From the NCBI RefSeq assembly GCF_006385175.1, contig NZ_VFIY01000018.1, forward strand, positions 310,001-374,000: 64,000 nucleotides of DNA. Reading direction: 5' to 3'. Source of the DNA: Emcibacter nanhaiensis. Lineage in GTDB: Bacteria; Pseudomonadota; Alphaproteobacteria; Sphingomonadales; Emcibacteraceae. Shown piece by piece: positions 1 to 64,000 of this stretch. Position numbers and translations under genes: made by a program. Every line of letters begins with the position of its first letter. Within the stretch, counting starts at the first letter, position 1. The notes under the pieces were generated by a model. That model was not told the DNA's origin and searched no databases. It saw nothing but the letters and a program-made list of their open reading frames with translations.

Positions 1-267
1 GCCGAAAACTGGGGCATGATCTGGAAGGCTGTTGATGACGAGGCCCTCAGGGAAGAAGCCCTCAAACTGGCGCAAAATCTGGCGACCCAGCCGACCAAAG
101 GCCTCGGCCTGATCAAGAAAGCCCTGCAGGCCAGTCTCGGCAATGACCTGGACAGCCAGCTGGAAATGGAAAAAGCCTTCCAGCGCGAGGCCGGCTATTC
201 AGACGATTACCGGGAAGGCGTCGAAGCCTTCCTCGAAAAAAGAAAACCTGAATTCACTGGCAAATAG
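1..267 (+). CDS. paaG: PaaG, oxepin-forming ring 1,2-epoxyphenylacetyl-CoA isomerase (3' part)
   Basis: This is the C-terminal 88 residues of a crotonase-fold protein, cut by the left edge. It begins AENWGMIWKAVDD, a stretch typical of PaaG, and ends FLEKRKPEFTGK, the usual crotonase C-terminus. PaaG isomerises the ring epoxide of phenylacetyl-CoA to the oxepin form and also acts as a delta-isomerase later in the pathway. The following gene, paaH, starts 28 bases downstream, and paaI, paaJ and paaK follow, so it belongs to one phenylacetate operon. The catalytic part lies outside the window; assignment to PaaG rather than another crotonase rests on this tail and the neighbours. Confidence 0.85.
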   Translation, partial: AENWGMIWKAVDDEALREEALKLAQNLATQPTKGLGLIKKALQASLGNDLDSQLEMEKAFQREAGYSDDYREGVEAFLEKRKPEFTGK

Positions 268-295
268 AACGAACAATTTCCTACAGGACTGATTT

Positions 296-1813
296 ATGAC
301 TGCTCTCGACCTTTCCTCCCCCGTTGCCGTAATCGGTGCAGGCGCCATGGGCGCAGGTATCGCCCAGGTGGCCGCCACCGCCGGCCACACGGTATATGTA
401 TTTGACATGTCCGAAGAAGCCCTGGAGCGGGGCATCAGCCAGATCAGCACGTTCCTGGCCCGCTCGGTCGAAAAGGGTAAAATGGAGGAAGCCGACAAAG
501 ACGCCATTCTCGGCCGGCTGCACAAGGTTTCCACCTTGGAGGAGCTGAAACCGGCCAAGCTGGTCATCGAAGCCATCGTTGAAAACCTGGACGTCAAGCG
601 CAAGGTGTTCGGTCAACTGGAAGACATCCTGTCCGACGACGCCATCCTTGCCTCCAACACTTCTTCACTGTCCATTACCGAAATCGGCGCCACACTGAAA
701 CGGCCGGAAAATCTGGTCGGCATGCATTTCTTCAACCCGGCCCCGATCATGAAGCTGGTGGAAGTGATCCGCGGTCTCGCCACCAGCGACGAGATCGCCG
801 ACATCGTGTTTGATACCTCGGTGGCCTGGGGCAAGAAAACCGTTTTTGCCAAATCCACCCCGGGCTTTATCGTGAATAGGGTCGCCCGTTCCTATTACGG
901 CGAAGCCCTGCGTGTCGCCCAGGAAGGCGGCGCAGACTATGCCACCATCGATGCCTGCCTGCGCGAAGCCGGCGGTTTCCGCATGGGCCCGTTCGAACTG
1001 ATGGACATGATCGGTAATGACGTCAACTTTGCCGTCTCCAATTCAGTTTACAACGCCTACTATCAGGACCCGCGCTTCAAGCCGAGCCTGATCCAGCAGG
1101 AAATGGTTGCCGCCGGACGCTTTGGCCGCAAGAGCGGACAGGGTTATTATGATTACCGCGACGGCGCGGAAAAACCGGAACCGGCCACCGCAGAAAATTA
1201 TCCGGCCCCGGAAAAAGTCACCGTGCTTGGCGACAGCGTCCTGATGGAGCCGCTGGTGGAGCTGGCCAAAGACGCCGGTATCGACCTGGTTTATGAAGAG
1301 GAAAGCCCGGAAATCGGGTTCCGTATCGGCGACCTGCTGGTGACCCCGACCAATGGCGCCACCGCCACCGAAATGACGGTGCTGACCGGGGAGCCAACCG
1401 TGGTCTTCGACCTGGCGCTGGACTATAAAACCTGCTCCCGCATCGCCATTGCCAAGGCTGACCAGTTGACCGATGTGGCGCTGGAAGCTACCGCCGGTTT
1501 CTTCCAGGCGCTGGGCAAGAAGGTCAGCGTCCTTGATGACTGCCCCGGCCTGATTGTCATGCGCACCGTCGCCACCCTGGCCAACGAGGGCGGCGACGCC
1601 GTCTACCAGGGGGTGGCCACCCCGGACGCCGTGGATACCGCCATGCAGTTCGGCGTGAACTATCCCAAAGGCCCCATGATCTGGGCCCAGGAGGTTGGCC
1701 TGTCCCTGATTGTGGAAGTGCTCGACAGCCTCGCCGTCTTTTACGGCGAAGACCGCTACCGGGTTTCCCCGTTCCTGCGTCGCGCCGTCATTGCCGAGAA
1801 GGACATCGTATGA
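296..1813 (+). CDS. paaH: PaaH, 3-hydroxyadipyl-CoA dehydrogenase
   Basis: A 505-residue NAD-dependent 3-hydroxyacyl-CoA dehydrogenase. The Rossmann signature VIGAGAMGAG lies near residues 12-21, followed by the 3HCDH core with HFFNPAPIMKLVEVI around residue 145. A second, shorter 3HCDH C-terminal domain (DCPGLIVMRTVATLANEG near residue 420) gives the long form typical of PaaH, against about 280 residues for simple HBD proteins. In phenylacetate catabolism it oxidises 3-hydroxyadipyl-CoA to 3-oxoadipyl-CoA in the cytoplasm. It sits between paaG and paaI and its stop overlaps the paaI start by four bases, which suggests translational coupling. Start is the ATG after a weak AGGA-type site. Confidence 0.95.
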   Translation: MTALDLSSPVAVIGAGAMGAGIAQVAATAGHTVYVFDMSEEALERGISQISTFLARSVEKGKMEEADKDAILGRLHKVSTLEELKPAKLVIEAIVENLDVKRKVFGQLEDILSDDAILASNTSSLSITEIGATLKRPENLVGMHFFNPAPIMKLVEVIRGLATSDEIADIVFDTSVAWGKKTVFAKSTPGFIVNRVARSYYGEALRVAQEGGADYATIDACLREAGGFRMGPFELMDMIGNDVNFAVSNSVYNAYYQDPRFKPSLIQQEMVAAGRFGRKSGQGYYDYRDGAEKPEPATAENYPAPEKVTVLGDSVLMEPLVELAKDAGIDLVYEEESPEIGFRIGDLLVTPTNGATATEMTVLTGEPTVVFDLALDYKTCSRIAIAKADQLTDVALEATAGFFQALGKKVSVLDDCPGLIVMRTVATLANEGGDAVYQGVATPDAVDTAMQFGVNYPKGPMIWAQEVGLSLIVEVLDSLAVFYGEDRYRVSPFLRRAVIAEKDIV

Positions 1814-2277
1814 GCCAGAAGAATTCCCCCTACACGGATACTGCCCTGGCGAAAAGGCTGGGCGAGCATTTGTCCGCCCGCAAATCCATTGACGACCTGC
1901 TGGGAATCAAGCTGCTCGAGATTGACGCCGGATATGTTAAAATGAGCATGACCGTCACCGACGAAATGACCAATTTCTTCGGCTCGACCCATGGCGGCGC
2001 CGTGTTTGCCCTGGCGGACAGCGCCTTTGCCCTCAGCTGCAATAGTCACAATAAAGTGACCGTGGCGGCGGGTTGCAGCATTGAATATTTGCGCCCATCT
2101 TTTCCGGGCGACACACTGACGGCGACGGCGCACTTTAAGGGAGGCGCCGGCCGTCAGGGCATTTTTGATATTGAAATTAACAATCAGGACGGTGTGCTGG
2201 TCGCGGTTTTCCGCGGCAAATCCCATTCCACCAAGGACAGCATTCTGCCTGATGAAGAAACAGAGACCCAAGCCTGA
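1810..2277 (+). CDS. paaI: PaaI, hydroxyphenylacetyl-CoA thioesterase
   Basis: A 155-residue hot-dog-fold thioesterase of the PaaI family. The segment STHGGAVFALADSAFALSC carries the HGG element and the catalytic Asp expected on the central helix. PaaI hydrolyses ring-hydroxylated phenylacetyl-CoA and related dead-end thioesters, freeing CoA during phenylacetate breakdown. The ATG overlaps the paaH stop (ATGA), and paaJ starts 24 bases after its end with a GAGG site in between. Position in the paa operon makes the specific name likely; by sequence alone it could be any small acyl-CoA thioesterase of this group. Confidence 0.93.
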   Translation: MSQKNSPYTDTALAKRLGEHLSARKSIDDLLGIKLLEIDAGYVKMSMTVTDEMTNFFGSTHGGAVFALADSAFALSCNSHNKVTVAAGCSIEYLRPSFPGDTLTATAHFKGGAGRQGIFDIEINNQDGVLVAVFRGKSHSTKDSILPDEETETQA

Positions 2278-2300
2278 AGCGGCCATTTGAGGAGTTTGTT

Positions 2301-3506
2301 ATGACCGAAGCATTTATCTGTGATTATATCCGCACCCCGATCGGCCGATATGGTGGTGCCCTGTCCTCTGTCCGTGCTGACGATCTCGGCACTATTCCGC
2401 TCAAGGCGCTGATGGAGCGCAACCCCGACATGGACTGGTCAAAGGTTGACGATGTCATCTTCGGCAACGCCAACGGCGCCGGCGAAGACAACCGCAACGT
2501 GGCCCGCATGTGCGCCCTGCTGGCCGGCCTACCGGTCACCCTGTCCGGCACCACCGTCAACCGCCTGTGCGGCTCCGGCATGGACGCCACCGGGATCGCC
2601 GCCCGCGCCGTCAAGGCCGGGGAGACCGAACTGATGATTGCCGGCGGTGTGGAAAGCATGTCCCGCGCGCCCTTCGTCATGGGCAAGGCGGAAACCGCCT
2701 TTTCCCGTAATGCTGAAATCTACGACACCACCATCGGCTGGCGCTTCGTCAACAAACTGATGAAGCAGCAGTATGGTATCGACAGCATGCCGGAAACCGC
2801 CGAGAATGTGGCCGAGGATTTCAACATCAGCCGCGAAGACCAGGACCAGTTCGCTGTCAGATCCCAGCAGAAAGCGGTTGCCGCCCAGGAAAACGGCCGC
2901 CTCGCCAAGGAAATTGTTCCGGTAATCATTCCCCAGCGCAAGGGCGATCCGATTGTTGTGGACAAGGACGAGCATCCGCGCGCCGGCACCACCCTGGAAG
3001 GGCTGGCCAAGCTGCGCGCTCCGTTCCGCGAAGGTGGCTCAGTCACCGCCGGCAATGCCTCCGGCGTCAATGACGGCGCCTGCGCCCTGATCGTTGCCAG
3101 CGAACAGGCGGCCAAGACGCAGGGCCTGACCCCCAAAGCCCGGGTTGTCGGCATGGCCACGGTCGGCCTTGAGCCCCGCATCATGGGCTTCGGCCCGGCC
3201 CCGGCCAGCAAGAAACTGCTGGAGCGCACCGGCCTGACCATCGAACAGATGGATGTGATCGAACTGAACGAGGCCTTTGCCTCACAGGGACTGGCGGTGA
3301 CCCGCGATCTCGGCATTGCCGATGACGATCCCCGGGTCAATCCCAACGGCGGCGCCATCGCCCTTGGCCATCCGCTCGGCATGAGCGGCGCCCGCCTGGT
3401 GGGCACAGCCATGTATGAACTGCACGAAAAAGGTGGTCGTTACGCCCTCTGCACCATGTGTATCGGTGTCGGACAGGGTATCGCCATGATCATCGAGCGC
3501 GTATAA
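2301..3506 (+). CDS. paaJ: PaaJ, 3-oxoadipyl-CoA thiolase
   Basis: A 401-residue thiolase. The acylated cysteine is Cys90 in VNRLCGSGMDA; the C-terminal active-site elements GGAIALGHPLGMSGAR (His near 357) and CTMCIGVGQG (Cys near 387) are intact. In this operon it should cleave 3-oxoadipyl-CoA, and probably the C8 3-oxo-5,6-dehydrosuberyl-CoA intermediate, to acetyl-CoA plus succinyl-CoA or the shortened acyl-CoA. Length and the motif GNANGAGEDNRNVARM are those of the PaaJ/PcaF group. The ATG is preceded by GAGGAG at good spacing. PcaF (beta-ketoadipate pathway) is the close alternative name, less likely here given the flanking paa genes. Confidence 0.94.
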   Translation: MTEAFICDYIRTPIGRYGGALSSVRADDLGTIPLKALMERNPDMDWSKVDDVIFGNANGAGEDNRNVARMCALLAGLPVTLSGTTVNRLCGSGMDATGIAARAVKAGETELMIAGGVESMSRAPFVMGKAETAFSRNAEIYDTTIGWRFVNKLMKQQYGIDSMPETAENVAEDFNISREDQDQFAVRSQQKAVAAQENGRLAKEIVPVIIPQRKGDPIVVDKDEHPRAGTTLEGLAKLRAPFREGGSVTAGNASGVNDGACALIVASEQAAKTQGLTPKARVVGMATVGLEPRIMGFGPAPASKKLLERTGLTIEQMDVIELNEAFASQGLAVTRDLGIADDDPRVNPNGGAIALGHPLGMSGARLVGTAMYELHEKGGRYALCTMCIGVGQGIAMIIERV

Positions 3507-3535
3507 TCGAGTTATAGTAAGACAGGGAGAAAGAA

Positions 3536-4843
3536 GTGTCTGAAATGCCGAAAACCCTTGGGCCCCGCGACCCCATCGAGGTGGCGAGCCGTGATGAAAT
3601 CAGCGCGCTGCAGCTGGAGCGCCTGAAATGGAGCCTGAACCACGCCTATACCAATGTGCCTCATTACAAAAAGGCCTTTGATGAAAAAGGTGTGCACCCG
3701 GACGACCTGCAGGATCTGTCCGATCTGGCCAAATTCCCCTTCACGGTAAAAACCACGCTGCGGGACAATTACCCCTTCGGCATGTTCGCCGTACCCATGG
3801 ACGACATCGTCCGCATCCATGCCTCCAGCGGCACCACCGGCAAACCGACTGTGGTTGGCTATACCAAAAAGGACATCGACACCTGGGCCGACCTCGGCGC
3901 CCGCTCCATCCAGGCCTCTGGCGGCCGGCGCAGCGATAAAGTCCATGTGGCCTATGGCTACGGCCTGTTCACCGGCGGCCTTGGCGCCCATTATGCGGCG
4001 GAACGGCTCGGCTGCGCCGTGATCCCCATGTCCGGCGGCAATACCGAAAAACAGGTCCAGCTGATCACCGACTTCCAGCCGGATATCATCATGCTGACCC
4101 CCAGCTATATGCTGGCCATTGCCGATGAATTCAAACGCCAGGGCATGGACCCGGCCGAGACCTCACTGCGCCTGGGTATTTTCGGGGCCGAGCCCTGGAC
4201 CGGCGCCATGCGCAAGGAAATCGAGGAACTCTTCGGCATTGATGCGCTCGACATTTACGGCCTGTCGGAAATGATGGGCCCGGGCGTCGCCAACGAATGT
4301 ATCGAAACCAAGGACGGCCCGACCATCTGGGAAGATCACTTCTATCCGGAAATCATCAACCCGGAAACCGGCGAAGTGCTGCCCGACGGTGAGGAAGGCG
4401 AGCTGGTGTTCACCTCGCTCAGCAAGGAAGCGATGCCGATCATCCGCTACCGCACCCGCGACCTGACCCGGCTGCTGCCCGGCACCGCCCGCTCCATGCG
4501 GCGCATGGACAAGATCACCGGTCGCAGCGACGACATGATGATCATCCGCGGCGTCAATGTATTCCCGAGCCAGATCGAGGAAATCATGCTCGAGGATGTC
4601 CGCCTCAGCCCCCATTACCAGCTGGTGATCGACAAGAAAGGACCGATGGATATCCTGACCATCAACCTGGAAGGCTCCGACCCCAGTGTCTCGGTCGAAG
4701 ACCGGGAAGCTGCCGGCCAGCTGCTGGCCAAACATGTGAAAAACCGGATCGGCATTTCCGTGATCCCGGTGGTTGGCGCCCCCGGTACCGTGGCCCGTTC
4801 CCAGGGCAAGGCCCAGCGCATCATCGACATGCGCAAGAAATAA
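3536..4843 (+). CDS. paaK: PaaK, phenylacetate-CoA ligase
   Basis: A 435-residue AMP-forming phenylacetate-CoA ligase, which activates phenylacetate with ATP and CoA as the first step of the pathway. The phosphate-binding loop HASSGTTGKPTVVGY lies near residues 97-111, the IYGLSEMMGPGVANEC segment near 240, and the RGVNVFPSQIEEIM hinge region near 337. I chose the GTG start at 3536 because AGGGAG lies six bases before it; the ATG three codons later lacks such a site. It is the last gene of the block and is followed by a strong terminator shared with the convergent paaF. Confidence 0.95.
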   Translation: MSEMPKTLGPRDPIEVASRDEISALQLERLKWSLNHAYTNVPHYKKAFDEKGVHPDDLQDLSDLAKFPFTVKTTLRDNYPFGMFAVPMDDIVRIHASSGTTGKPTVVGYTKKDIDTWADLGARSIQASGGRRSDKVHVAYGYGLFTGGLGAHYAAERLGCAVIPMSGGNTEKQVQLITDFQPDIIMLTPSYMLAIADEFKRQGMDPAETSLRLGIFGAEPWTGAMRKEIEELFGIDALDIYGLSEMMGPGVANECIETKDGPTIWEDHFYPEIINPETGEVLPDGEEGELVFTSLSKEAMPIIRYRTRDLTRLLPGTARSMRRMDKITGRSDDMMIIRGVNVFPSQIEEIMLEDVRLSPHYQLVIDKKGPMDILTINLEGSDPSVSVEDREAAGQLLAKHVKNRIGISVIPVVGAPGTVARSQGKAQRIIDMRKK

Positions 4844-4870
4844 ACCACATACCACACACCACACTTAAAC

Positions 4871-4910
4871 AAAAAAAGCCCCGGACTTCCGGGGCTTTTC
4901 TTTTTGTCTC
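4871..4910. terminator. Bidirectional terminator between paaK and paaF
   Basis: A-rich flank, a perfect 7-bp stem GCCCCGG / CCGGGGC with an ACTT loop, then a T-rich tract; the flanking A and T runs extend the pairing. It lies between convergent genes and can stop transcription from both sides. Confidence 0.9.
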
Positions 4911-4922
4911 GAGACTGTGTTC

Positions 4923-5699
4923 CTAACGGCCTGTGAATTTGGGGTGGCGTTTTTCCAGGAACGCGCTCACTCCTTCGTTTTTGTCCTCGCTGGCGAACAG
5001 GATCGAAAAGGCGCGTCGCTCGTAGGCCAAGGCATCCCTGACCGACAGGTCTTCCGCCGCCAGAATGCTCTCCTTGATCAGGCGCAGGCCAAGCGGCGAC
5101 TTGCGGCTGATCCTGACCGCCAGTTTCATGGCCCGCTCCATCACCTCGCCGTCCGGCACCACTTCACTGACCAGTCCGGCCATATAGGCCTGCTCGGCGG
5201 AAAGGAATTCACCGGCCAGGTTGAGCAGCATGGATTTGGCCTTGCCGATCTGTTTGGTCAGAAGCTGGGTGCCGCCGGCCCCGGCCATGATGCCCACATT
5301 GATTTCCGGCTGGCCGAATTTGGCCCCTTCCCCGGCCACACTGATGTCACAGCGCAGCAGCAGCTCGTTACCGGCACCAAGGCAGAAGCCGTTGATGGCG
5401 CCGATCAGCGGCTTGCGGAAGCGGCTCACCTCGTCCCACAGGTCGACCCGCACATCGAGGATCGCGTCCACCGCACCGGAATCCTTCATCTCATTGATAT
5501 CGGCGCCGGCGGCAAAAATCTCCGGCCCGCCGGTCACCACCACACAACGGATATTGTCGTCCCGGTCGGCTTCGCTCAGCGCTTCAGCCAGCTTCTTCAG
5601 CAGCGGCGTCCTGAGCGCATTGCGGGCTTCCGGCCGGTTCAGGGTCAGCACCCGGATGCAGTCATTTTCGGTGGAGATGATCAGTTCGTCTTGTGACAT
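4923..5699 (-). CDS. paaF: PaaF-like enoyl-CoA hydratase (2,3-dehydroadipyl-CoA hydratase)
   Basis: A 258-residue crotonase-family hydratase. The oxyanion-hole segments FAAGADINEM (near residue 63) and GFCLGAGNELLL (near 105) and the catalytic region GQPEINVGIMAGAGGTQ (near 130) are present, with the Glu of QPEI retained. In phenylacetate catabolism PaaF hydrates 2,3-dehydroadipyl-CoA to the substrate of PaaH. It lies three bases downstream of a TetR gene on the same strand and is convergent with paaK, so it is expressed as a separate transcript from paaG-paaK. A general short-chain enoyl-CoA hydratase role is possible, but the context favours PaaF. Confidence 0.85.
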   Translation of the reverse strand: MSQDELIISTENDCIRVLTLNRPEARNALRTPLLKKLAEALSEADRDDNIRCVVVTGGPEIFAAGADINEMKDSGAVDAILDVRVDLWDEVSRFRKPLIGAINGFCLGAGNELLLRCDISVAGEGAKFGQPEINVGIMAGAGGTQLLTKQIGKAKSMLLNLAGEFLSAEQAYMAGLVSEVVPDGEVMERAMKLAVRISRKSPLGLRLIKESILAAEDLSVRDALAYERRAFSILFASEDKNEGVSAFLEKRHPKFTGR

Positions 5700-5702
5700 G
5701 GG

Positions 5703-6308
5703 TTATCCTTTGAATTCCTTGGACATCAGGCCGTTCAGGAACAGGTCCACCGCCAGGTCGGCAAACTGCTGTTCATTGATCGGGCCCTTTTCGTCGAACC
5801 AGGTATAGGTCCAGTTGATCATGCCCATCAGGGCCATGGTCACCGGTTTCTTGAATTTCTTGTTGCCGGACAGGGCCGGATTAACCTCGCAGATCAGTTC
5901 CAGGACGATGGCAACCACGTCATCCTGCAGCTCCTGGATTTCCTTCTGCTTGTCTTCGGGCAGGCAGCCGATGTCATTCAGCAGGATCACATGCTGGGAG
6001 CCGGCCTCGATATAAAGGGACATGAAACGCCGCACCAGTTCGCGAAAGCGGTCCCTGGGCGAGCCCTGCTCGTCCCGGCAGTCCCGGGCGCATTCCAGAA
6101 GCTCCGTCACATGATAGGACATGATGTCATACAGGATAGCTTCCTTGGACGGATAATAATGATACAGCCAGGATTTGGAAGCATTACAGGCCGTCGCCAG
6201 TTCCGAAATGCTGGTCCGGGCATAGCCCTTTTCTGCAAACAGGTTGGCGGCCTGGATAAGTATATTCCTGCGCCGATCGTCGTAATCTGCGGCCTGGGTT
6301 CTTGCCAT
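5703..6308 (-). CDS. TetR-family regulator, PaaR-like
   Basis: A 201-residue TetR repressor. The N-terminal helix-turn-helix spans about residues 12-58, with AANLFAEKGYARTSISELA and ACNASKSWLYHYYPSKEAIL as the two recognisable halves; the C-terminal domain resembles the TetR_C group that binds acyl-CoA ligands. It is cotranscribed with paaF (three-base spacing). By analogy with PaaR repressors of alpha- and betaproteobacteria, it probably represses phenylacetate genes and is released by phenylacetyl-CoA; that ligand is inferred from position, not seen. Its 112-base upstream region contains CCG-N5-CGG, too short to call an operator with confidence. Confidence 0.88.
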   Translation of the reverse strand: MARTQAADYDDRRRNILIQAANLFAEKGYARTSISELATACNASKSWLYHYYPSKEAILYDIMSYHVTELLECARDCRDEQGSPRDRFRELVRRFMSLYIEAGSQHVILLNDIGCLPEDKQKEIQELQDDVVAIVLELICEVNPALSGNKKFKKPVTMALMGMINWTYTWFDEKGPINEQQFADLAVDLFLNGLMSKEFKG

Positions 6309-6420
6309 GTGAGGTCCCGAGTTTTTAAACGCTACTGATTATTTGTTGTTATGACCCTACATTGGCAGAAATTTCATCAAAATGCAAAACTTTGACCGTC
6401 TATTCGGACTATTTATTTTA

Positions 6421-7416
6421 TCAGCGGCCGAAACGGGCTTTCGCCGCCCGTTGCGAAGTCTCATACAGCGCCCTGACCCGATCTGAATAGCCCTCGGCCA
6501 GCTGTTGTTTATCGCCGGCGCCGCGTAGCCAGCTTTCGATAACCGGCAACGCCATTTCCACCGTCTCGAGGCTTTGTTCCAGCGTGAACCCGGGAAGCGG
6601 TTCCAGGGCCAGCGCCGCCTCGCCGATGCGGATGCTGTCCATGCCGATCAGCGGCTCGCGCAACCGGCTGAAGGCGTTGCTGCGCTCCACCTCCCCCCTG
6701 GGGGTTGCCTCGGCCAGCAGGGGCCAGATCCCGGTCAGTTCCTCTGCGAGGCCTCCAAACATTTTCTTCCGCGGAATGGGGCCGACGGGGAGGTCGGATT
6801 TTCCGCCCGACAGATAAACCTGCACGGCAGCTTCCCGCCGCTCCGCAGCAATGAAGCGGGCCCAGCCGTCCCCGAAACAGGTCACGGCGACAAAGGGGCT
6901 ATAGTCCGCCGGCATGCGGTATCTCATGGCCAGGCAGATGACGCCCTGTTCCCCCGCCGCCGCCCCGGCTTCGCGGCCGCGGGCCTCGACCAGGAAGTCC
7001 GCTTCATAGTCATACTCCCCGACCCCGACGCGCCAGCCGCTGTCGGTCCGCCTGATCCCGCCGGCGGTCCCCTCCACCACATGCACATGGCGGCGGGTGG
7101 CGTCATACAACAGGGCCTGGTCCAGCAGGCGCCGGTGCACCACATGAAGCTGCTCTGTGGTTTCCGCCCCCTGCCAGACGGTCCGGCACTCCACCAGTGG
7201 GCCGAAGGTATCGGCGGAGGCTTCCAGACCATGGGAGCGAAGCTGTTCGCGCACCTTGTTGGGGATCGCCTGCAGGCCCTCGCCCGGCCGGGTGCGGTTG
7301 ATCAGGGTGACATGATGGCCCAGGTCGGCCAATCGTACTGCCGCAATCACCCCGGCCGGACCACCGCCCAGCACCAACACAATCCGACCTGCATCCTGTT
7401 GTGAGTTTTCCGACAC
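6421..7416 (-). CDS. FAD-dependent oxidoreductase, halogenase/monooxygenase-like
   Basis: A flavoprotein of 331 residues from the chosen start. The FAD dinucleotide-binding loop LVLGGGPAGVIAAVRLADLG is N-terminal, and LIGMDSIRIGEAALALEPLPG near residue 265 resembles the second FAD contact of the group-A monooxygenase / tryptophan-halogenase superfamily. The halogenase WxWxIP motif is not visible (the matching area reads DGWARFIAAE), so halogenation is not supported. I prefer the GTG at 7416 because GGAAGGAG lies directly upstream; a start 10 codons earlier has no such site. It precedes the TetR-paaF pair on the same strand with a 112-base gap. Substrate is unknown; related proteins act on aromatic rings or on peptide-bound residues. 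Confidence 0.72.
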   Translation of the reverse strand: MSENSQQDAGRIVLVLGGGPAGVIAAVRLADLGHHVTLINRTRPGEGLQAIPNKVREQLRSHGLEASADTFGPLVECRTVWQGAETTEQLHVVHRRLLDQALLYDATRRHVHVVEGTAGGIRRTDSGWRVGVGEYDYEADFLVEARGREAGAAAGEQGVICLAMRYRMPADYSPFVAVTCFGDGWARFIAAERREAAVQVYLSGGKSDLPVGPIPRKKMFGGLAEELTGIWPLLAEATPRGEVERSNAFSRLREPLIGMDSIRIGEAALALEPLPGFTLEQSLETVEMALPVIESWLRGAGDKQQLAEGYSDRVRALYETSQRAAKARFGR

Positions 7417-7611
7417 CCAAGTCTCCTTCCTGCGTTGGCATAGCATAATTTACCGTCGCCCGGAAGTCGCCTGACAGGATAATATCCGGCAATAAACATC
7501 CCCGTCAGAAGCTTCCACCATATTCAGCGAAGTCGTCGGTTGCATCTTGCCAAGCTCCCGGGGCCTGTCCATATTTCCTGTCATCCGGGGATATAAAGAA
7601 GGACCAAAGAA

Positions 7612-8823
7612 ATGACCATTGGCGTGGGCGGTTCGACCGCCGAACTGGAGCTGAAAAAGCTCGCCGACATGACCGGGGGCGTCTCGCCCATTTCCGAAAA
7701 GGAATATCGCGCGCGGATCGCAAAGGCGCAAAGCCTGATGAAGGAACTGGGCCTTGAGGCGGTTTACCTCAACGCCGGCACCAATATGACCTATTTCACC
7801 GGCACGCCCTGGTACGCCAGTGAGCGCATGGTCGGCGTCATCCTGCCGGCCGAGGGCGCGCCGGAATATATCGCCCCGGTGTTTGAGATCGGCACCCTCC
7901 GGGACTTCATGACCATCGAGGGAAAAGTCAACGGCTGGGAAGAGCATGAAAGCCCCTACGCCCTGTTCGGCGAGGTGTTGCAGCGCATGGGCATCAGCGA
8001 CGGCGCCATCGGCCTCGATGAAGGATCGAGCTTTTTCATTTTCGACGGCCTGCGCGCCGAGGCCCCAACCTATGACTATGTCAACGCCAAAGCGGTTACC
8101 GCCGCCTGCCGCATGCACAAAAGCGCGGCGGAAATCGCCCTGATGCAACGAGCCAAAGAGATGACCATGGAAGTGCACAAGGCGGCGGCCCGCATCCTGC
8201 GCCCCGGCATTTCCACCCTGGAAGTGACCGAGTTCATCGAGCGGGCCCACAAGAAGGTGGGCGCCAAGGGCTCCAGTTTCTGCATCGTCCTGTTCGGTGA
8301 AGCCACCGCCTATCCGCACGGGGTCAAGGACCCGCAATACCTCAAGGAAGGCGACATGGTGCTGATCGACACCGGCTGCCTGCTGCACGGCTATAACTCC
8401 GACATCACCCGCACCTATGTCTATGGCGAACCCACTGCCCGGCAGCGGGAAGTCTGGCAGCATGAAAAAGACGCCCAGCTCGCCGCCTTCGAAGCGGCTC
8501 AACTTGGCACCCCCTGCGGCGAGGTGGATGTGGCCGCGCGACGGTCGCTGGAAGCCAACGGTTACGGCCCCGATTACAAGGCGCCGGGCCTGGTGCACCG
8601 CACCGGTCACGGCATCGGCCTCGATATCCATGAATGGCCCTATCTGGTGAAGAGCGACCAGACCCTGCTTGCCCCGGGCATGTGCTTTTCCAACGAACCG
8701 ATGATTTCCATCCCCGGCGAGTTCGGGGTGCGGCTCGAGGATCATTTCTACATGACCGAAGACGGCCCGCGCTGGTTCACCCAGCCGAGCCCGAGCATCG
8801 ACAATCCGTTCGGGAATAACTAA
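7612..8823 (+). CDS. M24-family metallopeptidase (Xaa-Pro peptidase type)
   Basis: A 403-residue pita-bread metallopeptidase. The N-terminal creatinase-like domain (about residues 30-165) is followed by the M24 catalytic domain. The five metal ligands are all visible: Asp in VLIDTGC, Asp in NSDITRTY, His in HRTGHGIGLDIHEWP, Glu in FSNEPMIS and Glu in VRLEDHFYM. It probably cleaves the bond before or after proline in small peptides in the cytoplasm; members of this subgroup also include ectoine hydrolase-like enzymes, so the substrate is uncertain. The start follows AAGAAGGA. It is monocistronic and divergent from the flavoprotein gene. Confidence 0.88.
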   Translation: MTIGVGGSTAELELKKLADMTGGVSPISEKEYRARIAKAQSLMKELGLEAVYLNAGTNMTYFTGTPWYASERMVGVILPAEGAPEYIAPVFEIGTLRDFMTIEGKVNGWEEHESPYALFGEVLQRMGISDGAIGLDEGSSFFIFDGLRAEAPTYDYVNAKAVTAACRMHKSAAEIALMQRAKEMTMEVHKAAARILRPGISTLEVTEFIERAHKKVGAKGSSFCIVLFGEATAYPHGVKDPQYLKEGDMVLIDTGCLLHGYNSDITRTYVYGEPTARQREVWQHEKDAQLAAFEAAQLGTPCGEVDVAARRSLEANGYGPDYKAPGLVHRTGHGIGLDIHEWPYLVKSDQTLLAPGMCFSNEPMISIPGEFGVRLEDHFYMTEDGPRWFTQPSPSIDNPFGNN

Positions 8824-8830
8824 CCCCCCT

Positions 8831-8918
8831 CGTCACCCCCGCGAAAGCGGGGGTCCATGCCTGACACGTATAGGAAACGGAAACAATTGTCTGGATTCCC
8901 GCTTTCGCGGGAATGACG
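8831..8918. repeat. Inverted pair of palindromic intergenic repeats
   Basis: Two related units face each other. The first (8831-8857) reads CGTCACCCCCGCGAAAGCGG onward and forms a hairpin CCCCCGC-GAAA-GCGGGGG; the second (8892-8918) is its near inverse, TGGATTCCCGCTTTCGCGGG followed by AATGACG. The 34 bases between them are unrelated. This is the form of the dispersed palindromic elements common in proteobacterial intergenic regions. It lies between convergent genes and may also act as a transcript end, although there is no clear T-run. Confidence 0.75.
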
Positions 8919-8944
8919 TCCATGCAGTAATGGGATAAAGTGCC

Positions 8945-9262
8945 TCAGGCCTTCAGGCGCAGGCCGATCTTGTCGGCAAATTCCTTGAGCTTGAGGTCGT
9001 CACCGATCAGCAGCTGCAGGCCATATTGCGGACGGTTGCACCAGGCGACACGTCCGCCGCACTGGCCGAGCTCGGCAATGTCGAGCAGAAACTGCTGGCC
9101 CATCTCCAGCTCCCGGTCCAGCACCATCAGCGCCCCGGCCGTGGACACATTGATCAGCTCGCAGGGATAACTGATCCCGTCAACGGTCAGCAGCGCGCGC
9201 CAGACCACATCCAGGCGGCTGTCGCTTCTCTTGTCTTCATTACTCATGGCTTCGGCAGACAT
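8945..9262 (-). CDS. PilZ-domain protein (putative c-di-GMP receptor)
   Basis: A 105-residue single PilZ domain. The N-terminal DKRSDSRLDVVW supplies an arginine pair of the RxxxR kind, and NVSTAGALMV matches the second D/N-x-S-x-x-G element of c-di-GMP binders; RVAWCNRPQYGLQLL is the usual closing strand region. It likely senses cyclic di-GMP and acts by protein contact. The first arginine motif is shorter than the classical form, so nucleotide binding is an inference. A second in-frame ATG five codons in is an alternative start. It is convergent with the peptidase and divergent from the PEP-CTERM pair. Confidence 0.85.
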   Translation of the reverse strand: MSAEAMSNEDKRSDSRLDVVWRALLTVDGISYPCELINVSTAGALMVLDRELEMGQQFLLDIAELGQCGGRVAWCNRPQYGLQLLIGDDLKLKEFADKIGLRLKA

Positions 9263-9378
9263 CTCTACTACTCTTGAATGTTTATATCTTTAGTTCCGAA
9301 TGTATCGGAAGTCCGCGAAAAAGGCAAAGCCGGATCGCCGGACAATCGGCAAAAAATTTGCGGCAGTCGCCGTAAACA

Positions 9379-9476
9379 CTGTAAAGAATCCCTTACAGGT
9401 CGGTTTCTCACGTAACCGTTTGTAATAATTACAAATCTCACGTTAACCATAAGTAAGCTGTAAAGAATCCCTTACA
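9379..9476 (+). promoter_or_regulatory. Palindromic repeats upstream of a sigma54 promoter (putative activator sites)
   Basis: The 19-base sequence CTGTAAAGAATCCCTTACA occurs twice, at 9379-9397 and 9458-9476, starts 79 bases apart. Each copy is itself an inverted repeat with TGTAA / TTACA arms. Between them, 9419-9435 is a perfect 17-base palindrome, TTTGTAATAATTACAAA, with the same half-site. Their place 60-160 bases upstream of a -24/-12 promoter is that of enhancer sites for an NtrC-type activator. PrsR-like activators are known to control PEP-CTERM genes with sigma54 in other bacteria; that this is the regulator here is inference. Confidence 0.7.
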
Positions 9477-9533
9477 CTCCGGAATATTAGGTTATTCACA
9501 CCAATCGCGGTTTCGCTCGTTTGTTACCCGCCC

Positions 9534-9547
9534 GGCACAATATTTGC
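9534..9547 (+). promoter_or_regulatory. Sigma54 (-24/-12) promoter
   Basis: The sequence CCGGCACAATATTTGCAT contains GGCAC and TTGC with exactly ten bases between the invariant GG (9534-9535) and GC (9546-9547), matching the RpoN consensus in all but the T before GG. Transcription would begin near 9559, about 38 bases before the start codon of the first HAF-repeat gene. Confidence 0.72.
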
Positions 9548-9596
9548 ATACAGCAGTAAGTTATATTGTTTTGGTCTATTTTATTGGGGGAAGATC

Positions 9597-10742
9597 ATGC
9601 TCCGTAAATATGCCGCCGTGGCCGCACTGGCCATCGCCTTGACACCCGCCGCCGCCCTGGCCGTACCAACCTACTCGATCCAGGTCCTGGAGGGAATGGA
9701 AGGCTACGACACGAGAACAACAGCGATAAACGATAGCGGCCAGGTGGTTGGCGCAATGGTTTCACAGGAAGCTTCAAACCTCCCTGTAAGATCCATCCTC
9801 TGGAATGACGGCAATCTGGTTGACCTGGCGGGAAGCGACTACTTCATTCATGTTGCAGTAGACATTAATAATTCCGGACAGATTATTGGCGGCTATTATG
9901 ATTCAGAGGGTGATCCATATATTAAGTCATATTTCTGGAACGGGTCACTGAACAATATAACCCTTCCGGAGGTTCCGACACCCAGCTGGCTTCCCTACGG
10001 TGTGAACAACCACGGTCAGGTTGTACTGGCACCAAATGGCGTCTTTGCCAATAAAATCCACCTGTGGTCCCAGGCGGACGGTCTTACTCCAATTGATATG
10101 CCAGAAGGTACGCCTGATGTTTATCCAACAAGCATCAATGATGCAGGCCAAATCGTAGGATGGTTCGAAAACCAGGATGGCGACCTGCAGGCCTTTTTCA
10201 GAGACACTGACGGTTCTTTCCACGAATTGCCGATTACCGGCCTGCGTTATTATCTGGGAACAGTGGAGATAAATGAAAACGGTCTGGTCAGCGGCACCGT
10301 CGCCGAGGACTATATCGACAACGAATTTATTACGACCGGCTTTAACTGGTCACTGGAAGACGGCCTCACCATTCTGGACAAGGGCTCCTTTGAAAGCAGT
10401 AGCGCCCATCGCAGCAACAATGACCAGGTTGTCGGTATGATTGGAAATTCAGAAGAAAACACCTTCGGTACCATCTGGGATAATGAGGAACTTTTCCTTC
10501 TGGATAATCTCGTCAGCCTGGAAGATCCCCTGTTCGGCCTCCTCTCCATCACCCGGGCCAGTGGCGTCAACAATCTTGGCCAGATTGCGGCTGAAGGCAT
10601 CCTGCTGGAAACGGGAGAACAGATCGGACTGTTACTGACACCGAACGGTATCTATATCGCGCCCGTCCCGGCGCCGGGTGCGCTTGGCCTGCTGATCTGT
10701 GGCGCGGGGCTGCTGATCTATCGCCGTCGGAAACAAATTTAA
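9597..10742 (+). CDS. Secreted HAF-repeat protein with PEP-CTERM-type sorting tail
   Basis: A 381-residue exported protein. A signal peptide covers about residues 1-22, ending AAALA. The body holds about seven HAF-type repeats, each with an N-x-x-G-Q-V/I core: AINDSGQVVGAM, DINNSGQIIGGYY, GVNNHGQVVLA, SINDAGQIVGWF, EINENGLVSGTV and GVNNLGQIAAEG among them. The C-terminus has the exosortase signal arrangement: VPAPG, a hydrophobic helix, then RRRKQI. Such proteins are cut and released or anchored by an exosortase, usually with exopolysaccharide or biofilm export. GGGGGAAGATC precedes the ATG. It is followed after 11-23 bases by a paralog with the same tail. Exact role unknown; no exosortase gene is in the window. 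Confidence 0.85.
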   Translation: MLRKYAAVAALAIALTPAAALAVPTYSIQVLEGMEGYDTRTTAINDSGQVVGAMVSQEASNLPVRSILWNDGNLVDLAGSDYFIHVAVDINNSGQIIGGYYDSEGDPYIKSYFWNGSLNNITLPEVPTPSWLPYGVNNHGQVVLAPNGVFANKIHLWSQADGLTPIDMPEGTPDVYPTSINDAGQIVGWFENQDGDLQAFFRDTDGSFHELPITGLRYYLGTVEINENGLVSGTVAEDYIDNEFITTGFNWSLEDGLTILDKGSFESSSAHRSNNDQVVGMIGNSEENTFGTIWDNEELFLLDNLVSLEDPLFGLLSITRASGVNNLGQIAAEGILLETGEQIGLLLTPNGIYIAPVPAPGALGLLICGAGLLIYRRRKQI

Positions 10743-10765
10743 TCAACAAACAAATGTGTGTGGAT

Positions 10766-11947
10766 ATGAAAATGTTTAAAAAATATTTTGCTCTTTTGAC
10801 CTTGGTCGCGGGTCTTGGTCCGGTATCGGCCTATGCAGCACCGCTGTATAATGTGCAGTGGCTTGATGCGGAAAACCTCGGCAACAGCTGGGGAGACAGC
10901 ATTAACGACCAAGGTGCCGTCTCCGGATATGCCAATGTGGGGCCTGGCACTAAAACGGCCGCCTATTGGGATGCGGATGGCACACGCCATGATATTACCT
11001 CCCAGGGCGATGAGCTAAATTATGCTCGCCTTATCAATAATAATAATCAGATAGTTGGCTTTTCCAGATACACAAATGAGGATAACAGTATTTCCAGCGT
11101 GCCTTTTTACTGGGATAGCGAAAGTGGCGTTATCAACCTGCCTCAGTTCGCTCAGGACCGTTATAGTGTGAGGAATCTTGGTCCAAACGGTGAAATAGTT
11201 GTTTACGATTATGATACCGAAAGACCAGGTGTTTGGACAAAAGAAAGCGGCTTCACATATTTGCCAGATCCGGAAGATACGACAGATTATTTCTATCCTA
11301 TTGGGTTTGCGGACAATGGGGAGATGATTTTTCAGCACTGGTATAAAAATGACGAAGGATTCGATGTCCTTCAATATCTGATCTGGAACTCAGACACAGG
11401 ATACCGGGACAGTGGCTTTTCCGACAGTTTCGGAGATTACTACTTAATCCCTGATGATCTAACTGACGACGGTACAATTTTCGGCAGTACTGAAGACTGG
11501 TCAGAAGACTATCCCCGCCCCCAGAATCTGTTTCGCTGGACCGAGGAAGGAGAACTCGTAATCCTTCCGGTCGATGGGGTTGATGTCGCTGCAATTTCTG
11601 AAGCCAATAACAACGGTCAGGCCCTGGCCTATTCCTACAACTGGACTGAAGACTATGACGCGGTTGATTGGACCTACTATCTTTGGGACAATGACGAGCT
11701 TTTTGAGATCAGCACCCTGATCGACCCCAACGATCCCTATTTTGGATTGTTCACCCCTGATGGCGGCCTTGACCTCAACAACCTGGGTCAGATGACCGGT
11801 CAGGCCTATAACCCCGACACCGGTAAATATTCCGCCTTCATTCTGAACCCAATCCTTGCGGATCGTGTTTCGGTCCCCGCACCGGGCGCGCTTGGCCTGC
11901 TGATCTGTGGCGCGGGGCTGCTGCTCTATCGCCGCAAGCGGTCATAA
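10766..11947 (+). CDS. Second secreted HAF-repeat/PEP-CTERM-type protein (tandem paralog)
   Basis: About 393 residues, paralogous to the preceding gene. The signal peptide runs to about residue 24 (PVSAYA). HAF-like repeats are more degenerate: SINDQGAVSGYA, LINNNNQIVGFS, LTDDGTIFGS, EANNNGQALAYS and DLNNLGQMTGQAY. The tail VPAPGALGLLICGAGLLLYR is nearly identical to that of its neighbour, including at the DNA level, so the two tails have been kept alike by recent duplication or conversion while the bodies diverged. The first in-frame ATG (10754) has no ribosome site; I start at 10766, where the peptide begins MKMFKKYF. It is probably cotranscribed from the sigma54 promoter and ends at a clear terminator. 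Confidence 0.84.
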   Translation: MKMFKKYFALLTLVAGLGPVSAYAAPLYNVQWLDAENLGNSWGDSINDQGAVSGYANVGPGTKTAAYWDADGTRHDITSQGDELNYARLINNNNQIVGFSRYTNEDNSISSVPFYWDSESGVINLPQFAQDRYSVRNLGPNGEIVVYDYDTERPGVWTKESGFTYLPDPEDTTDYFYPIGFADNGEMIFQHWYKNDEGFDVLQYLIWNSDTGYRDSGFSDSFGDYYLIPDDLTDDGTIFGSTEDWSEDYPRPQNLFRWTEEGELVILPVDGVDVAAISEANNNGQALAYSYNWTEDYDAVDWTYYLWDNDELFEISTLIDPNDPYFGLFTPDGGLDLNNLGQMTGQAYNPDTGKYSAFILNPILADRVSVPAPGALGLLICGAGLLLYRRKRS

Positions 11948-11962
11948 CCGCGGATCATCCCC

Positions 11963-11997
11963 AACAAAAAAGGCGCCGATTGGCGCCTTTTCTTTTG
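11963..11997 (+). terminator. Terminator after the HAF-repeat pair
   Basis: AAAAAA, a perfect 6-bp stem GGCGCC-GATT-GGCGCC, then TTTTCTTTT. It separates the pair from the convergent TetR gene and is likely to work in both directions. Confidence 0.88.
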
Positions 11998-12019
11998 CCT
12001 GCACGCTTCCCTTAAATGA

Positions 12020-12604
12020 TCAGGCCTCAATTCCCTTGGCCACCAGGGTCAGGATCTGTTCGGTCAGCGCCTTCATGTCCAGCGCCCCGTCCTCCCGATA
12101 CCAGGCGGTGATGCCGTTCAGGGCATCAAACAGCAGGATGGCGTTGATTACCGGATGGGCGTCCCGGCGGATCGAGCCGTCCTCGACCCCGCGGGCGATA
12201 ATGGCGCGGACCCGGCTTTCGATACCGCGGTGCATTTTCAGGCTGGCGTCCCGGGCGGCGTCATTCTCCCGCTGGCCGCGGTGGCGCACATGGCAGCGGA
12301 TGATATCGTCATTCAGCAGGGTGATATAATCCTTGATGAAACCATAAAGCTGCGCATAACCGGTGCCGCCCTTTTCCATCACCTTATCAAGCAGGCCATT
12401 GATCCTCTCGCTGGCCACTTCCTCGCATTTGACCAGGATGTCTTCCTTGTTCTTGATGTAATAATAGAGGGTCGGCTTGGTGACATTATGCATTTTGGCA
12501 ATGTCGTCCAGCGAGGTTTTGTAATATCCCTTTTCCATAAATGCCTTGGCCGCGTGGCGCAGGATGGCATCCAGTTTCTGCTGGCGTTTTTCTTCGCGTT
12601 TCAT
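12020..12604 (-). CDS. TetR-family transcriptional regulator
   Basis: A 194-residue TetR protein. The DNA-binding domain covers about residues 8-55, with AAKAFMEKGYYKTSLDDIA and the recognition half VTKPTLYYYIKNKEDIL. The C-terminal part has the fold length of acyl-CoA or fatty-acid responsive regulators. It is divergent from a thiolase gene across 181 bases that contain a palindrome, so it probably represses that gene and itself. The ligand cannot be read from sequence. Confidence 0.9.
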   Translation of the reverse strand: MKREEKRQQKLDAILRHAAKAFMEKGYYKTSLDDIAKMHNVTKPTLYYYIKNKEDILVKCEEVASERINGLLDKVMEKGGTGYAQLYGFIKDYITLLNDDIIRCHVRHRGQRENDAARDASLKMHRGIESRVRAIIARGVEDGSIRRDAHPVINAILLFDALNGITAWYREDGALDMKALTEQILTLVAKGIEA

Positions 12605-12739
12605 GGTATAGTCTTTTATTCTTTATATGTTTGTTCACTGCCGTTGCGGTCGCCGTCTGTTTTTACAGGAATTTGTTACTGCTGAGTAGTATTTATTTTT
12701 ACGCAGCCGTCTTGCCTTATAAAACGGAACGGACTATAT

Positions 12740-12759
12740 ACGTTACCAGCGAGTAACGT
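12740..12759. promoter_or_regulatory. Putative TetR operator upstream of thiolase
   Basis: A perfect inverted repeat with 7-base arms, ACGTTAC and GTAACGT, separated by six bases (CAGCGA). It lies 27 bases before the thiolase start codon, inside the divergent TetR/thiolase spacer, which is the usual place and size for a TetR-family operator. Confidence 0.55.
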
Positions 12760-12785
12760 AACACATCTTACCAGGGATCACAATC

Positions 12786-13982
12786 ATGACAGACACCACC
12801 GCAGATCCAATCGTCATTGTCGGCCTCAGCCGCACCCCCATGGGCGGTTTCCAGGGCGACTTTTCCGACGTCCGCTCCCCGGAGCTGGGCAGCGTCGCCA
12901 TCAAGGGCGCACTGGAACAGACCACCCTCAAGCCTGAGGATGTGGAAGAAGTGCTGATGGGCTGCGTACTGCCTGCCGGCCTCGGCCAGGCGCCGGCCCG
13001 CCAGGCGGCGCTCGGCGCCGGTCTGCCCTACTCCACCGGCTGCACCACGGTCAACAAAATGTGCGGCTCCGCCATGGAAGCGGTGATGCTGGCCTATGAT
13101 CACCTCAAAGCCGGCAGTGTGGATGTGATCGTCGCCGGCGGCATGGAAAGCATGACCAACGCCCCTTACCTGCTGCCGAAAATGCGCGGCGGCGCCCGCA
13201 TCGGCCATACCCAGGTCTATGACAGCATGTTCCTCGACGGCCTCGAGGACGCCTACCAGCCGGGCCGCCTGATGGGCACCTTTGCCGAAGAAACCGCCGC
13301 CCAGTATCAGTTCACCCGCGAGCAGCAGGATGAATTCGCCATTTCCTCGCTCGAGCGCGCCAACCAGGCCATCAACGAAGGCTGGTTCAAGGATGAAATC
13401 ACCCCGGTCACCATCAAGACCCGCAAGGGCGAAATCATCATCGACACCGACGAGCAGCCCGGCAAAGCCAGCCCGGAGAAAATCCCGAGCCTGCGTCCGG
13501 CCTTCACCAAGGACGGCACTGTGACCGCCGCCAACTCCTCCAGCATTTCCGACGGCGCCGCCGCCGTCGTGATGATGAAGCAGTCGGAAGCAGAAAAACG
13601 CGGCATTAAGCCGATCGCCGTGATCCACGCCCATGCCACCCATGCCCAGGAACCGGCCCTGTTCACCACCGCGCCGATCTTCTCGATCCAGAAAATTTTT
13701 GAGAAAACCGGCTGGACCGATGCGGACGTGGACCTCTATGAAATCAACGAGGCCTTTGCCGTGGTCACCATGTGCGCCATGCGCGACCTCAACCTCGACC
13801 ATGACAAGGTCAATGTCTACGGCGGCGCCTGCGCCCTGGGCCATCCGATCGGCGCCACCGGCGCGCGCCTGCTCGTCACCTTGGTCAACGCCCTGAAGAA
13901 ACGCGGCGGCACAAAAGGGGTTGCCAGCCTGTGTATCGGCGGCGGCGAAGCCACCGCAGTGGCCATTGAACTCTGCGCCTGA
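12786..13982 (+). CDS. Acetyl-CoA C-acetyltransferase (thiolase)
   Basis: A 398-residue thiolase distinct from PaaJ. Cys93 in TVNKMCGSAMEAV is the acyl-enzyme cysteine; GGACALGHPIGATGAR and SLCIGGGEATA provide the His and second Cys. Sequence features such as GAGLPYSTGCTTVNKMCG fit the acetoacetyl-CoA thiolase type (AtoB/PhaA), which condenses two acetyl-CoA or degrades acetoacetyl-CoA. It is monocistronic, divergent from a TetR regulator, and followed by a terminator. A broader 3-ketoacyl-CoA thiolase role cannot be excluded. Confidence 0.92.
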   Translation: MTDTTADPIVIVGLSRTPMGGFQGDFSDVRSPELGSVAIKGALEQTTLKPEDVEEVLMGCVLPAGLGQAPARQAALGAGLPYSTGCTTVNKMCGSAMEAVMLAYDHLKAGSVDVIVAGGMESMTNAPYLLPKMRGGARIGHTQVYDSMFLDGLEDAYQPGRLMGTFAEETAAQYQFTREQQDEFAISSLERANQAINEGWFKDEITPVTIKTRKGEIIIDTDEQPGKASPEKIPSLRPAFTKDGTVTAANSSSISDGAAAVVMMKQSEAEKRGIKPIAVIHAHATHAQEPALFTTAPIFSIQKIFEKTGWTDADVDLYEINEAFAVVTMCAMRDLNLDHDKVNVYGGACALGHPIGATGARLLVTLVNALKKRGGTKGVASLCIGGGEATAVAIELCA

Positions 13983-14004
13983 TCACTGATCGGAACCTGA
14001 CTGC

Positions 14005-14042
14005 AAAAAGGACCGGCCAGTACCGGTCCTTTTTTGTTTTTA
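14005..14042 (+). terminator. Terminator after thiolase
   Basis: AAAAAGGACCGG and CCGGTCCTTTTTT form a stem of about 11 bp around a CCAGTA loop, followed by a T-rich tract. The 160 bases from here to the next start codon hold no further gene. Confidence 0.9.
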
Positions 14043-14202
14043 CCGGAAAAGCCGCATGCCCCCCTTTCAGGACTTCGGCTTGATTTTTCAGGGGAAAACA
14101 TTATCTGACTTTGCATTGCTGCGTGATGACATTGCGTTCCTCCGGGACCTGTAATAGTCTTTGCTTCATACCACTTAACCTGTTTGCGGAATAAACATAA
14201 TA

Positions 14203-15801
14203 ATGACGTCGTCTTCATCACCCTCAGCAGACCAGATCCGGGAACAACTGGACCGGATTCTGGACAGTGAGCTGTTCACCAACAAGAACCGCCCGAAACG
14301 GTTCCTGGACTATGTGGTGACAGAACTGCTGCAAGGACGTGAAAACCTGCTCAAGGGCTATACCCTTGGCGTCGAGGTCTTTGACAAGGATGATGATTTC
14401 GACCCCCAGGCAGACGCGATCGTGCGGGTGGAAGCCGGCCGCCTGCGCCGCCTGCTCGAGCATTTTTACCTGGAGGAAGGCGTCAATGACCCGATCCGCA
14501 TCAGCCTGCCCAAGGGCACCTATATTCCCCTGATTGAGGAAAATATCCCGACCCGACAGGAGGGCCGCGACCCGCTGATTTCCGCTGCTGCCGCACCGCC
14601 CACGGGACCGGCCATTGCCGTCCTGCCGTTTGACAACCTGAGCGGGGAAGCGGAAACGGAAATGTTCTGCGACGGCATTACCGAGGAAATCATCACCCAG
14701 CTGTCGCTGAGCCCCAGCCTGTATGTGGTTTCGCGCAAATCGACGTTGCGCTACAAGGGCCAGCCGGTGGACATCCGCCGACTGTGCGAGGAACTGGAAG
14801 TCCATTATGTGGTCGAGGGCAGCATCCGCCGGGCCGGCAACATGGTCCGGGTCACCGCCCAGTTGCTGGACGCCACCAATGATGCCGTCATCTGGGCCAA
14901 CAGTTACGACCACCAGCTTACCCCTGACAACCTGATCCTGGTACAGGATGAAATCGCCACCCAGGTGGCCGCCACCCTCGGCGATACCTACGGCGCCATC
15001 ATGCGGACCAGTGCGGTGGCTATGAAGCGGGCCTCCACCGAATATATGGAAGCCTATGAAAGCATGCTGCTGCTGCATGACTATCTGTTCGAGCTGAGCC
15101 CGGAAACCCACCTCAAGGCTCGGCAAAGCCTGGAAAAAGCGGTGGAAATCGACCCCAATTACCCGGATGCCTGGGCCGGCCTGTCCTTTATCGCGCTCGA
15201 TGAATACCGCTTCAGCTTCAACCAGCAGCCGGAGCTTGGCGACCCGCTGGAGCGCGCCCGCCAGTATGCGGAAAAATCCATCAGCATGAACAGCAAATAC
15301 AGCATCGCCTGGTACGCCATGACCATCATCCATTTCCACAAGGGCGAGCTGGATAAATTTGAAAACAACATCCGCATGGGCCTGACCATCGCCCCCAACA
15401 GTCCGGCCGTCCTCGCCGACAGCGGCGTCTACCTGTGCCTGTGCGGGGAAATGGACAAGGGCCTGAGCCTGGTCCGCAAAGCCATGCAGCTCAATCCCCA
15501 GCATCCCAGCTGGTGCCGGTTCGCCCTGTTCCATTCCCATTTCCTGGAGCAGGATTACCAAGGCGCGCTGGAACAGGTCCGGGTCATTGACATGCCTGAC
15601 TGGTTCTGGCCCCATGCCCTGCAGGCCATCGCCTATGCCATGCTGGGCCTGGAAAATGAAAGCCACGCCGCCGCCGACCATGTGCTGCGGCTCTATCCGG
15701 GATTCCCGGAACATGCCGAAACCGAATGCCGCAAATGGTTTCGACGGGAGGATGATCTGAATATTTACCTGGCCGGCTTCAAAAAAGCCGGCCTGGCGTA
15801 G
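14203..15801 (+). CDS. Winged-helix/TolB-like/TPR regulatory protein
   Basis: A 532-residue soluble protein with three parts. Residues about 5-115 form a conserved N-terminal domain (NRPKRFLDYVVTELLQGR, LKGYTLGVEVF, DAIVRVEAGRLRRLL, RISLPKGTYIP) found at the start of adenylate-cyclase-like and CadC-like alphaproteobacterial regulators. Residues about 140-265 are a TolB/FlgO-like domain (IAVLPFDNLSGEAETEMFCDG, VHYVVEGSIRRAG). Residues 285-530 are TPR-like helices (AVEIDPNYPDAWAGLSFIAL, AMQLNPQHPSW). It probably acts as a signalling scaffold or DNA-binding regulator; no catalytic domain is present. It is followed after 34 bases by the decarboxylase and may regulate or simply share its transcript. 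Confidence 0.75.
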   Translation: MTSSSSPSADQIREQLDRILDSELFTNKNRPKRFLDYVVTELLQGRENLLKGYTLGVEVFDKDDDFDPQADAIVRVEAGRLRRLLEHFYLEEGVNDPIRISLPKGTYIPLIEENIPTRQEGRDPLISAAAAPPTGPAIAVLPFDNLSGEAETEMFCDGITEEIITQLSLSPSLYVVSRKSTLRYKGQPVDIRRLCEELEVHYVVEGSIRRAGNMVRVTAQLLDATNDAVIWANSYDHQLTPDNLILVQDEIATQVAATLGDTYGAIMRTSAVAMKRASTEYMEAYESMLLLHDYLFELSPETHLKARQSLEKAVEIDPNYPDAWAGLSFIALDEYRFSFNQQPELGDPLERARQYAEKSISMNSKYSIAWYAMTIIHFHKGELDKFENNIRMGLTIAPNSPAVLADSGVYLCLCGEMDKGLSLVRKAMQLNPQHPSWCRFALFHSHFLEQDYQGALEQVRVIDMPDWFWPHALQAIAYAMLGLENESHAAADHVLRLYPGFPEHAETECRKWFRREDDLNIYLAGFKKAGLA

Positions 15802-15835
15802 CCGCCGCGCCATCCATTTCCTGCGGGAGCGACAT

Positions 15836-17257
15836 ATGGACAATGAAGAATTTCGCAAACAGGCCCACAAGCTTGTCGACTGGATGGCCGACTATCTGGA
15901 GAATCTTGAGGATTATCCGGTCAGATCCCAGGCCAAACCGGGGGAAATCCTGGCACAACTGCCGGACGGCCCGCCGCAGTCCGGCGAGGACATGAACCGG
16001 ATCTTCCGGGACTTCCAGGACATCATCCTGCCCGGCATGACCCACTGGCAGCATCCGGGCTTCATGGCCTATTTCCCGGCCAATGCCAGCCCGCCGTCGG
16101 TGCTGGCGGAAATGCTGACCAGCGCCCTCGCCGCCCAGTGCATGAGCTGGCAGACCTCGCCCGCCGCCACCGAACTGGAAGAACGGATGATGGACTGGCT
16201 GCGGCAACTGACCGGCCTGCCGGAGGAGTTTGTCGGCTGCATCCAGGACACCGCCTCCACCGCCACCCTGGCTGCGGTCCTCAGCGCCCGCGAGCGGCGG
16301 CATCAATTCTCCACCAACCACAGCGGCCTCAGCATCACCGGCACCCATACCACCTATGCCTCGGCCGAAGTCCACAGCTCCGCCGACAAGGCCGTCCGCA
16401 TTGCCGGTCTGGGCAGCGACAATCTGCGCAAGATCTCGGTGGATGAAAATTTCGCCATGTGCCCCGGGGACCTGGAAAACGCCATTGTCAGCGACCTCAA
16501 TGCCGGATGCACGCCGACTTGTGTGATCGCCACCCTGGGCTCCACCTCCCTGTCGGCGGTCGACCCGCTGCGCCGGATCGGCGAAATCTGCCGAAAATAC
16601 GATATCTGGCTGCATGTGGATGCGGCCTGGGCCGGCAGCGCCCTGGTGCTGCCTGAATTCCGCTGGATGATCGACGGCATCGAACTGGTGGACAGCCTGG
16701 TGTTCAATCCCCACAAATGGCTGCTGACCCAGTTCGACTGTTCCGCCTTTTTTGTCCGCGACAAGGAAGCCCTGATCCGGACCTTCGAGATCCTGCCGGA
16801 ATATCTGAAAACCAAAGAAGGCGACCGGGTCAATAACTACCGCGACTGGGGGGTTCAGCTGGGGCGCCGGTTCCGGGCCCTGAAGCTGTGGTTTGTGATC
16901 CGCTCCTATGGCCAGGCAGGGCTGCAGGCCCATTTGCGTAAACATATCGGTTTCTGCCAGGATCTGGCGGAAAAAGTGGACCGGCACCCTGACTTCGAAC
17001 TGCTGGCCCCCCACCCGCTGGCGCTGTTCTGTTTCCGCTACCGGCCGGCGGGTACAGACGAAAAGGCACTGGATTCCCTGAATGAAACCCTGCTGGAAAA
17101 AATCAATGACAGCGGCAGACTCTATCTGACCCAGACCAGAATCGGAGGACGGTATGCCCTCCGGTTTGTCTCCGGCTCGCCCTATACGGAGCAACACCAT
17201 ATTGACGAAGCCTGGTCGTTGATTCAAAATACGGCAGTTAAACTTATAAAAAGATAA
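15836..17257 (+). CDS. Aromatic-L-amino-acid decarboxylase (PLP group II)
   Basis: A 473-residue group II PLP decarboxylase. Lys294 in FNPHKWLLTQFDCSAFFV binds the cofactor; MTHWQHPGFMAYFPANASP (about residues 66-84) and MSWQTSPAATELEERMMDW are the conserved entry segments, and HVDAAWAGSALVLPE holds the Asp that pairs with the pyridine nitrogen. The family removes CO2 from tyrosine, DOPA, tryptophan or phenylalanine to give amines; the exact substrate is not visible. GGGAG six bases before the ATG decides the start. Phenylethylamine or similar products could feed phenylacetate catabolism at the left end of the window, which is only a speculation. Confidence 0.9.
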   Translation: MDNEEFRKQAHKLVDWMADYLENLEDYPVRSQAKPGEILAQLPDGPPQSGEDMNRIFRDFQDIILPGMTHWQHPGFMAYFPANASPPSVLAEMLTSALAAQCMSWQTSPAATELEERMMDWLRQLTGLPEEFVGCIQDTASTATLAAVLSARERRHQFSTNHSGLSITGTHTTYASAEVHSSADKAVRIAGLGSDNLRKISVDENFAMCPGDLENAIVSDLNAGCTPTCVIATLGSTSLSAVDPLRRIGEICRKYDIWLHVDAAWAGSALVLPEFRWMIDGIELVDSLVFNPHKWLLTQFDCSAFFVRDKEALIRTFEILPEYLKTKEGDRVNNYRDWGVQLGRRFRALKLWFVIRSYGQAGLQAHLRKHIGFCQDLAEKVDRHPDFELLAPHPLALFCFRYRPAGTDEKALDSLNETLLEKINDSGRLYLTQTRIGGRYALRFVSGSPYTEQHHIDEAWSLIQNTAVKLIKR

Positions 17258-17268
17258 GTCTTTTTTTC
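17242..17268 (+). terminator. Terminator overlapping the decarboxylase stop
   Basis: Arms ACTTAT and ATAAGT around AAAAAG, then C and seven T. The stem includes the stop codon of the decarboxylase. It separates that gene from the inositol-related operon starting 87 bases later. Confidence 0.65.
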
Positions 17269-17354
17269 TGGAACGTGCCCTTTTATCGTCTAAATCCGGT
17301 CCCATATATCGTCACAAGCCATGGGGGCATACCGCCGGAGGGGGCGGACGGGGC

Positions 17355-18728
17355 ATGAAAGAGGAAGAAATGGTCAACAAAGCTATTATATTAACGGGAC
17401 AGGAATCAGAAACAGAGAGTACGCTGGCGCGCAATCTGATTCAGGTCGGAGGAATCACATTACTCGAGCGCCAACTGAAGACGCTGGAAAAACTTGGCGT
17501 GCAGGAAGTCCATCTTGTCACCGACTGGTTCATCGCCGAACTGGAAAAGGAAATCCTGTCCTATTCCAAAAAACCCGGGTCCGTCCATATCCACCGGACC
17601 AAGGAAGCCGCCGCTAAAATCCTTGAGAACAACTCGGAACAGGACAGCTGGCTGCTGCTCGAAGAAGGCGTCCTGATAGACGACCGTATCGTCGGTGCCG
17701 TGATTGAAAAAAATGCCGGCACCGTCATTGCCGTCATGAACAAGGAGGATGTCGGCGAAGATAAGTCAAGCTACGGCATTCCTCTGTCGCTGCGGGGCCA
17801 GGACAGCATCTTTGCCTCCGCCGCCAAGATATCCAGCGAGACCATGCAGACCCACGCAGACAAGCTGAATTCGCTGGAACACCTCAAAGAAGCCCTGGAA
17901 AGCCTGGCCAATTCCAACGACTGCGAAATTCTGGAAATTTCCTCAATCCCGCTGTATCTGCCCAACCGGCGCCGGGATGTGGATATGATCTGGCTGCCGA
18001 TCCTGCAGCCGAAAGACGGCAGCAAAGGCACAGACGCCCTGTTGAACAATGCCCAGAAAGGCACACTGGACTGGCCGGCATGGTATATTCACCGCCCGAT
18101 CGAAAACTGGATCGTGAAGCATATCTGCAACCTGCCGATTACCCCCAACCAGGTGACGGTCGTTACCGGCCTGCTGGGATTTTACATCATGTATCTGTTT
18201 GCCACCGGCAGCATGGCCTGGGGCCTCGCCGGCGCGTTGATCGTCGGGATTCTGGATGGTGTTGACGGCAAACTGGCCCGCACCAAAATGCAGCAGACCA
18301 AAATCGGCGAGCTGGAACATCTTGTGGACAAGGTGGTGGAATATGGCTGGTATTTCGCCATCGCCGGGTTCCTGTCGACCACTTATGGCTATGCCCCGTG
18401 GGTCATGGCGACGGCGCTGGTCCTGTTCCACCTGGCAGATGAAATCCAGTCGGAATTTTTCCGGCGCATGTCTGATCGGCAGATTTGCGACACCGGCAAG
18501 TTTGACCGCCGGTTCCGGCTGATCGGCGGACGGCGCAACACCCAGATGTGGACCCTGATCCCCTTCGGCATATTTGGCGCCTGGTACGCCGGTTTTATCT
18601 TCATCTGTTGTTACGGGATCATTACTTTCTTTGTCCATCAGGCCAGAATCATATACCATGCGAAAAATCTTATGGAAGCAACCAGCGAAACTTTCGTCGA
18701 AAACTTCCGCAAGACAAAAATATTTTAA
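17355..18728 (+). CDS. Nucleotidyltransferase-like/CDP-alcohol phosphatidyltransferase fusion (DIPP synthase-like)
   Basis: A 457-residue fusion protein. Residues about 6-200 resemble a sugar-phosphate nucleotidyltransferase, but the start reads AIILTGQESETESTLARNL, so the G-x-G-x-R-L signature and its lysine are missing and the domain looks inactive. Residues about 240-450 are a membrane CDP-alcohol phosphotransferase with the first half of the motif intact, DGVDGKLAR, then G-x3-H-x2-D where G-x3-D-x3-D is expected. The same domain order occurs in the IPCT-DIPPS enzyme that makes di-myo-inositol phosphate in hyperthermophiles. It is the first gene of a four-gene operon. The ATG at 17370 (after AGAGGAAGAA) may be the real start. 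Product unproven; it should move a CDP-linked phospho-alcohol, possibly CDP-inositol. Confidence 0.75.
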   Translation: MKEEEMVNKAIILTGQESETESTLARNLIQVGGITLLERQLKTLEKLGVQEVHLVTDWFIAELEKEILSYSKKPGSVHIHRTKEAAAKILENNSEQDSWLLLEEGVLIDDRIVGAVIEKNAGTVIAVMNKEDVGEDKSSYGIPLSLRGQDSIFASAAKISSETMQTHADKLNSLEHLKEALESLANSNDCEILEISSIPLYLPNRRRDVDMIWLPILQPKDGSKGTDALLNNAQKGTLDWPAWYIHRPIENWIVKHICNLPITPNQVTVVTGLLGFYIMYLFATGSMAWGLAGALIVGILDGVDGKLARTKMQQTKIGELEHLVDKVVEYGWYFAIAGFLSTTYGYAPWVMATALVLFHLADEIQSEFFRRMSDRQICDTGKFDRRFRLIGGRRNTQMWTLIPFGIFGAWYAGFIFICCYGIITFFVHQARIIYHAKNLMEATSETFVENFRKTKIF

Positions 18729-18746
18729 AAAGTAACTGCGGGTATC

Positions 18747-19640
18747 ATGTCAGAAACGATCAAGAGAACCAGCGAGATAGAGGAGTTCACCAACCTCTAT
18801 CTCATCCATCCGGTAAGCAGTTGGCTGGTCCCGAGGTTCGCCGCCCTGAAGGTCACGCCGAACATGGTTTCCCTGTCCGGTATGCTGGCCGGTTTTCTGG
18901 CAGGTTTCGCCTATTACAATTACCAGGACGGCCGGTTGGCGATCCTCGGCTTTGCCCTGATGCTGACCTGGCACATTCTTGACGGGGCCGACGGGCAGCT
19001 TGCCCGCCTGACCCAGACCCAGTCGGAACTGGGCAAGGTGATCGACGGCATCTGCGACTATGTGGTGTTTATTTCCGTCTATATCGCCCTGGGCCTGACC
19101 CTGGCGCCGGATCTGGGTTCCTGGGTCTGGGCGCTGGTTATCCTGGCCGGGGCGGCCCATGCCGTCCAGGCGGGCGCGTATGAGACCCAGCGCCAGGAAT
19201 ATGATTTCTGGGGCCATGGCAAGCTTTCCGCCCGGCTGCCCGAACCGGATGAGCTGCAGAAAGGCCTCAATGGCGGCCCGTTTGGCGCCATCGCCGGGAA
19301 ACTGGAGTATGGCTATGTGAAAATGCAGTATGCCTTTTCCGGCGTTGACAGCGCCCAGCGCCACGAAATTCAGCACCTTCTCGATAAAAACCCCGAACTG
19401 GCCGGGGAGATCCGGGCGATCTATCGTCTGGTTTTCTCTCGTTCCGTGAAACTCTGGTCAGTAATGTGCGCCAACTATCGAACTTTTGCCATATTTATCG
19501 CGTGTATTATAGGCGAGCCTGTCGTGTATTTCCTCTTCGAACTGGTGGTTCTGAATGTGGTACTGATGGCTCTGGTTCATAAACAAAAAAAATATAACAG
19601 ACTGTTTATTCGGCAGCTTAGGGAACTGACTTCGGAGTAG
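18747..19640 (+). CDS. CDP-alcohol phosphatidyltransferase family protein
   Basis: A 297-residue integral membrane enzyme. The full catalytic signature D-x2-D-G-x2-A-R-x8-G-x3-D-x3-D is present: DGADGQLARLTQTQSELG followed by KVIDGICD (about residues 79-104). Hydrophobic segments flank it near residues 40-60, 65-80, 105-125, 130-150 and 245-285. A hydrophilic insert (about residues 155-235) separates the last pair. It should transfer a phospho-alcohol from a CDP-activated donor to a hydroxyl acceptor at the cytoplasmic membrane. It follows the fusion gene by 18 bases and precedes the secreted protein by 7, so the products are probably used together. Donor (CDP-diacylglycerol or CDP-inositol) and acceptor are unknown. 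Confidence 0.82.
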   Translation: MSETIKRTSEIEEFTNLYLIHPVSSWLVPRFAALKVTPNMVSLSGMLAGFLAGFAYYNYQDGRLAILGFALMLTWHILDGADGQLARLTQTQSELGKVIDGICDYVVFISVYIALGLTLAPDLGSWVWALVILAGAAHAVQAGAYETQRQEYDFWGHGKLSARLPEPDELQKGLNGGPFGAIAGKLEYGYVKMQYAFSGVDSAQRHEIQHLLDKNPELAGEIRAIYRLVFSRSVKLWSVMCANYRTFAIFIACIIGEPVVYFLFELVVLNVVLMALVHKQKKYNRLFIRQLRELTSE

Positions 19641-19647
19641 TCAATTT

Positions 19648-20796
19648 ATGTCATTTACACGTTTACTGCGTGCCGTGCTGGCGCTCGTTGTTTTTGTCAT
19701 GCCAGCTTCAGCCTTTGCCCCCATGGCAGCCTTTGCCAACGACGAGATCCTCACCCAGGACAAGCAAGCCCCGACCCTGAAGGATGACAAGAATTACAAG
19801 GAATACTGGGAACAATATTTTGTCTTTGAGGACGGCAGCCTGCTGACCACCCAGTTCACCATCCTGAACCTGCCGTTCATGACCCACCGGGCCCTGATGC
19901 TGGCCACCTTTACCCGGCCCGACGGCACCAAATATATCATCAAAAACGGCCGCAAGCGGGACGACTGGGAGTATTCTCCCGATCACCTGAATATCCAGCT
20001 GAATGACAATATCCAGCATTACATCCGCAAGACGGCGGACGGCTACCAGTTGAAGCTCCATAATTCCACCGGTGAACTGGAACTGGAGCTGAAAAGCCCG
20101 CTGCCGCCGCTGCAGTCCCTCAACGGCAATAATAAATACCGCAGGAAGGGTGAAATTGAAGCCATCACCTATGCGCCCTTTTTCACTGCCACCGGCCGCT
20201 TCCGGCCCGGTCCGGAAGCCACCGGCACCGAGGAGGACGGCCCCTGGGAAGACCTGGGGAAAGGGGTTGGTTTCGGCATGCGGGTATTCCTGGAAGAATC
20301 CATTGATGAAATGATGGAGAGCTGGATCAGGATATTCAGCCTCGATAATGGATCCGAGCCTGAATTGATGCTGTCTTCCATCGTACTGCCCAATCGCAAA
20401 CAGGATAACAAGCTGTACCTGCGCGAAGGCAACAAGGTGATCGGCAATTTCCATGACGTCAAGCTGGTGGTCAAGGAAACCGCAGAAGATCCCGACCTGG
20501 GTGAATATCCGACGAAACTGCGGCTGGTCGCCCTGAACGGCAACAGCAGCCTGCAGGGGACCATCGACCTCACCCGAAAACTGGAGCATTTCCGCCTCAA
20601 CGACCATATGAGCAGCCTGGAACGCATGCTGGCCCAGGTCTACCCCTCCGTCACAAGTTATCGCTATGTTGCAGACTATAATCTGGTATATAGTGGTCCC
20701 GACGGCGTGAGAAAGATCACCGGCAAGGCGCTCAGCGATTTCGCCGATGTTCTTCCCCCCTCCGTCAAAAAAAAACACACTCGAAAAAAAAGATAG
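19648..20796 (+). CDS. Secreted protein of unknown function in inositol operon
   Basis: A 382-residue protein with a signal peptide (hydrophobic residues about 8-22, likely cut near ASAFA or AAFA at 24-30). The mature part is rich in beta-strand patterns. EQYFVFEDGSLLTTQFTI and FTRPDGTKYIIKNGRKRDDW faintly recall the AttH/CrtC/Svf1 lipocalin-like barrels that bind lipids or isoprenoids, but I cannot confirm this. The C-terminus is very basic (KKKHTRKKR). It sits 7 bases after the second CDP-alcohol transferase and 16 before the flippase gene, so a periplasmic role in handling the exported product is a reasonable guess. Confidence 0.6.
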   Translation: MSFTRLLRAVLALVVFVMPASAFAPMAAFANDEILTQDKQAPTLKDDKNYKEYWEQYFVFEDGSLLTTQFTILNLPFMTHRALMLATFTRPDGTKYIIKNGRKRDDWEYSPDHLNIQLNDNIQHYIRKTADGYQLKLHNSTGELELELKSPLPPLQSLNGNNKYRRKGEIEAITYAPFFTATGRFRPGPEATGTEEDGPWEDLGKGVGFGMRVFLEESIDEMMESWIRIFSLDNGSEPELMLSSIVLPNRKQDNKLYLREGNKVIGNFHDVKLVVKETAEDPDLGEYPTKLRLVALNGNSSLQGTIDLTRKLEHFRLNDHMSSLERMLAQVYPSVTSYRYVADYNLVYSGPDGVRKITGKALSDFADVLPPSVKKKHTRKKR

Positions 20797-20812
20797 GGGA
20801 TAAAGGTCACAG

Positions 20813-22369
20813 ATGACCTCGATCACACCAGCAGATTCTGGCGAGCAAAAAGACAAAAAAGATATCGCCAAGGGGGCCGGCGCGAATTTCGCCGGCTTTA
20901 TTGTACGTCTCGGCTCCCGCCTGCCGTTCCTGTTTCTGGCGGTCGCGCTGTTCGGCAACGAACTTTACGGCCGCTATAACTATACCATCACCACCATCGA
21001 GATTATGGCCGCCTTCGCCACCTTCGGCCTGAAGCGGTCGCTGTTCAAATTCATCCATGACCGGGAATATTCCAGGGACTATGCCCCCGAACAGGTGATA
21101 CTTACCGCGCTGTGCTGGTCGCTGATGGTGGGCGCCGTGCTGACCGGGATTCTGATCCTGTCGGCGAACGCGCTGGCTGCTTTCTTTGACTATCCGCAGA
21201 TGGTCGACGGCCTGGTGACCCTGGCGCCGATCATCCTCGTTATCACTTCGGTGGATGTGATCCTGTCCGGCACCCGGGCGACGCGCAAGATGCGCTATGA
21301 AGTCTGGTCCCGCAGCATTGTCGAACCCTATGTGCTGCTCGGCGCCATGCTGTTGTTTTACACCCTGGGCTATCGGGAGAAAGGCCTGTTGATGGCCTAT
21401 GCCGTGGCCCTGCTTGCCGCCCTGGCGGTCGCCATCTGGGGTGCGCTCAGGCTCTACAGCTTCAGGAACTTTGTCTGCAAGCCGCCCTGCTTCCACCTGA
21501 TCCGCCGCATCGCCGGCTTTTCCGCCCCGACGGCCTTCCATGACATGGCGCTGCTGATCTTCATGCGCATGGATATCTTCACCGTCAAATTCTTCTTTTC
21601 CGAAGCTGTGCTTGGGGTCTATACGGTGGCCCAGCAGTTCGCCACCAGCGTGGAAAAGATTTACCAGAGCTTCTATCCGATCCTGGCCCCGGTCATGTCC
21701 AAAAGCCTGGTCGAGAGAGACTATCCCCGGGTCGAACGGCATATGATCATGGTCAGCCGCTGGATCCTGATGGTGCAGTGCCTGATTGTGGTCTGGGCCG
21801 GGTTTTACGGCGAGGCGGTGATCACCGCCGTGGCCAATGACGGCACCGACCCCGATATCCTGCAGGTGGGCGGCATCATCCTGTTCCTGCTGATGGTGGG
21901 GGAAACCATCAACGGCGGTTTCGGCACCTCTGACCTGCCGCTGATTTATAAAAACCCGCTGTTCAATCCGCTGATTTCCCTGCTGATGATCCCGCTTTAT
22001 GTGGTGATGGCGGTCCTCTTCACCCAGACCCTGGGCATGGATGCCGAAGGTGTCGCCCTCGCCCTGATGCTGACCTACCTGACCATGAACCTGCTGCGCA
22101 TGATCCTCATCAACCGGCTGTTCGGCATCCGGATGTGGCGCCTCAAGCTGTTCAAGGTGCCGTTCGCCGCCGGGATCAGCGCCGGCGCCTTCTACTGGGC
22201 CAAACAGGCGATCCCGTTTGACATCATCCACGGCTGGGGCGTGTTCCTCGGCATTCCGGTGCTGATCCTGATTTATGTCCTGATCCTGGTGCTGGCCGGG
22301 CTGGAACCGGAAGACAAATCCCGCATCATGCAGAAGCTGGGGATCGGCGGTAAAACCGCAAAAGCCTGA
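20813..22369 (+). CDS. MOP-family flippase (polysaccharide/lipid transporter, Wzx/MurJ-like)
   Basis: A 518-residue polytopic membrane protein with about 12-14 hydrophobic segments. The N-terminal region (GAGANFAGFIVRLGSRLPFL, LFGNELYGRYNYTITTIEIM) is typical of the polysaccharide-biosynthesis flippases, and the middle shows GVYTVAQQFATSVEKIYQSF and FYGEAVITAV. Family members flip lipid-linked glycans or other amphiphiles across the inner membrane. As last gene of the operon with two CDP-alcohol transferases and a secreted protein, it probably exports their product. No glycosyltransferases are nearby, which makes an ordinary Wzx role less likely. Confidence 0.85.
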   Translation: MTSITPADSGEQKDKKDIAKGAGANFAGFIVRLGSRLPFLFLAVALFGNELYGRYNYTITTIEIMAAFATFGLKRSLFKFIHDREYSRDYAPEQVILTALCWSLMVGAVLTGILILSANALAAFFDYPQMVDGLVTLAPIILVITSVDVILSGTRATRKMRYEVWSRSIVEPYVLLGAMLLFYTLGYREKGLLMAYAVALLAALAVAIWGALRLYSFRNFVCKPPCFHLIRRIAGFSAPTAFHDMALLIFMRMDIFTVKFFFSEAVLGVYTVAQQFATSVEKIYQSFYPILAPVMSKSLVERDYPRVERHMIMVSRWILMVQCLIVVWAGFYGEAVITAVANDGTDPDILQVGGIILFLLMVGETINGGFGTSDLPLIYKNPLFNPLISLLMIPLYVVMAVLFTQTLGMDAEGVALALMLTYLTMNLLRMILINRLFGIRMWRLKLFKVPFAAGISAGAFYWAKQAIPFDIIHGWGVFLGIPVLILIYVLILVLAGLEPEDKSRIMQKLGIGGKTAKA

Positions 22370-22391
22370 TCAGGCAAATCAGGTCTTTTAA
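22361..22391 (+). terminator. Terminator after the flippase operon
   Basis: CCTGAT and ATCAGG form a stem around CAGGCAA, followed by TCTTTT; the stop codon of the flippase lies inside the first arm. The 12-base palindrome GCCTGATCAGGC recurs at 22786-22797, at the 3' ends of the chorismate mutase gene and its convergent neighbour. Confidence 0.6.
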
Positions 22392-22458
22392 CTTTCAACT
22401 ATTTTCTGCTAAAGTCCGTCCGACCGCCGCGCCACCGGCATATTATGGGAGTGATTGA

Positions 22459-22779
22459 ATGAGCAGCGACAACCGGCCCGACGAACAGGAACTGAAAGAC
22501 CAACTGACGTCTTTTAGGGAAAGCATCGACAATATTGATGCCGCCCTGGTCTATATGCTGGCCGAACGCTTCAAGATCACCCAGAAAGTCGGCGAATATA
22601 AAGCCAAATACGACCTGCCGCCGGCCGACAAGGACCGGGAACAGCGCCAGATCGAACGGCTGCGCCGGCTCGCCGAGGACGCCAACCTGGATCCGGATTT
22701 CTCCGAGAAATTCCTTAACTTCATCATCAAGGAAGTGATCCGCCACCACGAGCAGATCCGCGAGGCGGAAGGGGAATAG
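22459..22779 (+). CDS. Chorismate mutase, AroQ class
   Basis: A 106-residue all-helical AroQ-type chorismate mutase, which rearranges chorismate to prephenate for phenylalanine and tyrosine synthesis. The first helix carries RESIDNIDAALVYMLAERFK with the active-site Arg, followed by VGEYKAKYDLPPADKDREQ (Lys and Asp-Arg-Glu) and the C-terminal helix FLNFIIKEVIRHHEQI. Length fits monofunctional enzymes of alphaproteobacteria. It has no signal peptide, so it is cytoplasmic. GGGAG eight bases before the ATG supports the start. It appears monocistronic. Confidence 0.92.
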   Translation: MSSDNRPDEQELKDQLTSFRESIDNIDAALVYMLAERFKITQKVGEYKAKYDLPPADKDREQRQIERLRRLAEDANLDPDFSEKFLNFIIKEVIRHHEQIREAEGE

Positions 22780-22791
22780 AAGATCGCCTGA

Positions 22792-23271
22792 TCAGGCCAG
22801 ATCATCCCAGCGGATTTTCAGAATGTTTCCGGAAGTTTTCGGCAGACTAGCCCGGTCAATCATGCGGGAAGATATCTCAAACTCCTCGGAAATATTCACC
22901 ACCAGAAGCTTGTTGAAATGCCCGCTCAGTTTCACGGAGGTCTGATCCTTGGTATTCATCGGCGCTATGGTTTTTACTTCAATATGATCATTGCCCAGGC
23001 GGCCGTCCGAGCCCTGGGCAAAATTCTTGTGCAGCCGGATACCGTAGGTTATCGCGGCATACAGCTCGCCAATATCGCCGTAAACCTGCAAATGCCTGCC
23101 GGTAGCAAGGAAATAATCTTCCGCCACAGAAATAAGGTCTTCAAAAACCGGAACCAGTGACAGGTCAGCATTCGGCCATTTTGCCCGCCATTCCTTATAC
23201 TGGATTTGCTGGTGAATCTCGTCCCAGCTTACCCATTCACCGTCTTCCCAGAATGCGTCATCCGGTCCCAT
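22792..23271 (-). CDS. Hypothetical protein, possible PD-(D/E)XK nuclease-like core
   Basis: A 159-residue protein I do not recognise as a named gene. The central part GELYAAITYGIRLHKNFAQG then SDGRLGNDHIEVKTIAP (about residues 68-104) has the layout of a PD-(D/E)XK nuclease core: a helical Glu, an Asp, and E-V-K after a short gap. The C-terminal part (HFNKLLVVNISEEFEISSRM) resembles the strand following the catalytic hairpin in restriction-endonuclease-like folds. Such small proteins often come from restriction or defence loci, but nothing else here is of that kind. It converges with chorismate mutase and has its own short upstream region. Confidence 0.6.
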   Translation of the reverse strand: MGPDDAFWEDGEWVSWDEIHQQIQYKEWRAKWPNADLSLVPVFEDLISVAEDYFLATGRHLQVYGDIGELYAAITYGIRLHKNFAQGSDGRLGNDHIEVKTIAPMNTKDQTSVKLSGHFNKLLVVNISEEFEISSRMIDRASLPKTSGNILKIRWDDLA

Positions 23272-23368
23272 CTGATCCGATATCCTCTTAGTTAACCGAA
23301 AATGCCCTCATTACGGGAATATGATATACCATATTCCCTTTACAGAAGATGAAGAACCGGATCAAATG

Positions 23369-23977
23369 TTAGCTGTCCTGAATTAGCGGAGCCTCCTTGG
23401 GGTCATTCCCACGAGCCTGCAAGGAACATGCCTCCAGGAACCGCTCGGCTTCCTTTGGCGAGCGCAAGCGGACAAACTGCAGGTGATCATAGGGCGGCGA
23501 CTGCATCAGCGCTGCATATTTCCGCCGGTTGAGGTAAAAGGTTTTCAACGTCCACCACAGCACGGACTCCCTGCTGAACAGGCGGGAGAAGGTCTCTACA
23601 TTGCCGGAGCCCGGCCACACCTCTTCGCCTGAGACAGCCCGAGAGAGCGCCCGCCGCGTCGCCCGCCACATCACCAGCAAAAAGGGGAAATCCAGCCAGA
23701 TCACCAGCCGGGCATAGGACCATTTGAGTTCGTTGGTGATGGTGAAATTACCATCCAGCACCCATTGCTCCTGCTGCAGGGCCACCTCGAGCCTGGGAAA
23801 GAATTCCTCGTCTGTGGAAGGGGTCCAGTCGGGTTTCCAGTAGAGCGTATCCATCTGGAGATAGGGCACGCCCAAGCGCTCGGCGAGCCGGGCGGCGAAG
23901 GTGGACTTGCCCGTCCCGCTGGTGCCGACCACATTGATGCGGCGTTGTGGAAGATCGGATATTTCGATATTGGCCAT
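23369..23977 (-). CDS. P-loop NTPase, adenylate kinase/topology-modulation (FlaR-like)
   Basis: A small kinase-like protein of about 202 residues. The Walker A motif VVGTSGTGKSTFAARLAERL lies near residues 16-35, followed by YLQMDTLYWKPDWTP and WVLDGNF, the substrate-binding pattern of the adenylate kinase-related FlaR / DNA-topology-modulation group. LVIWLDFPFLLVMWRATRR corresponds to the Walker B and lid region. Function in these proteins is unknown; nucleotide or small-molecule phosphorylation is expected. I start at 23977 because GGGGG lies at suitable distance; an upstream ATG at 23986 abuts that site too closely. It lies between the inositol genes and the hypothetical gene, with no clear link to either. 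Confidence 0.75.
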   Translation of the reverse strand: MANIEISDLPQRRINVVGTSGTGKSTFAARLAERLGVPYLQMDTLYWKPDWTPSTDEEFFPRLEVALQQEQWVLDGNFTITNELKWSYARLVIWLDFPFLLVMWRATRRALSRAVSGEEVWPGSGNVETFSRLFSRESVLWWTLKTFYLNRRKYAALMQSPPYDHLQFVRLRSPKEAERFLEACSLQARGNDPKEAPLIQDS

Positions 23978-24052
23978 GGTCTCCATCCCCCTGAGAAAAA
24001 AGGGGCTACTCCTCTAGCATGCCTCACCTCTTAACTCAAATTTATTTCGGCA

Positions 24053-24090
24053 AACAAAAAAAGACCGGACGCTGCCGCCCGGCCTTTTCA
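24053..24090 (-). terminator. Terminator after the inositol phosphate operon
   Basis: On the minus strand AAAAGGCCGG and CCGGTCTTTT pair (one G-U) around a 10-base loop, followed by a run of seven T. It ends the ino1-cytidylyltransferase transcript. Confidence 0.85.
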
Positions 24091-24111
24091 AACCCTGAGT
24101 ATTTATAATCT

Positions 24112-24828
24112 TTACAGCTTGCCGTCGTTAACCAGCACGATCGCCTTGCCGTAAGCCATGGGATCATCCACATCGAGCCACAGCTTGTCGCCGATGTCGA
24201 AGGTGCGGGCCCGACCCTGGGCGCCCAGCACATTCATGGCGCCGGAGATGCTTTCATCCCCTTCCCGCGCACTCTGCTCGAGCGCGTCGAACATGGCCGG
24301 GGTGCAATAGAAAATGCCGGTATCAAAAGCGTTATAATCGCGGATGACCTTGCCGATATTTTCGATTTTGCCGGGCGTGCATTTGACCCGGGTCACATCG
24401 TCCAGATCGATGATCGGATTGTCGATCTTGTAATCGACGCACAGAGTGACCGTGCCCGGCTCATGCTCGGCCGCGGCCAGATCGCGGAAAATTTCCGGAT
24501 CGACCAGATGATCGCACATGGTGAGGACGAAATCGCCGTCAATATAATCCTTGGCGGCATAGACAGAAAGGCCGTTCGGGCGCTGCCATTCCTCATTCAC
24601 AATGTGCGTGATGGACAGGCTGTCCCGTTCGGCAAGTTTATCAAGGAAGGCCCGGACCTTGGTCCCACGATATCCGGTGACAACATAGATATCGTTGATG
24701 CCTCCCTTGACGGCATTGGTAATGACCCGCTCGATCAGGGGAACGCCGACCAGCTCAATGAGCGGTTTGCTTTCCCCCTTCTCGCGAAGCCTGCTGCCCT
24801 GACCGGCAGCAACAATCAGGAGTTTCAC
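24112..24828 (-). CDS. Nucleotidyltransferase, CTP:inositol-1-phosphate cytidylyltransferase-like
   Basis: A 238-residue sugar-phosphate nucleotidyltransferase. The N-terminus has the complete NTP-binding signature (IVAAGQGSRL, then KPLIEL), VVTGYRGTKV near residue 50, and FVLTMCDHLVDPEIF near residue 98, where the Asp coordinates the metal. The CDH rather than the usual GD element and overall pattern resemble the cytidylyltransferase half of the archaeal IPCT-DIPPS protein, which makes CDP-inositol from CTP and inositol 1-phosphate. Its GTG start overlaps the stop of the inositol-3-phosphate synthase gene (GTGA), so the product of one enzyme is likely the substrate of the other. A different phospho-alcohol substrate remains possible. 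Confidence 0.8.
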   Translation of the reverse strand: MKLLIVAAGQGSRLREKGESKPLIELVGVPLIERVITNAVKGGINDIYVVTGYRGTKVRAFLDKLAERDSLSITHIVNEEWQRPNGLSVYAAKDYIDGDFVLTMCDHLVDPEIFRDLAAAEHEPGTVTLCVDYKIDNPIIDLDDVTRVKCTPGKIENIGKVIRDYNAFDTGIFYCTPAMFDALEQSAREGDESISGAMNVLGAQGRARTFDIGDKLWLDVDDPMAYGKAIVLVNDGKL

Positions 24829-25946
24829 TCGGCAGCACTCTTCAGACCGGTGCGCTCAGCGATGAACTTTTCAGTCATCTCATAAGCCTGGTCGTCGGTG
24901 AACTGAACCGGCGGGTGCTTACAGAAGTAAGCGGAAGCCGCGGTCAGGATACCGCCTTCGTTGTTGTCCAGCGCCAGTTTGCAGCAGCGGATCATGTCAA
25001 TCGCCACACCGGCGGAGTTCGGGCTGTCTTCCACGGACAGGCGCAGTTCCAGGTTCATGGGTACGCCGCCGAACAGGTCGCCTTCCATGCGCAGGAAGCA
25101 GACTTTGTTGTCGTTCTGCCACGGAATATAGTCGGACGGGCCAACGTGGATGTTTTCGTCTGCCAGGCGGGCACCGGCCACAGCCTGCACGGCTTCGGTT
25201 TTGGACTCTTTCTTGGAAGCCAGACGATCCTGGTTTTTCATGTTCAGGAAGTCGGTGTTACCGCCGGTGTTCAGCTGGTAAGTGCGGTCCAGAACCACAC
25301 CACGCTTGGCGAACAGGTCGGTCAGCGTCCGGTGGGTAATGGTGGCGCCCAGCTGGGCCTTGATGTCGTCGCCGACGATCGGCAGGTTGGCGTCTTCGAA
25401 TTTCTTCGCCCATTCCGGGTTGGAAGCGATGAAGACCGGCATGTTGTTGATGAAACCGATACCGGCTTCGAGCGCGCATTCGGCATAGAATTTGGCAGCT
25501 TCTTCGGACCCAACCGGCATGTAGTTGAGCAGGATTTCAGCGCCGCTGTCCTTCAGCTCCTGTACGATGCTTTCCTTGGTGCCTTCTTCCACGTCGGCCA
25601 CAATGAAGGTGCGGTTTTCGTCATAATTGGCCATGTGCGGGGAAACGCCGTCCAGGATCTTGCCCATTTTCACGATGGTGCCGCTTTTCGGCAGGTCGCG
25701 ATGGAACACGGTGGTGCAGTTCGGCTTTTCAAAGATAGCGTCATTGACGTCCTTGCCGACCTTGCGCTTGTCCACGTCAAAAGCGGCAACCACTTCGATA
25801 TCGCACGGACGGTAGCCGCCAACTTCCCAGTGCATCAGGCCGGGAACTTTTTCACCGGCGCGCTCGGGTGTGTAATAGTAAATTCCCTGGACCAGGGAAC
25901 TTGTGCAGTTACCGATACCGGCAATGGCAATCTTGATCTTAGACAT
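24825..25946 (-). CDS. ino1: Inositol-3-phosphate synthase
   Basis: About 373 residues of the short archaeal/bacterial myo-inositol-1(3)-phosphate synthase type, which turns glucose 6-phosphate into inositol phosphate with NAD. The N-terminal NAD loop is IAIAGIGNCTSSLVQGIYYY; catalytic-domain segments include INNMPVFIASNPEW, VGDDIKAQLGATITHRTL and YQLNTGGNTDFLNMKNQDR. I start at the ATG at 25946, which follows AAGG by eight bases, rather than the GTG three codons earlier. It is translationally coupled to the cytidylyltransferase and driven from a 370-base upstream region with several palindromic half-sites. It anchors the inositol interpretation of this cluster. Confidence 0.93.
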   Translation of the reverse strand: MSKIKIAIAGIGNCTSSLVQGIYYYTPERAGEKVPGLMHWEVGGYRPCDIEVVAAFDVDKRKVGKDVNDAIFEKPNCTTVFHRDLPKSGTIVKMGKILDGVSPHMANYDENRTFIVADVEEGTKESIVQELKDSGAEILLNYMPVGSEEAAKFYAECALEAGIGFINNMPVFIASNPEWAKKFEDANLPIVGDDIKAQLGATITHRTLTDLFAKRGVVLDRTYQLNTGGNTDFLNMKNQDRLASKKESKTEAVQAVAGARLADENIHVGPSDYIPWQNDNKVCFLRMEGDLFGGVPMNLELRLSVEDSPNSAGVAIDMIRCCKLALDNNEGGILTAASAYFCKHPPVQFTDDQAYEMTEKFIAERTGLKSAAE

Positions 25947-25955
25947 TTTTGTCAC

Positions 25956-26321
25956 CTTATCTTGTCTTTAGTCTTGTTTATTTCAGAATATTTATGAAAA
26001 TTTCAAATTAAAAAAGGCCTCTAAATCCCTTGGAAATCCATCAGAAAAAAGGCCCGAAAATCCGACACTACATATATCACATAACTGTAACCCAACAACA
26101 ATATAACTGTTACATAGGGTGTTATACTTAAAGGCCCTTTTCAGTTATGGCCATATCGCCATCAGATAGTGTCATCAATGTGGCGTCTCAAGCCACAAAT
26201 CCCGTGTAACCGTTACATCACCTGTCGCCGCAACTTTCCATATTACACCTTGGATGTGGAGTTCTTTTGCGCTATAGGGGATAAGTTTTTAACATAACTG
26301 AAAGAATAACGGAGTTACGGG
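25956..26321. promoter_or_regulatory. Intergenic region between ino1 and FKBP gene with TGTAAC/GTTACA sites
   Basis: No gene is seen in these 366 bases. They contain a perfect 13-base palindrome TGTAACCGTTACA (26205-26217), and farther left an ATAACTGTAAC / ATAACTGTTACA pair (26081-26091, 26103-26114) holding the same half-sites 17 bases apart. Divergent promoters for ino1 and for the FKBP lipoprotein must lie here. The repeated half-sites suggest a shared dimeric regulator of unknown identity. Confidence 0.5.
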
Positions 26322-26846
26322 ATGACCTTGAATCTCACTGCCTCACTTTCCGCAGTACTCAAACTAGCGACAGTATTAATGTTGGCCGCCACCATCAGCG
26401 GTTGTTCAGAAAGTGACCAGAGCTCCGATGATCAAGCTACACCACAAAGTGAAAAGGAAGAACAAGTGTCTGAGTCCAAAAGCTTTCTTGAAGAAAATAA
26501 AGACAAACCGGGGATAATCGTCACTGAGAGCGGATTGCAATATAGAGTCCTGCTGGAAGGCACCGGCAAGAGCCCCAAGGCAACCGATACCGTGACCGTT
26601 CATTATGAAGGCACTCTGACCGACGGCACCAAATTCGACAGTTCCTATGACCGGGGCACGCCGCTCAGTTTCCCGCTCAACCAGGTGATCCGGGGCTGGA
26701 CCGAAGGCCTGCAGCTGATGAAAGAAGGCGGCAAGTATAAATTCTTCATTCCGTCCGAGCTGGCCTACGGCCCGCGCGGCGCCGGCGGCGTGATCGGCCC
26801 GAACGAAGACCTGATCTTCACCGTTGAACTGATCCGCGTCAACTGA
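26322..26846 (+). CDS. FKBP-type peptidyl-prolyl isomerase lipoprotein
   Basis: A 174-residue lipoprotein. The signal peptide ends in ISGC with Cys28 as the lipidated residue. After a charged linker (about 30-65) comes one FKBP domain (about 70-173) with TVTVHYEGTLTDGTKFDSSY, PLSFPLNQVIRGWTEGLQLM and FFIPSELAYGPRGAGG, the standard ligand-pocket segments. It probably speeds prolyl isomerisation during folding of envelope proteins. A DUF423 gene follows by 7 bases and probably shares its transcript. Start ATG is preceded by GGAG at moderate spacing. Confidence 0.92.
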   Translation: MTLNLTASLSAVLKLATVLMLAATISGCSESDQSSDDQATPQSEKEEQVSESKSFLEENKDKPGIIVTESGLQYRVLLEGTGKSPKATDTVTVHYEGTLTDGTKFDSSYDRGTPLSFPLNQVIRGWTEGLQLMKEGGKYKFFIPSELAYGPRGAGGVIGPNEDLIFTVELIRVN

Positions 26847-26853
26847 CCCGCTG

Positions 26854-27258
26854 ATGACCTTCTGGCGGCTCTTTTTCGTTCTCGCAGCCCTGAACGGGTT
26901 TCTGGCTGTAATGCTCGGAGCCGCCGGCAGCCATATCCTGGCCCCCAAAATGATCCCAGGGGGCCCCGATTTCTTCTCCCTCGCCAGCCAGTATCACATA
27001 TGGCACAGCCTCGCCCTGCTCAGCTTAAGCCTCTTTTCCCTGAAACAGTCGGCCTGCAAGGACATGATCCCGCGCCTCAGCGCGCTGTTTTTCCTGATCG
27101 GCATCGCCCTGTTCAGCGGCAATCTGTATGCGCGAGCCTTCAACGATCCCTACAGCCTGTCTTTCCTGATCCCGATCGGCGGCACTTTCCTGATGGCAGG
27201 CTGGCTGCTGCTGGCCCTGTCGGTGATCTGTATTGGTGGTAACAATAATTCGAAGTGA
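26854..27258 (+). CDS. DUF423 family membrane protein
   Basis: A 134-residue inner-membrane protein with four hydrophobic helices (about residues 5-25, 45-65, 70-90, 100-125). The signature NGFLAVMLGAAGSHIL and the central QYHIWHSLALLSL are characteristic of DUF423 (YgdD/TMEM256). Function is unknown. It has no ribosome site of note and starts 7 bases after the FKBP stop, suggesting coupled translation. Confidence 0.9.
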   Translation: MTFWRLFFVLAALNGFLAVMLGAAGSHILAPKMIPGGPDFFSLASQYHIWHSLALLSLSLFSLKQSACKDMIPRLSALFFLIGIALFSGNLYARAFNDPYSLSFLIPIGGTFLMAGWLLLALSVICIGGNNNSK

Positions 27259-27263
27259 AGGTT

Positions 27264-27338
27264 TAGACGGTCCCGGAGTGCATCATGCACAAGATGTGGG
27301 GGAGGGGATTTTGCTACATAAAGTTCCGGGACCGTCTA
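27264..27338. other. Structured intergenic element: 14-bp inverted repeat enclosing a hairpin
   Basis: TAGACGGTCCCGGA (27264-27277) is perfectly inverted at 27325-27338 (TCCGGGACCGTCTA). The 47 bases between start with a second perfect palindrome, GTGCATCATGCAC (27278-27290), then a G-rich stretch. The RNA would form a long stem closing on an inner hairpin. The element directly follows the DUF423 stop. It could be a small structured RNA, a degenerate mobile palindromic element or a processing site. Confidence 0.6.
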
Positions 27339-27345
27339 TCTCGGA

Positions 27346-27374
27346 AACCTGGCTTTTTTAACGCCGGGTTTTAT
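27346..27374 (+). terminator. Terminator downstream of DUF423
   Basis: AACCTGGC and GCCGGGTT pair (one G-U) around a T-rich loop, followed by TTTT. It lies just after the inverted-repeat element. Confidence 0.5.
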
Positions 27375-27489
27375 CCTTATACGTCCGGCCCCGGGAAAAC
27401 CTTTCGGTCTTTTTTTCAGGACCAGCCGCTGAACTTGAAATCACTATAGCCCGGCGAAACTGAACCGACTATGAACGATAACCGGGAAA

Positions 27490-28881
27490 TTAAAAAACTG
27501 CCGCCGGCAGGGTTATTTTGACGGACAGGCCGCGCGCCCCCTCACCCGCGGCGTCCTCCGGCCCGTCTTCAAGGCTGATCTCCCCACCATAGAGAGATAC
27601 CAGGTCCTGAACGATGGACAGGCCGAGGCCGCTGCCCGGCGTCGCTTCATCCAGGCGTTCGCCGCGGGCAAAAACCGCTTCACGGGCGGCCGGGTCAATG
27701 CCGGGACCGTCATCTGCGATTTCAATATGCAGCATATCCCCGTCCCGCCGGCACCGGCTGATCACCGACTTTTTGGCCCATTTCCCCGCATTCTCCAGAA
27801 GGTTGCCGATAATTTCCTCCAGGTCCTGCCTCTCGCCCCTGAACACCAGTTCCTTCTCTTCTCCCTCGCCTTCCAGCTCAAAGTCCTTGTCCCGGTAAAT
27901 CACGCCCATCGCCCGGCTCAGGTCCCTGAGCACCGGCAGGACCTCGGTCCGGCTGCTGATCACCTTGACGCTGGCTGCGGCCCGGGCGCGACGCAGATAA
28001 TGATCCACGTGCCGGCGCATGGCATTGGCCTGCCGGACGACCAGCGCCGACAGACTGCTATCCTTCTGCAGGCCGGCCTCATTGAGAAGGATGGCCAGCG
28101 GCGTCTTCAGAGCATGAGCCAGGTTTCCCACCTGGGTGCGGGATCGTTCGATAACTTCATCGTTGTAATCGAGCAGGGCATTCAGTTCATCGGCCATCGG
28201 CTGGATTTCCGAGGGAAAATCACGCGGCAGGCGACTGTCTTCCCCGCGCCGGATACGGCCCAGGGAATTGTGGATCTTGCGGAGCGGCTGCAGGCCGAAA
28301 AACTGCTGCAGCAGGGAGGCGGCAATGAGCCCGGCGCCCAATATGCCCAGTGACCAGAACAGAATCTTGTCGAACTGGGCCGACTGGGCCTCCAGTTCAT
28401 ATCTGTCAATGGCCACGGTATAGCGAAACACCGTATCGGACCCGGGCATGGTAATATCGCGATCTATCGCCCTGAGCGACTGGTCCTCCGGCCCGGTGGT
28501 GTCATAAAACACCGCCCGCGAGGCATCCATCGCCAGGTCAGGCTTCAGGCTTTCATCCCACAGGGAGCGGGACCGGTAGGGTTCGGATGCTTTGGCAGAA
28601 ATCTGCCAGTACCAGCCGGAATAGGGTTGTTCAAAGCGGGGCTCGGACAAGGCGCGGTACAGCCCCAGGTCCTCATCAAACTCAATGCCGCTGACCCCGA
28701 TCAGGCTGTCCATCATGCTGCTGAGGCGGTCATCCAGATTCTGTTCGATGATGCCGCGAAAAGTCAGGGACAGGACATATCCGCCGATCACCAGCGCAAG
28801 CACAGTCCAGACACCGGAAACGATCAGCAGCCGAAACCAGAGTGACTTGTTTTGCCTGTTGCCTGCGGAAGAATCTTCTAT
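27490..28881 (-). CDS. PhoQ-like sensor histidine kinase
   Basis: A membrane histidine kinase of the PhoQ/QseC-like group. An N-terminal transmembrane helix, a periplasmic stretch of about 130 residues, a second helix (ILFWSLGILGAGLIAASLL), HAMP-like linker, HisKA with VGNLAHALKTPLAILLNEA (phospho-His), and an ATPase domain with NLLENAGKWA, IADDGPGID and GSGLGLSI. The first canonical start is a GTG at 28803, but that would cut the first membrane helix; coding continues upstream (LWFRLLIVSGVWTVLALVIG) to an ATA at 28881 preceded by GGGG. No ATG, GTG or TTG lies in frame before the TAG that ends the response regulator. I therefore extend it to 28881, with start uncertain. Partner of the adjacent response regulator. 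Confidence 0.85.
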   Translation of the reverse strand: MEDSSAGNRQNKSLWFRLLIVSGVWTVLALVIGGYVLSLTFRGIIEQNLDDRLSSMMDSLIGVSGIEFDEDLGLYRALSEPRFEQPYSGWYWQISAKASEPYRSRSLWDESLKPDLAMDASRAVFYDTTGPEDQSLRAIDRDITMPGSDTVFRYTVAIDRYELEAQSAQFDKILFWSLGILGAGLIAASLLQQFFGLQPLRKIHNSLGRIRRGEDSRLPRDFPSEIQPMADELNALLDYNDEVIERSRTQVGNLAHALKTPLAILLNEAGLQKDSSLSALVVRQANAMRRHVDHYLRRARAAASVKVISSRTEVLPVLRDLSRAMGVIYRDKDFELEGEGEEKELVFRGERQDLEEIIGNLLENAGKWAKKSVISRCRRDGDMLHIEIADDGPGIDPAAREAVFARGERLDEATPGSGLGLSIVQDLVSLYGGEISLEDGPEDAAGEGARGLSVKITLPAAVF

Positions 28882-28887
28882 GGTCCC

Positions 28888-29571
28888 CTACCCCTCTTTT
28901 GCCGCCTCTTCTTCCGGGTCCAGAAGCTGATAGCCCATACCCCGAATGGTTTTCAGGATATTCACCCCCAGCTTCTTGCGGATCCGGGTGACAAACACCT
29001 CGATGGTGTTGGAATCCCGGTCGAAATCCTGGTCATAAATATGCTCGGTCAGTTCCGTCCTGGAAATCACCTTCTCGGGGTGATGCATCATATAGGACAA
29101 AAGCTTGTATTCCTGCGCCGTCAGTTTGACCGGCGTGCCGTTCACGGTAACCCGGCTGTTGTTGGTATTCAGCGACACCGGGCCGCAGTTCAGTTCCGGC
29201 GAGGCCTTGCCGGCGGAGCGGCGGATCAGGGCCCGGACCCGGGCCAGGACTTCCTCCACCTTGAACGGCTTGGTGACATAGTCATCCGCCCCGGCATCCA
29301 GGCCGGCCACTTTCTCTGACCACTCGTCCCGGGCCGTCAGGATCAGCACCGGCACCTCGATCCCGTGGGCGCGCCATTTTTTCAGGACACTCAATCCATC
29401 CATCACCGGAAGCCCGAGGTCCAGGATGATGGCATCATAACTTTCCGTTTCCCCAAGGAAATGGGCATCTTCGCCGTCAAAAGAGCAATCCACGGCATAT
29501 CCGCCGTCCTCCAGCACCGTTTTCATCTGGCGGGACAGATCCTGATCATCTTCCACAAGCAACAGTCTCAT
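28888..29571 (-). CDS. OmpR/PhoP-type response regulator
   Basis: A 227-residue regulator. The receiver domain (about 1-115) has the acidic pair in LLVEDDQDL, the phospho-acceptor Asp in AIILDLGLPVMDG, the Thr in LILTARD and the Lys in DYVTKPF. The winged-helix domain (about 125-220) has LTAQEYKLLSYMMHHPEKV and NTIEVFVTRIRKKLG with IRGMGYQL. It binds DNA when phosphorylated by the kinase just downstream, with which it is in the same reading frame separated by one TAG. Its start overlaps the stop of the PepSY gene (ATGA). The PepSY neighbour suggests the system senses envelope or metal/peptide stress. Confidence 0.94.
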   Translation of the reverse strand: MRLLLVEDDQDLSRQMKTVLEDGGYAVDCSFDGEDAHFLGETESYDAIILDLGLPVMDGLSVLKKWRAHGIEVPVLILTARDEWSEKVAGLDAGADDYVTKPFKVEEVLARVRALIRRSAGKASPELNCGPVSLNTNNSRVTVNGTPVKLTAQEYKLLSYMMHHPEKVISRTELTEHIYDQDFDRDSNTIEVFVTRIRKKLGVNILKTIRGMGYQLLDPEEEAAKEG

Positions 29572-30017
29572 CGTCTTCCTCTCCCCTGGACCCGCAGTAC
29601 AGCTGCGTCCCTGGCGTTAAGGGTAACATCAAGAACCCGACCGTCCTCGGTCAGGACCTTGACCACATAAAGATAGGGCACGGCCCGGCTATTCAGCTCC
29701 AGGAGCTGCACGTCCACAATGCGGCCCGGATAGGATTGCCTGATTGTCTGGCGGATTTGGCGCAGGGAGACGATTTCTCCCCGCTGCATGGCCTGTTGCA
29801 CCCGGTCGTGGCCGGAAAAGGGGCGCGCCTCGCGGTTGCCGGCCGGTTTCATGCGTTGCATGACGCTGGGCTGGCGCCTTTGCGGCGGGGCGTTCTGGAT
29901 GATGGTGTTCTGGGCCATCGCCGTGCCCGAGGGTGAGAAGGCATGGCTATGCCCGGCCCCGGCCATACCCAGCAAAGACACTAAAATTGCAATTCTGCCA
30001 ATTTTTCCGATACTCAT
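29568..30017 (-). CDS. Exported PepSY-domain-like protein
   Basis: A small protein of about 149 residues. The N-terminal hydrophobic segment IGRIAILVSLLGMAGAGHSHA is a signal peptide. The C-terminal 80 residues (EIVSLRQIRQTIRQSYPGRI, VDVQLLELNSRAVPYLYVVKVL, DGRVLDVTLNARDAAVL) fit the PepSY fold. PepSY proteins next to two-component systems are thought to modulate the sensor. I prefer the ATG at 30017 because AAGG lies five bases before it; a GTG two codons upstream lacks spacing. It is first gene in the PepSY-regulator-kinase operon. Confidence 0.8.
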   Translation of the reverse strand: MSIGKIGRIAILVSLLGMAGAGHSHAFSPSGTAMAQNTIIQNAPPQRRQPSVMQRMKPAGNREARPFSGHDRVQQAMQRGEIVSLRQIRQTIRQSYPGRIVDVQLLELNSRAVPYLYVVKVLTEDGRVLDVTLNARDAAVLRVQGRGRR

Positions 30018-30153
30018 ACACACCTTATAGGCCGGCTCGTCTTAATCCAAGATGAATACAGGACAACCGCTTGGTTTGACTTGATAATTCGGAACCAAGA
30101 TATACGAGCTTCCGGATACTGAAAAGCCAATACTTATATTTCTTCCGATCAAC

Positions 30154-31185
30154 CTAACGGACCCCCAGCCGGTCCTGCAAAACTGAATTGGTCGTGGTAT
30201 AGCCGCCGGCCATCTTTTTGTCAGGGCAGGCATGCTTGAAAGCGGCATGGGCCATGACCGCCGCTTCGTAGAATCCGGTCAGAATCAGTTTCAGCTTGCC
30301 CGGATAGACACAGACGTCGCCCACCGCGAAAATCCCGTCCGTATCGGTCATGAAGGTGGCGGGATCGACCTCCACGTTATTCTTGGCCAGGTTAAGGCCC
30401 CAGTGAGCGATGGGGCCGAGGCTGATTTTCAACCCGAGGAAGGGCAGCAGGTAATCACAGGAAACCTGCAGCTCCTGCCCTTCCCTTGTCTTGATTCTCA
30501 CCCGTTCCAGCTGCCCGTTGCTCCCCTCCAGTTCACAGACATTGCCGATAGCCAGGTCTATCAGCCCCTCTTCGGCCATCTGCCGGACCCTGAGGGCGGA
30601 ATCCGGGGAACCCCTGAATTCCGGCCGCCGGTGCACCAGGGTAATTTTCTGCGCCACCGGCTGCAGGTTCATCACCCAGTCGAGGGCAGAATCGCCGCCG
30701 CCGACAATAACCAGCCGCTCCCCCCTGAAATGTTCCATGCGATGGACCGCATAGCACACCGACCGCTCTTCAAAGCGGTCCAGGTCCCTGAAGGGCGGCT
30801 TCTTCGGCACAAAACTGCCGGCACCACCGGCCACCACCACCACCGGCGCGGAAATCCTGACATCCTGACTGGTGGTAATGCACCAGCGCCCCTCATCCAG
30901 GCGGGTCAGGGAGGAAGCCTGCTGGCGCAGGTGAAACACGGGCTCAAAAGGCGCGCATTGCTCCACCAGGTCGTCAATCAGTTCCTGTCCGGTGACCCGG
31001 GGGCGGGACGGAATATCGTAAATGGGCTTTTCCGGGTACAGTTCGGTGCACTGGCCGCCGGGCCGGTCCAGGTTATCAATCAGATGGCACTGCATGCCCA
31101 GCAGCCCGGCCTCGAAAACCGAGAACAGGCCGACCGGACCGGCGCCGATAATCACCATATCTGTTTTTAATGTTCCTTCTCCCAT
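30154..31185 (-). CDS. Ferredoxin/flavodoxin-NADP reductase, thioredoxin reductase-like type
   Basis: A 343-residue FAD flavoprotein of the type-2 ferredoxin-NADP+ reductase family. The FAD loop is MVIIGAGPVGLFSVFEAGLLG, followed by PGGQCTELYPEKPIYDIPS; the NADPH loop is LVIVGGGDSALDWVMNL and the second FAD contact GIFAVGDVCVYPGKLKLI. The CxxC redox pair of thioredoxin reductases is absent, as expected for this family. It moves electrons between NADPH and ferredoxin or flavodoxin in the cytoplasm. The gene is monocistronic, with a 160-base divergent region to the beta-helix gene. Confidence 0.9.
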   Translation of the reverse strand: MGEGTLKTDMVIIGAGPVGLFSVFEAGLLGMQCHLIDNLDRPGGQCTELYPEKPIYDIPSRPRVTGQELIDDLVEQCAPFEPVFHLRQQASSLTRLDEGRWCITTSQDVRISAPVVVVAGGAGSFVPKKPPFRDLDRFEERSVCYAVHRMEHFRGERLVIVGGGDSALDWVMNLQPVAQKITLVHRRPEFRGSPDSALRVRQMAEEGLIDLAIGNVCELEGSNGQLERVRIKTREGQELQVSCDYLLPFLGLKISLGPIAHWGLNLAKNNVEVDPATFMTDTDGIFAVGDVCVYPGKLKLILTGFYEAAVMAHAAFKHACPDKKMAGGYTTTNSVLQDRLGVR

Positions 31186-31346
31186 GCACAGGCTCCCTTA
31201 TTATCTGTGACGGTGACGCGTGCAACTATGGTACAAACTGGAACAATCGATATTCCGATTTTACTTTGTCATGCACCCAAAAACCAGTGTAAAAGAGTAG
31301 ACGAGGTACAGTGGCCAAAAGGTTGGCGAGCGGCAGGGGGTAAATC

Positions 31347-32348
31347 ATGCGACCTGTAACCCGATTCCAGACATTCCGGCTGGCTGCATTTGCGTGCGGC
31401 CTGCTTGTGATGGGCGTTTCCGCCGCCAGCGCCGCCATTCTGTATGTGGGACCGGCCCGGGACTATCAAACCCCTGCCGCGGCCCTCGCAGCGGCCAAAG
31501 ACAATGATGTGATTTTCATCGACGAAGGGCTCTATCCCGACCAGGAAGCCGTCATTTCCCAGAATAACCTGAAAATTATCGGCCTGGGGACAGCGCCCCG
31601 GATCACTGCCCCACAGGTTATCAAAAACCGCAAGGCCATCTGGGTGATCGACGGCGACAATGTGATCCTCCGCAACCTGGAACTTTCCGGCGCCCGGGTG
31701 CCGGACCGCAACGGCGCCGCCATCCGCCAGCAGGGCCGACACTTGACCCTGGAACAGCTTAAGGTCCACGACAATGAGATGGGGATCCTGACCAACAACG
31801 TTAAAGAGGCGGAACTGGTGATCCGGGATTCTGAAATCTTCAACAATGCCCAGGATTACTACCGCACCGGGAAACTGTCCCATAACGTTTATGTCGGCGC
31901 CATCGCCAGCTTTCTGCTGGAAGACAGCGTCATTTACGGCGCCCTGACCGGGCATAATGTAAAAAGCCGGGCCAGAAAAAACATCCTCCGGCAAAACATC
32001 ATTTCCGACACCGACGAGCATGCCGCCAGTTATCTGATCGATTTTCCCAACGGCGGTGAAGCCCTGGTTGAAAACTGCACGCTGATCAAGAAAAAAGCCA
32101 GCGAAAACAATGCCCTGATCAGCTTCGGTGCGGAAAATAAAAAGCAGGACGGCAACAGCCTGACCATCCGCAATGTGGTCGCCCGGGCGGAAGGCAGTGG
32201 CCGGATCCTGCTGCGCAATCACAGCCTTATGGACCCGGAACTGCAGAACAACCAGCTGGAAAATATTTCCGGCGAAAGCGACCGTGACGTCGAGGTATCT
32301 GACTTTTTCGACAATCTCCTGTATAAGATCAGGAAGTGGCTGCAATAG
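31347..32348 (+). CDS. Secreted right-handed beta-helix protein
   Basis: A 333-residue exported protein with a signal peptide to about residue 28 (GVSAASAA). The mature protein reads YVGPARDYQTPAAALAAAKD, then repeated short strand-turn units (VILRNLELSGARV, LTLEQLKVHDNEMGILTNN, LVIRDSEIFNNAQ, LLEDSVIYGALTGHNVKSRA), the pattern of parallel beta-helix (pectate-lyase/NosD-like) folds. A substrate is not evident; it may bind or process a surface polysaccharide. The VanZ-domain gene begins 40 bases later and a MscS channel gene follows, so the three may be cotranscribed. Confidence 0.8.
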   Translation: MRPVTRFQTFRLAAFACGLLVMGVSAASAAILYVGPARDYQTPAAALAAAKDNDVIFIDEGLYPDQEAVISQNNLKIIGLGTAPRITAPQVIKNRKAIWVIDGDNVILRNLELSGARVPDRNGAAIRQQGRHLTLEQLKVHDNEMGILTNNVKEAELVIRDSEIFNNAQDYYRTGKLSHNVYVGAIASFLLEDSVIYGALTGHNVKSRARKNILRQNIISDTDEHAASYLIDFPNGGEALVENCTLIKKKASENNALISFGAENKKQDGNSLTIRNVVARAEGSGRILLRNHSLMDPELQNNQLENISGESDRDVEVSDFFDNLLYKIRKWLQ

Positions 32349-32388
32349 GGGCTGGCGACAACGGACAAAAAAGGGGATACTCAGGACC

Positions 32389-34602
32389 GTGCGCAATATT
32401 TTCTGGTTCTTCGTTCTGGCGATTATTTACGGCTCTGTCTTCCCGTTCAGCTTTGAACCCGGCCGCTGGACCGGCGCCGGCCTCGAGGCTTTCTTCGCCA
32501 CCTGGCACCGCTTCGGCAGCCTCGGCGACATCCTTGGCAACATCGCCCTGTTCCTGCCGTTCGGCTTTTTCGGCGAAGCTCTCTGTGCAAACAAACGCAA
32601 TAAGACCGCCGCCCGGACCTGGCTGATCCTTGGCGGATTCTTCCTCGCCGCCGCCCTGCAATTCCTGCAAATCATGATCCCTCAACGGGTCCCGGAAATG
32701 TCTGATATCCTGTGGAATACAGTTGGCATTTTCCTCGGCCTTTGGGCCTTTCGCCTGGGCCGCAGGCATATACCTGAGGTCCACCTGGAAGCGGAAAAAC
32801 TTATGCCGGCCAGCCTGCTGCTGCTGTACGCGATCTTTTTGTTTGCCCCCTTCGTGCCGACCATCGACCTGCAGGAAATCAAAAACAGCCTGAAGCCAAT
32901 ATTTTTTGCCGACGGCGTCGAGATCAACTATTTCCTGCTCTATTTTGCCGGCTGGCTGCTGTTCGCCTGGCTCGGGCGGCGGGTATTCTCCCGCCCTGTC
33001 CTGAAAAATCACGGCCTACCGCTGGTGTTTTTCCTGTCCCTGCTGGCGCGGGTCTTCATCACCCGCAACTATCTGTCGCTGGATGAACTCCTGGCTGGCC
33101 TCCTGGCCATTCTGGTCTGGTATATTGGCCTCAGAAGCCTGGCGCGGCCGGAAAAGCTGCTCGCCTGGCTGGTGGTCGGCTGCCTGTTGTATAAGGACCT
33201 TACTCCGCTTGACTTCAGCCCCTCGATCGGACGGGGGTTCATGTTGATCCCCTTTGTCGGTTTTCTGGGCGGCGACCTGCTGTCCAACCTTGCTACCCTG
33301 TCGTCACGGCTTTTTTACTATGGCGCCCTGGTCCTGCTGATGCGGGATATGCAGTTCAGCTACCGGAAATGCGCCGGCCTGTTGCTGCTGCTGACCGGCG
33401 GCAGCGAGTTGCTGCAGCTTTTCAATCCCCATCACTATGCGGAGGTCACCAACCCGCTGATTGCGCTGCTGATGCTGTGGTACCACCGCATTCTCCAGCA
33501 GAACCTGCCCGCCACGGCGCAGCAAACCGCCGACGCTGTGGAAAGTGCCGCTGAACCCCCTGCCCCTCAGCCCGACACGCCGGAGGCCCGGGGAATGCGG
33601 CCGCTGGTGATCAAAATCTTTCTGACCACCTTGCTGCTGACCGGCGCGATCACCATGGTGCTGGAATTGCCGGGGATTCCCTATAACGTCAGGGAACTGT
33701 TCCTGCTTGACGGCTATGTGATCACCATCTTTCCCTTCGCGCTCGGTATTCTCTGGTTCGGCATGGCCGTCCCCCTGATCAGCCGGCTGAGCCTGAGGTT
33801 CGGCCGCAAACAATATCTGGTCTTCCCGGCCTTGGTGGTTGGCGCCCTGCTGATCAACCTGCTGCTGCTGAAAATCAGCGTCACCGAAGACAGCCTGCAG
33901 GATATCATGGGGGCGCAGACCCTGAACCGCGATGTGATGCTGCGCGGCGCCTGGGGGGATTTCGGCGTCTGGCTGTTCTCGACCCTGAAGGCGCCGGGCC
34001 TGATCAGCCAGGCGGAACAGATCGTCCGTTTTGTCTGCCTGTTCTTCCCGCTCAGCGCCTGGCTGGCAATCTTTCACATGGGCTTTGACGTGCCGGAAAA
34101 ATTCGCCATCCATGACCGGCGTAACAAACTGAAACTGTTCTTGCTGACGGTGCTGGAATTCGGCCTTTACTGCCTGCCCCTGCTGGTGCTGGCCAAATTC
34201 ATCACCTTTGACTGGTCCACCACCGACAATCTCAATGAACTGATCCGCCAGGACGGCGTCTGGAGCCTGTTCCTTTATCTGCTGCTGCTGATCATGTGCC
34301 TGAATGTCATCCTTCTGGTCCGGCTCGGCCGCGGTCCCCTGGTCAAGGGCGGCATTACCCTGGCCGCTCTGGTGCTGGCTTGGTTCTGCCTCAACCTGGG
34401 ACTGGAAAGCGAAATTCACAAATACGGCCAGACCTTCTCGGGTGTTGATTTTCTGCTCGGGCCTGATAGAAAAATACTGCTGCCGCCATGGGTCCTGTTT
34501 CTCAGGTGGACGATTGTCTATCTCGGCGGCACTTTCTCCCTGGCATGGGGAATCAAACTGACATCCGGGGCAATGCAGCCAACATCCGCAGAGGCAAAAT
34601 AA
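32389..34602 (+). CDS. Large VanZ-like multi-pass membrane protein
   Basis: A 737-residue integral membrane protein. The N-terminal 125 residues are VanZ-like (IIYGSVFPFSFEPG, LGNIALFLPFGFFGEALC, LQFLQIMIPQRVPEMSDILW). A second VanZ-like block lies near residues 255-365 (LLYKDLTPLDFSPSIGRGFM, GGSELLQLFNPHHYAEVTNP), so the protein seems to contain a duplicated VanZ unit. A further 350 residues form another set of hydrophobic helices without a motif I recognise. The GTG at 32389 follows AGGA; longer reading upstream overlaps the beta-helix gene in a non-coding-like frame. VanZ relates to glycopeptide tolerance in enterococci, but function in proteobacteria is unknown. Confidence 0.78.
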   Translation: MRNIFWFFVLAIIYGSVFPFSFEPGRWTGAGLEAFFATWHRFGSLGDILGNIALFLPFGFFGEALCANKRNKTAARTWLILGGFFLAAALQFLQIMIPQRVPEMSDILWNTVGIFLGLWAFRLGRRHIPEVHLEAEKLMPASLLLLYAIFLFAPFVPTIDLQEIKNSLKPIFFADGVEINYFLLYFAGWLLFAWLGRRVFSRPVLKNHGLPLVFFLSLLARVFITRNYLSLDELLAGLLAILVWYIGLRSLARPEKLLAWLVVGCLLYKDLTPLDFSPSIGRGFMLIPFVGFLGGDLLSNLATLSSRLFYYGALVLLMRDMQFSYRKCAGLLLLLTGGSELLQLFNPHHYAEVTNPLIALLMLWYHRILQQNLPATAQQTADAVESAAEPPAPQPDTPEARGMRPLVIKIFLTTLLLTGAITMVLELPGIPYNVRELFLLDGYVITIFPFALGILWFGMAVPLISRLSLRFGRKQYLVFPALVVGALLINLLLLKISVTEDSLQDIMGAQTLNRDVMLRGAWGDFGVWLFSTLKAPGLISQAEQIVRFVCLFFPLSAWLAIFHMGFDVPEKFAIHDRRNKLKLFLLTVLEFGLYCLPLLVLAKFITFDWSTTDNLNELIRQDGVWSLFLYLLLLIMCLNVILLVRLGRGPLVKGGITLAALVLAWFCLNLGLESEIHKYGQTFSGVDFLLGPDRKILLPPWVLFLRWTIVYLGGTFSLAWGIKLTSGAMQPTSAEAK

Positions 34603-34606
34603 CGCT

Positions 34607-35776
34607 ATGGATAAAGAGTCTTTCAACGAGTTCATCAACCTGGTCGTCGACGTCTGGCAAAAGGGCGTTTATGGCGTGGACGTCGGCCATATCATCGCCG
34701 CCCTGCTGGTTCTGTTCGCCGCCCTGGTGCTCAGGGGACTGTTCAGCCGTTTTGTCATCAACCGGCTGGAGGCCCTGACCCGGCGCACGGAAAGCGACGT
34801 GGATGATGAAGTCATTGAGGCACTGGACGGTCCGCTGCGGTTCATCCCGGTGGTCATTGGCGTCTTTGCCGCGACCGAACTGCTGGACCTGAGCGGCACC
34901 CTGGCGCAGGGCGCCCTGATGCTGAACCGGTCCCTGATCACCTTCAATATCTTCTGGGCCCTGTACATGCTGGTCACCCCGCTCAGCTTTACCATCCGCC
35001 GGCTGCGCACGATTTTCTCCATCAGTATGGTGGAGTGGATGGTCAAGGCCCTGAAAGGCCTGATCATTTTCCTCGGCGTCGCCGCCATCCTGGAAACCTG
35101 GGGCATCGAGGTGGCGCCGCTGATCGCCGGGCTCGGCCTGTTCGGCGTCGCCGTGGCGCTGGGCGCCCAGGACCTGTTCAAAAACCTGATCGCCGGCCTG
35201 TTTATCATCGGCGAACAGCGCTTTCACCCGGGAGACTGGATCAAGATCGAAGGCGTGGTCGAAGGCACGGTGGAGCATATCGGGTTTCGCACCACCATGG
35301 TCCGCCAGTTTGACAAGGCGCCGGTCTATGTCCCCAACGCCAAGCTGGCCGACAGCGCAGTCATCAACTTCTCCCGCATGACCCATCGCCGGATTTACTG
35401 GAAAATCGGCCTGGTGTACGGCACTTCCGTTGAACAGCTTAAGAACGTGCGCCAGCAGATCTTCGACTATGTGACGCAGAACGAAGATTTCGCCAGCCCG
35501 GAAGAAGTGTCCACCTTTGTTAACGTGGACAGCTTCAACGACAGCTCCATCGACCTGATGCTCTATTGCTTTACCCGGACGACAAACTGGGGCGAATGGC
35601 TGAAAATAAAGGAAGCCCTGGCCTTTGAGATCAAGAACATCGTAGAGGGCAACGGCACCAGTTTCGCCTTCCCGAGCCAGTCGGTCTATCTGGAAACCCT
35701 GCCGGAAGGCGCCGAACTATTCCAGGTGCCGGAGGGACAGGACAGCCCCAAAAGCCCCGAAGGTTCCCGAAGTTAA
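34607..35776 (+). CDS. MscS-family mechanosensitive channel
   Basis: A 389-residue small-conductance channel protein. Hydrophobic helices near residues 25-45, 75-95, 115-135 and 145-165 precede the pore-lining segment GLGLFGVAVALGAQDLFKNL. The cytoplasmic beta domain follows with RFHPGDWIKIEGVVEGTVEH and APVYVPNAKLADSAVINFSR, then the alpha-beta vestibule. It opens under membrane tension to release solutes after osmotic downshift. It starts 4 bases after the VanZ gene stop, so it is very likely cotranscribed. Confidence 0.92.
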   Translation: MDKESFNEFINLVVDVWQKGVYGVDVGHIIAALLVLFAALVLRGLFSRFVINRLEALTRRTESDVDDEVIEALDGPLRFIPVVIGVFAATELLDLSGTLAQGALMLNRSLITFNIFWALYMLVTPLSFTIRRLRTIFSISMVEWMVKALKGLIIFLGVAAILETWGIEVAPLIAGLGLFGVAVALGAQDLFKNLIAGLFIIGEQRFHPGDWIKIEGVVEGTVEHIGFRTTMVRQFDKAPVYVPNAKLADSAVINFSRMTHRRIYWKIGLVYGTSVEQLKNVRQQIFDYVTQNEDFASPEEVSTFVNVDSFNDSSIDLMLYCFTRTTNWGEWLKIKEALAFEIKNIVEGNGTSFAFPSQSVYLETLPEGAELFQVPEGQDSPKSPEGSRS

Positions 35777-35832
35777 TTTTTTGTAAATATCTGGCTGATA
35801 TATCCAGACTCCTGATAAGGGGTTTAGTATTT

Positions 35833-36459
35833 ATGGGTAATGTCAGAGAAAAACTGTCGTCACCGGCCGCGGCGCGCAACCGGGATCCAATTCTGGATGT
35901 CCTCAAGGTAACACTGCCGCGCGAAGGGACGGTTCTGGAAATCGCCAGCGGCACGGGCGAACATGCCATTCATTTCACCGGCAGCCTGACGCCGCTCCTG
36001 TGGCAGCCGAGCGATCCGGACCGCGCTTGCCGGCACAGTATCCAGGGCTGGTGGTGGGACGTGCAGCTCAACAATATCCTGCCGCCACTCAACCTTGACG
36101 TCCGCGATGATCCCTGGCCGGTGGAAACCACGCCGCCGGAACAGCCGATTACCTCCATCGTCTGCATCAATATGATTCATATTTCCCCATGGGAAGCGAC
36201 AGAAAGCCTGATGCGGGGGGCCGGACGCATCCTGCCCAAAGGCGGCATTCTTTATCTCTATGGCCCCTACAAGGAAAACGGTGAACATACCGCCCCCAGC
36301 AACGAGGCCTTCGACCGCAGCCTGAAGGAAAGAAATCCCGAATGGGGCGTGCGTAACCTGGAAGATGTGGTGGCGGAAGCGGAAAAGAACGGCCTCACCC
36401 TGCTGCGGACCGTGGATATGCCTGCCAACAACCTGTCGGTGATCTTCGAAAAGAATTAA
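35833..36459 (+). CDS. DUF938 SAM-dependent methyltransferase-like protein
   Basis: A 208-residue class I methyltransferase-like protein of family DUF938. VLEIASGTGEHAIHFT (about residues 36-51) is the SAM-binding motif I, LLWQPSDPD is the family's motif II region, and SIVCINMIHISPWEATESLM is the motif IV area. The substrate is unknown. The start is preceded by AAGGGG. It is convergent with dihydroorotase with only nine bases between stops and no obvious terminator. Confidence 0.88.
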   Translation: MGNVREKLSSPAAARNRDPILDVLKVTLPREGTVLEIASGTGEHAIHFTGSLTPLLWQPSDPDRACRHSIQGWWWDVQLNNILPPLNLDVRDDPWPVETTPPEQPITSIVCINMIHISPWEATESLMRGAGRILPKGGILYLYGPYKENGEHTAPSNEAFDRSLKERNPEWGVRNLEDVVAEAEKNGLTLLRTVDMPANNLSVIFEKN

Positions 36460-36468
36460 CCGCCTGAA

Positions 36469-37797
36469 CTAGCCGCCAAGCGTTTCCTGAAAGCGGATCG
36501 GTTGCCCGGTCGCTTGCTCGGCCAGGGCCCCTTCCCACATGACCTTGCTACCGCGCACGAAAGTGCCCACAGGCTTGCCGATCAGCTGGCGGTCGGTGAA
36601 GGGACTCCAGCCGCATTTGCTCTGCAGCCAGTCTTCGGTAATGACCCATTTCTTTTTCAGATCGACGATGGTGAAGTCCGCATCATAGCCCACCGCCAGC
36701 CGTCCCTTGCCGGCGATATTGAAAATCCGGGCCGGGCCGGCGCTGGTCAGGTCCATGAAGCGTTCCAGCGACAGGTTGCCCTTGTTGACATGGTCAATCA
36801 TCAGCGGCACCAGGGTCTGCACGCCGGGCATGCCGGATGGGCTCAGTGGATAGTCCAGTGCCTTCATTTCCTTCTCATGGGGCGCGTGATCGGAACCGAT
36901 CACGTCCACAATCCCCACACTCAGGGCTTTCCACAGCCCCTGGCGATGGCGTTCATCCCGGATCGGCGGGTTCATCTGGGCAAAGGTCCCCAGGTCCTCG
37001 TAACACTCCGGCGCCGACAGGGTCAGATGCTGCGGCGTGGCTTCCACGGTGGCGATATCCTTGTTGGCGGCGAGAATGGCCATTTCATCCTCGGTCGTCA
37101 CATGCAGCACATGGATACGCCGTCCGGTCTTGCGGGCGATGCGCAGGATGCGCTCGGTGGCGCGGATCGCCGTTTCCTCATCACGCCAGATGGGATGCTG
37201 GGACACGCCGCCATGTTCCGCCACTTCCTTGCGCTCAACCAGGCGCTCCTCATCCTCGGCATGGATGGCGATGCGGCGGAAGCCATTGGCAAGAACCTTC
37301 TCCAGGGACTCATCATCCGACACCAGCAGGTCCCCGGTCGAAGAACCCATGAAGATCTTGATGCCGGCGCAGCCCGGTTGCTTTTCCAGACTGGCGATAC
37401 GGGCGGCATTGGCCGAAGTGGCCCCCACATAAAAAGCGAAATCACACCACATGCGATCGGTGGCCCGGCTGATTTTGTCTTTCAGCGCCTTGACAGTAGT
37501 GGTCCCCGGCTTGGTATTCGGCATCTCAAAAACCGCGGTCACGCCGCCCATCACCGCCGCCCGGCTGCCGCTTTCCAGGTCTTCTTTCTGCTCGGCACCG
37601 GGTTCGCGAAAATGCACCTGGCTGTCGATCACGCCCGGGAACAGATGCAGTCCGTTGGCGTTCAGCACTTCCTCTGCCTCGACATTTCCAAGGTGTCCAA
37701 TGGCCACGATGATACCGTCCCTGACAGCCACATCGGCCGGTTCGATTCCGTTGTGGGACACACATACAGCGTTGCGGATCAGAAGATCTAGGGTCAC
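36469..37797 (-). CDS. pyrC: Dihydroorotase, class I type
   Basis: A 442-residue amidohydrolase. It catalyses ring closure of carbamoyl-aspartate to dihydroorotate in pyrimidine synthesis. GIKIFMGSSTGDLLVSDD contains the carbamylated Lys, IHVLHVTTEDEMA and ATPQHLTLS the zinc His residues, and VIGSDHAPHEKEMK the catalytic Asp. The first metal motif reads DSQVHFREPG: the usual first His of H-x-H is Gln here. I use the GTG at 37797, which follows AAGGA and gives the standard length; an upstream ATG adds 36 residues without family resemblance. The Gln form may be normal for an alphaproteobacterial subgroup. Confidence 0.87.
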   Translation of the reverse strand: MTLDLLIRNAVCVSHNGIEPADVAVRDGIIVAIGHLGNVEAEEVLNANGLHLFPGVIDSQVHFREPGAEQKEDLESGSRAAVMGGVTAVFEMPNTKPGTTTVKALKDKISRATDRMWCDFAFYVGATSANAARIASLEKQPGCAGIKIFMGSSTGDLLVSDDESLEKVLANGFRRIAIHAEDEERLVERKEVAEHGGVSQHPIWRDEETAIRATERILRIARKTGRRIHVLHVTTEDEMAILAANKDIATVEATPQHLTLSAPECYEDLGTFAQMNPPIRDERHRQGLWKALSVGIVDVIGSDHAPHEKEMKALDYPLSPSGMPGVQTLVPLMIDHVNKGNLSLERFMDLTSAGPARIFNIAGKGRLAVGYDADFTIVDLKKKWVITEDWLQSKCGWSPFTDRQLIGKPVGTFVRGSKVMWEGALAEQATGQPIRFQETLGG

Positions 37798-37960
37798 TGG
37801 ATAAATCCTTTCGGCTCGGTTATACTGGTTCGGCGTGAGCCCAGTGTGGCACAATTCCTGTCTGTTTTCAGTATCTAAGTGAATAATATTATTGGGGGAA
37901 AACAATAAGGGTTCCTTAGGATTCTCCCGGCAATTTAATCAATTTTTATCTGAGTGAACC

Positions 37961-39106
37961 ATGCAGGAAACTCATCGGATTTTGCTGTGCGCCGGAACCC
38001 GGCCGGAACTGATCAAACTGGCCCCCGTCTATCGGAACCTGCGCGACCGGCCTGCGGTTACTCCGTTTCTGTGCCTCACCGGCCAGCACGACAGCCTGGT
38101 GCAGAACCTGCCCCGGGTCCTGGATGTGACCCCGGAATTCGTCCTGACCCGGGAGGCCGGGACGTCGGGCCAGTTGGGACTGTTGCAGAATATCCTCCGC
38201 CAACTGGCCATCCTGCTTGAACAGCTTGGCCCCGAGCTGGTTGTGGTCCAGGGCGATACCGCCAGCGCCCTGGCCGGTGCCATGGCGGCATGTCTTCAAG
38301 ACATCCCCGTCTGCCACGTGGAAGCGGGCCTCAGGACCCGCGACCTGCTCTCCCCTTTCCCGGAAGAACTCTATCGCCAGCTGATCAGCCGGATGGGGAC
38401 ATGGCACTTCTGCCCGACCCCGGAAAACCGCGCGACCCTGCTTCGGGAAGATATTTCCTCCGGGCAGATCTTCCTCAGCGGCAATACCTCCATTGACGCG
38501 GTGCTGGACATGCTGAGCAGGTCGCCGCGACCTCTGGAAACCAAAGCCGTTTCTCGTCCCTATATCCTGGTGACGCTGCACCGGCGCGAAGTGCAGGGCG
38601 AAAAACTGATCACTATCGTCCGCGCCTTGCGTAATTTTGCGGAATCCCACGCGGGCTATGACTTTATCGTGACCCTGCATCCTAACCCCGCCATCCGCAG
38701 GCTCCTGTCCCATCATCTGGGCGGACAAGGAAACATCCGGCTGCTGCCGCCGCTCGACTATCCGGATTTTGTTCCCCTGATGAAGAAAGCCTTCGCCATT
38801 CTGTCCGATTCCGGCGGCATACAGGAGGAAGCCCCGGCCCTTGACGTGCCGGTCATTGTGCTCCGGGACAAGACCGAGCGACAGGAAGGCGTGGCAAGCG
38901 GCTGCTTGCGGCTGGCCGGCTATGATCCCGAGAAAATATTTTCCGAACTTTCCTTGTTAATCCATGACCGGGATCATTATATTGACATGTGCACGGCGCC
39001 GGCTCCTTTTGGCGAGGGCCGGGCCGGCCGGATTATCAGCGCCAGGCTGGAACAAATCGTGACAGGACAGAAAATACCCCATGACGACAGCTCTCTATCA
39101 CCTTGA
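37961..39106 (+). CDS. wecB: UDP-N-acetylglucosamine 2-epimerase (non-hydrolysing)
   Basis: A 381-residue GT-B-fold epimerase that interconverts UDP-GlcNAc and UDP-ManNAc. The N-terminus CAGTRPELIKLAPVYRNL, catalytic-loop VVQGDTASALAGAMAA, HVEAGLRTRDLLSPFPEELY (two acidic residues), VTLHRREVQGEKL (His) and SDSGGIQEEAPALDVPVIVL are the family signatures. The product feeds surface polysaccharides. Its last 26 bases overlap the start of the ygfZ-like gene. No other glycan genes are adjacent. Confidence 0.88.
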   Translation: MQETHRILLCAGTRPELIKLAPVYRNLRDRPAVTPFLCLTGQHDSLVQNLPRVLDVTPEFVLTREAGTSGQLGLLQNILRQLAILLEQLGPELVVVQGDTASALAGAMAACLQDIPVCHVEAGLRTRDLLSPFPEELYRQLISRMGTWHFCPTPENRATLLREDISSGQIFLSGNTSIDAVLDMLSRSPRPLETKAVSRPYILVTLHRREVQGEKLITIVRALRNFAESHAGYDFIVTLHPNPAIRRLLSHHLGGQGNIRLLPPLDYPDFVPLMKKAFAILSDSGGIQEEAPALDVPVIVLRDKTERQEGVASGCLRLAGYDPEKIFSELSLLIHDRDHYIDMCTAPAPFGEGRAGRIISARLEQIVTGQKIPHDDSSLSP

Positions 39107-39920
39107 AAACAGGCAGGTCTTCAGTCTCACCGGCAAGGACAGGCTGACCTTCCTGCAGGGTTTGATCACCAGCAACGTCCGGCGGATCAGTGATGGAGGC
39201 GCGCTCTATGCGGCGCTGCTGACTCCGCAGGGTAAATATCTGTTCGATTTCTTCCTCTATGCCGCGGCTGATGTTGTCTATCTGGATTGCGAAAAGGACC
39301 GCGCGGCGGAGCTGTTGCGGAAACTGATGATGTACAAACTACGGGCCGAAGTGGAGATCAGCGACGAAACCGACCGGCTGAAAATCCTGTCCCTGGACAG
39401 CCCGCTGGAAGGTACCCTCGCCTGTTTCCAGGACCCGCGCCTCCCGGCGCTCGGTTACCGGGCCGTCGTTGAGGACCTGCCGGAAGACTGCCTCTCACCC
39501 GGGAAAGCGGACTATGACCGGAAGCGCCTGGCCCTGGGCATTGCCGAGGGAGCGGATGATTTCATCATTGATAAATCCCTGGCGCTGGAGGGCAATATGG
39601 AAGAATTGCACGGGGTTGATTTTGACAAGGGCTGTTATGTGGGCCAGGAAATCACCGCCCGGACCAAACATCGCGGCAAGATCCGCCGCCGTTTTGTCCC
39701 GGTCACCGTCAGCGGCCCCCTGCCCGCCCCTGACAGCCCGGTCCTGAACCGGGAGGGCCAGGAAATCGGTATATTGCGGTCCGGCATTGACAAGCGGGCC
39801 ATGGCCTATGTCAAACTGGAAAAACTGGACTTCTCTCAGAGCTATACCTGCGGGCAAGCCGAAGTCACCCCCTGGAAACCGGACTGGATGAAGGTGGAAG
39901 AACATGTCGACGCCAACTAG
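39081..39920 (+). CDS. ygfZ: YgfZ/CAF17 folate-binding protein
   Basis: A 279-residue GcvT-like folate-binding protein that helps assembly or repair of iron-sulfur clusters. The diagnostic K-G-C-Y-x-G-Q-E motif appears as DKGCYVGQEITARTKHRGK near residue 182. The N-terminus FSLTGKDRLTFLQGLITSNV and PQGKYLFDFFLY fit the family. It overlaps the epimerase gene by 26 bases and the tag gene by 17, so expression of the three is tightly linked. Confidence 0.93.
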   Translation: MTTALYHLENRQVFSLTGKDRLTFLQGLITSNVRRISDGGALYAALLTPQGKYLFDFFLYAAADVVYLDCEKDRAAELLRKLMMYKLRAEVEISDETDRLKILSLDSPLEGTLACFQDPRLPALGYRAVVEDLPEDCLSPGKADYDRKRLALGIAEGADDFIIDKSLALEGNMEELHGVDFDKGCYVGQEITARTKHRGKIRRRFVPVTVSGPLPAPDSPVLNREGQEIGILRSGIDKRAMAYVKLEKLDFSQSYTCGQAEVTPWKPDWMKVEEHVDAN

Positions 39921-40482
39921 ATGCCGCTGGCCCGGGGACGATCCCCAGTATTGCGCCTATCATGACGAGGAATGGGGTGTGCCGGTTTACGACTCCCGGG
40001 CCCTGTTTGAAAAACTGATTCTCGACGGCTTTCAGGCGGGCCTGAGCTGGATCACCATCCTGCGCCGGCGGGACAAATTCCTCGACGCTTTTGACAGTTT
40101 CGATCCGGTGAAGATCGCCGCCTACGGCGAGGCGGACATCGACCGGCTCATGAACGATTCCGGCATCATCCGCAATCGCCAGAAAATTCTCTCCACCATC
40201 AAGAATGCAAAGCTGTACCTGGAAATTGAAGCTGAAAAAGAAGGCGCCTTCAGCGCGCTGCTGTGGAGCTTCACCAATGGAAAACCGCTGCACAACCACT
40301 GGAGCGGAGACGGCGACGTGCCGGCTACCTCCCCGGAATCCGAGCATATGAGCAAGGCCCTGAAAAAAATGGGATTTGGGTTCTGTGGTCCGACCATCTG
40401 CTACGCCTTCATGCAGGCCGTCGGCATGGTCAACGACCACATAACCTCCTGCTATAGGCATCAGGAGGTTATGCGGCTTTGA
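39904..40482 (+). CDS. tag: DNA-3-methyladenine glycosylase I
   Basis: A 192-residue Tag-type glycosylase that removes 3-methyladenine from alkylated DNA. The N-terminus CRWPGDDPQYCAYHDEEWGV holds the first zinc Cys and His, and the C-terminal NDHITSCYRHQE the second His and Cys. The catalytic Glu lies in FEKLILDGFQAGLSWITILR. The start overlaps the ygfZ stop by 17 bases. Its last codons include a perfect 11-base inverted repeat. Confidence 0.94.
   Translation: MSTPTRCRWPGDDPQYCAYHDEEWGVPVYDSRALFEKLILDGFQAGLSWITILRRRDKFLDAFDSFDPVKIAAYGEADIDRLMNDSGIIRNRQKILSTIKNAKLYLEIEAEKEGAFSALLWSFTNGKPLHNHWSGDGDVPATSPESEHMSKALKKMGFGFCGPTICYAFMQAVGMVNDHITSCYRHQEVMRL
40441..40472. repeat. Perfect 11-base inverted repeat at the end of tag
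   Basis: ATAACCTCCTG (40441-40451) and CAGGAGGTTAT (40462-40472) pair perfectly around a 10-base loop, all inside the last coding codons of tag. It could end transcription from either side, but only GGCTTT follows, so a terminator is not certain. Confidence 0.6.
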
Positions 40483-40497
40483 TGGCTTATATTTAAC

Positions 40498-40647
40498 TCA
40501 CAAAGACAGAAGAATCATCACGAGGCAAAGAGCCGCCCCAAGCAGGAAGGCTTTACCAAATTCCCTGGCGATTTGTGACCGTTTGATCCGAAATCTGGAG
40601 GATCCTCCGAATTCGGATTCCCTGATCTCAATTGGATGTGTTGACAT
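40498..40647 (-). CDS. Small membrane protein, 49 residues
   Basis: A short reading frame in the otherwise empty tag-rodA spacer. It begins MSTHPIEIRESEFGGSSRFR, continues IKRSQIAREFGK and ends in one hydrophobic helix, AFLLGAALCLVMILLSL, at the very C-terminus. The layout is a basic, soluble N-terminal part with a tail anchor. GGGG lies eight bases before the ATG. I do not recognise a family. The codon pattern and the sharp change from polar to membrane-spanning sequence argue for a real protein; no conservation data are at hand. Confidence 0.55.
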   Translation of the reverse strand: MSTHPIEIRESEFGGSSRFRIKRSQIAREFGKAFLLGAALCLVMILLSL

Positions 40648-40807
40648 AGTGTTTTCCCCGGTAAAATACAGTCTGCTCCCGGAGTTCGTTATTCTGCCCG
40701 TAACCTGTCCGCGAAAGCGTCAATATAATAGTTAATAAATGGTTAACAGGCAATGCCTAATGCAGACTAATCCATTGATACTAGGCCGCTATCCCAGGTT
40801 GTGATTG

Positions 40808-41956
40808 TCAGGCAAATGCACCGCCGCGCGAGATCATCGTGTCCCTGTGAATGGCCACACAGAGCACAAAACCGAGCCCAATCAAAAGGGTAAGCATGGC
40901 GGAACCGCCGTAGGACACCAGCGGCAGGGGCACGCCTACCACGGGCAGCATTCCCATGACCATGGCGATGTTGATAAAGACGTAGAGGAAAAATGTTACC
41001 GCCATGCCAAGCGCCAGCAGGCGACCAAACTGGCTGCGCACACTCATGCTCACCAGAATAGCGTAGGCCAGCAGGGTGAGATAGAGGAACAACAACGCCA
41101 GTCCGCCCATCAGGCCGAATTCCTCCGACAGCACCGTAAAGATAAAGTCGGTCTGTTTCTCCGGCAGGAAATTAAGCTGGCTCTGGGTCCCCTGCACAAA
41201 CCCCTTGCCGTACAGGCCGCCCGAACCGAAGGCGATCTTCGACTGGATGATATGGTACCCCGCCCCGAGCGGATCCCGTTCCGGGTCAAGGAAGGTCAGC
41301 ACCCTGTCCTTCTGGTAGGGTTTGAGGAAATTCCAGGCGCCGATCGCCGCCGGAATCATGGCGATCAGGCCGGCAATGAAGATCCACATACGAACCCCGG
41401 CGGCAAATAGAATGGCCACCCCGCCAAAGGCGATCAGCAGCGTTGTTCCCAGATCCGGCTGACGAAGAACGAAAAACGCCGGCATGGCGATCAGCAGCAC
41501 CGGGATCAGCAGGCTCTTATAGCTGGCCTGGTCCTCATTGGACAGGCAATGGAAATACCTGGCCAGGGCCAGAACCAAAGCGATCTTCATGAATTCCGAC
41601 GGCTGGACATTCATAAAGCCAATATTCAGCCAGCGTTGCGCCCCCATGCCGGTGTGGCCCATGATGTCCACTGCCAGCAACAGCAACAACGACAGGAAAT
41701 AAAGAGGATAGGCCAGGAACATCCAGATCCTGAGATCGACCAGGGCAATCACCAGCATGCAGGTCAGGCCGATCCCGAACCTGATCATCTGGTTTTTCGC
41801 CCAGGGATCAAAATGGCCGCCGGCCACCGAATACAAAAGGGCAAAACCGATACAGGCAATGGCGACGACAACGGCGACAATCAGCCAGTTGAGTTCAGAT
41901 ATTTTCTGGAACAGGGACTTCCTGTTGCGGCGGCTGTTCTGGGCAAGGGCAAGCAT
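40808..41956 (-). CDS. rodA: RodA, SEDS peptidoglycan glycosyltransferase
   Basis: A 382-residue SEDS-family polymerase with about ten membrane helices. Family segments include GHTGMGAQRWLNIGFMNVQPSEFMKIALV, split here as GAQRWLNIGFMNVQPSEFMK, plus RQPDLGTTLLIAFGG and the C-terminal GVPLPLVSYGGSAML. It polymerises lipid II glycan strands for side-wall growth, paired with the transpeptidase PBP2. Its start overlaps the mrdA stop by one base. It ends the mreB-mreC-mreD-mrdA-rodA order. Confidence 0.95.
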   Translation of the reverse strand: MLALAQNSRRNRKSLFQKISELNWLIVAVVVAIACIGFALLYSVAGGHFDPWAKNQMIRFGIGLTCMLVIALVDLRIWMFLAYPLYFLSLLLLLAVDIMGHTGMGAQRWLNIGFMNVQPSEFMKIALVLALARYFHCLSNEDQASYKSLLIPVLLIAMPAFFVLRQPDLGTTLLIAFGGVAILFAAGVRMWIFIAGLIAMIPAAIGAWNFLKPYQKDRVLTFLDPERDPLGAGYHIIQSKIAFGSGGLYGKGFVQGTQSQLNFLPEKQTDFIFTVLSEEFGLMGGLALLFLYLTLLAYAILVSMSVRSQFGRLLALGMAVTFFLYVFINIAMVMGMLPVVGVPLPLVSYGGSAMLTLLIGLGFVLCVAIHRDTMISRGGAFA

Positions 41957-43809
41957 CAGGCGTGTCTCTCCCCTTGTTGCAGATCCCGCTTCCTGCGGTC
42001 TTTCTCCTGCAGATAGCGCATGACATCACCTGCAATGGGCGATGCAGAAGAGGCACCGCCGCCGCCGTGTTCCACCAGGACGGATACGGCATAGCGCGGC
42101 GCTTCGACCGGACCATATCCCACAAACAGGGCATGCTCCCGTTCAATCCAGGGCTTTTCGTCATACTTGCGTATACCTTCATCCCGTTCTGCCTTGCTGA
42201 TCCGGCGCACCTGACTGGTGCCGGTCTTTCCTCCCATGGAATAGGTCTTGCTGTGGTGAATATAATAATGGGCCGTTCCCTTGGGGTCATTGACCACCAT
42301 CGACATGCCCTTTTTGACCAATTCAAGATGCGCCCGGGATACCGGGATTTTTTCAGGGGGCACCGGCGTATCATTTTGCGACGGCATGATAATCCGGGGG
42401 TTCACGGCATAGCCGCCATTGACCATTCTGGACGTCATGACAGCAAGCTGGATCGGCGTCGTCAGCACATACCCCTGGCCGATCCCCGCATTGGCGGTAT
42501 CACCGCCCTGCCATTTGACGCCCTGGGTGGCAAACTTCCAGCCCTTGCCGGGGATCAGGCCGTCGACTTCGCCCGGGATGCCGATATCAAAACTTTTGCC
42601 CAGGCCAAACCGGTGTGCGACTTCCTGAATCTTGTCGATGCCGACCCGGCCCGCCACTTCGTAAAAATAAACATCGCAGGAGCCGGCAATGGCATGCTCC
42701 AGATCAACCTTGCCATGGCCGTATTTTTTCCAGCAATGGAAGGTATGGTTGCCAAGCTTGTATTTACCGTTGCAGAAAATTTCTTCCGTGTCGTCGATGA
42801 CACCGGCTTCCAGTGCCGCCAGCGCCACCACCATCTTAAAAGTGGAGCCCGGCGGATAAGCGCCGGAAACGGCCTTATTGACCAGCGGATGACGGATATC
42901 GTTCCTCAGTTCATCCCATTTTTTCTGGCTGATCCCGAAATTAAAATCATTGGGATCGTAGGACGGTGTCGAGGCACTGGCCAGAATGTCCCCGTTATGC
43001 ACATCCATCACCACGACGGCGGCACTCTGGTCACGCACCCGTTCCGCCGCAAATTTCTGAAGCTCCAGATCAATGGTCAGCTGCACGTCCTCGCCGGGCG
43101 CGCTGTCCTGGCGGGAAAGTTCCCGGATAACACGTCCAAGCGCATTGACCTCGACCCTGCTGTTGCCGGCCTGACCGCGCAGACGGCTTTCCAGTTCCCG
43201 CTCCATGCCGTTCTTGCCGATCTTGAAGCCGGGCAGTTCAAGCAGGGGATCTTCGGAACGGCCCAGGTCCTTTTCGCTGACCGATCCCACATATCCCACC
43301 AGATGGGCAAGATACCCCTTTTCGGGGTAAAAGCGGGTTGTCCCCACATCGGGCTGGATGCCGGGCAGGTCCGGAATATTCACATTAACGTTGGCAAAGG
43401 TTTCCCAGTCCAGGTTCTGCGCCACCGCCACCGGCAGGAACGAGCGCTGCCTTTTGATGGCTTTGAGGATGCGTTTATAGTCCCGGTCGGACAGTGTCAC
43501 CAGTTCAGACAAGGCTGCCAGGGTGGCTTCCACGTTATCCGCCTGTTCAGGGATCAGGTTAACCCGATAATCAACCCTGTTCCCGGCCAGCAGCTCGCCG
43601 TAGCGGTCCAGGATCTTGCCCCGTTCCGGTTGCAGCAACCGCAGGCTGATCCGGTTCTCGTCGGCCAGAAGCTCGTACTGGCTGCGCCCGACCACCTGCA
43701 GATAATACATCCGTCCGATCAGCGCTGACGACAGCACCATCATGCCGCCGGCAATGATGCTTGCCCGGCGGGTATAGACTTTATACTTGAGGTCGTCTGA
43801 CTGGGACAA
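41956..43809 (-). CDS. mrdA: Penicillin-binding protein 2 (transpeptidase)
   Basis: A 617-residue class B penicillin-binding protein. A single membrane anchor lies at residues about 17-37, then the dimerisation domain and the transpeptidase domain. The active-site Ser322 is in YPPGSTFKM (S-x-x-K), AIAGSCDVYF is the S-x-N-equivalent motif (SCD), and GGKTGTSQV the K-T-G box. It cross-links new peptidoglycan during elongation together with RodA and MreC. It starts six bases after mreD on the same transcript. Confidence 0.95.
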   Translation of the reverse strand: MSQSDDLKYKVYTRRASIIAGGMMVLSSALIGRMYYLQVVGRSQYELLADENRISLRLLQPERGKILDRYGELLAGNRVDYRVNLIPEQADNVEATLAALSELVTLSDRDYKRILKAIKRQRSFLPVAVAQNLDWETFANVNVNIPDLPGIQPDVGTTRFYPEKGYLAHLVGYVGSVSEKDLGRSEDPLLELPGFKIGKNGMERELESRLRGQAGNSRVEVNALGRVIRELSRQDSAPGEDVQLTIDLELQKFAAERVRDQSAAVVVMDVHNGDILASASTPSYDPNDFNFGISQKKWDELRNDIRHPLVNKAVSGAYPPGSTFKMVVALAALEAGVIDDTEEIFCNGKYKLGNHTFHCWKKYGHGKVDLEHAIAGSCDVYFYEVAGRVGIDKIQEVAHRFGLGKSFDIGIPGEVDGLIPGKGWKFATQGVKWQGGDTANAGIGQGYVLTTPIQLAVMTSRMVNGGYAVNPRIIMPSQNDTPVPPEKIPVSRAHLELVKKGMSMVVNDPKGTAHYYIHHSKTYSMGGKTGTSQVRRISKAERDEGIRKYDEKPWIEREHALFVGYGPVEAPRYAVSVLVEHGGGGASSASPIAGDVMRYLQEKDRRKRDLQQGERHA

Positions 43810-43814
43810 TCTAC

Positions 43815-44330
43815 CTACCTTTTTTCAGCTTTCAGCCGCTTGCGGATTTTACCAAGCCCCCATGTGATGACCGGAAACAGGGCAATAGTCAGCAGGCTCT
43901 GGCCAATGGCATGCCAGTAATTCAGGACGGTTTTATAGTAGATCGACGCCACCGCCCAGCTGCAGAACCCGAACACCATGGAAATAATCACAAAAATCAG
44001 CCAGTTAAACAGGAAATCCCGCTCCAGGAAATTCCGGCCCTGGATCAGGACGAACTGCCTGACCAGAAGCAGCAACAGGGCCATCATGCCCAGCGGCCCA
44101 CCGCCAAGTATATCCTGCAGCAGGCCGATCACAAAGACCGCGCTGACCGGCAGGAGCTCCGGCCGCACCACGACCCAATAGTAAACCGCAATCAGGGTCA
44201 GATAGGGCATCAGGTTGCCGAAATAAGGGATCTTGTAGGGCAGCACCATGACAATGGCCAGCAACAGGCTGGTCAGAAACGGCAGGAAACTGCGAAACCC
44301 TATTTCTTTTTTCTTTTCAAGCGATGCCAT
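43815..44330 (-). CDS. mreD: MreD, rod shape-determining membrane protein
   Basis: A 171-residue polytopic protein with five to six hydrophobic segments (LTSLLLAIVMVLPYKI, LIAVYYWVVVRPELLP, VFVIGLLQDILGGGPLGMMA). The motif LLQDILGGGPLG is typical of MreD. It links MreC and the elongation enzymes in the membrane. Its start shares one base with the mreC stop. Confidence 0.92.
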   Translation of the reverse strand: MASLEKKKEIGFRSFLPFLTSLLLAIVMVLPYKIPYFGNLMPYLTLIAVYYWVVVRPELLPVSAVFVIGLLQDILGGGPLGMMALLLLLVRQFVLIQGRNFLERDFLFNWLIFVIISMVFGFCSWAVASIYYKTVLNYWHAIGQSLLTIALFPVITWGLGKIRKRLKAEKR

Positions 44331-45190
44331 CAGTTCTGTTCCTCAGCCGCCTGTTCAGCAGGCGTTTCCGGTGCGCTGACGCCGGCATCCGGGCTTGATG
44401 CAATATCATAGCCCAATACACTGACATAATTCAGGCGGTACAGGTTCGCCGCCAGATTGACACGAATGCCGTCTTCTTCACTCACTTCCACAACGCGGCC
44501 AACCGGCAGGTCCGGCGGGAACACTTTCGCGAAACCGCTGGTCAGGACCAGGTCCCCGACTTTCACTTTCGCACCCAGGGGCAGGAAATTCAAAAGCGGC
44601 TGGTTGCTGTTATCCCCTTCCAGGATCACATTAATGCCGCTGGAAGCGATCTTGACCGGCACCCGGCTGTTCAGGTCCGTCACCAGCAGGACCCGGGCCG
44701 AGCCGGATCCCACGTTGATGGTTCGACCGACAATTCCCTGTTCGTTGACCACGGCCATACCCTTGCGGATCCCGTCGTCGCGGCCGCTGTTGATCAGGAC
44801 GCTTTTGAAAAAGGGACTGCCGCTGTCGGACACCACCCGGGAAGCGGCGATAGTGGTTACATGCCCTTCCCGGATATTCAGCAGGCTGGATAATCGCTGG
44901 TTGTCGATGACCAGTTGGCTGGCGGCAATCTGTTCCTGCCGCAGGCGGGTATTTTCCTGCCGCAGCCGTTCGTTTTCCGAATAGACCAGCGCCAGGTTCT
45001 GGGTCCAGCTGACAAAATCATCCGCCGTCTCCAGCGGTTTGGACAGGACCTCCAGGACCGTGGTAAAGCCGTCAAACACAGTCGCCCGGCCACTTTCCAC
45101 CGCCTGGTTGTCGTTACGACCGAAAACCAGCAGGGCCAGGGACAAAAGGATGAAGAAGATGGCCGAGAATCTCTGTCCAAACCCCTTCAT
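44330..45190 (-). CDS. mreC: MreC, rod shape-determining protein
   Basis: A 286-residue bitopic protein: cytoplasmic tip, one membrane helix (about 9-25), a coiled coil (LVYSENERLRQENTRLRQEQ), then the two beta-barrel periplasmic domain with VNEQGIVGRTINVGSGSARV, LLVTDLNSRVPVKI and VGDLVLTSGFAKVFPPDLPV. It forms the scaffold that activates PBP2-RodA. The C-terminal tail is acidic and disordered (about 265-286). Confidence 0.94.
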   Translation of the reverse strand: MKGFGQRFSAIFFILLSLALLVFGRNDNQAVESGRATVFDGFTTVLEVLSKPLETADDFVSWTQNLALVYSENERLRQENTRLRQEQIAASQLVIDNQRLSSLLNIREGHVTTIAASRVVSDSGSPFFKSVLINSGRDDGIRKGMAVVNEQGIVGRTINVGSGSARVLLVTDLNSRVPVKIASSGINVILEGDNSNQPLLNFLPLGAKVKVGDLVLTSGFAKVFPPDLPVGRVVEVSEEDGIRVNLAANLYRLNYVSVLGYDIASSPDAGVSAPETPAEQAAEEQN

Positions 45191-45231
45191 CGTGCCGTCC
45201 TCTGCCTTTCTTTAATGATACGCTCCAACCC

Positions 45232-46269
<1,038 letters not shown>

Positions 46270-46439
46270 TTATTTCAGCCTATTCCCTGCACGATTTGGT
46301 CTGGTTTGGAGCCGCTGGTTAAGACGCTGTCGCCAGACCGGTTAACTATAACCGAACTGCTTATAAAGTCTATCTATTAAGATATGGTTTTCATTGCAAT
46401 AAATTCGTGGCCAAAGTGCGGCCCGGCGGCGCAATATCT

Positions 46440-46482
46440 GTAAAAAGGGCTCCCCGCCATATATGGTGCGGGAAGCCCTGTA
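46440..46482 (-). terminator. Terminator after leuA
   Basis: On the minus strand AGGGCTTCCCGC pairs with GCGGGGAGCCCT (one bulge) around ACCATATATG, and TTTTT follows. It lies 44 bases after the leuA stop and separates it from the mreB promoter. Confidence 0.85.
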
Positions 46483-46522
46483 TTACAATATATTTGCATA
46501 TACCGATTAATGACATCCGAGG

Positions 46523-48067
46523 TCAGGCGCTCATCTCCGCCGGCGCTGTTTTTTCGCGCTTGGTGATCAGCTTGTTCAAGGCGTTGGCATAGGCCCTGGC
46601 AGACGCCACCAGGGTATCGGTATGGGCCGCATGGCCGTTCACGGTCTTGCCGTCCTCTTCCAGCCGCACGGTGACTTCTGCCTGGGCGTCAGTTCCCCTG
46701 GTCACCGCATGAACCTGATAGAGCTGCAGATGCGGCTCACCGCCGATAATGGCGCGCAGGGCCTTGAAGGCCGCATCCACCGGACCGTTGCCTTCGGAAA
46801 AGACCGTTTTCTGATCGCCGTCAATATCCAGCTCCAGCTCGGCGCTGTTGGCCTTGCCTTTTTCACAAACGAATTTCCAGCCCACCACCTTGATATGGTC
46901 GTTGTCCTGCATATTTTCGTCAACGATGGAGATGATATCCTCGTCATAAACGGTCTTCTTGCGGTCCGCCAGGTCCTTGAAAGCCTGGAAGGCGCTCATG
47001 AATTCATTGTCGCCCAGCTCGTAGCCCAGGTCCTTCAGCTTCTCACGGAAGGCATGACGTCCGGAATGCTTGCCCATCACCAGGGAGGATTCCTTCAGGC
47101 CCACACTCTCGGGGGTCATGATTTCATAGGTTTCGGCATTCTTCAGCATACCGTCCTGGTGAATGCCGCTTTCGTGGGCGAAGGCGTTGGCGCCGACGAT
47201 GGCCTTGTTATTCTGCACCGCCAGGCCGGTGACTGAGCTGACCAGGCGCGAGGTCTTGGTGATATTCTCGGTCACCACGCCGGTGTCATAAGGCAGCATG
47301 TCATGGCGGGTGCGGAAGGCCATGACGATTTCTTCCAGCGCCGCATTGCCGGCCCGCTCGCCGATGCCGTTGATGGTGCATTCGATCTGGCGCGCCCCGC
47401 CCTGTACCGCGGCAATACTGTTGGCCACCGCCAGGCCCAGGTCGTTATGGCAATGGGTCGAGAAGATTGCCTTGTCGCTGTCCGGCACATTGGCGATGAT
47501 CTTTTCGATCATCTCCTTATATTCCTGCGGCGTGGTGTAACCGACGGTGTCGGGCACATTGATGGTGGTCGCTCCGGCCTTGATGGCGGTCTCGATGGAC
47601 TTGTACAGGAAATCCTCTTCGGTGCGGGTGCCGTCCTCGCAGGACCATTCCACATCGTCACACAGGTTGCGGGCATAGGCCACGCTGTCGGCAATGGCTT
47701 CCAATACCTCTTCCGGCTCCATCTGCAGCTTGAATTTCATATGCAGCGGGCTTGTGGAAATAAAGGTATGAATGCGGGGCTTGACCGCCGGTTTCAATGC
47801 CTCCCACGCCCGGTCGATATCCTTGTGGGATGCCCGGGCCAGTGAACAGACACTGGTCTTTTTCATCAATTTGGCCACCTCGTTGACGGATTCAAAATCG
47901 CCGTTGGAGGCGATGGCAAAGCCGGCTTCAATCACGTCCACGCCCAGGGCCTCCAGGGCCTCGGCGACGCGGATTTTTTCCGTCAGGGTCATGGATGCGC
48001 CCGGCGACTGTTCGCCGTCACGCAAGGTGGTGTCAAAAATAATTACTCGGTTTTTATCTGTCGTCAT
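46523..48067 (-). CDS. leuA: 2-isopropylmalate synthase
   Basis: A 514-residue LeuA of the long bacterial type, the committed step of leucine synthesis (acetyl-CoA plus 2-oxoisovalerate). The catalytic barrel begins [40 protein letters not shown] carries the metal His pair, and the C-terminal LeuA allosteric domain covers about residues 390-500 for leucine feedback. A leucine-rich leader peptide lies 123 bases upstream, so attenuation is likely in addition to feedback inhibition. Confidence 0.96.
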
Positions 48068-48190
48068 TGGTCTGAACCTTTAAAAATCTAGCTGAAATAT
48101 AACAGAACTGTCCGTAAATGCCATACGTACAGGGATGTTTTTCTCCCCTAAACGCCTGCTGATGCTACAGCTTTAATTGGGTGAAGGCGC
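48068..48190 (-). promoter_or_regulatory. leuA leader region (attenuator candidate)
   Basis: Between the leader peptide stop and leuA. On the minus strand CGCCT near 48189-48185 can pair with AGGCG near 48157-48153, and GCTG-TAGCAT-CAGC forms a smaller competing hairpin inside. A short AGGG/CCCT stem follows. I see no strong U-run terminator, so control could act on leuA translation or through a weak terminator; the fold needs calculation. Confidence 0.4.
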
Positions 48191-48301
48191 TCAGGGGCGA
48201 GCTAGTCGACCAAGAGATAGAAGGAGGGTGGAAAGCGTGCTGAGGAACAGGCGTGCAGAAACGCCGGACAAGGAATATCCGCCGTTAAAAGTCTCAGTCA
48301 T
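48191..48301 (-). CDS. leuA leader peptide
   Basis: A 36-codon reading frame upstream of leuA on the same strand: MTETFNGGYSLSGVSARLFL then STLSTLLLSLGRLARP. Nine of 36 residues are Leu, eight of them in the last 19, including three in a row. AGAAGG lies five bases before the ATG, so it should be translated. This is the hallmark of transcription attenuation by leucine, where a ribosome stalled on Leu codons changes the fold of the following RNA. Too short for most gene callers. Confidence 0.65.
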   Translation of the reverse strand: MTETFNGGYSLSGVSARLFLSTLSTLLLSLGRLARP

Positions 48302-48538
48302 GCATGCCTTCTGCGCCATTTGTGTTTCTTCAGCTTTTCAAGTTTCTTTGTTATCTACCTTATATAGGACGGGATGTGAACCAAAAAAGGCCGGTCCATG
48401 CATTTTTATACTCCCAATAGACCTCAGTTTCGCCCTTCCATGGTTAACAGTATCCTAACAAAATGGGCCAAAATCCGGCTATTTCCGGGACTGCCACTGT
48501 TTTTTTTAAATTCGCCACCCTTATCCGGGGTTTAATCA

Positions 48539-48568
48539 TTGACAAACCGGACATAGCCTCTTCATAGT
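48539..48568 (+). promoter_or_regulatory. Sigma70-type promoter upstream of the orphan kinase
   Basis: A perfect TTGACA (48539-48544), an 18-base spacer, and CATAGT (48563-48568; four of six bases match TATAAT). It lies 57 bases before the chosen kinase start. The rest of 48302-48538 holds no gene I can support; a TATATA box on the minus strand near 48361-48366 may serve the leuA leader. Confidence 0.5.
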
Positions 48569-48624
48569 CCCTACCGTTTTTTAGTAGCAATTAGCGCTTA
48601 TTGTATTTTCGAGGTTCGTTTAAG

Positions 48625-49707
48625 TTGTTGCAATTCTGGCATCCACATCTGCTGTTGTGTCTGGCGTTACTGCCGGTGCCGATCCTGCTGTACAGAAAAC
48701 GCCTCGCCGTGGCCCATCTCAGCGCAGGCTACAATCGCCTTTTTGCAGGTGTATGCCTGGTCACCCTGATCTCTTTCGTCGATTACCTGGAAGAAGTCCC
48801 GCCCGGACAGAAGCTGTCTGAGCTCCTCTTTGGCATCCCGCGGTTCGGACCGACATTGATTTATGTCTATGTGGTGGCATTTATGCTGATGATCTGGGGA
48901 ATTAGCAACTGGCTGGCCGCCGTTTCCAATGTCACCCGGGAAGTTGAACTGCGAAAAAAGGCGGAAAATGATCTCCGCGAACTGTCGCGTAAATCCAATG
49001 AACTGGCGGCCCAGGCGGAAGAAGCCAGCCAGGCCAAGTCAGCCTTCCTCGCCAATATGTCCCACGAGCTGCGCACGCCACTTAACGCGATCATTGGCTA
49101 CTCGGAACTCCTCAGGAACAAAAACATCCCCATGAATGAAGTCAAAAGGGATGAATATGCCGAGCATATTTTCCGTAGCGGCCGGCACCTGCTGGACCTG
49201 ATCAATGACATTCTTGACCTGGCCAAGGTCGAGTCCGGCAAGCTGGAAGTCCACAAGGGTCCTGTGGATGTCCTGCACCTGTTGCAGGATTGTGAGAAAT
49301 TTGTCTCCGCCATGGCCGAGAGAGAAGGCGTCACCGTGGAAGTGGACTGCCCTGACAGGGAAATCATCAGCGATGAGAAAGTCCTCAAACAGATTATCCT
49401 CAACCTGATGACCAATGCCGTTAAATACAACCAGCCCGAAGGATCAGTTAAAGTAACCGGCCGGTTTGAAAATGACTGCCTCCGGATAGACGTGGTCGAC
49501 ACGGGCGTCGGCATGACCGAGAAAGAGATCTCACTGGTGATGGAGCCCTTCGTCCAGATCGACAACAGCTACAGCCGCAAAGTGGAAGGCACGGGACTTG
49601 GCCTGGCCCTGGTCAACAGCTTTACCGAATTGCTGGGCGGTACTGTCAGCATCGTGTCGATAAAAAATGAAGGCACTACCGTCAGCCTGACACTGCCCGA
49701 AAAATAA
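48625..49707 (+). CDS. Orphan membrane sensor histidine kinase
   Basis: A kinase of about 360 residues with three N-terminal membrane helices (HPHLLLCLALLPVPILLY, LFAGVCLVTLISFVDYL, YVYVVAFMLMIWGISNWLAA), a coiled linker, HisKA with FLANMSHELRTPLNAIIGYS (phospho-His) and an ATPase domain with NLMTNAVKYNQ, VVDTGVGMTEKE and GTGLGLALVN. No extra sensory domain is present, so the membrane part is the sensor. No response regulator is adjacent. The frame opens with TTG codons only; I chose TTG 48625, after GAGG, over TTG 48601. Confidence 0.85.
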   Translation: MLQFWHPHLLLCLALLPVPILLYRKRLAVAHLSAGYNRLFAGVCLVTLISFVDYLEEVPPGQKLSELLFGIPRFGPTLIYVYVVAFMLMIWGISNWLAAVSNVTREVELRKKAENDLRELSRKSNELAAQAEEASQAKSAFLANMSHELRTPLNAIIGYSELLRNKNIPMNEVKRDEYAEHIFRSGRHLLDLINDILDLAKVESGKLEVHKGPVDVLHLLQDCEKFVSAMAEREGVTVEVDCPDREIISDEKVLKQIILNLMTNAVKYNQPEGSVKVTGRFENDCLRIDVVDTGVGMTEKEISLVMEPFVQIDNSYSRKVEGTGLGLALVNSFTELLGGTVSIVSIKNEGTTVSLTLPEK

Positions 49708-49735
49708 AAGCCGCCCCGAAACGGGGCGGCTTTCA
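49705..49735. terminator. Bidirectional terminator between kinase and ilvC
   Basis: AAAGCCGCCCCG and CGGGGCGGCTTT form a perfect 12-bp stem with an AAA loop (the last A run of the kinase gene included). It lies between convergent genes. Confidence 0.88.
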
Positions 49736-49756
49736 AATGTCTGACTGTCCTGAAGA

Positions 49757-50806
<1,050 letters not shown>

Positions 50807-50846
50807 TCACTCTTTCTCAGAAATACTTTTTGCTTTTTGGCGCTAT

Positions 50847-51365
50847 TTATAGCGGTTCCCGGCCGCGGGTCAATGCCGCAACGCCGGTTCTGACCACTTC
50901 AACCAGCCCGAATTCATCCATCAGCTCGATAAAGGCTTTGATTTTTTCGGACTTGCCGGTGATTTCGAAAATAAAGCTGTCGCGGGTGCTGTCGACAATC
51001 CGCGCCCGGAAGGCGTCGCCCACGCGCTGGGCCTCGTCCCGGTCACTTCCTTCACAATGGACTTTGACCAGGGCCAGTTCCCGTTCCACGCTGGGACCTT
51101 CCAGGGTCAGGTCGCCGACCTTGTGCACCGGCACCAGCCGCTCCAGCTGGGCCTTGATCTGTTCAATGACCATGGGCGTTCCGGCCGTCACCACGGTGAT
51201 GCGGGAATCATTTCCTTCCAGGTCGACCGGGGCCACGGTCAGATGCTCGATATTGTAGCCGCGGCCGGAAAAAAGCCCGATCACCCGGGCCAGAACCCCG
51301 GCCTCGTTGTCAACGATGATGGAAATGGTGTGGCGCGCGACCGGTTCAACTGTTTTTGCATTCAT
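50847..51365 (-). CDS. ilvN: Acetolactate synthase small (regulatory) subunit
   Basis: A 172-residue regulatory subunit. The N-terminal ACT domain reads TISIIVDNEAGVLARVIGLF then SGRGYNIEHLTVAPVD, the valine-binding region; the C-terminal ALS_ss_C domain covers about residues 85-160. It raises activity of the catalytic subunit and gives feedback by valine. It follows ilvB by 51 bases. The equivalent name ilvH is also used. Confidence 0.95.
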   Translation of the reverse strand: MNAKTVEPVARHTISIIVDNEAGVLARVIGLFSGRGYNIEHLTVAPVDLEGNDSRITVVTAGTPMVIEQIKAQLERLVPVHKVGDLTLEGPSVERELALVKVHCEGSDRDEAQRVGDAFRARIVDSTRDSFIFEITGKSEKIKAFIELMDEFGLVEVVRTGVAALTRGREPL

Positions 51366-51416
51366 TGTTCTAATTCCTGTTGTCCTACTGCATCTGTCTG
51401 CGGATCGACGCCCGCG

Positions 51417-53171
51417 TTATACCAGCGCAGCTCCCCCTTCAAATTCCGCGAACTCCTCATCATCGGGCAGGATCATTTCGTTATGAGCCGCCCCGGAAGG
51501 CACCATCGGGAAACAGTTGGCCAGCTTGGCCACCTGGCAATCAAAGATTACCGGCTTGTCGCATTCAATCATCTCCATGATCGCCGCATCCAGGTCGGCC
51601 GGATTGCTGCAGCGGATGCCGTGCGCCCCGTAGGCCTCCGCCAGCTTGACGAAGTCCGGCAGGCTTTCCGAATAGCTGTGGCTGTAGCGACTGCCGTGGT
51701 TCAGCTGCTGCCACTGGCGCACCATGCCCATATATTCATTGTTCAGGATGAACAGCTTGACCGGCGTGTCATACTGCATCGCCGTAGCCAATTCCTGGAT
51801 ATTCATCTGGATGGACGCTTCCCCGGCGATATCGATCACCAGTGCATCCGGATGGGCCATCTGCACCCCGATCGCGGCCGGGAAACCGTATCCCATGGTG
51901 CCGAGGCCGCCGGACGTCATCCACTGGTGCGGCTCGTCAAACCCGAAATACTGGGCTGCCCACATCTGGTGCTGGCCCACTTCGGTGGTGATATAGGGTT
52001 TCTTGTCCTTGGTCAGGGCATAGAGGCGCTCGATCGCATACTGGGGCATGATGACCTTGTCGGACATCTTGTATTGCAGGCTCTTGCGCTCGCGCCAGCC
52101 GTCAATCTCGTTCCACCAGTCTTCCAGGGCTCCTTTATCCATCTCGTGCACGCCGGACTTCCAGATCTTGATCATGCTCTCCAGAACATGGGCGGCGTCG
52201 CCAACAATCGGCACGTCGACACGCACATTCTTGTTGATGGACGAACGGTCGATATCCACATGGATCTTTTTCGACTTGGGCGAAAAGGCGTCAAGGCGGC
52301 CGGTAACCCGGTCGTCAAAACGCGCCCCGATGCAGATCATCACATCACAGTCATGCATGGCCATATTGGATTCATAGGTGCCGTGCATGCCGAGCATGCC
52401 GAGGAATTGTTTGTCGGACGCCGGATAGGCGCCCAGCCCCATCAGCGTCGAGGTAATGGGCGCGCCGGTCATGCGGACAAATTCGCGCAGCAGCTGGCAA
52501 GAGGCCGTGCCGGAGTTGATCAGGCCACCGCCGGTATAGAACACCGGCTTTTTGGCCCCGGCGATCAGCTCCACTGCCTGTTTGATCGCATCCATATCCC
52601 CCTTGAGCTGGGGTTTATAGCTGCGATGTTCCAGTCGGCCGCTGTGGATAACACTGCTTTTGTCGATCTGGACGTTCTTGGGAATATCGATCACCACCGG
52701 GCCGGGCCGGCCGGAGCTTGCCACATAAAAGGCCTCGTGAATGGTGCGGGACAGATCATCCACATCCCTCACCAGATAGTTGTGCTTGGTGCAATGCCGG
52801 GTAATGCCGACCGTATCCGCTTCCTGGAACGCGTCGGAGCCGATCAGGTGAACCGGCACCTGGCCGGTCAGGCAGACGATCGGAATACTGTCCAGCATGG
52901 CATCGGTCAGGCCGGTTACCGCATTGGTCGCGCCCGGGCCGGACGTCACCAGAACAACCCCCGGCTTGCCGGTTGACCGGGCATAGCCTTCCGCCGCATG
53001 GACAGCCGCCTGCTCATGACGCACCAGGACATGCTTGATATTTTCCTGTTTGTAAATTTCATCGTAGATCGGTAGCACGGCGCCGCCCGGATATCCGAAG
53101 ATGACATCCACACCCAAATCCTGCAGGGATTTGAGTAAGATTTCCGCGCCGCTGATTTTATCCGAAGACAT
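51417..53171 (-). CDS. ilvB: Acetolactate synthase large (catalytic) subunit
   Basis: A 584-residue ThDP enzyme that makes acetolactate or acetohydroxybutyrate. The catalytic Glu is in LVRHEQAAVHAAEGYARSTG near residue 51; GDIAGEAS-type cofactor binding appears as VIDIAGEASIQMNIQELATA (note GEAS where GDGS is usual, shared by many proteobacterial enzymes only in part), followed by LNNEYMGMVRQWQQ. FAD and regulatory segments are normal. It is first of ilvB-ilvN-ilvC. The 268-base upstream region contains no leader peptide rich in Ile, Val or Leu that I can find. Confidence 0.95.
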   Translation of the reverse strand: MSSDKISGAEILLKSLQDLGVDVIFGYPGGAVLPIYDEIYKQENIKHVLVRHEQAAVHAAEGYARSTGKPGVVLVTSGPGATNAVTGLTDAMLDSIPIVCLTGQVPVHLIGSDAFQEADTVGITRHCTKHNYLVRDVDDLSRTIHEAFYVASSGRPGPVVIDIPKNVQIDKSSVIHSGRLEHRSYKPQLKGDMDAIKQAVELIAGAKKPVFYTGGGLINSGTASCQLLREFVRMTGAPITSTLMGLGAYPASDKQFLGMLGMHGTYESNMAMHDCDVMICIGARFDDRVTGRLDAFSPKSKKIHVDIDRSSINKNVRVDVPIVGDAAHVLESMIKIWKSGVHEMDKGALEDWWNEIDGWRERKSLQYKMSDKVIMPQYAIERLYALTKDKKPYITTEVGQHQMWAAQYFGFDEPHQWMTSGGLGTMGYGFPAAIGVQMAHPDALVIDIAGEASIQMNIQELATAMQYDTPVKLFILNNEYMGMVRQWQQLNHGSRYSHSYSESLPDFVKLAEAYGAHGIRCSNPADLDAAIMEMIECDKPVIFDCQVAKLANCFPMVPSGAAHNEMILPDDEEFAEFEGGAALV

Positions 53172-53404
53172 AATCTACCTTTCCAATCTGTCCATATACA
53201 AACTAATCAATCCTTAGCCCCCGGCTTTAATACATAAAATTTCGTTTTTAAAGCTATTTCGGGCAAAAAATTTCGCCAGAGACATATCATGGGATAGTAT
53301 TTCTGACGATTCTCTTTTTCCAAAGCAGGCGCAGATCATCCTCCGCCTGACGGAAAAAGGGAACATACCGACACATTATTACATAGTCAAGCTTATTTTG
53401 TGAA

Positions 53405-53437
53405 ATAAAAATTCAAAAATCATCTTTTTGAATTTAA
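53405..53437 (-). terminator. Terminator after miaA
   Basis: AAATTCAAAAA (53409-53419) is perfectly inverted at 53425-53435 around five bases; on the minus strand TTATTT follows. The stem is A/T-rich, so stability is moderate. Confidence 0.65.
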
Positions 53438-53439
53438 CA

Positions 53440-54342
53440 TTATTTCATTTTTATTAAATTCCAGTCCGCGCACTGGTTTCGAAACCAGGTCATTTGCCGC
53501 TTGGCAAACTGCCGCGTCTGGGTCTGGCTCTGTTCGGTGGCCTCCTCCAGGGAAATCTCTCCTTCGAGATATTTGATCAGCGGCGGCACGCCAAGGGACT
53601 TCATCACCGGCAGCTCCGGATCATACCCACAGGCCATCAGCGCCTCAACTTCCTCCAGCGCCCGGCCCTGCTCGATCATCTGGCGAAAACGCAGGTCGCA
53701 ACGGGCGTAAAGATCTTCCCGGTCCCGCTCCAGCACATATTTTTCGATCTGTACATCGGCTCGGGCCGCGAGGCCGCCCTGCCCCGGCTGTTGCTGCCAG
53801 TAGCTTAACGGTTTGCCAGTGCTCCGCATCACTTCCAGGCCCCGGGCGATGCGCTGGCCGTCCATGGGGGAGATCCTGTCCGCCCAGTCCGGGTCAAGCT
53901 CCTTAAGCTTTTCCCACGCCGCCTCCGGTCCCTCATCCGCCACTTCTGTGCGGACCCGTTCCCGGATCGCGGGATCGATCTCCGGCACCGGCGACAGGCC
54001 CTCCAGCAGGGTCTTGAAATAAAGACCGGTGCCGCCCACAACGATGGCCAGCTTGCCGCGGCTCCAGATCTCCTCGATCACCGGCAGCGCCATCTGCCGC
54101 CAGCGTTCCGCCGAACAGGGATCATCGCCGCTGAGCACGCCATAGAGATGATGCGGGCAGAGCCGCTCCTCCTCTTCAGACGGACGGGCGGTCAGGTCGC
54201 GAAGTTCGGCATAGACCTGCATGCTGTCCGCATTGACGATCTCGCCGTCCTGCTCCCGCGCCCACTGAAGTGCCAGGGACGACTTGCCGCTGGCGGTCGG
54301 CCCGGCCAGCAATATGATATTTTTCTGACTTTTGTCACTCAT
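53440..54342 (-). CDS. miaA: tRNA dimethylallyltransferase
   Basis: A 300-residue MiaA, which adds the isopentenyl group to A37 of tRNAs reading UNN codons. The P-loop LLAGPTASGKSSLALQWARE lies near the N-terminus, followed by VNADSMQVYAELRDLTARPS and VGGTGLYFKTLLEGL, the substrate channel. I start at the ATG at 54342, where the peptide begins MSDKSQKNIILLAG; a longer frame adds 19 unrelated residues. It is divergent from serB. Confidence 0.95.
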   Translation of the reverse strand: MSDKSQKNIILLAGPTASGKSSLALQWAREQDGEIVNADSMQVYAELRDLTARPSEEEERLCPHHLYGVLSGDDPCSAERWRQMALPVIEEIWSRGKLAIVVGGTGLYFKTLLEGLSPVPEIDPAIRERVRTEVADEGPEAAWEKLKELDPDWADRISPMDGQRIARGLEVMRSTGKPLSYWQQQPGQGGLAARADVQIEKYVLERDREDLYARCDLRFRQMIEQGRALEEVEALMACGYDPELPVMKSLGVPPLIKYLEGEISLEEATEQSQTQTRQFAKRQMTWFRNQCADWNLIKMK

Positions 54343-54434
54343 GACCAAATTTCCATAGCCTTCCGGGACCACTTGGTGTACCGATAGGCCAAACCACATA
54401 TATGAACTTGTAACTGATTTACCGAACCTGTGCC

Positions 54435-55334
54435 ATGAAGAATATCCTGACCCTGATCAGCAATCCCGCCGCCCCCGGCCTGACCGAGAAAACGCTCCGT
54501 CAGTATAAAGATGCCCTGGCCGACTTGGGCGCTGTCCATGAGGACATTGCCTGGCTCAGCGAAGGCGAAGCCGCCGATATCGCCTTCGACAGCGACCTCG
54601 AGGCTGCCCGTGAGGCGCTTGCACCGCTGCTGGAGCAGGAAGCACTGGATTTTGCCCTGCAGCCGCTGCAGCATCGGCGCAAGAAACTACTGGTCGCAGA
54701 TATGGACAGCACCATCATCCAGGTGGAATGTATCGACGAGCTGGCCGATTTTGCCGGCCTCAAGGAAAAGGTTTCCGCCATCACCGAAGCCGCCATGCGC
54801 GGCGAACTGGATTTCGAGCAGGCGCTTCGGGAACGTGTCGGCCTGCTCCGGGGTATGGATACCGCAGTTCTGGAAAAAGTATTTAAAGAGCGTGTGGTCC
54901 TGACCCCGGGCGCCGTGGAAATGGTGCAGACCATGAACAAGTCCGGCGCCAACACCGTGCTGGTGTCCGGCGGCTTTACGTTCTTCACTGACCGGGTGGC
55001 GCGCCTCACCGGCTTCCAGGTCAACCGCGGCAATATCCTCGGCATCGACGGCGACCAATTGTCCGGCGAAGTGGAAGACCCCATCGTCGACAGCAACACC
55101 AAGCTCGACTCCCTGCATGAATTCCAGGACATTGCCGGCCTGGAAATGAGCCAGACCATCGCCGTCGGCGACGGCGCCAATGACATTCCGATGATCGATG
55201 CGGCGGGACTGGGCGTCGCCTTCCATCCCAAGCCGGCCGCGGCCAAGGCTGCCGATGTGGTGATCCGGCACGGCGACCTGACCGCCCTGCTTTATATCCA
55301 GGGGTTCCAGAAAAGCGAATTCGTCACCGGCTAG
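54435..55334 (+). CDS. serB: Phosphoserine phosphatase
   Basis: A 299-residue HAD phosphatase that releases serine from phosphoserine. Motif I is LLVADMDSTIIQVECIDELA (about residues 88-107), motif II VLVSGGFTFFTDRVA, motif III and IV AVGDGANDIPMIDAAGLGVA. The N-terminal 80 residues form an ACT-like extension seen in proteobacterial SerB. It is monocistronic, with a terminator shared with degP. Confidence 0.96.
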   Translation: MKNILTLISNPAAPGLTEKTLRQYKDALADLGAVHEDIAWLSEGEAADIAFDSDLEAAREALAPLLEQEALDFALQPLQHRRKKLLVADMDSTIIQVECIDELADFAGLKEKVSAITEAAMRGELDFEQALRERVGLLRGMDTAVLEKVFKERVVLTPGAVEMVQTMNKSGANTVLVSGGFTFFTDRVARLTGFQVNRGNILGIDGDQLSGEVEDPIVDSNTKLDSLHEFQDIAGLEMSQTIAVGDGANDIPMIDAAGLGVAFHPKPAAAKAADVVIRHGDLTALLYIQGFQKSEFVTG

Positions 55335-55353
55335 GCCGGAAACAAGATCAACC

Positions 55354-55391
55354 ACAAAAAAGGCCGGGAATTTCCCGGCCTTTCTTTTTGA
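55354..55391. terminator. Bidirectional terminator between serB and degP
   Basis: AAAGGCCGGGAA and TTTCCCGGCCTTT form a stem of about 12 bp with almost no loop beyond AATT, flanked by an A run and TTTCTTTTT. Confidence 0.88.
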
Positions 55392-55408
55392 TTAGTTCAG
55401 TGGCGAGA

Positions 55409-56881
55409 TTATTCATCCTCGTCAAATTTCACCGGCACATGGCTGTAATCGCCGCGGCGATAAACTTTCAGAAGCACGGACTTGCGGCCTTTCTTCTTCA
55501 ATTCATCAATCCGGCTGATCGCCTCTTCCACAGTGGAGACTTCCTCCTGTGTGACTTCAACAATCACGTCACCGCGACGCAGACCACGTTCGAAGGCCGG
55601 GCTGTAGCTTTCCACACCGGCAATCAGAACGCCTTTGAAGTCCGCATCCAGATCAAGGGCTTCACGGGTCTTGTCGGTAAGGTCCTCAAGGGTCAGGCCA
55701 ATCACTTTTTCGGACGGAATGTCCGGCTGGTCCTCGTCAGCCGTAGCCGGAACCACGTCTTTCTCTTCCTCGTCAAGCTCTGCAATGGTGATTTTCAGGT
55801 TTTTCCGGTCACCCTTGCGCAGGACGACGACCTTGACCGTCTTGCCGATCTTGGTATTGGCCACGATGCGTGGCAGTTCACGCATTTCACCCACTTCCTG
55901 GCCATCGAATTCAATGATGATATCACCGGATTCAACACCACCCTTGTCCGCCGGGCTTTCCTTGTTCACGCTGGATACCAGGGCGCCATATTCACGGTCC
56001 ATGCCCAGGCTCTCGGCAATGTCCTTGGTCACCGCCTGGATGCTGACACCGAGCCAGCCGCGACGGGTGTGACCATATTCCATGATCTGGTCAACCACAT
56101 GTTTGGCCTGGCTGCTGGGCACGGCAAAGCCGATCCCGATGTTGCCGCCAGAGGGGCTGTAGATGGCTGTGTTAATACCGATCACTTCACCGTCCATGTT
56201 GAACATGGGGCCGCCGGAGTTGCCGCGGTTGATGGAGGCATCGGTCTGCAGGTAGTTATCATAGGGGCCGCTGTTGATGTCGCGGTTGCGGGCGGAAATA
56301 ATCCCGGCCGTCACTGATCCACCAAGACCATAGGGATTGCCGATGGCCAGGATCCAGTCACCGACCCGGGACTTGCTGTCGTCGCCAAACTTCACGAACG
56401 GCAGCGGCTCGTCCACCTTGATCTTGAGCACCGCCACATCGACCTTGCTGTCCTTGCCGATGATTTCGGCATCATATTCGGTGCCGTCATGCATGCGGAC
56501 GGACACTTCGTCCGCCTTGTCAATCACATGGTTGTTGGTGATGATGATGCCGTCTGCGGAAATAATAAACCCTGACCCGAGCGACATGCGCTGGCGGGTA
56601 CGCGGGCGCTTGCCTTCATCATCGCCGTTATTGTTGTCGCGGTCCTCAAACCGTTTGAAGAACTCCTCAAACGGGGAACCGGGAGGGAACTGAGGAAATC
56701 CCTCGTTTCTGTCGATCCGCACATTCTGCTTGGTATAGACATTGACAACGGTCGGCAGGAGTTTGTCCGAAAGGTCCGCGAAACTATCCGGGGCGCCTTT
56801 CGCAAATACGGCTGTCGGGATCGCAACAACGCAAATTGCGACAACCAGAATATTACTGAGATATTTTTTCACTTTCGTCAT
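55409..56881 (-). CDS. degP: DegP/MucD-type periplasmic serine protease
   Basis: A 490-residue Do-family protease and chaperone. The signal peptide covers residues 1-27 (AVFA). The catalytic triad is His118 (ITNNHVID), Asp148 (KVDVAVL) and Ser222 (RGNSGGPMF). Two PDZ domains follow (about 260-360 and 390-480). A region rich in Asp and Asn (about 79-92) lies in the LA loop. It degrades misfolded envelope proteins. It is the last gene of hflK-hflC-DUF2065-degP, with a 170-base gap that probably holds its own promoter. Confidence 0.95.
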   Translation of the reverse strand: MTKVKKYLSNILVVAICVVAIPTAVFAKGAPDSFADLSDKLLPTVVNVYTKQNVRIDRNEGFPQFPPGSPFEEFFKRFEDRDNNNGDDEGKRPRTRQRMSLGSGFIISADGIIITNNHVIDKADEVSVRMHDGTEYDAEIIGKDSKVDVAVLKIKVDEPLPFVKFGDDSKSRVGDWILAIGNPYGLGGSVTAGIISARNRDINSGPYDNYLQTDASINRGNSGGPMFNMDGEVIGINTAIYSPSGGNIGIGFAVPSSQAKHVVDQIMEYGHTRRGWLGVSIQAVTKDIAESLGMDREYGALVSSVNKESPADKGGVESGDIIIEFDGQEVGEMRELPRIVANTKIGKTVKVVVLRKGDRKNLKITIAELDEEEKDVVPATADEDQPDIPSEKVIGLTLEDLTDKTREALDLDADFKGVLIAGVESYSPAFERGLRRGDVIVEVTQEEVSTVEEAISRIDELKKKGRKSVLLKVYRRGDYSHVPVKFDEDE

Positions 56882-57053
56882 ACCAATTCCTGAGATCTTC
56901 CGATTTATTTTACGTACCGACCAATCAAATCCGTTGGTCCGAACGCTGTTCTTTTCCCTAGATAGACCACCTGTGTTCCCAGGTTTTTTTGTACGTTATC
57001 ACAAATCTAGGCGCAAAATAGACACCTGCCAGCCCCTTGATCGTATTTTTACA

Positions 57054-57245
57054 CTATTTCATCGCATAAATAATGACCATACCCAGGACAACCGCAACCA
57101 GCCCGGTTATCCTGAGCGTCATTTCCGGCATAGTCATTGCCATACGCATCATCTTGCGCATCTGCTCGGGAAACAGGGCGTAGACCACCCCTTCCACCAC
57201 AAGAACCGAGGCCAGCGCCAATGCCAGTATTTCGAAAAGGGATAT
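57054..57245 (-). CDS. DUF2065 small membrane protein
   Basis: A 63-codon frame directly after hflC: SLFEILALALASVLVVEGVV, then YALFPEQMRKMMRMAMTMPE, then a second helix ending YAMK. This is the two-helix DUF2065 protein that usually sits between hflC and degP. No ATG, GTG or TTG lies at its beginning. The start codon position expected from family length is ATA at 57245, eight bases after AAGGA and two bases after the hflC stop. The assigned start is therefore non-canonical or depends on re-initiation from hflC. Function unknown; a link with the HflKC complex is likely from context. Confidence 0.75.
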   Translation of the reverse strand: MSLFEILALALASVLVVEGVVYALFPEQMRKMMRMAMTMPEMTLRITGLVAVVLGMVIIYAMK

Positions 57246-57247
57246 GG

Positions 57248-58117
57248 CTATTTTCCTTCTTTGTCGCCGAAATACCTGAAAAACTCGCTGTCCGGAGACA
57301 GGACCATGGTGGTTTTCCCATCGGCGATAGCTTTCCGGTAGGCCTGCAGCGAGCGGTAAAAGGAGTAGAACTCCGCATCCCGGCTGAACGCCTTGGCGAA
57401 GGTCCGGGTCGCGATGGCATCCCCTTCACCGCGCAGCTTCTGGCTGTCACGCTCCGCTTCAGCAATCAGAATGGTTTTTTCCTTGTCTGCCGTCGCCTTG
57501 ATGCGCGCGGCCTCTTCTTCACCCAGGGCGCGGGCTTCGCGGGCCTCGCGGTCACGTTCCGCTTCCATGCGCTGGAAAATATTCTGGCTGTTCTGCACCG
57601 GCAAATCTGTCCGGCGAATGCGCACGTCCACCACTTGGACACCAAGCTGTTCAGCTTCCGGTCCAACAGACTTCATAATCTCCGCGCGCAATTCGTCGCG
57701 TTCGCCACTGAGAATAGCCGTAAACTGCATCCGGCCCAACACCTCGCGCATGTTGGAATTGACGATGGTGGCCATACGGGTCTGCACACCCTGCACATTG
57801 CGTACGGTCTGGTACACCTTCAGCGGATCCAGAATACGCAATTCTGTGAAGGCATCAACAATGACCCGTTTCTGGTCCTCGGTGATAACTTCCTGTTCCG
57901 GGCTGTCCAGCAGCAGGATGCGTTTTTCCATATACACAACATTCTGCACCAGCGGAATCTTGAAATTCAGTCCCGGCTCACGCACGGTCCGTTTCGGCTC
58001 CCCGAACTGCAGAACCAGCGCCTGCTCGGTTTCCCTGACGGTAAATATAGACGCCCCGATCACCAGGATAAGAGCTCCAAGAACGACCAGCGCACCAATT
58101 GATCCGATTTTTTTCAT
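57248..58117 (-). CDS. hflC: HflC, modulator of FtsH protease
   Basis: A 289-residue SPFH/band-7 protein with one N-terminal membrane helix (about 7-27). The core reads TEQALVLQFGEPKRTVREPG and VVDVRIRRTDLPVQNSQNIF; the helical part (EREARALGEEEAARIKATAD-like, rich in Glu, Arg and Ala) builds the HflKC cage around FtsH. It pairs with hflK 21 bases upstream. Confidence 0.95.
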   Translation of the reverse strand: MKKIGSIGALVVLGALILVIGASIFTVRETEQALVLQFGEPKRTVREPGLNFKIPLVQNVVYMEKRILLLDSPEQEVITEDQKRVIVDAFTELRILDPLKVYQTVRNVQGVQTRMATIVNSNMREVLGRMQFTAILSGERDELRAEIMKSVGPEAEQLGVQVVDVRIRRTDLPVQNSQNIFQRMEAERDREAREARALGEEEAARIKATADKEKTILIAEAERDSQKLRGEGDAIATRTFAKAFSRDAEFYSFYRSLQAYRKAIADGKTTMVLSPDSEFFRYFGDKEGK

Positions 58118-58138
58118 CTTTTTTCTCCTGATCCGCTC

Positions 58139-59215
58139 TTATTGTTTTTTCTTCAGTTCATTGAGAGGAAGATAGGGCACGACCCCGCCCTCCTTCTCGA
58201 TCAGGACCTTGTCGATGTTGGCCAGGATTTGCTCCATGGTCTCCAGATACATCCGCTTGCGGGTTACATCCTTGGCCTGCTTGTATTCCTCATACACGGC
58301 CAGGAAACGGGACGCCTCCCCTTCGGCCTTGGCAATCACCTGGGCCTTGTAGGCTTCGGCTTCCTGCATCATTTTCGCCGCTTCACCACGGGCCCGGGGA
58401 ACGATATCGTTTTTATATGCTTCCGCCTGGTTCACCGTTTTTTCCCGGTCGGCTTCCGCCCGCTGCACTTCGCGAAAGGCCTCGATCACCTGGGCTGGCG
58501 GATCCACTTTGGTCAGCTTGATCTGGGTGACTTCCACACCAGATTCATATTCATCCAGAATGGCCTGGATATTCTCGCGCGCTTCCCGCTCGATACTGCC
58601 GCGACCAGCCGTCAGGGCCTGCTGGATCGGGGTGCGGGCGATGATATCACGGACCGCGCTTTGGGCCACCGTGCGTATGGTCTGTGCCGGATTATCGACT
58701 TTAAACAAATATTTGCCGGCGTCCGAAATCCGCCACAGGACGGAAAATTCCACATCGACGATATTCTCGTCGCCGGTCAGCATCTGCCGTTCCTTGGCCA
58801 GGTCCACCGAATAGTTTATTCCCTGAACAGAGCCTGTACCCTTGAAGCCGATATCGATCTGGTTGATTTCCGTGACTTTTGGTTTGATCACGGTCTCGAT
58901 CGGCGCCGGCAGGTGATAATGAAGACCCGGAGAGGTTGTTTCCGTCCATTCACCAAAGCGCAGGACGACACCTGCCTCGTTGGTATTAACCCGGTAGAAT
59001 CCAGTCAGCAGCCAGCCGCCGATGACAAGCAGCAGAAGCAATGAAAAGCCTTTTCCACCGCCCACATTGCCGGAAAAGGTATTTTTGAATTTGTCCTGGC
59101 CTTTGCGGATCAGATCCTCAATGTTGGGTGGCTCCTGACCGCCGCCCCCGCCTCTGCGGGGTCCCTGTCCCCAGGGTCCTCGATCTCCTCCACCACCATT
59201 ACTTTGCCAGGGCAT
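58139..59215 (-). CDS. hflK: HflK, modulator of FtsH protease
   Basis: A 358-residue SPFH protein with a Gly-rich N-terminal tail (about residues 1-28, typical of HflK), a membrane helix (about 52-70), and the band-7 core NTNEAGVVLRFGEWTETTSP, then VEVTQIKLTKVDPPAQVIEA. With HflC it forms the membrane cage that limits FtsH access to substrates. It is first gene of the operon; the 147-base divergent spacer to mrp holds both promoters. Confidence 0.96.
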   Translation of the reverse strand: MPWQSNGGGGDRGPWGQGPRRGGGGGQEPPNIEDLIRKGQDKFKNTFSGNVGGGKGFSLLLLLVIGGWLLTGFYRVNTNEAGVVLRFGEWTETTSPGLHYHLPAPIETVIKPKVTEINQIDIGFKGTGSVQGINYSVDLAKERQMLTGDENIVDVEFSVLWRISDAGKYLFKVDNPAQTIRTVAQSAVRDIIARTPIQQALTAGRGSIEREARENIQAILDEYESGVEVTQIKLTKVDPPAQVIEAFREVQRAEADREKTVNQAEAYKNDIVPRARGEAAKMMQEAEAYKAQVIAKAEGEASRFLAVYEEYKQAKDVTRKRMYLETMEQILANIDKVLIEKEGGVVPYLPLNELKKKQ

Positions 59216-59362
59216 TCATACCTCCTTGATTATATCAATGCTTTTAAGGGGAAAGTTACAGTTTTCCTCTTACAAATCCGTCTGACTACCTTATATGCTA
59301 AGCAGACCGTTTATTCAACGGACAGAGACAGCTCGACAAGTCCCCTATTAGGTAGGAAATTA

Positions 59363-60490
59363 ATGTTCAATATCAAGAAAAATAAAAAGAAAATCGACGA
59401 GAAAAGTCTGCTCGAATTGCTGGGCAACATCAAGCACCCGGCCAAGGGACGGGATATCGTGTCACTGGGTATGGTGCAGGGCCTGAAACTGAACGGCGAC
59501 CATGTCACATTTGCCCTGGAGATCGTGCCCGCCGAGGCCAATGAAATGGAAGCTCTGCGCCGCCAGGCGGATGAGGCGCTGCTCGCCCTGGACGGGGTCA
59601 ACCGGGTGACCTCGGTGCTGACCGCAGAACGTCCCGCCGGAAGTGACCAACCCGCTGCAAAACCAAATGCCGCACCAAAGTCGCCTATGCCGCACGGCGC
59701 AAGCAGCGGCCCGGCCAAAAAAGTCCCCGGCGTAAAACATGTCATTGCCGTGGCCAGCGGCAAAGGCGGGGTGGGCAAGTCGACCACCTCTGTCAACCTG
59801 GCCCTGGCACTGGGGGCGCTGGGCCTCAAAGCCGGGGTTTTTGATATTGATATCTACGGTCCCTCCATTCCGCGCCTGCTCGGCACCGAAGATACCCGCC
59901 CCGAAAGCCTGGGCGACGGTAAAATCACCCCGGTTTTCAGCCACGGCCTGGCCACCATGTCCATCGGCTACCTGCTGGAAAAGGACACGGCCACCATCTG
60001 GCGCGGCCCCATGGTCATGGGCGCCATCCAGCAGATGCTGCGCGATGTAAAATGGGACCTGGACGGTGAACTGGATGTGCTGGTGGTCGACCTGCCGCCG
60101 GGCACCGGCGACGCACAACTGACCCTGGTGCAGACGGTGGAACTTGACGGCGCCGTAATTGTCTCCACCCCGCAGGACATCGCCCTGATTGACGCCCGCA
60201 AGGGACTGGACATGTTCAACAAGACAAACACCAAGGTCCTCGGCCTGATCGAGAACATGAGTTATTTCCTGTGCCCCAGCTGCGGCGAACGCAGCGACAT
60301 TTTCGGCCATGGCGGCGCCCGGGAAACCGCGGCCGAAAAAGGGATCACTTTCCTGGGCGAAATTCCCCTGCATATGGACATCCGGGAAAGTTCCGACGCC
60401 GGCACCCCCATCGTCGTCAAGGATCCGGAAAGTCCCCATGCGCAGGCCTACCTTGAAATTGCCCGCAAGATCATGGAACAGCTGCCGTGA
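59363..60490 (+). CDS. Mrp/ApbC iron-sulfur cluster carrier ATPase
   Basis: A 375-residue protein. Residues about 15-95 are the N-terminal MIP18/DUF59 domain (IVSLGMVQGLKLNGDHVTFA), a Pro/Ala linker follows, and the P-loop ATPase begins with VASGKGGVGKSTTSVNLALA near residue 131. Cys304 and Cys307 in FLCPSCGERSDIFG are the cluster-bridging pair. It delivers Fe-S clusters to target proteins. I start at the ATG at 59363, after AGGA; the frame is open farther upstream but that stretch does not resemble the family. Confidence 0.94.
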   Translation: MFNIKKNKKKIDEKSLLELLGNIKHPAKGRDIVSLGMVQGLKLNGDHVTFALEIVPAEANEMEALRRQADEALLALDGVNRVTSVLTAERPAGSDQPAAKPNAAPKSPMPHGASSGPAKKVPGVKHVIAVASGKGGVGKSTTSVNLALALGALGLKAGVFDIDIYGPSIPRLLGTEDTRPESLGDGKITPVFSHGLATMSIGYLLEKDTATIWRGPMVMGAIQQMLRDVKWDLDGELDVLVVDLPPGTGDAQLTLVQTVELDGAVIVSTPQDIALIDARKGLDMFNKTNTKVLGLIENMSYFLCPSCGERSDIFGHGGARETAAEKGITFLGEIPLHMDIRESSDAGTPIVVKDPESPHAQAYLEIARKIMEQLP

Positions 60491-60906
60491 GCCTGATTAC
60501 GACCGACCAGGACCTCGCCGCCCTGCTGACAGACGTCAAAACCATCGCCCTGGTTGGCGCCAGCGACAAGCCGGCCCGAGCCAGCAATAGCGTCCTGAAA
60601 TTCCTGCTGGACAAGGGCTATGACGTCTATCCGGTCAATCCCGGTCTGGCCGGCCAGCAACTCTATGGGCGCAAGGTCTATGCCTCGCTGTCCGATATCC
60701 CGGCTTCTATCGACATGGTGGATATCTTCCGCAATTCAAAAGATGCCGCCGGTGCAGTCGACCAAGCCATAGAAGCAGGCGCCGGGGCCGTCTGGATGCA
60801 ACTGGGTGTGATTAACCGGGAAGCCGCCGACAAGGCTGTGAAACATGGCCTGAAAGTGGTGATGGACCGCTGTCCAAAGATCGAAATTCCAAGGCTTGGA
60901 TTATAG
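60487..60906 (+). CDS. CoA-binding domain protein (YccU family)
   Basis: A 139-residue single Rossmann-like CoA-binding domain. TIALVGASDKPARASNSVLK and YDVYPVNPGLAGQQLYGRKV are the nucleotide-binding loops; AVWMQLGVINREAADKA and VVMDRCPKIE complete the family pattern. Function is unknown. Its GTG start overlaps the mrp stop (GTGA), so it is translationally coupled. Confidence 0.9.
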   Translation: MSLITTDQDLAALLTDVKTIALVGASDKPARASNSVLKFLLDKGYDVYPVNPGLAGQQLYGRKVYASLSDIPASIDMVDIFRNSKDAAGAVDQAIEAGAGAVWMQLGVINREAADKAVKHGLKVVMDRCPKIEIPRLGL

Positions 60907-60907
60907 A

Positions 60908-62119
60908 TTATTCGGCAATTGCCGCAGCGTCGGCATCACAGCAGGGCTTTTCCACGCAGATGACACGGGCAAGCGGGAAGGTCACAATAACTCTGGTCCC
61001 CTGGCCCAGCTCGCTCTCAATATCCAGCCGCGCCTGGTGCAATTCAAGATAGGCCTTGACGATGGACAGCCCCAGGCCGGTCCCTTCCTGTGCACGGTTC
61101 AGGTCACCATCGACCTGGAAGAATGGCTTGACCACAGCTTCTATATTTTCCCGGGAAATACCAACCCCGTGATCCTGCACAGAAATTTCCATATTACCGC
61201 AGTCGGTAACACGCACGGTCAGGGAGACTACCGTATCGTCCGGAGAAAATTTAATGGCATTGGAGATCAGGTTCAACAGGATCTGGCGGACCATGGTTGG
61301 GTCACAGCATAAATCGGGAAGATCGTCCGGCAAATCCATCTCCAGGCCTATATTCTTCTTGCCGGCCGTGGACGTCATCATCCGGGAAACCTGCTGCACC
61401 AGATCAAAAATATCGCACTCCTGCTCGCGCATTTCCATCTTGCCGGCTTCAATCTTGGACATGTCCAGAATGGCATTGATCACATTCAGAAGATGGTTGC
61501 CACTGGCGTTGACGATATCAACATACTCCCGGTATTCCGGTTGCTCGATCGGGCCATAGGCTTCCTTCTGGATCATCTCCGTAAAACCGATAATCGCATT
61601 GAGAGGGGTGCGCAGTTCATGATTCATATTGGCAAGGAAGGCGGATTTGCTTTTATTGGCCTGAATGGCAATGGTTTTCGCTTTTTGCAGCTCTTCGGCC
61701 CGGCGCCGGGTACGCTCGATACTGGCCTGCAACAGGGAAATAGCCGTTCCCACGCCGATATATTCCGACCCCCTGCAGATAATAAACCCCTTTTGCAGGG
61801 CATGGGTGGCGTCATAGGCCAGCATATTGCTGAGGAAATCGATGCTGTTGCCGGCGTCGACAATAAGCGGCGTTTCGGTAATCAGGGTAGAGATCGGTTT
61901 GCGGGCAAACAGGGCGTTGCCGAAACGGTCCGCCAGCGCCAGCGTCAGGTCAGTCCGGTGGGCAAGTCCAATGGGCTGGCCATCCTGCAATACCGTGACC
62001 GCAAGCAGGTCCGGATCTTCCTGAAACAGATGATAGACTTCCTCGCAGGAGGTATTGGGGGTGACCACAGGCACATCAATGGCCAGAATTTCCACCCTGT
62101 CTTCCATAGACATGATCAT
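60908..62119 (-). CDS. Soluble histidine kinase with N-terminal CBS-like sensor
   Basis: A 403-residue cytoplasmic kinase. Residues about 10-135 look like a pair of CBS modules (EEVYHLFQEDPDLLAVTVLQ, DGQPIGLAHRTDLTLAL, then GNSIDFLSNMLAYDATHALQ). After a helical linker come HisKA (FLANMNHELRTPLNAIIGFT) and the ATPase domain (NLISNAIKFSP, VQDHGVGISREN, GTGLGLSIVK). CBS pairs often bind adenine nucleotides, so it may sense energy state; that is inference. It has no partner regulator nearby and ends two bases from the convergent CoA-binding gene. GAGG seven bases before the ATG supports the start. Confidence 0.85.
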   Translation of the reverse strand: MIMSMEDRVEILAIDVPVVTPNTSCEEVYHLFQEDPDLLAVTVLQDGQPIGLAHRTDLTLALADRFGNALFARKPISTLITETPLIVDAGNSIDFLSNMLAYDATHALQKGFIICRGSEYIGVGTAISLLQASIERTRRRAEELQKAKTIAIQANKSKSAFLANMNHELRTPLNAIIGFTEMIQKEAYGPIEQPEYREYVDIVNASGNHLLNVINAILDMSKIEAGKMEMREQECDIFDLVQQVSRMMTSTAGKKNIGLEMDLPDDLPDLCCDPTMVRQILLNLISNAIKFSPDDTVVSLTVRVTDCGNMEISVQDHGVGISRENIEAVVKPFFQVDGDLNRAQEGTGLGLSIVKAYLELHQARLDIESELGQGTRVIVTFPLARVICVEKPCCDADAAAIAE

Positions 62120-62323
62120 CCGCGAACCTCAGTTTTATTATTTTACCCAACTAAATTATTAACTTTATTGACTATCCGCCTGAGATAATTGGCAGTTTTT
62201 GTTAAAAGAGTGTTACGGAGCCTTAAAGTTCACGTTAAAGTCATAATTCTGTAACATTCCCCCATGCCAAGAAGGAAATTTTCGGTAATCCAACCTGTGA
62301 TTGCAGGACAATCTGCAGAAAAT

Positions 62324-63955
62324 TCAGGACAGAGGCAGAGTGACCCGTACGGTAGTGCCCTGACCCGGCGTACTTTCAATATCAAGCACACCTTCGTGCA
62401 GCTTGACAATCTCACTGACGATATAGAGCCCAAGCCCCACGCCCTGGTAGGTTCGGGAATAGATATTCCCCACCTGCTGGAAGGGCTTGGTTATTTTGAC
62501 AATCTGTTCCTCAGGGATACCGATACCGGAATCAGACACGACCAGTGAAATCTTGTTCCGGGAACAGTCAGAGCAGGATACCGTGACTTCCCCGCCGGCA
62601 CCGGTAAATTTGATGGCATTCGAAACAAGATTGAGCAGCACCTGCTGCATTGCCCGTCTGTCAGCCATCAATTTGCAGCTGCTCTTGCCCGGTTTGCGGC
62701 GAAGGCGGACACCGGCCTCGGAGGCCCACTCCTCGACAACCGACAGTGTGCTGGCGATCATTTCATCCACATCTATGGACTCTTTTTCGATCTTGAATTT
62801 ACCCTGCTCAATGCGCGATACATCGAGCAGATCACTAATCAGGCTCAACAGGAGTGTGCCGGACTTGTGAATTTTTTCCGCATAGTCGCGATATTTGTCG
62901 GACAGGGCGCCAAACAATTGCTCCGACATGACTTCTGAAAAGCCGAGAATGGCATTCAGCGGCGTCCGAAGTTCATGGCTCATGTTGGCAAGAAACTCGG
63001 TTTTCGCCTTGTTGGCCTGCCGGGCTTCCTCCAGCGCCAGAAGGGTTTTATATTCCGCAACACTGTGACTGATGGCGATCCCGGCAATATGGGCGCATTC
63101 CTGGATAATTTCGCGGCTTTCTGCCGAGGGAGAACTGGGTACCGGACAATATAACGAAAATGTGCCAAGCACTTCGGCGTCCCTGGAAAAAACAGGAAAA
63201 GCCCAGATAGAGGCCAGATTATATTCCGGTCCCAAGTCGCGATAACCCTCCCAATTGGGGTCTGTCTCAATATTTTCGGTAATAACGATCTCGCGGGTTG
63301 CCGCCGCCCGCCCACAGGCTCCAATACCCGGTCCGACAGGTATTCCCTCAACCAGCTTCTGCCGAAGCGTCTCGTGCACATTGGGGGCCGCGCCGTATTT
63401 CAGGAGCCCCTTTTCCTTGTCATAAAGGGAAATGGAACACATCATTCCCGGGAAATTTTCTTCTGTCGTCAGGGCCAGGACTTCAAGCACCTCCTTGAGG
63501 GGCTTGCCAGCAGCCAGTTTTTCCAGGGTGCGGGCCCGGCTGGCATAGAGCAGATCACGGCGCATCTGCGGCGTCTCGTCCTTGACAAGTACAAGCAAGC
63601 GGTCACCACCCAGCGAAACGATATGATGCTTGACCCACTGGACTTCATCATCATCGAAAATAAAAGCTGAAGGCTTCTCCCGGGTTTCAGACCACTGGAT
63701 GATTTCGGTGATTGCCTGACCATTCCGCAGAACGTTCAGCATGCTCCGGCGAATTTGCTTTTGAACAGACCTGGGGATAAAATCCGGCGTAAAATGACCG
63801 ATAATATTGCCGGGATCTGCATGAAACAGATCCCTTTTCAGTACCTTATAGTCTTCAACGACAAAATCATCCTCACCAGACGCCGGGTTTATTTCATTTT
63901 TGAAATGAAATACCAGGTCCAGATCATCGGTGACTTTTGCCTCTACAGGTGTCAT
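62324..63955 (-). CDS. Soluble PAS/GAF histidine kinase
   Basis: A 543-residue kinase. An N-terminal PAS-like part (about 1-125) is followed by a GAF domain (about 140-300: KLAAGKPLKEVLEVLALTTE, MMCSISLYDKEKGLLKYGAA, GVGIGACGRAA-like GPGIGACGRAAATREIVITE), HisKA (FLANMSHELRTPLNAILGFS) and an ATPase domain (NLVSNAIKFTG, VSDSGIGIPEEQ, GVGLGLYIVSE). GAF-PAS kinases of this group react to small ligands or redox. It lies 204 bases upstream of the CBS kinase on the same strand, with no response regulator between; the spacer contains no gene. Confidence 0.87.
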   Translation of the reverse strand: MTPVEAKVTDDLDLVFHFKNEINPASGEDDFVVEDYKVLKRDLFHADPGNIIGHFTPDFIPRSVQKQIRRSMLNVLRNGQAITEIIQWSETREKPSAFIFDDDEVQWVKHHIVSLGGDRLLVLVKDETPQMRRDLLYASRARTLEKLAAGKPLKEVLEVLALTTEENFPGMMCSISLYDKEKGLLKYGAAPNVHETLRQKLVEGIPVGPGIGACGRAAATREIVITENIETDPNWEGYRDLGPEYNLASIWAFPVFSRDAEVLGTFSLYCPVPSSPSAESREIIQECAHIAGIAISHSVAEYKTLLALEEARQANKAKTEFLANMSHELRTPLNAILGFSEVMSEQLFGALSDKYRDYAEKIHKSGTLLLSLISDLLDVSRIEQGKFKIEKESIDVDEMIASTLSVVEEWASEAGVRLRRKPGKSSCKLMADRRAMQQVLLNLVSNAIKFTGAGGEVTVSCSDCSRNKISLVVSDSGIGIPEEQIVKITKPFQQVGNIYSRTYQGVGLGLYIVSEIVKLHEGVLDIESTPGQGTTVRVTLPLS

Positions 63956-64000
63956 TGTTACAACATCCCAAATGCCTTTTTCCGATTAAAAACCCCCGGC

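Follow-up and report, generated by a model that had tools for sequence, protein, structure and literature searches.

A tandem HAF gene pair of Emcibacter nanhaiensis as a probable operon of the PrsR/sigma54-controlled PEP-CTERM regulon

The window, i.e., the whole stretch of 64,000 nucleotides that was analysed, contains two genes in tandem, here called HAF1 and HAF2, behind an intergenic region with a GG-N10-GC promoter of the sigma54 type and a pair of repeats (Table 1). HAF1 encodes 381 amino acids. The HAF2 open reading frame covers 10754–11947 (397 amino acids), with a start at 10766 suggested by its signal peptide, and the gap between the genes is 11–23 nt long; a terminator scan, which found seven sites in the region vs. 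2.6 in shuffled sequences, listed no terminator-like site in that gap. A PilZ-domain gene (8945–9262) lies divergent from the pair. No Rfam element scored above the gathering score between positions 8700 and 12200.

Reading the sequence upstream of HAF1 confirmed the outline of the earlier note, a GG-N10-GC promoter and two identical 19-base repeats before two tandem genes. The repeat, CTGTAAAGAATCCCTTACA, is present at 9379–9397 and 9458–9476, and the distal copy stretches to G9398; by manual count, 14 of the 18 positions of TGTAAAGAATCCCTTACA are symmetrical, making it an imperfect palindrome. The two copies are identical over 19 nt, the proximal one ending 56 nt ahead of the sigma54 element, and the ATG of HAF1 (9597) is 49 nt from the GC of CGGCACAATATTTGCA. 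The first base of this -24 element is C, not T.

Table 1. Features of the HAF1–HAF2 locus (positions in the window).
Feature	Position	Strand	Evidence or remark
Distal PrsR-box-like site (motif 1), CTGTAAAGAATCCCTTACAG	9379..9398	best score on -	16.9 bits, model from 16 other promoters
Palindrome TTTGTAATAATTACAAA	9419..9435	.	TGTAA/TTACA in common with the boxes, box spacing absent; role doubtful
Proximal PrsR-box-like site	9458..9476	-	16.9 bits, held-out model; part of a combined-pattern match
Predicted sigma54 -24/-12 promoter CGGCACAATATTTGCA, GG-N10-GC	9533..9548	+	score 19.0
HAF1: signal peptide, predicted HAF-repeat beta-propeller, PEP-CTERM-type tail VPAPGALGLLICGAGLLIYRRRKQI	9597..10742	+	TIGR02913 and TIGR02595 above cut-off
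HAF2: second gene of the presumed operon, like tail, diverged repeats	10766..11947	+	homology to HAF1
Intrinsic terminator, strong, 10-pair stem with 6 G-C; ends the presumed operon	11968..11991	+	terminator scan

Both products had been described as HAF-repeat PEP-CTERM-type proteins. For HAF1 this holds on both models: it scores 50 bits in three stretches on TIGR02913 (HAF repeat, cut-off 22.65), and on TIGR02595 (PEP-CTERM, cut-off 16) 18.6 bits as a whole protein and 22.1 bits in a six-frame genome search. HAF2 reached only 15.5 bits on TIGR02913 and gave no match in the genome search, but is homologous to HAF1 (31% identity, E 3e-38), and is thus a diverged relative rather than a member of TIGR02913 by the curated cut-off. 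Its TIGR02595 score was marginal for the whole protein (15.5 bits) and 20.7 bits in the six-frame search, and its tail is nearly identical to that of HAF1. The tail motif of the HAF proteins is VPAPG in place of VPEP. On Pfam PF07589, HAF1 scored 12.4, below the cut-off of 20.7, and HAF2 was absent from the listed matches.

An AlphaFold2 model of HAF1 (28 aligned HAF proteins; pLDDT 87, pTM 0.84) has 27 strands within residues 26–349 and a helix at each terminus. The fold matches shown for this model are chiefly beta-propellers, including CylK (Z 27.8), integrin alpha and virginiamycin B lyase (both at about Z 22), and the predicted fold of HAF1 is a beta-propeller, for which the number of strands would suggest seven blades. 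In the model, the N-terminal helix would fit the signal peptide and the C-terminal helix the PEP-CTERM span. Because unrelated families have this fold in common, no enzyme function is claimed for HAF1. A comparison of the HAF alignment with the sequences of solved structures returned no relatives at E 0.01, and no mention of the HAF repeat or of HAF-repeat proteins was found among the papers listed from the open-access literature searched.

The host genome (3.96 Mb in 19 contigs) was searched in six frames with TIGR02595, and 21 genes pass; this is a short model, and with E up to 10 allowed, 12 of 14 control genomes also give matches, which exceed the cut-off in two. For each of the 21 genes, the 500 nt upstream were taken, and the promoter was scored within 250 nt. 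A GG-N10-GC element scoring at least 17.5 was found in 17 of the 21 regions, vs. 37 of 2100 shuffles, and one scoring at least 19 in 15 of 21, vs. 3 of 2100. Four genes have no good promoter. Two of these, HAF2 and C5:386366 (contig and position), are second genes in presumed operons; C15:254461 is preceded by TGGCACGAAAATTACC, with a degenerate -12 element, and by the box-type site TGTAAGAAATCCTGACA, while neither box nor promoter was found upstream of C19:4378. Over the whole genome, TGGCAY-N6-TGCW occurs 46 times, compared with 12 in the reversed control, an excess to be expected if sigma54 serves other genes as well.

The motif found by the model on the 17 PEP-CTERM promoters is a long, asymmetric 19-base box, NTGTCGGAATTCTTTACAG (20.1 bits). 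Palindromic expectation maximization without a seed yielded consensi resembling TGTAA..TTACA and was set aside in favor of the asymmetric model, which was seeded with a consensus read by eye from promoters, the HAF1 promoter being among those inspected. In scoring the HAF1 copies, the HAF1 promoter was held out of training, and the copies differ from the seed in its TGTCGG half; the model used for HAF loci, the upstream regions of relatives and the analysis of box spacing was trained on all 17 promoters, HAF1 included. The box ends 50–95 nt ahead of the -24 element in all 17 promoters, two of the boxes being weak. With leave-one-out models, 15 of the 17 promoters gave p = 0.005, which is the floor of 200 shuffles; the weak boxes are those of C4:482376 (p = 0.020) and C14:224404 (p = 0.080). 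Three promoters (C10, C4:365635 and C4:646261) have their best-scoring copy at a site other than the one nearest the promoter; at C4:365635 the top copy is 182 nt away, and a copy of 20.0 bits is at 61. Both HAF1 boxes score 16.9 bits under the held-out model, a value reached in none of 200 shuffles of the region (shuffle mean -0.2). The proposed reading as a sigma54 promoter preceded by activator sites is supported. The earlier note had also named absence of its motif from other PEP-CTERM genes as evidence against its reading; a box is present there.

Box and promoter were combined in the pattern TTACA-N50-80-GGCAY-N6-TGCW, which has 13 matches in 3.96 Mb, all of them before PEP-CTERM-type genes, vs. 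none in the reversed control. Twelve precede listed PEP-CTERM genes, and five of the 17 promoters are missed. Because the pattern was derived from the same promoters, its exclusiveness and one new match are its sole independent evidence. This thirteenth match (C18:566528) precedes a 214-amino acid frame with a PEP-CTERM-like tail, STPEIASLMLIGLASVVVGTRLRKKA, that the HMM missed; adding this gene brings the PEP-CTERM-type genes known in the genome to 22.

Two further proposals about the motif did not survive. The shared half-site TGTAA/TTACA had been offered as a regulon motif, but TGTAA-N6-8-TTACA occurs at nine sites in the genome vs. eight in the reversed control, and only four of the nine are beside PEP-CTERM genes, two of them in the window. 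The 17-base palindrome TTTGTAATAATTACAAA had been taken for a site of the same type; it is not a PrsR-type box, its half-sites being 3 apart instead of 7–8, and it is not among the three best-scoring box sites of its promoter region, and therefore scores at most 7.5 bits.

The genes that the earlier note would look for elsewhere in the genome (prsK/prsR, rpoN and exosortase) are all present. In a genome profile search, PrsR (TIGR02915) was identified at 711 bits, the sole match above cut-off among 27; PrsK (TIGR02916, 698 bits) and two copies of PrsT (TIGR02917, 672 and 568 bits) are likewise above cut-off, RpoN is present in a single copy (448 bits), and there is one exosortase A (TIGR03109, 303.7 bits vs. 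a cut-off of 208), with an EpsI domain. On contig C14, PrsR is flanked by PrsK and PrsT, with the second PrsT about 3.7 kb past PrsK, and this cluster adjoins two glycosyltransferases of the XrtA system. Next to exosortase A (XrtA) lies an XrtA protein of the FemAB family, and the genome also encodes an outer-membrane protein belonging to the XrtA system. The HAF genes lie well away from both prs and xrt. No literature on Emcibacter and exosortase was found in the open-access literature searched.

From these sequence features, HAF1 and HAF2 very probably constitute a two-gene operon of the PEP-CTERM/exosortase A regulon under PrsR/sigma54 control. PrsK would phosphorylate PrsR, which would bind both boxes, about 170 and 90 nt upstream of the presumed transcription start, and then loop to the RpoN holoenzyme at the -24/-12 element and open the promoter. 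HAF1 and HAF2 would be co-transcribed up to the terminator at 11968, and both proteins would be exported by Sec. Exosortase A may then recognise and cleave the C-terminal VPAPG-helix-RRR tail, leaving the HAF repeats, by the predicted fold a beta-propeller of roughly seven blades, displayed on the surface or within the exopolysaccharide matrix.

The boxes before HAF1 are nevertheless arranged differently from the pairs seen in part of the regulon. Six of the 17 promoters have an inverted second box (score >3) on the other strand, 20–21 nt farther upstream; the mean score on the opposite strand is -17.1 at a distance of 20 and -19.2 at 21, vs. -29.9 ± 3.5 over distances of 10–99. The HAF1 promoter has no such inverted pair, its two identical boxes being 79 nt apart, in one orientation and both better on the minus strand. 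They are of a near-symmetric variant, TGTAAGGGATTCTTTACAG, in reverse orientation to most promoters. An alternative is that sigma54 drives the promoter while a different NtrC-type activator, or a second regulator, acts on the symmetric, reversed boxes, making the HAF operon respond to another signal than the rest of the regulon. Candidates exist, in that the PrsR model gives ten other NtrC-type matches of more than 200 bits, none above cut-off, and the HAF1 boxes diverge from the consensus in their distal half. We nonetheless consider this improbable: a model trained without the HAF1 promoter gives both copies their 16.9 bits, and near-symmetric boxes are also found ahead of PEP-CTERM genes on C14 and C17 and at C4:482376. 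A related near-symmetric box lies before the HAF gene of relative G018. Within the preferred PrsR reading, the HAF operon may represent a differently wired branch, with another threshold or a second regulator, that would allow the beta-propeller matrix proteins to be switched separately. This is suggested by boxes that are identical, near-symmetric, reversed and 79 nt apart instead of an inverted pair two helical turns apart, but we regard it as rather unlikely.

It is also quite unlikely that HAF2 is driven by a promoter of its own instead of by read-through. A sigma70 scan found six matches on both strands, vs. 3.3 in shuffles, four of them on the plus strand, but those four are inside HAF1 (9859 and 9875) or HAF2 (11234 and 11261), and none is directly ahead of HAF2. 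Upstream of HAF2, the top GG-N10-GC scores 15.0 (no sigma54 site of at least 17.5) and no box with at most one mismatch is listed; the short gap, with no listed terminator, favors read-through, and the PEP-CTERM pair C5:387102/386366 is arranged alike. Chance origin of the boxes and GG-N10-GC in an AT-rich intergenic region can practically be dismissed, and is already refuted for the box pair plus promoter: when the 334-nt intergenic region (9263–9596) was dinucleotide-shuffled 1000 times, no exact repeat of at least 19 nt occurred (the largest was 12), nor did three TGTAA-N3-8-TTACA sites, and to this are added the held-out box score and the 13 vs. 0 matches of the combined pattern, each before a PEP-CTERM-type gene. 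Single elements carry less weight. GG-N10-GC by itself is weak evidence, as TGGCAYN5TTGC with one mismatch has nine matches in the 64-kb window vs. 12.85 expected, and the 17-base palindrome exceeds chance only weakly, since 11 of the 1000 shuffles contain a perfect palindrome of at least 17.

The overall arrangement is that of the PEP-CTERM regulatory system described by Haft 2006 (PMC1569441), in the part of that paper available to us. There, 99 of 167 proteobacterial PEP-CTERM genes have, upstream, a 17-nt motif 1 that ends in TTTACA and is sometimes repeated, followed by a sigma54 motif 2; PrsK, PrsR and PrsT are named as well. The box and sigma54 motif of HAF1 and the PrsR, PrsK, PrsT and EpsH-type exosortase of the genome correspond to this system. 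The HAF1 spacer of 56 nt and the 49 nt to its ATG are within the published ranges (PMC1569441), which are 32–92 nt between the motifs (62.8 ± 10.6) and 23–221 nt from motif 2 to the start codon (71 ± 38.5). The TTTACA end of the HAF1 boxes is on the minus strand; this comparison with motif 1 of PMC1569441 was made by text, not by logo. Unlike the system in the available text of PMC1569441, the HAF1 boxes are near-symmetric, reversed and doubled 79 nt apart, and the cargo is a HAF-repeat pair. In the accessible part of PMC9850573, mapping placed the transcription start of the RpoN1-dependent gene pepA (Aquincola tertiaricarbonis RN12) after a TGGCAC/CTGCTT element; an enhancer is predicted upstream, and pepA adjoins prsT and is involved in floc formation. 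A -24/-12 promoter, an upstream predicted site and a PEP-CTERM product are thus common to pepA (PMC9850573) and the HAF operon, whereas the latter is distant from prs and xrt. The role of PrsK-PrsR in Zoogloea is summarised in the available portion of PMC9012009. The box-plus-sigma54 mechanism has thus been known in outline since 2006, and the HAF operon is a new, well-supported example.

The earlier note thought that such control, combined with HAF-repeat proteins, appears unusual in an alphaproteobacterium, the class to which Rhodospirillum rubrum belongs. That species is included in the table of PMC1569441, and the box-promoter pattern is present in 54 of 60 genomes, host included, so for the control system itself this view did not stand. 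The 60 genomes gave 311 matches vs. 71 in the reversed control, an approximately fourfold excess of matches that were not tied to genes and that in some single genomes showed no excess over the control. A search of the open-access literature found no paper on PEP-CTERM, alphaproteobacteria and sigma54 together.

HAF genes, which are rarer than this pattern, were then considered in other genomes. In two genomes of the host's family, a HAF gene is identical in every letter to one in the records of a Kordiimonas sp. MAG and an Emcibacter sp. MAG, in keeping with an alphaproteobacterial host of the Emcibacter lineage. Of 196 genomes of the order, 31 had a match, many tail-only; HAF1, HAF2 and the genes of G001, G003 and G018 match by construction, being rows of the query alignment. 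Within the same family, the G001 HAF gene has box and promoter; that of G018 has a box and, read by eye, the promoter-like TAGCATGAATCTTGCA with AG for GG; that of G010 has a box of 25.6 bits and lacks a clear -24/-12 element. Neither box nor promoter was found upstream of the HAF genes of G003, where another ORF precedes, or of G084, from another family. This reading covers the HAF genes of G001, G018, G010, G003 and G084; rows L107, L208 and L125, whose frames were not the HAF genes, and row L126, placed on a 5-amino acid frame, were dropped from it. More widely, 177 HAF relatives were found, and 80 loci, from many phyla and many not proteobacterial, were kept and scanned. Only two have the box-promoter pair: the G001 gene, scanned as L122, and L125. 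L122 and L126 are the loci of the host's family; L126 was scored without the pair, yet the same gene (as L106) has a box and a degenerate -24. Outside the family, therefore, the pair occurs at 1 of 78 loci (L125) and is weak (promoter 17.0, box 9.8 bits). These counts are lower bounds because exact GG and GC were demanded within at most 400 nt upstream, with some contigs ending sooner. The HAF-repeat proteins in Nitrosospira, Massilia, Nitrosomonas and other genera have HAF repeats and often a PEP-CTERM-like tail, as here, but the 78 scanned loci outside the family yielded only that one weak pair. It is the HAF cargo behind the box, not the box system, that is the uncommon part.

The novelty is accordingly modest and consists of a HAF beta-propeller operon, by predicted fold, with a differently arranged box pair. 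The proposed regulon motif is corrected, NTGTCGGAATTCTTTACAG taking the place of the half-site. The box-plus-sigma54 signature of 2006 stands before most PEP-CTERM genes in one genome and can therefore reveal substrates overlooked by the C-terminal HMM, of which one was found here. HAF-repeat beta-propellers would be brought under the PrsR regulon, which elsewhere is linked to floc formation, and this placement offers a testable guess at the function of the widespread, uncharacterised HAF proteins.

Among the 17 PEP-CTERM genes of the genome that carry a good -24/-12 promoter, six have an inverted copy of the 19-base PrsR-box-like site 20-21 nt, or two helical turns, upstream of the main box. 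The pattern of a box TTACA end plus a sigma54 GG-N10-GC promoter also picked up a gene that the PEP-CTERM model TIGR02595 missed; this PEP-CTERM-like gene (L121, a locus from contig C18, 1616-2260) has the tail STPEIASLMLIGLASVVVGTRLRKKA, and the match lies at C18 566528-566613.

The surroundings of the HAF operon are listed below, together with a second PrsT homologue, which lies ~3.7 kb from PrsK and adjoins a ThiF/nitroreductase-like fusion. Searched within the window, the second half of the REP-like element gave one match.

Features near the HAF operon and in the prs locus (L019)
Feature	Position	Strand	Remarks
REP-like palindromic element, CCCCCGCGAAAGCGGGGG ... TTCCCGCTTTCGCGGGAATGA	window 8829-8920		between peptidase-like gene and PilZ gene
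PilZ-domain gene	window 8945-9262	-	divergent from HAF operon
Weak terminator-like hairpin, 5 pairs	window 9401-9418	+	between distal box and 17-base palindrome
Second PrsT homologue	L019 3331-6201	-	568 bits

Elsewhere (contig C6, 134881-135018), a TGTAA..TTACA site occurs ~105 nt from a sigma54 site, the pair being <2 kb from the gene of another NtrC-type regulator; these sites perhaps represent a different sigma54 circuit.
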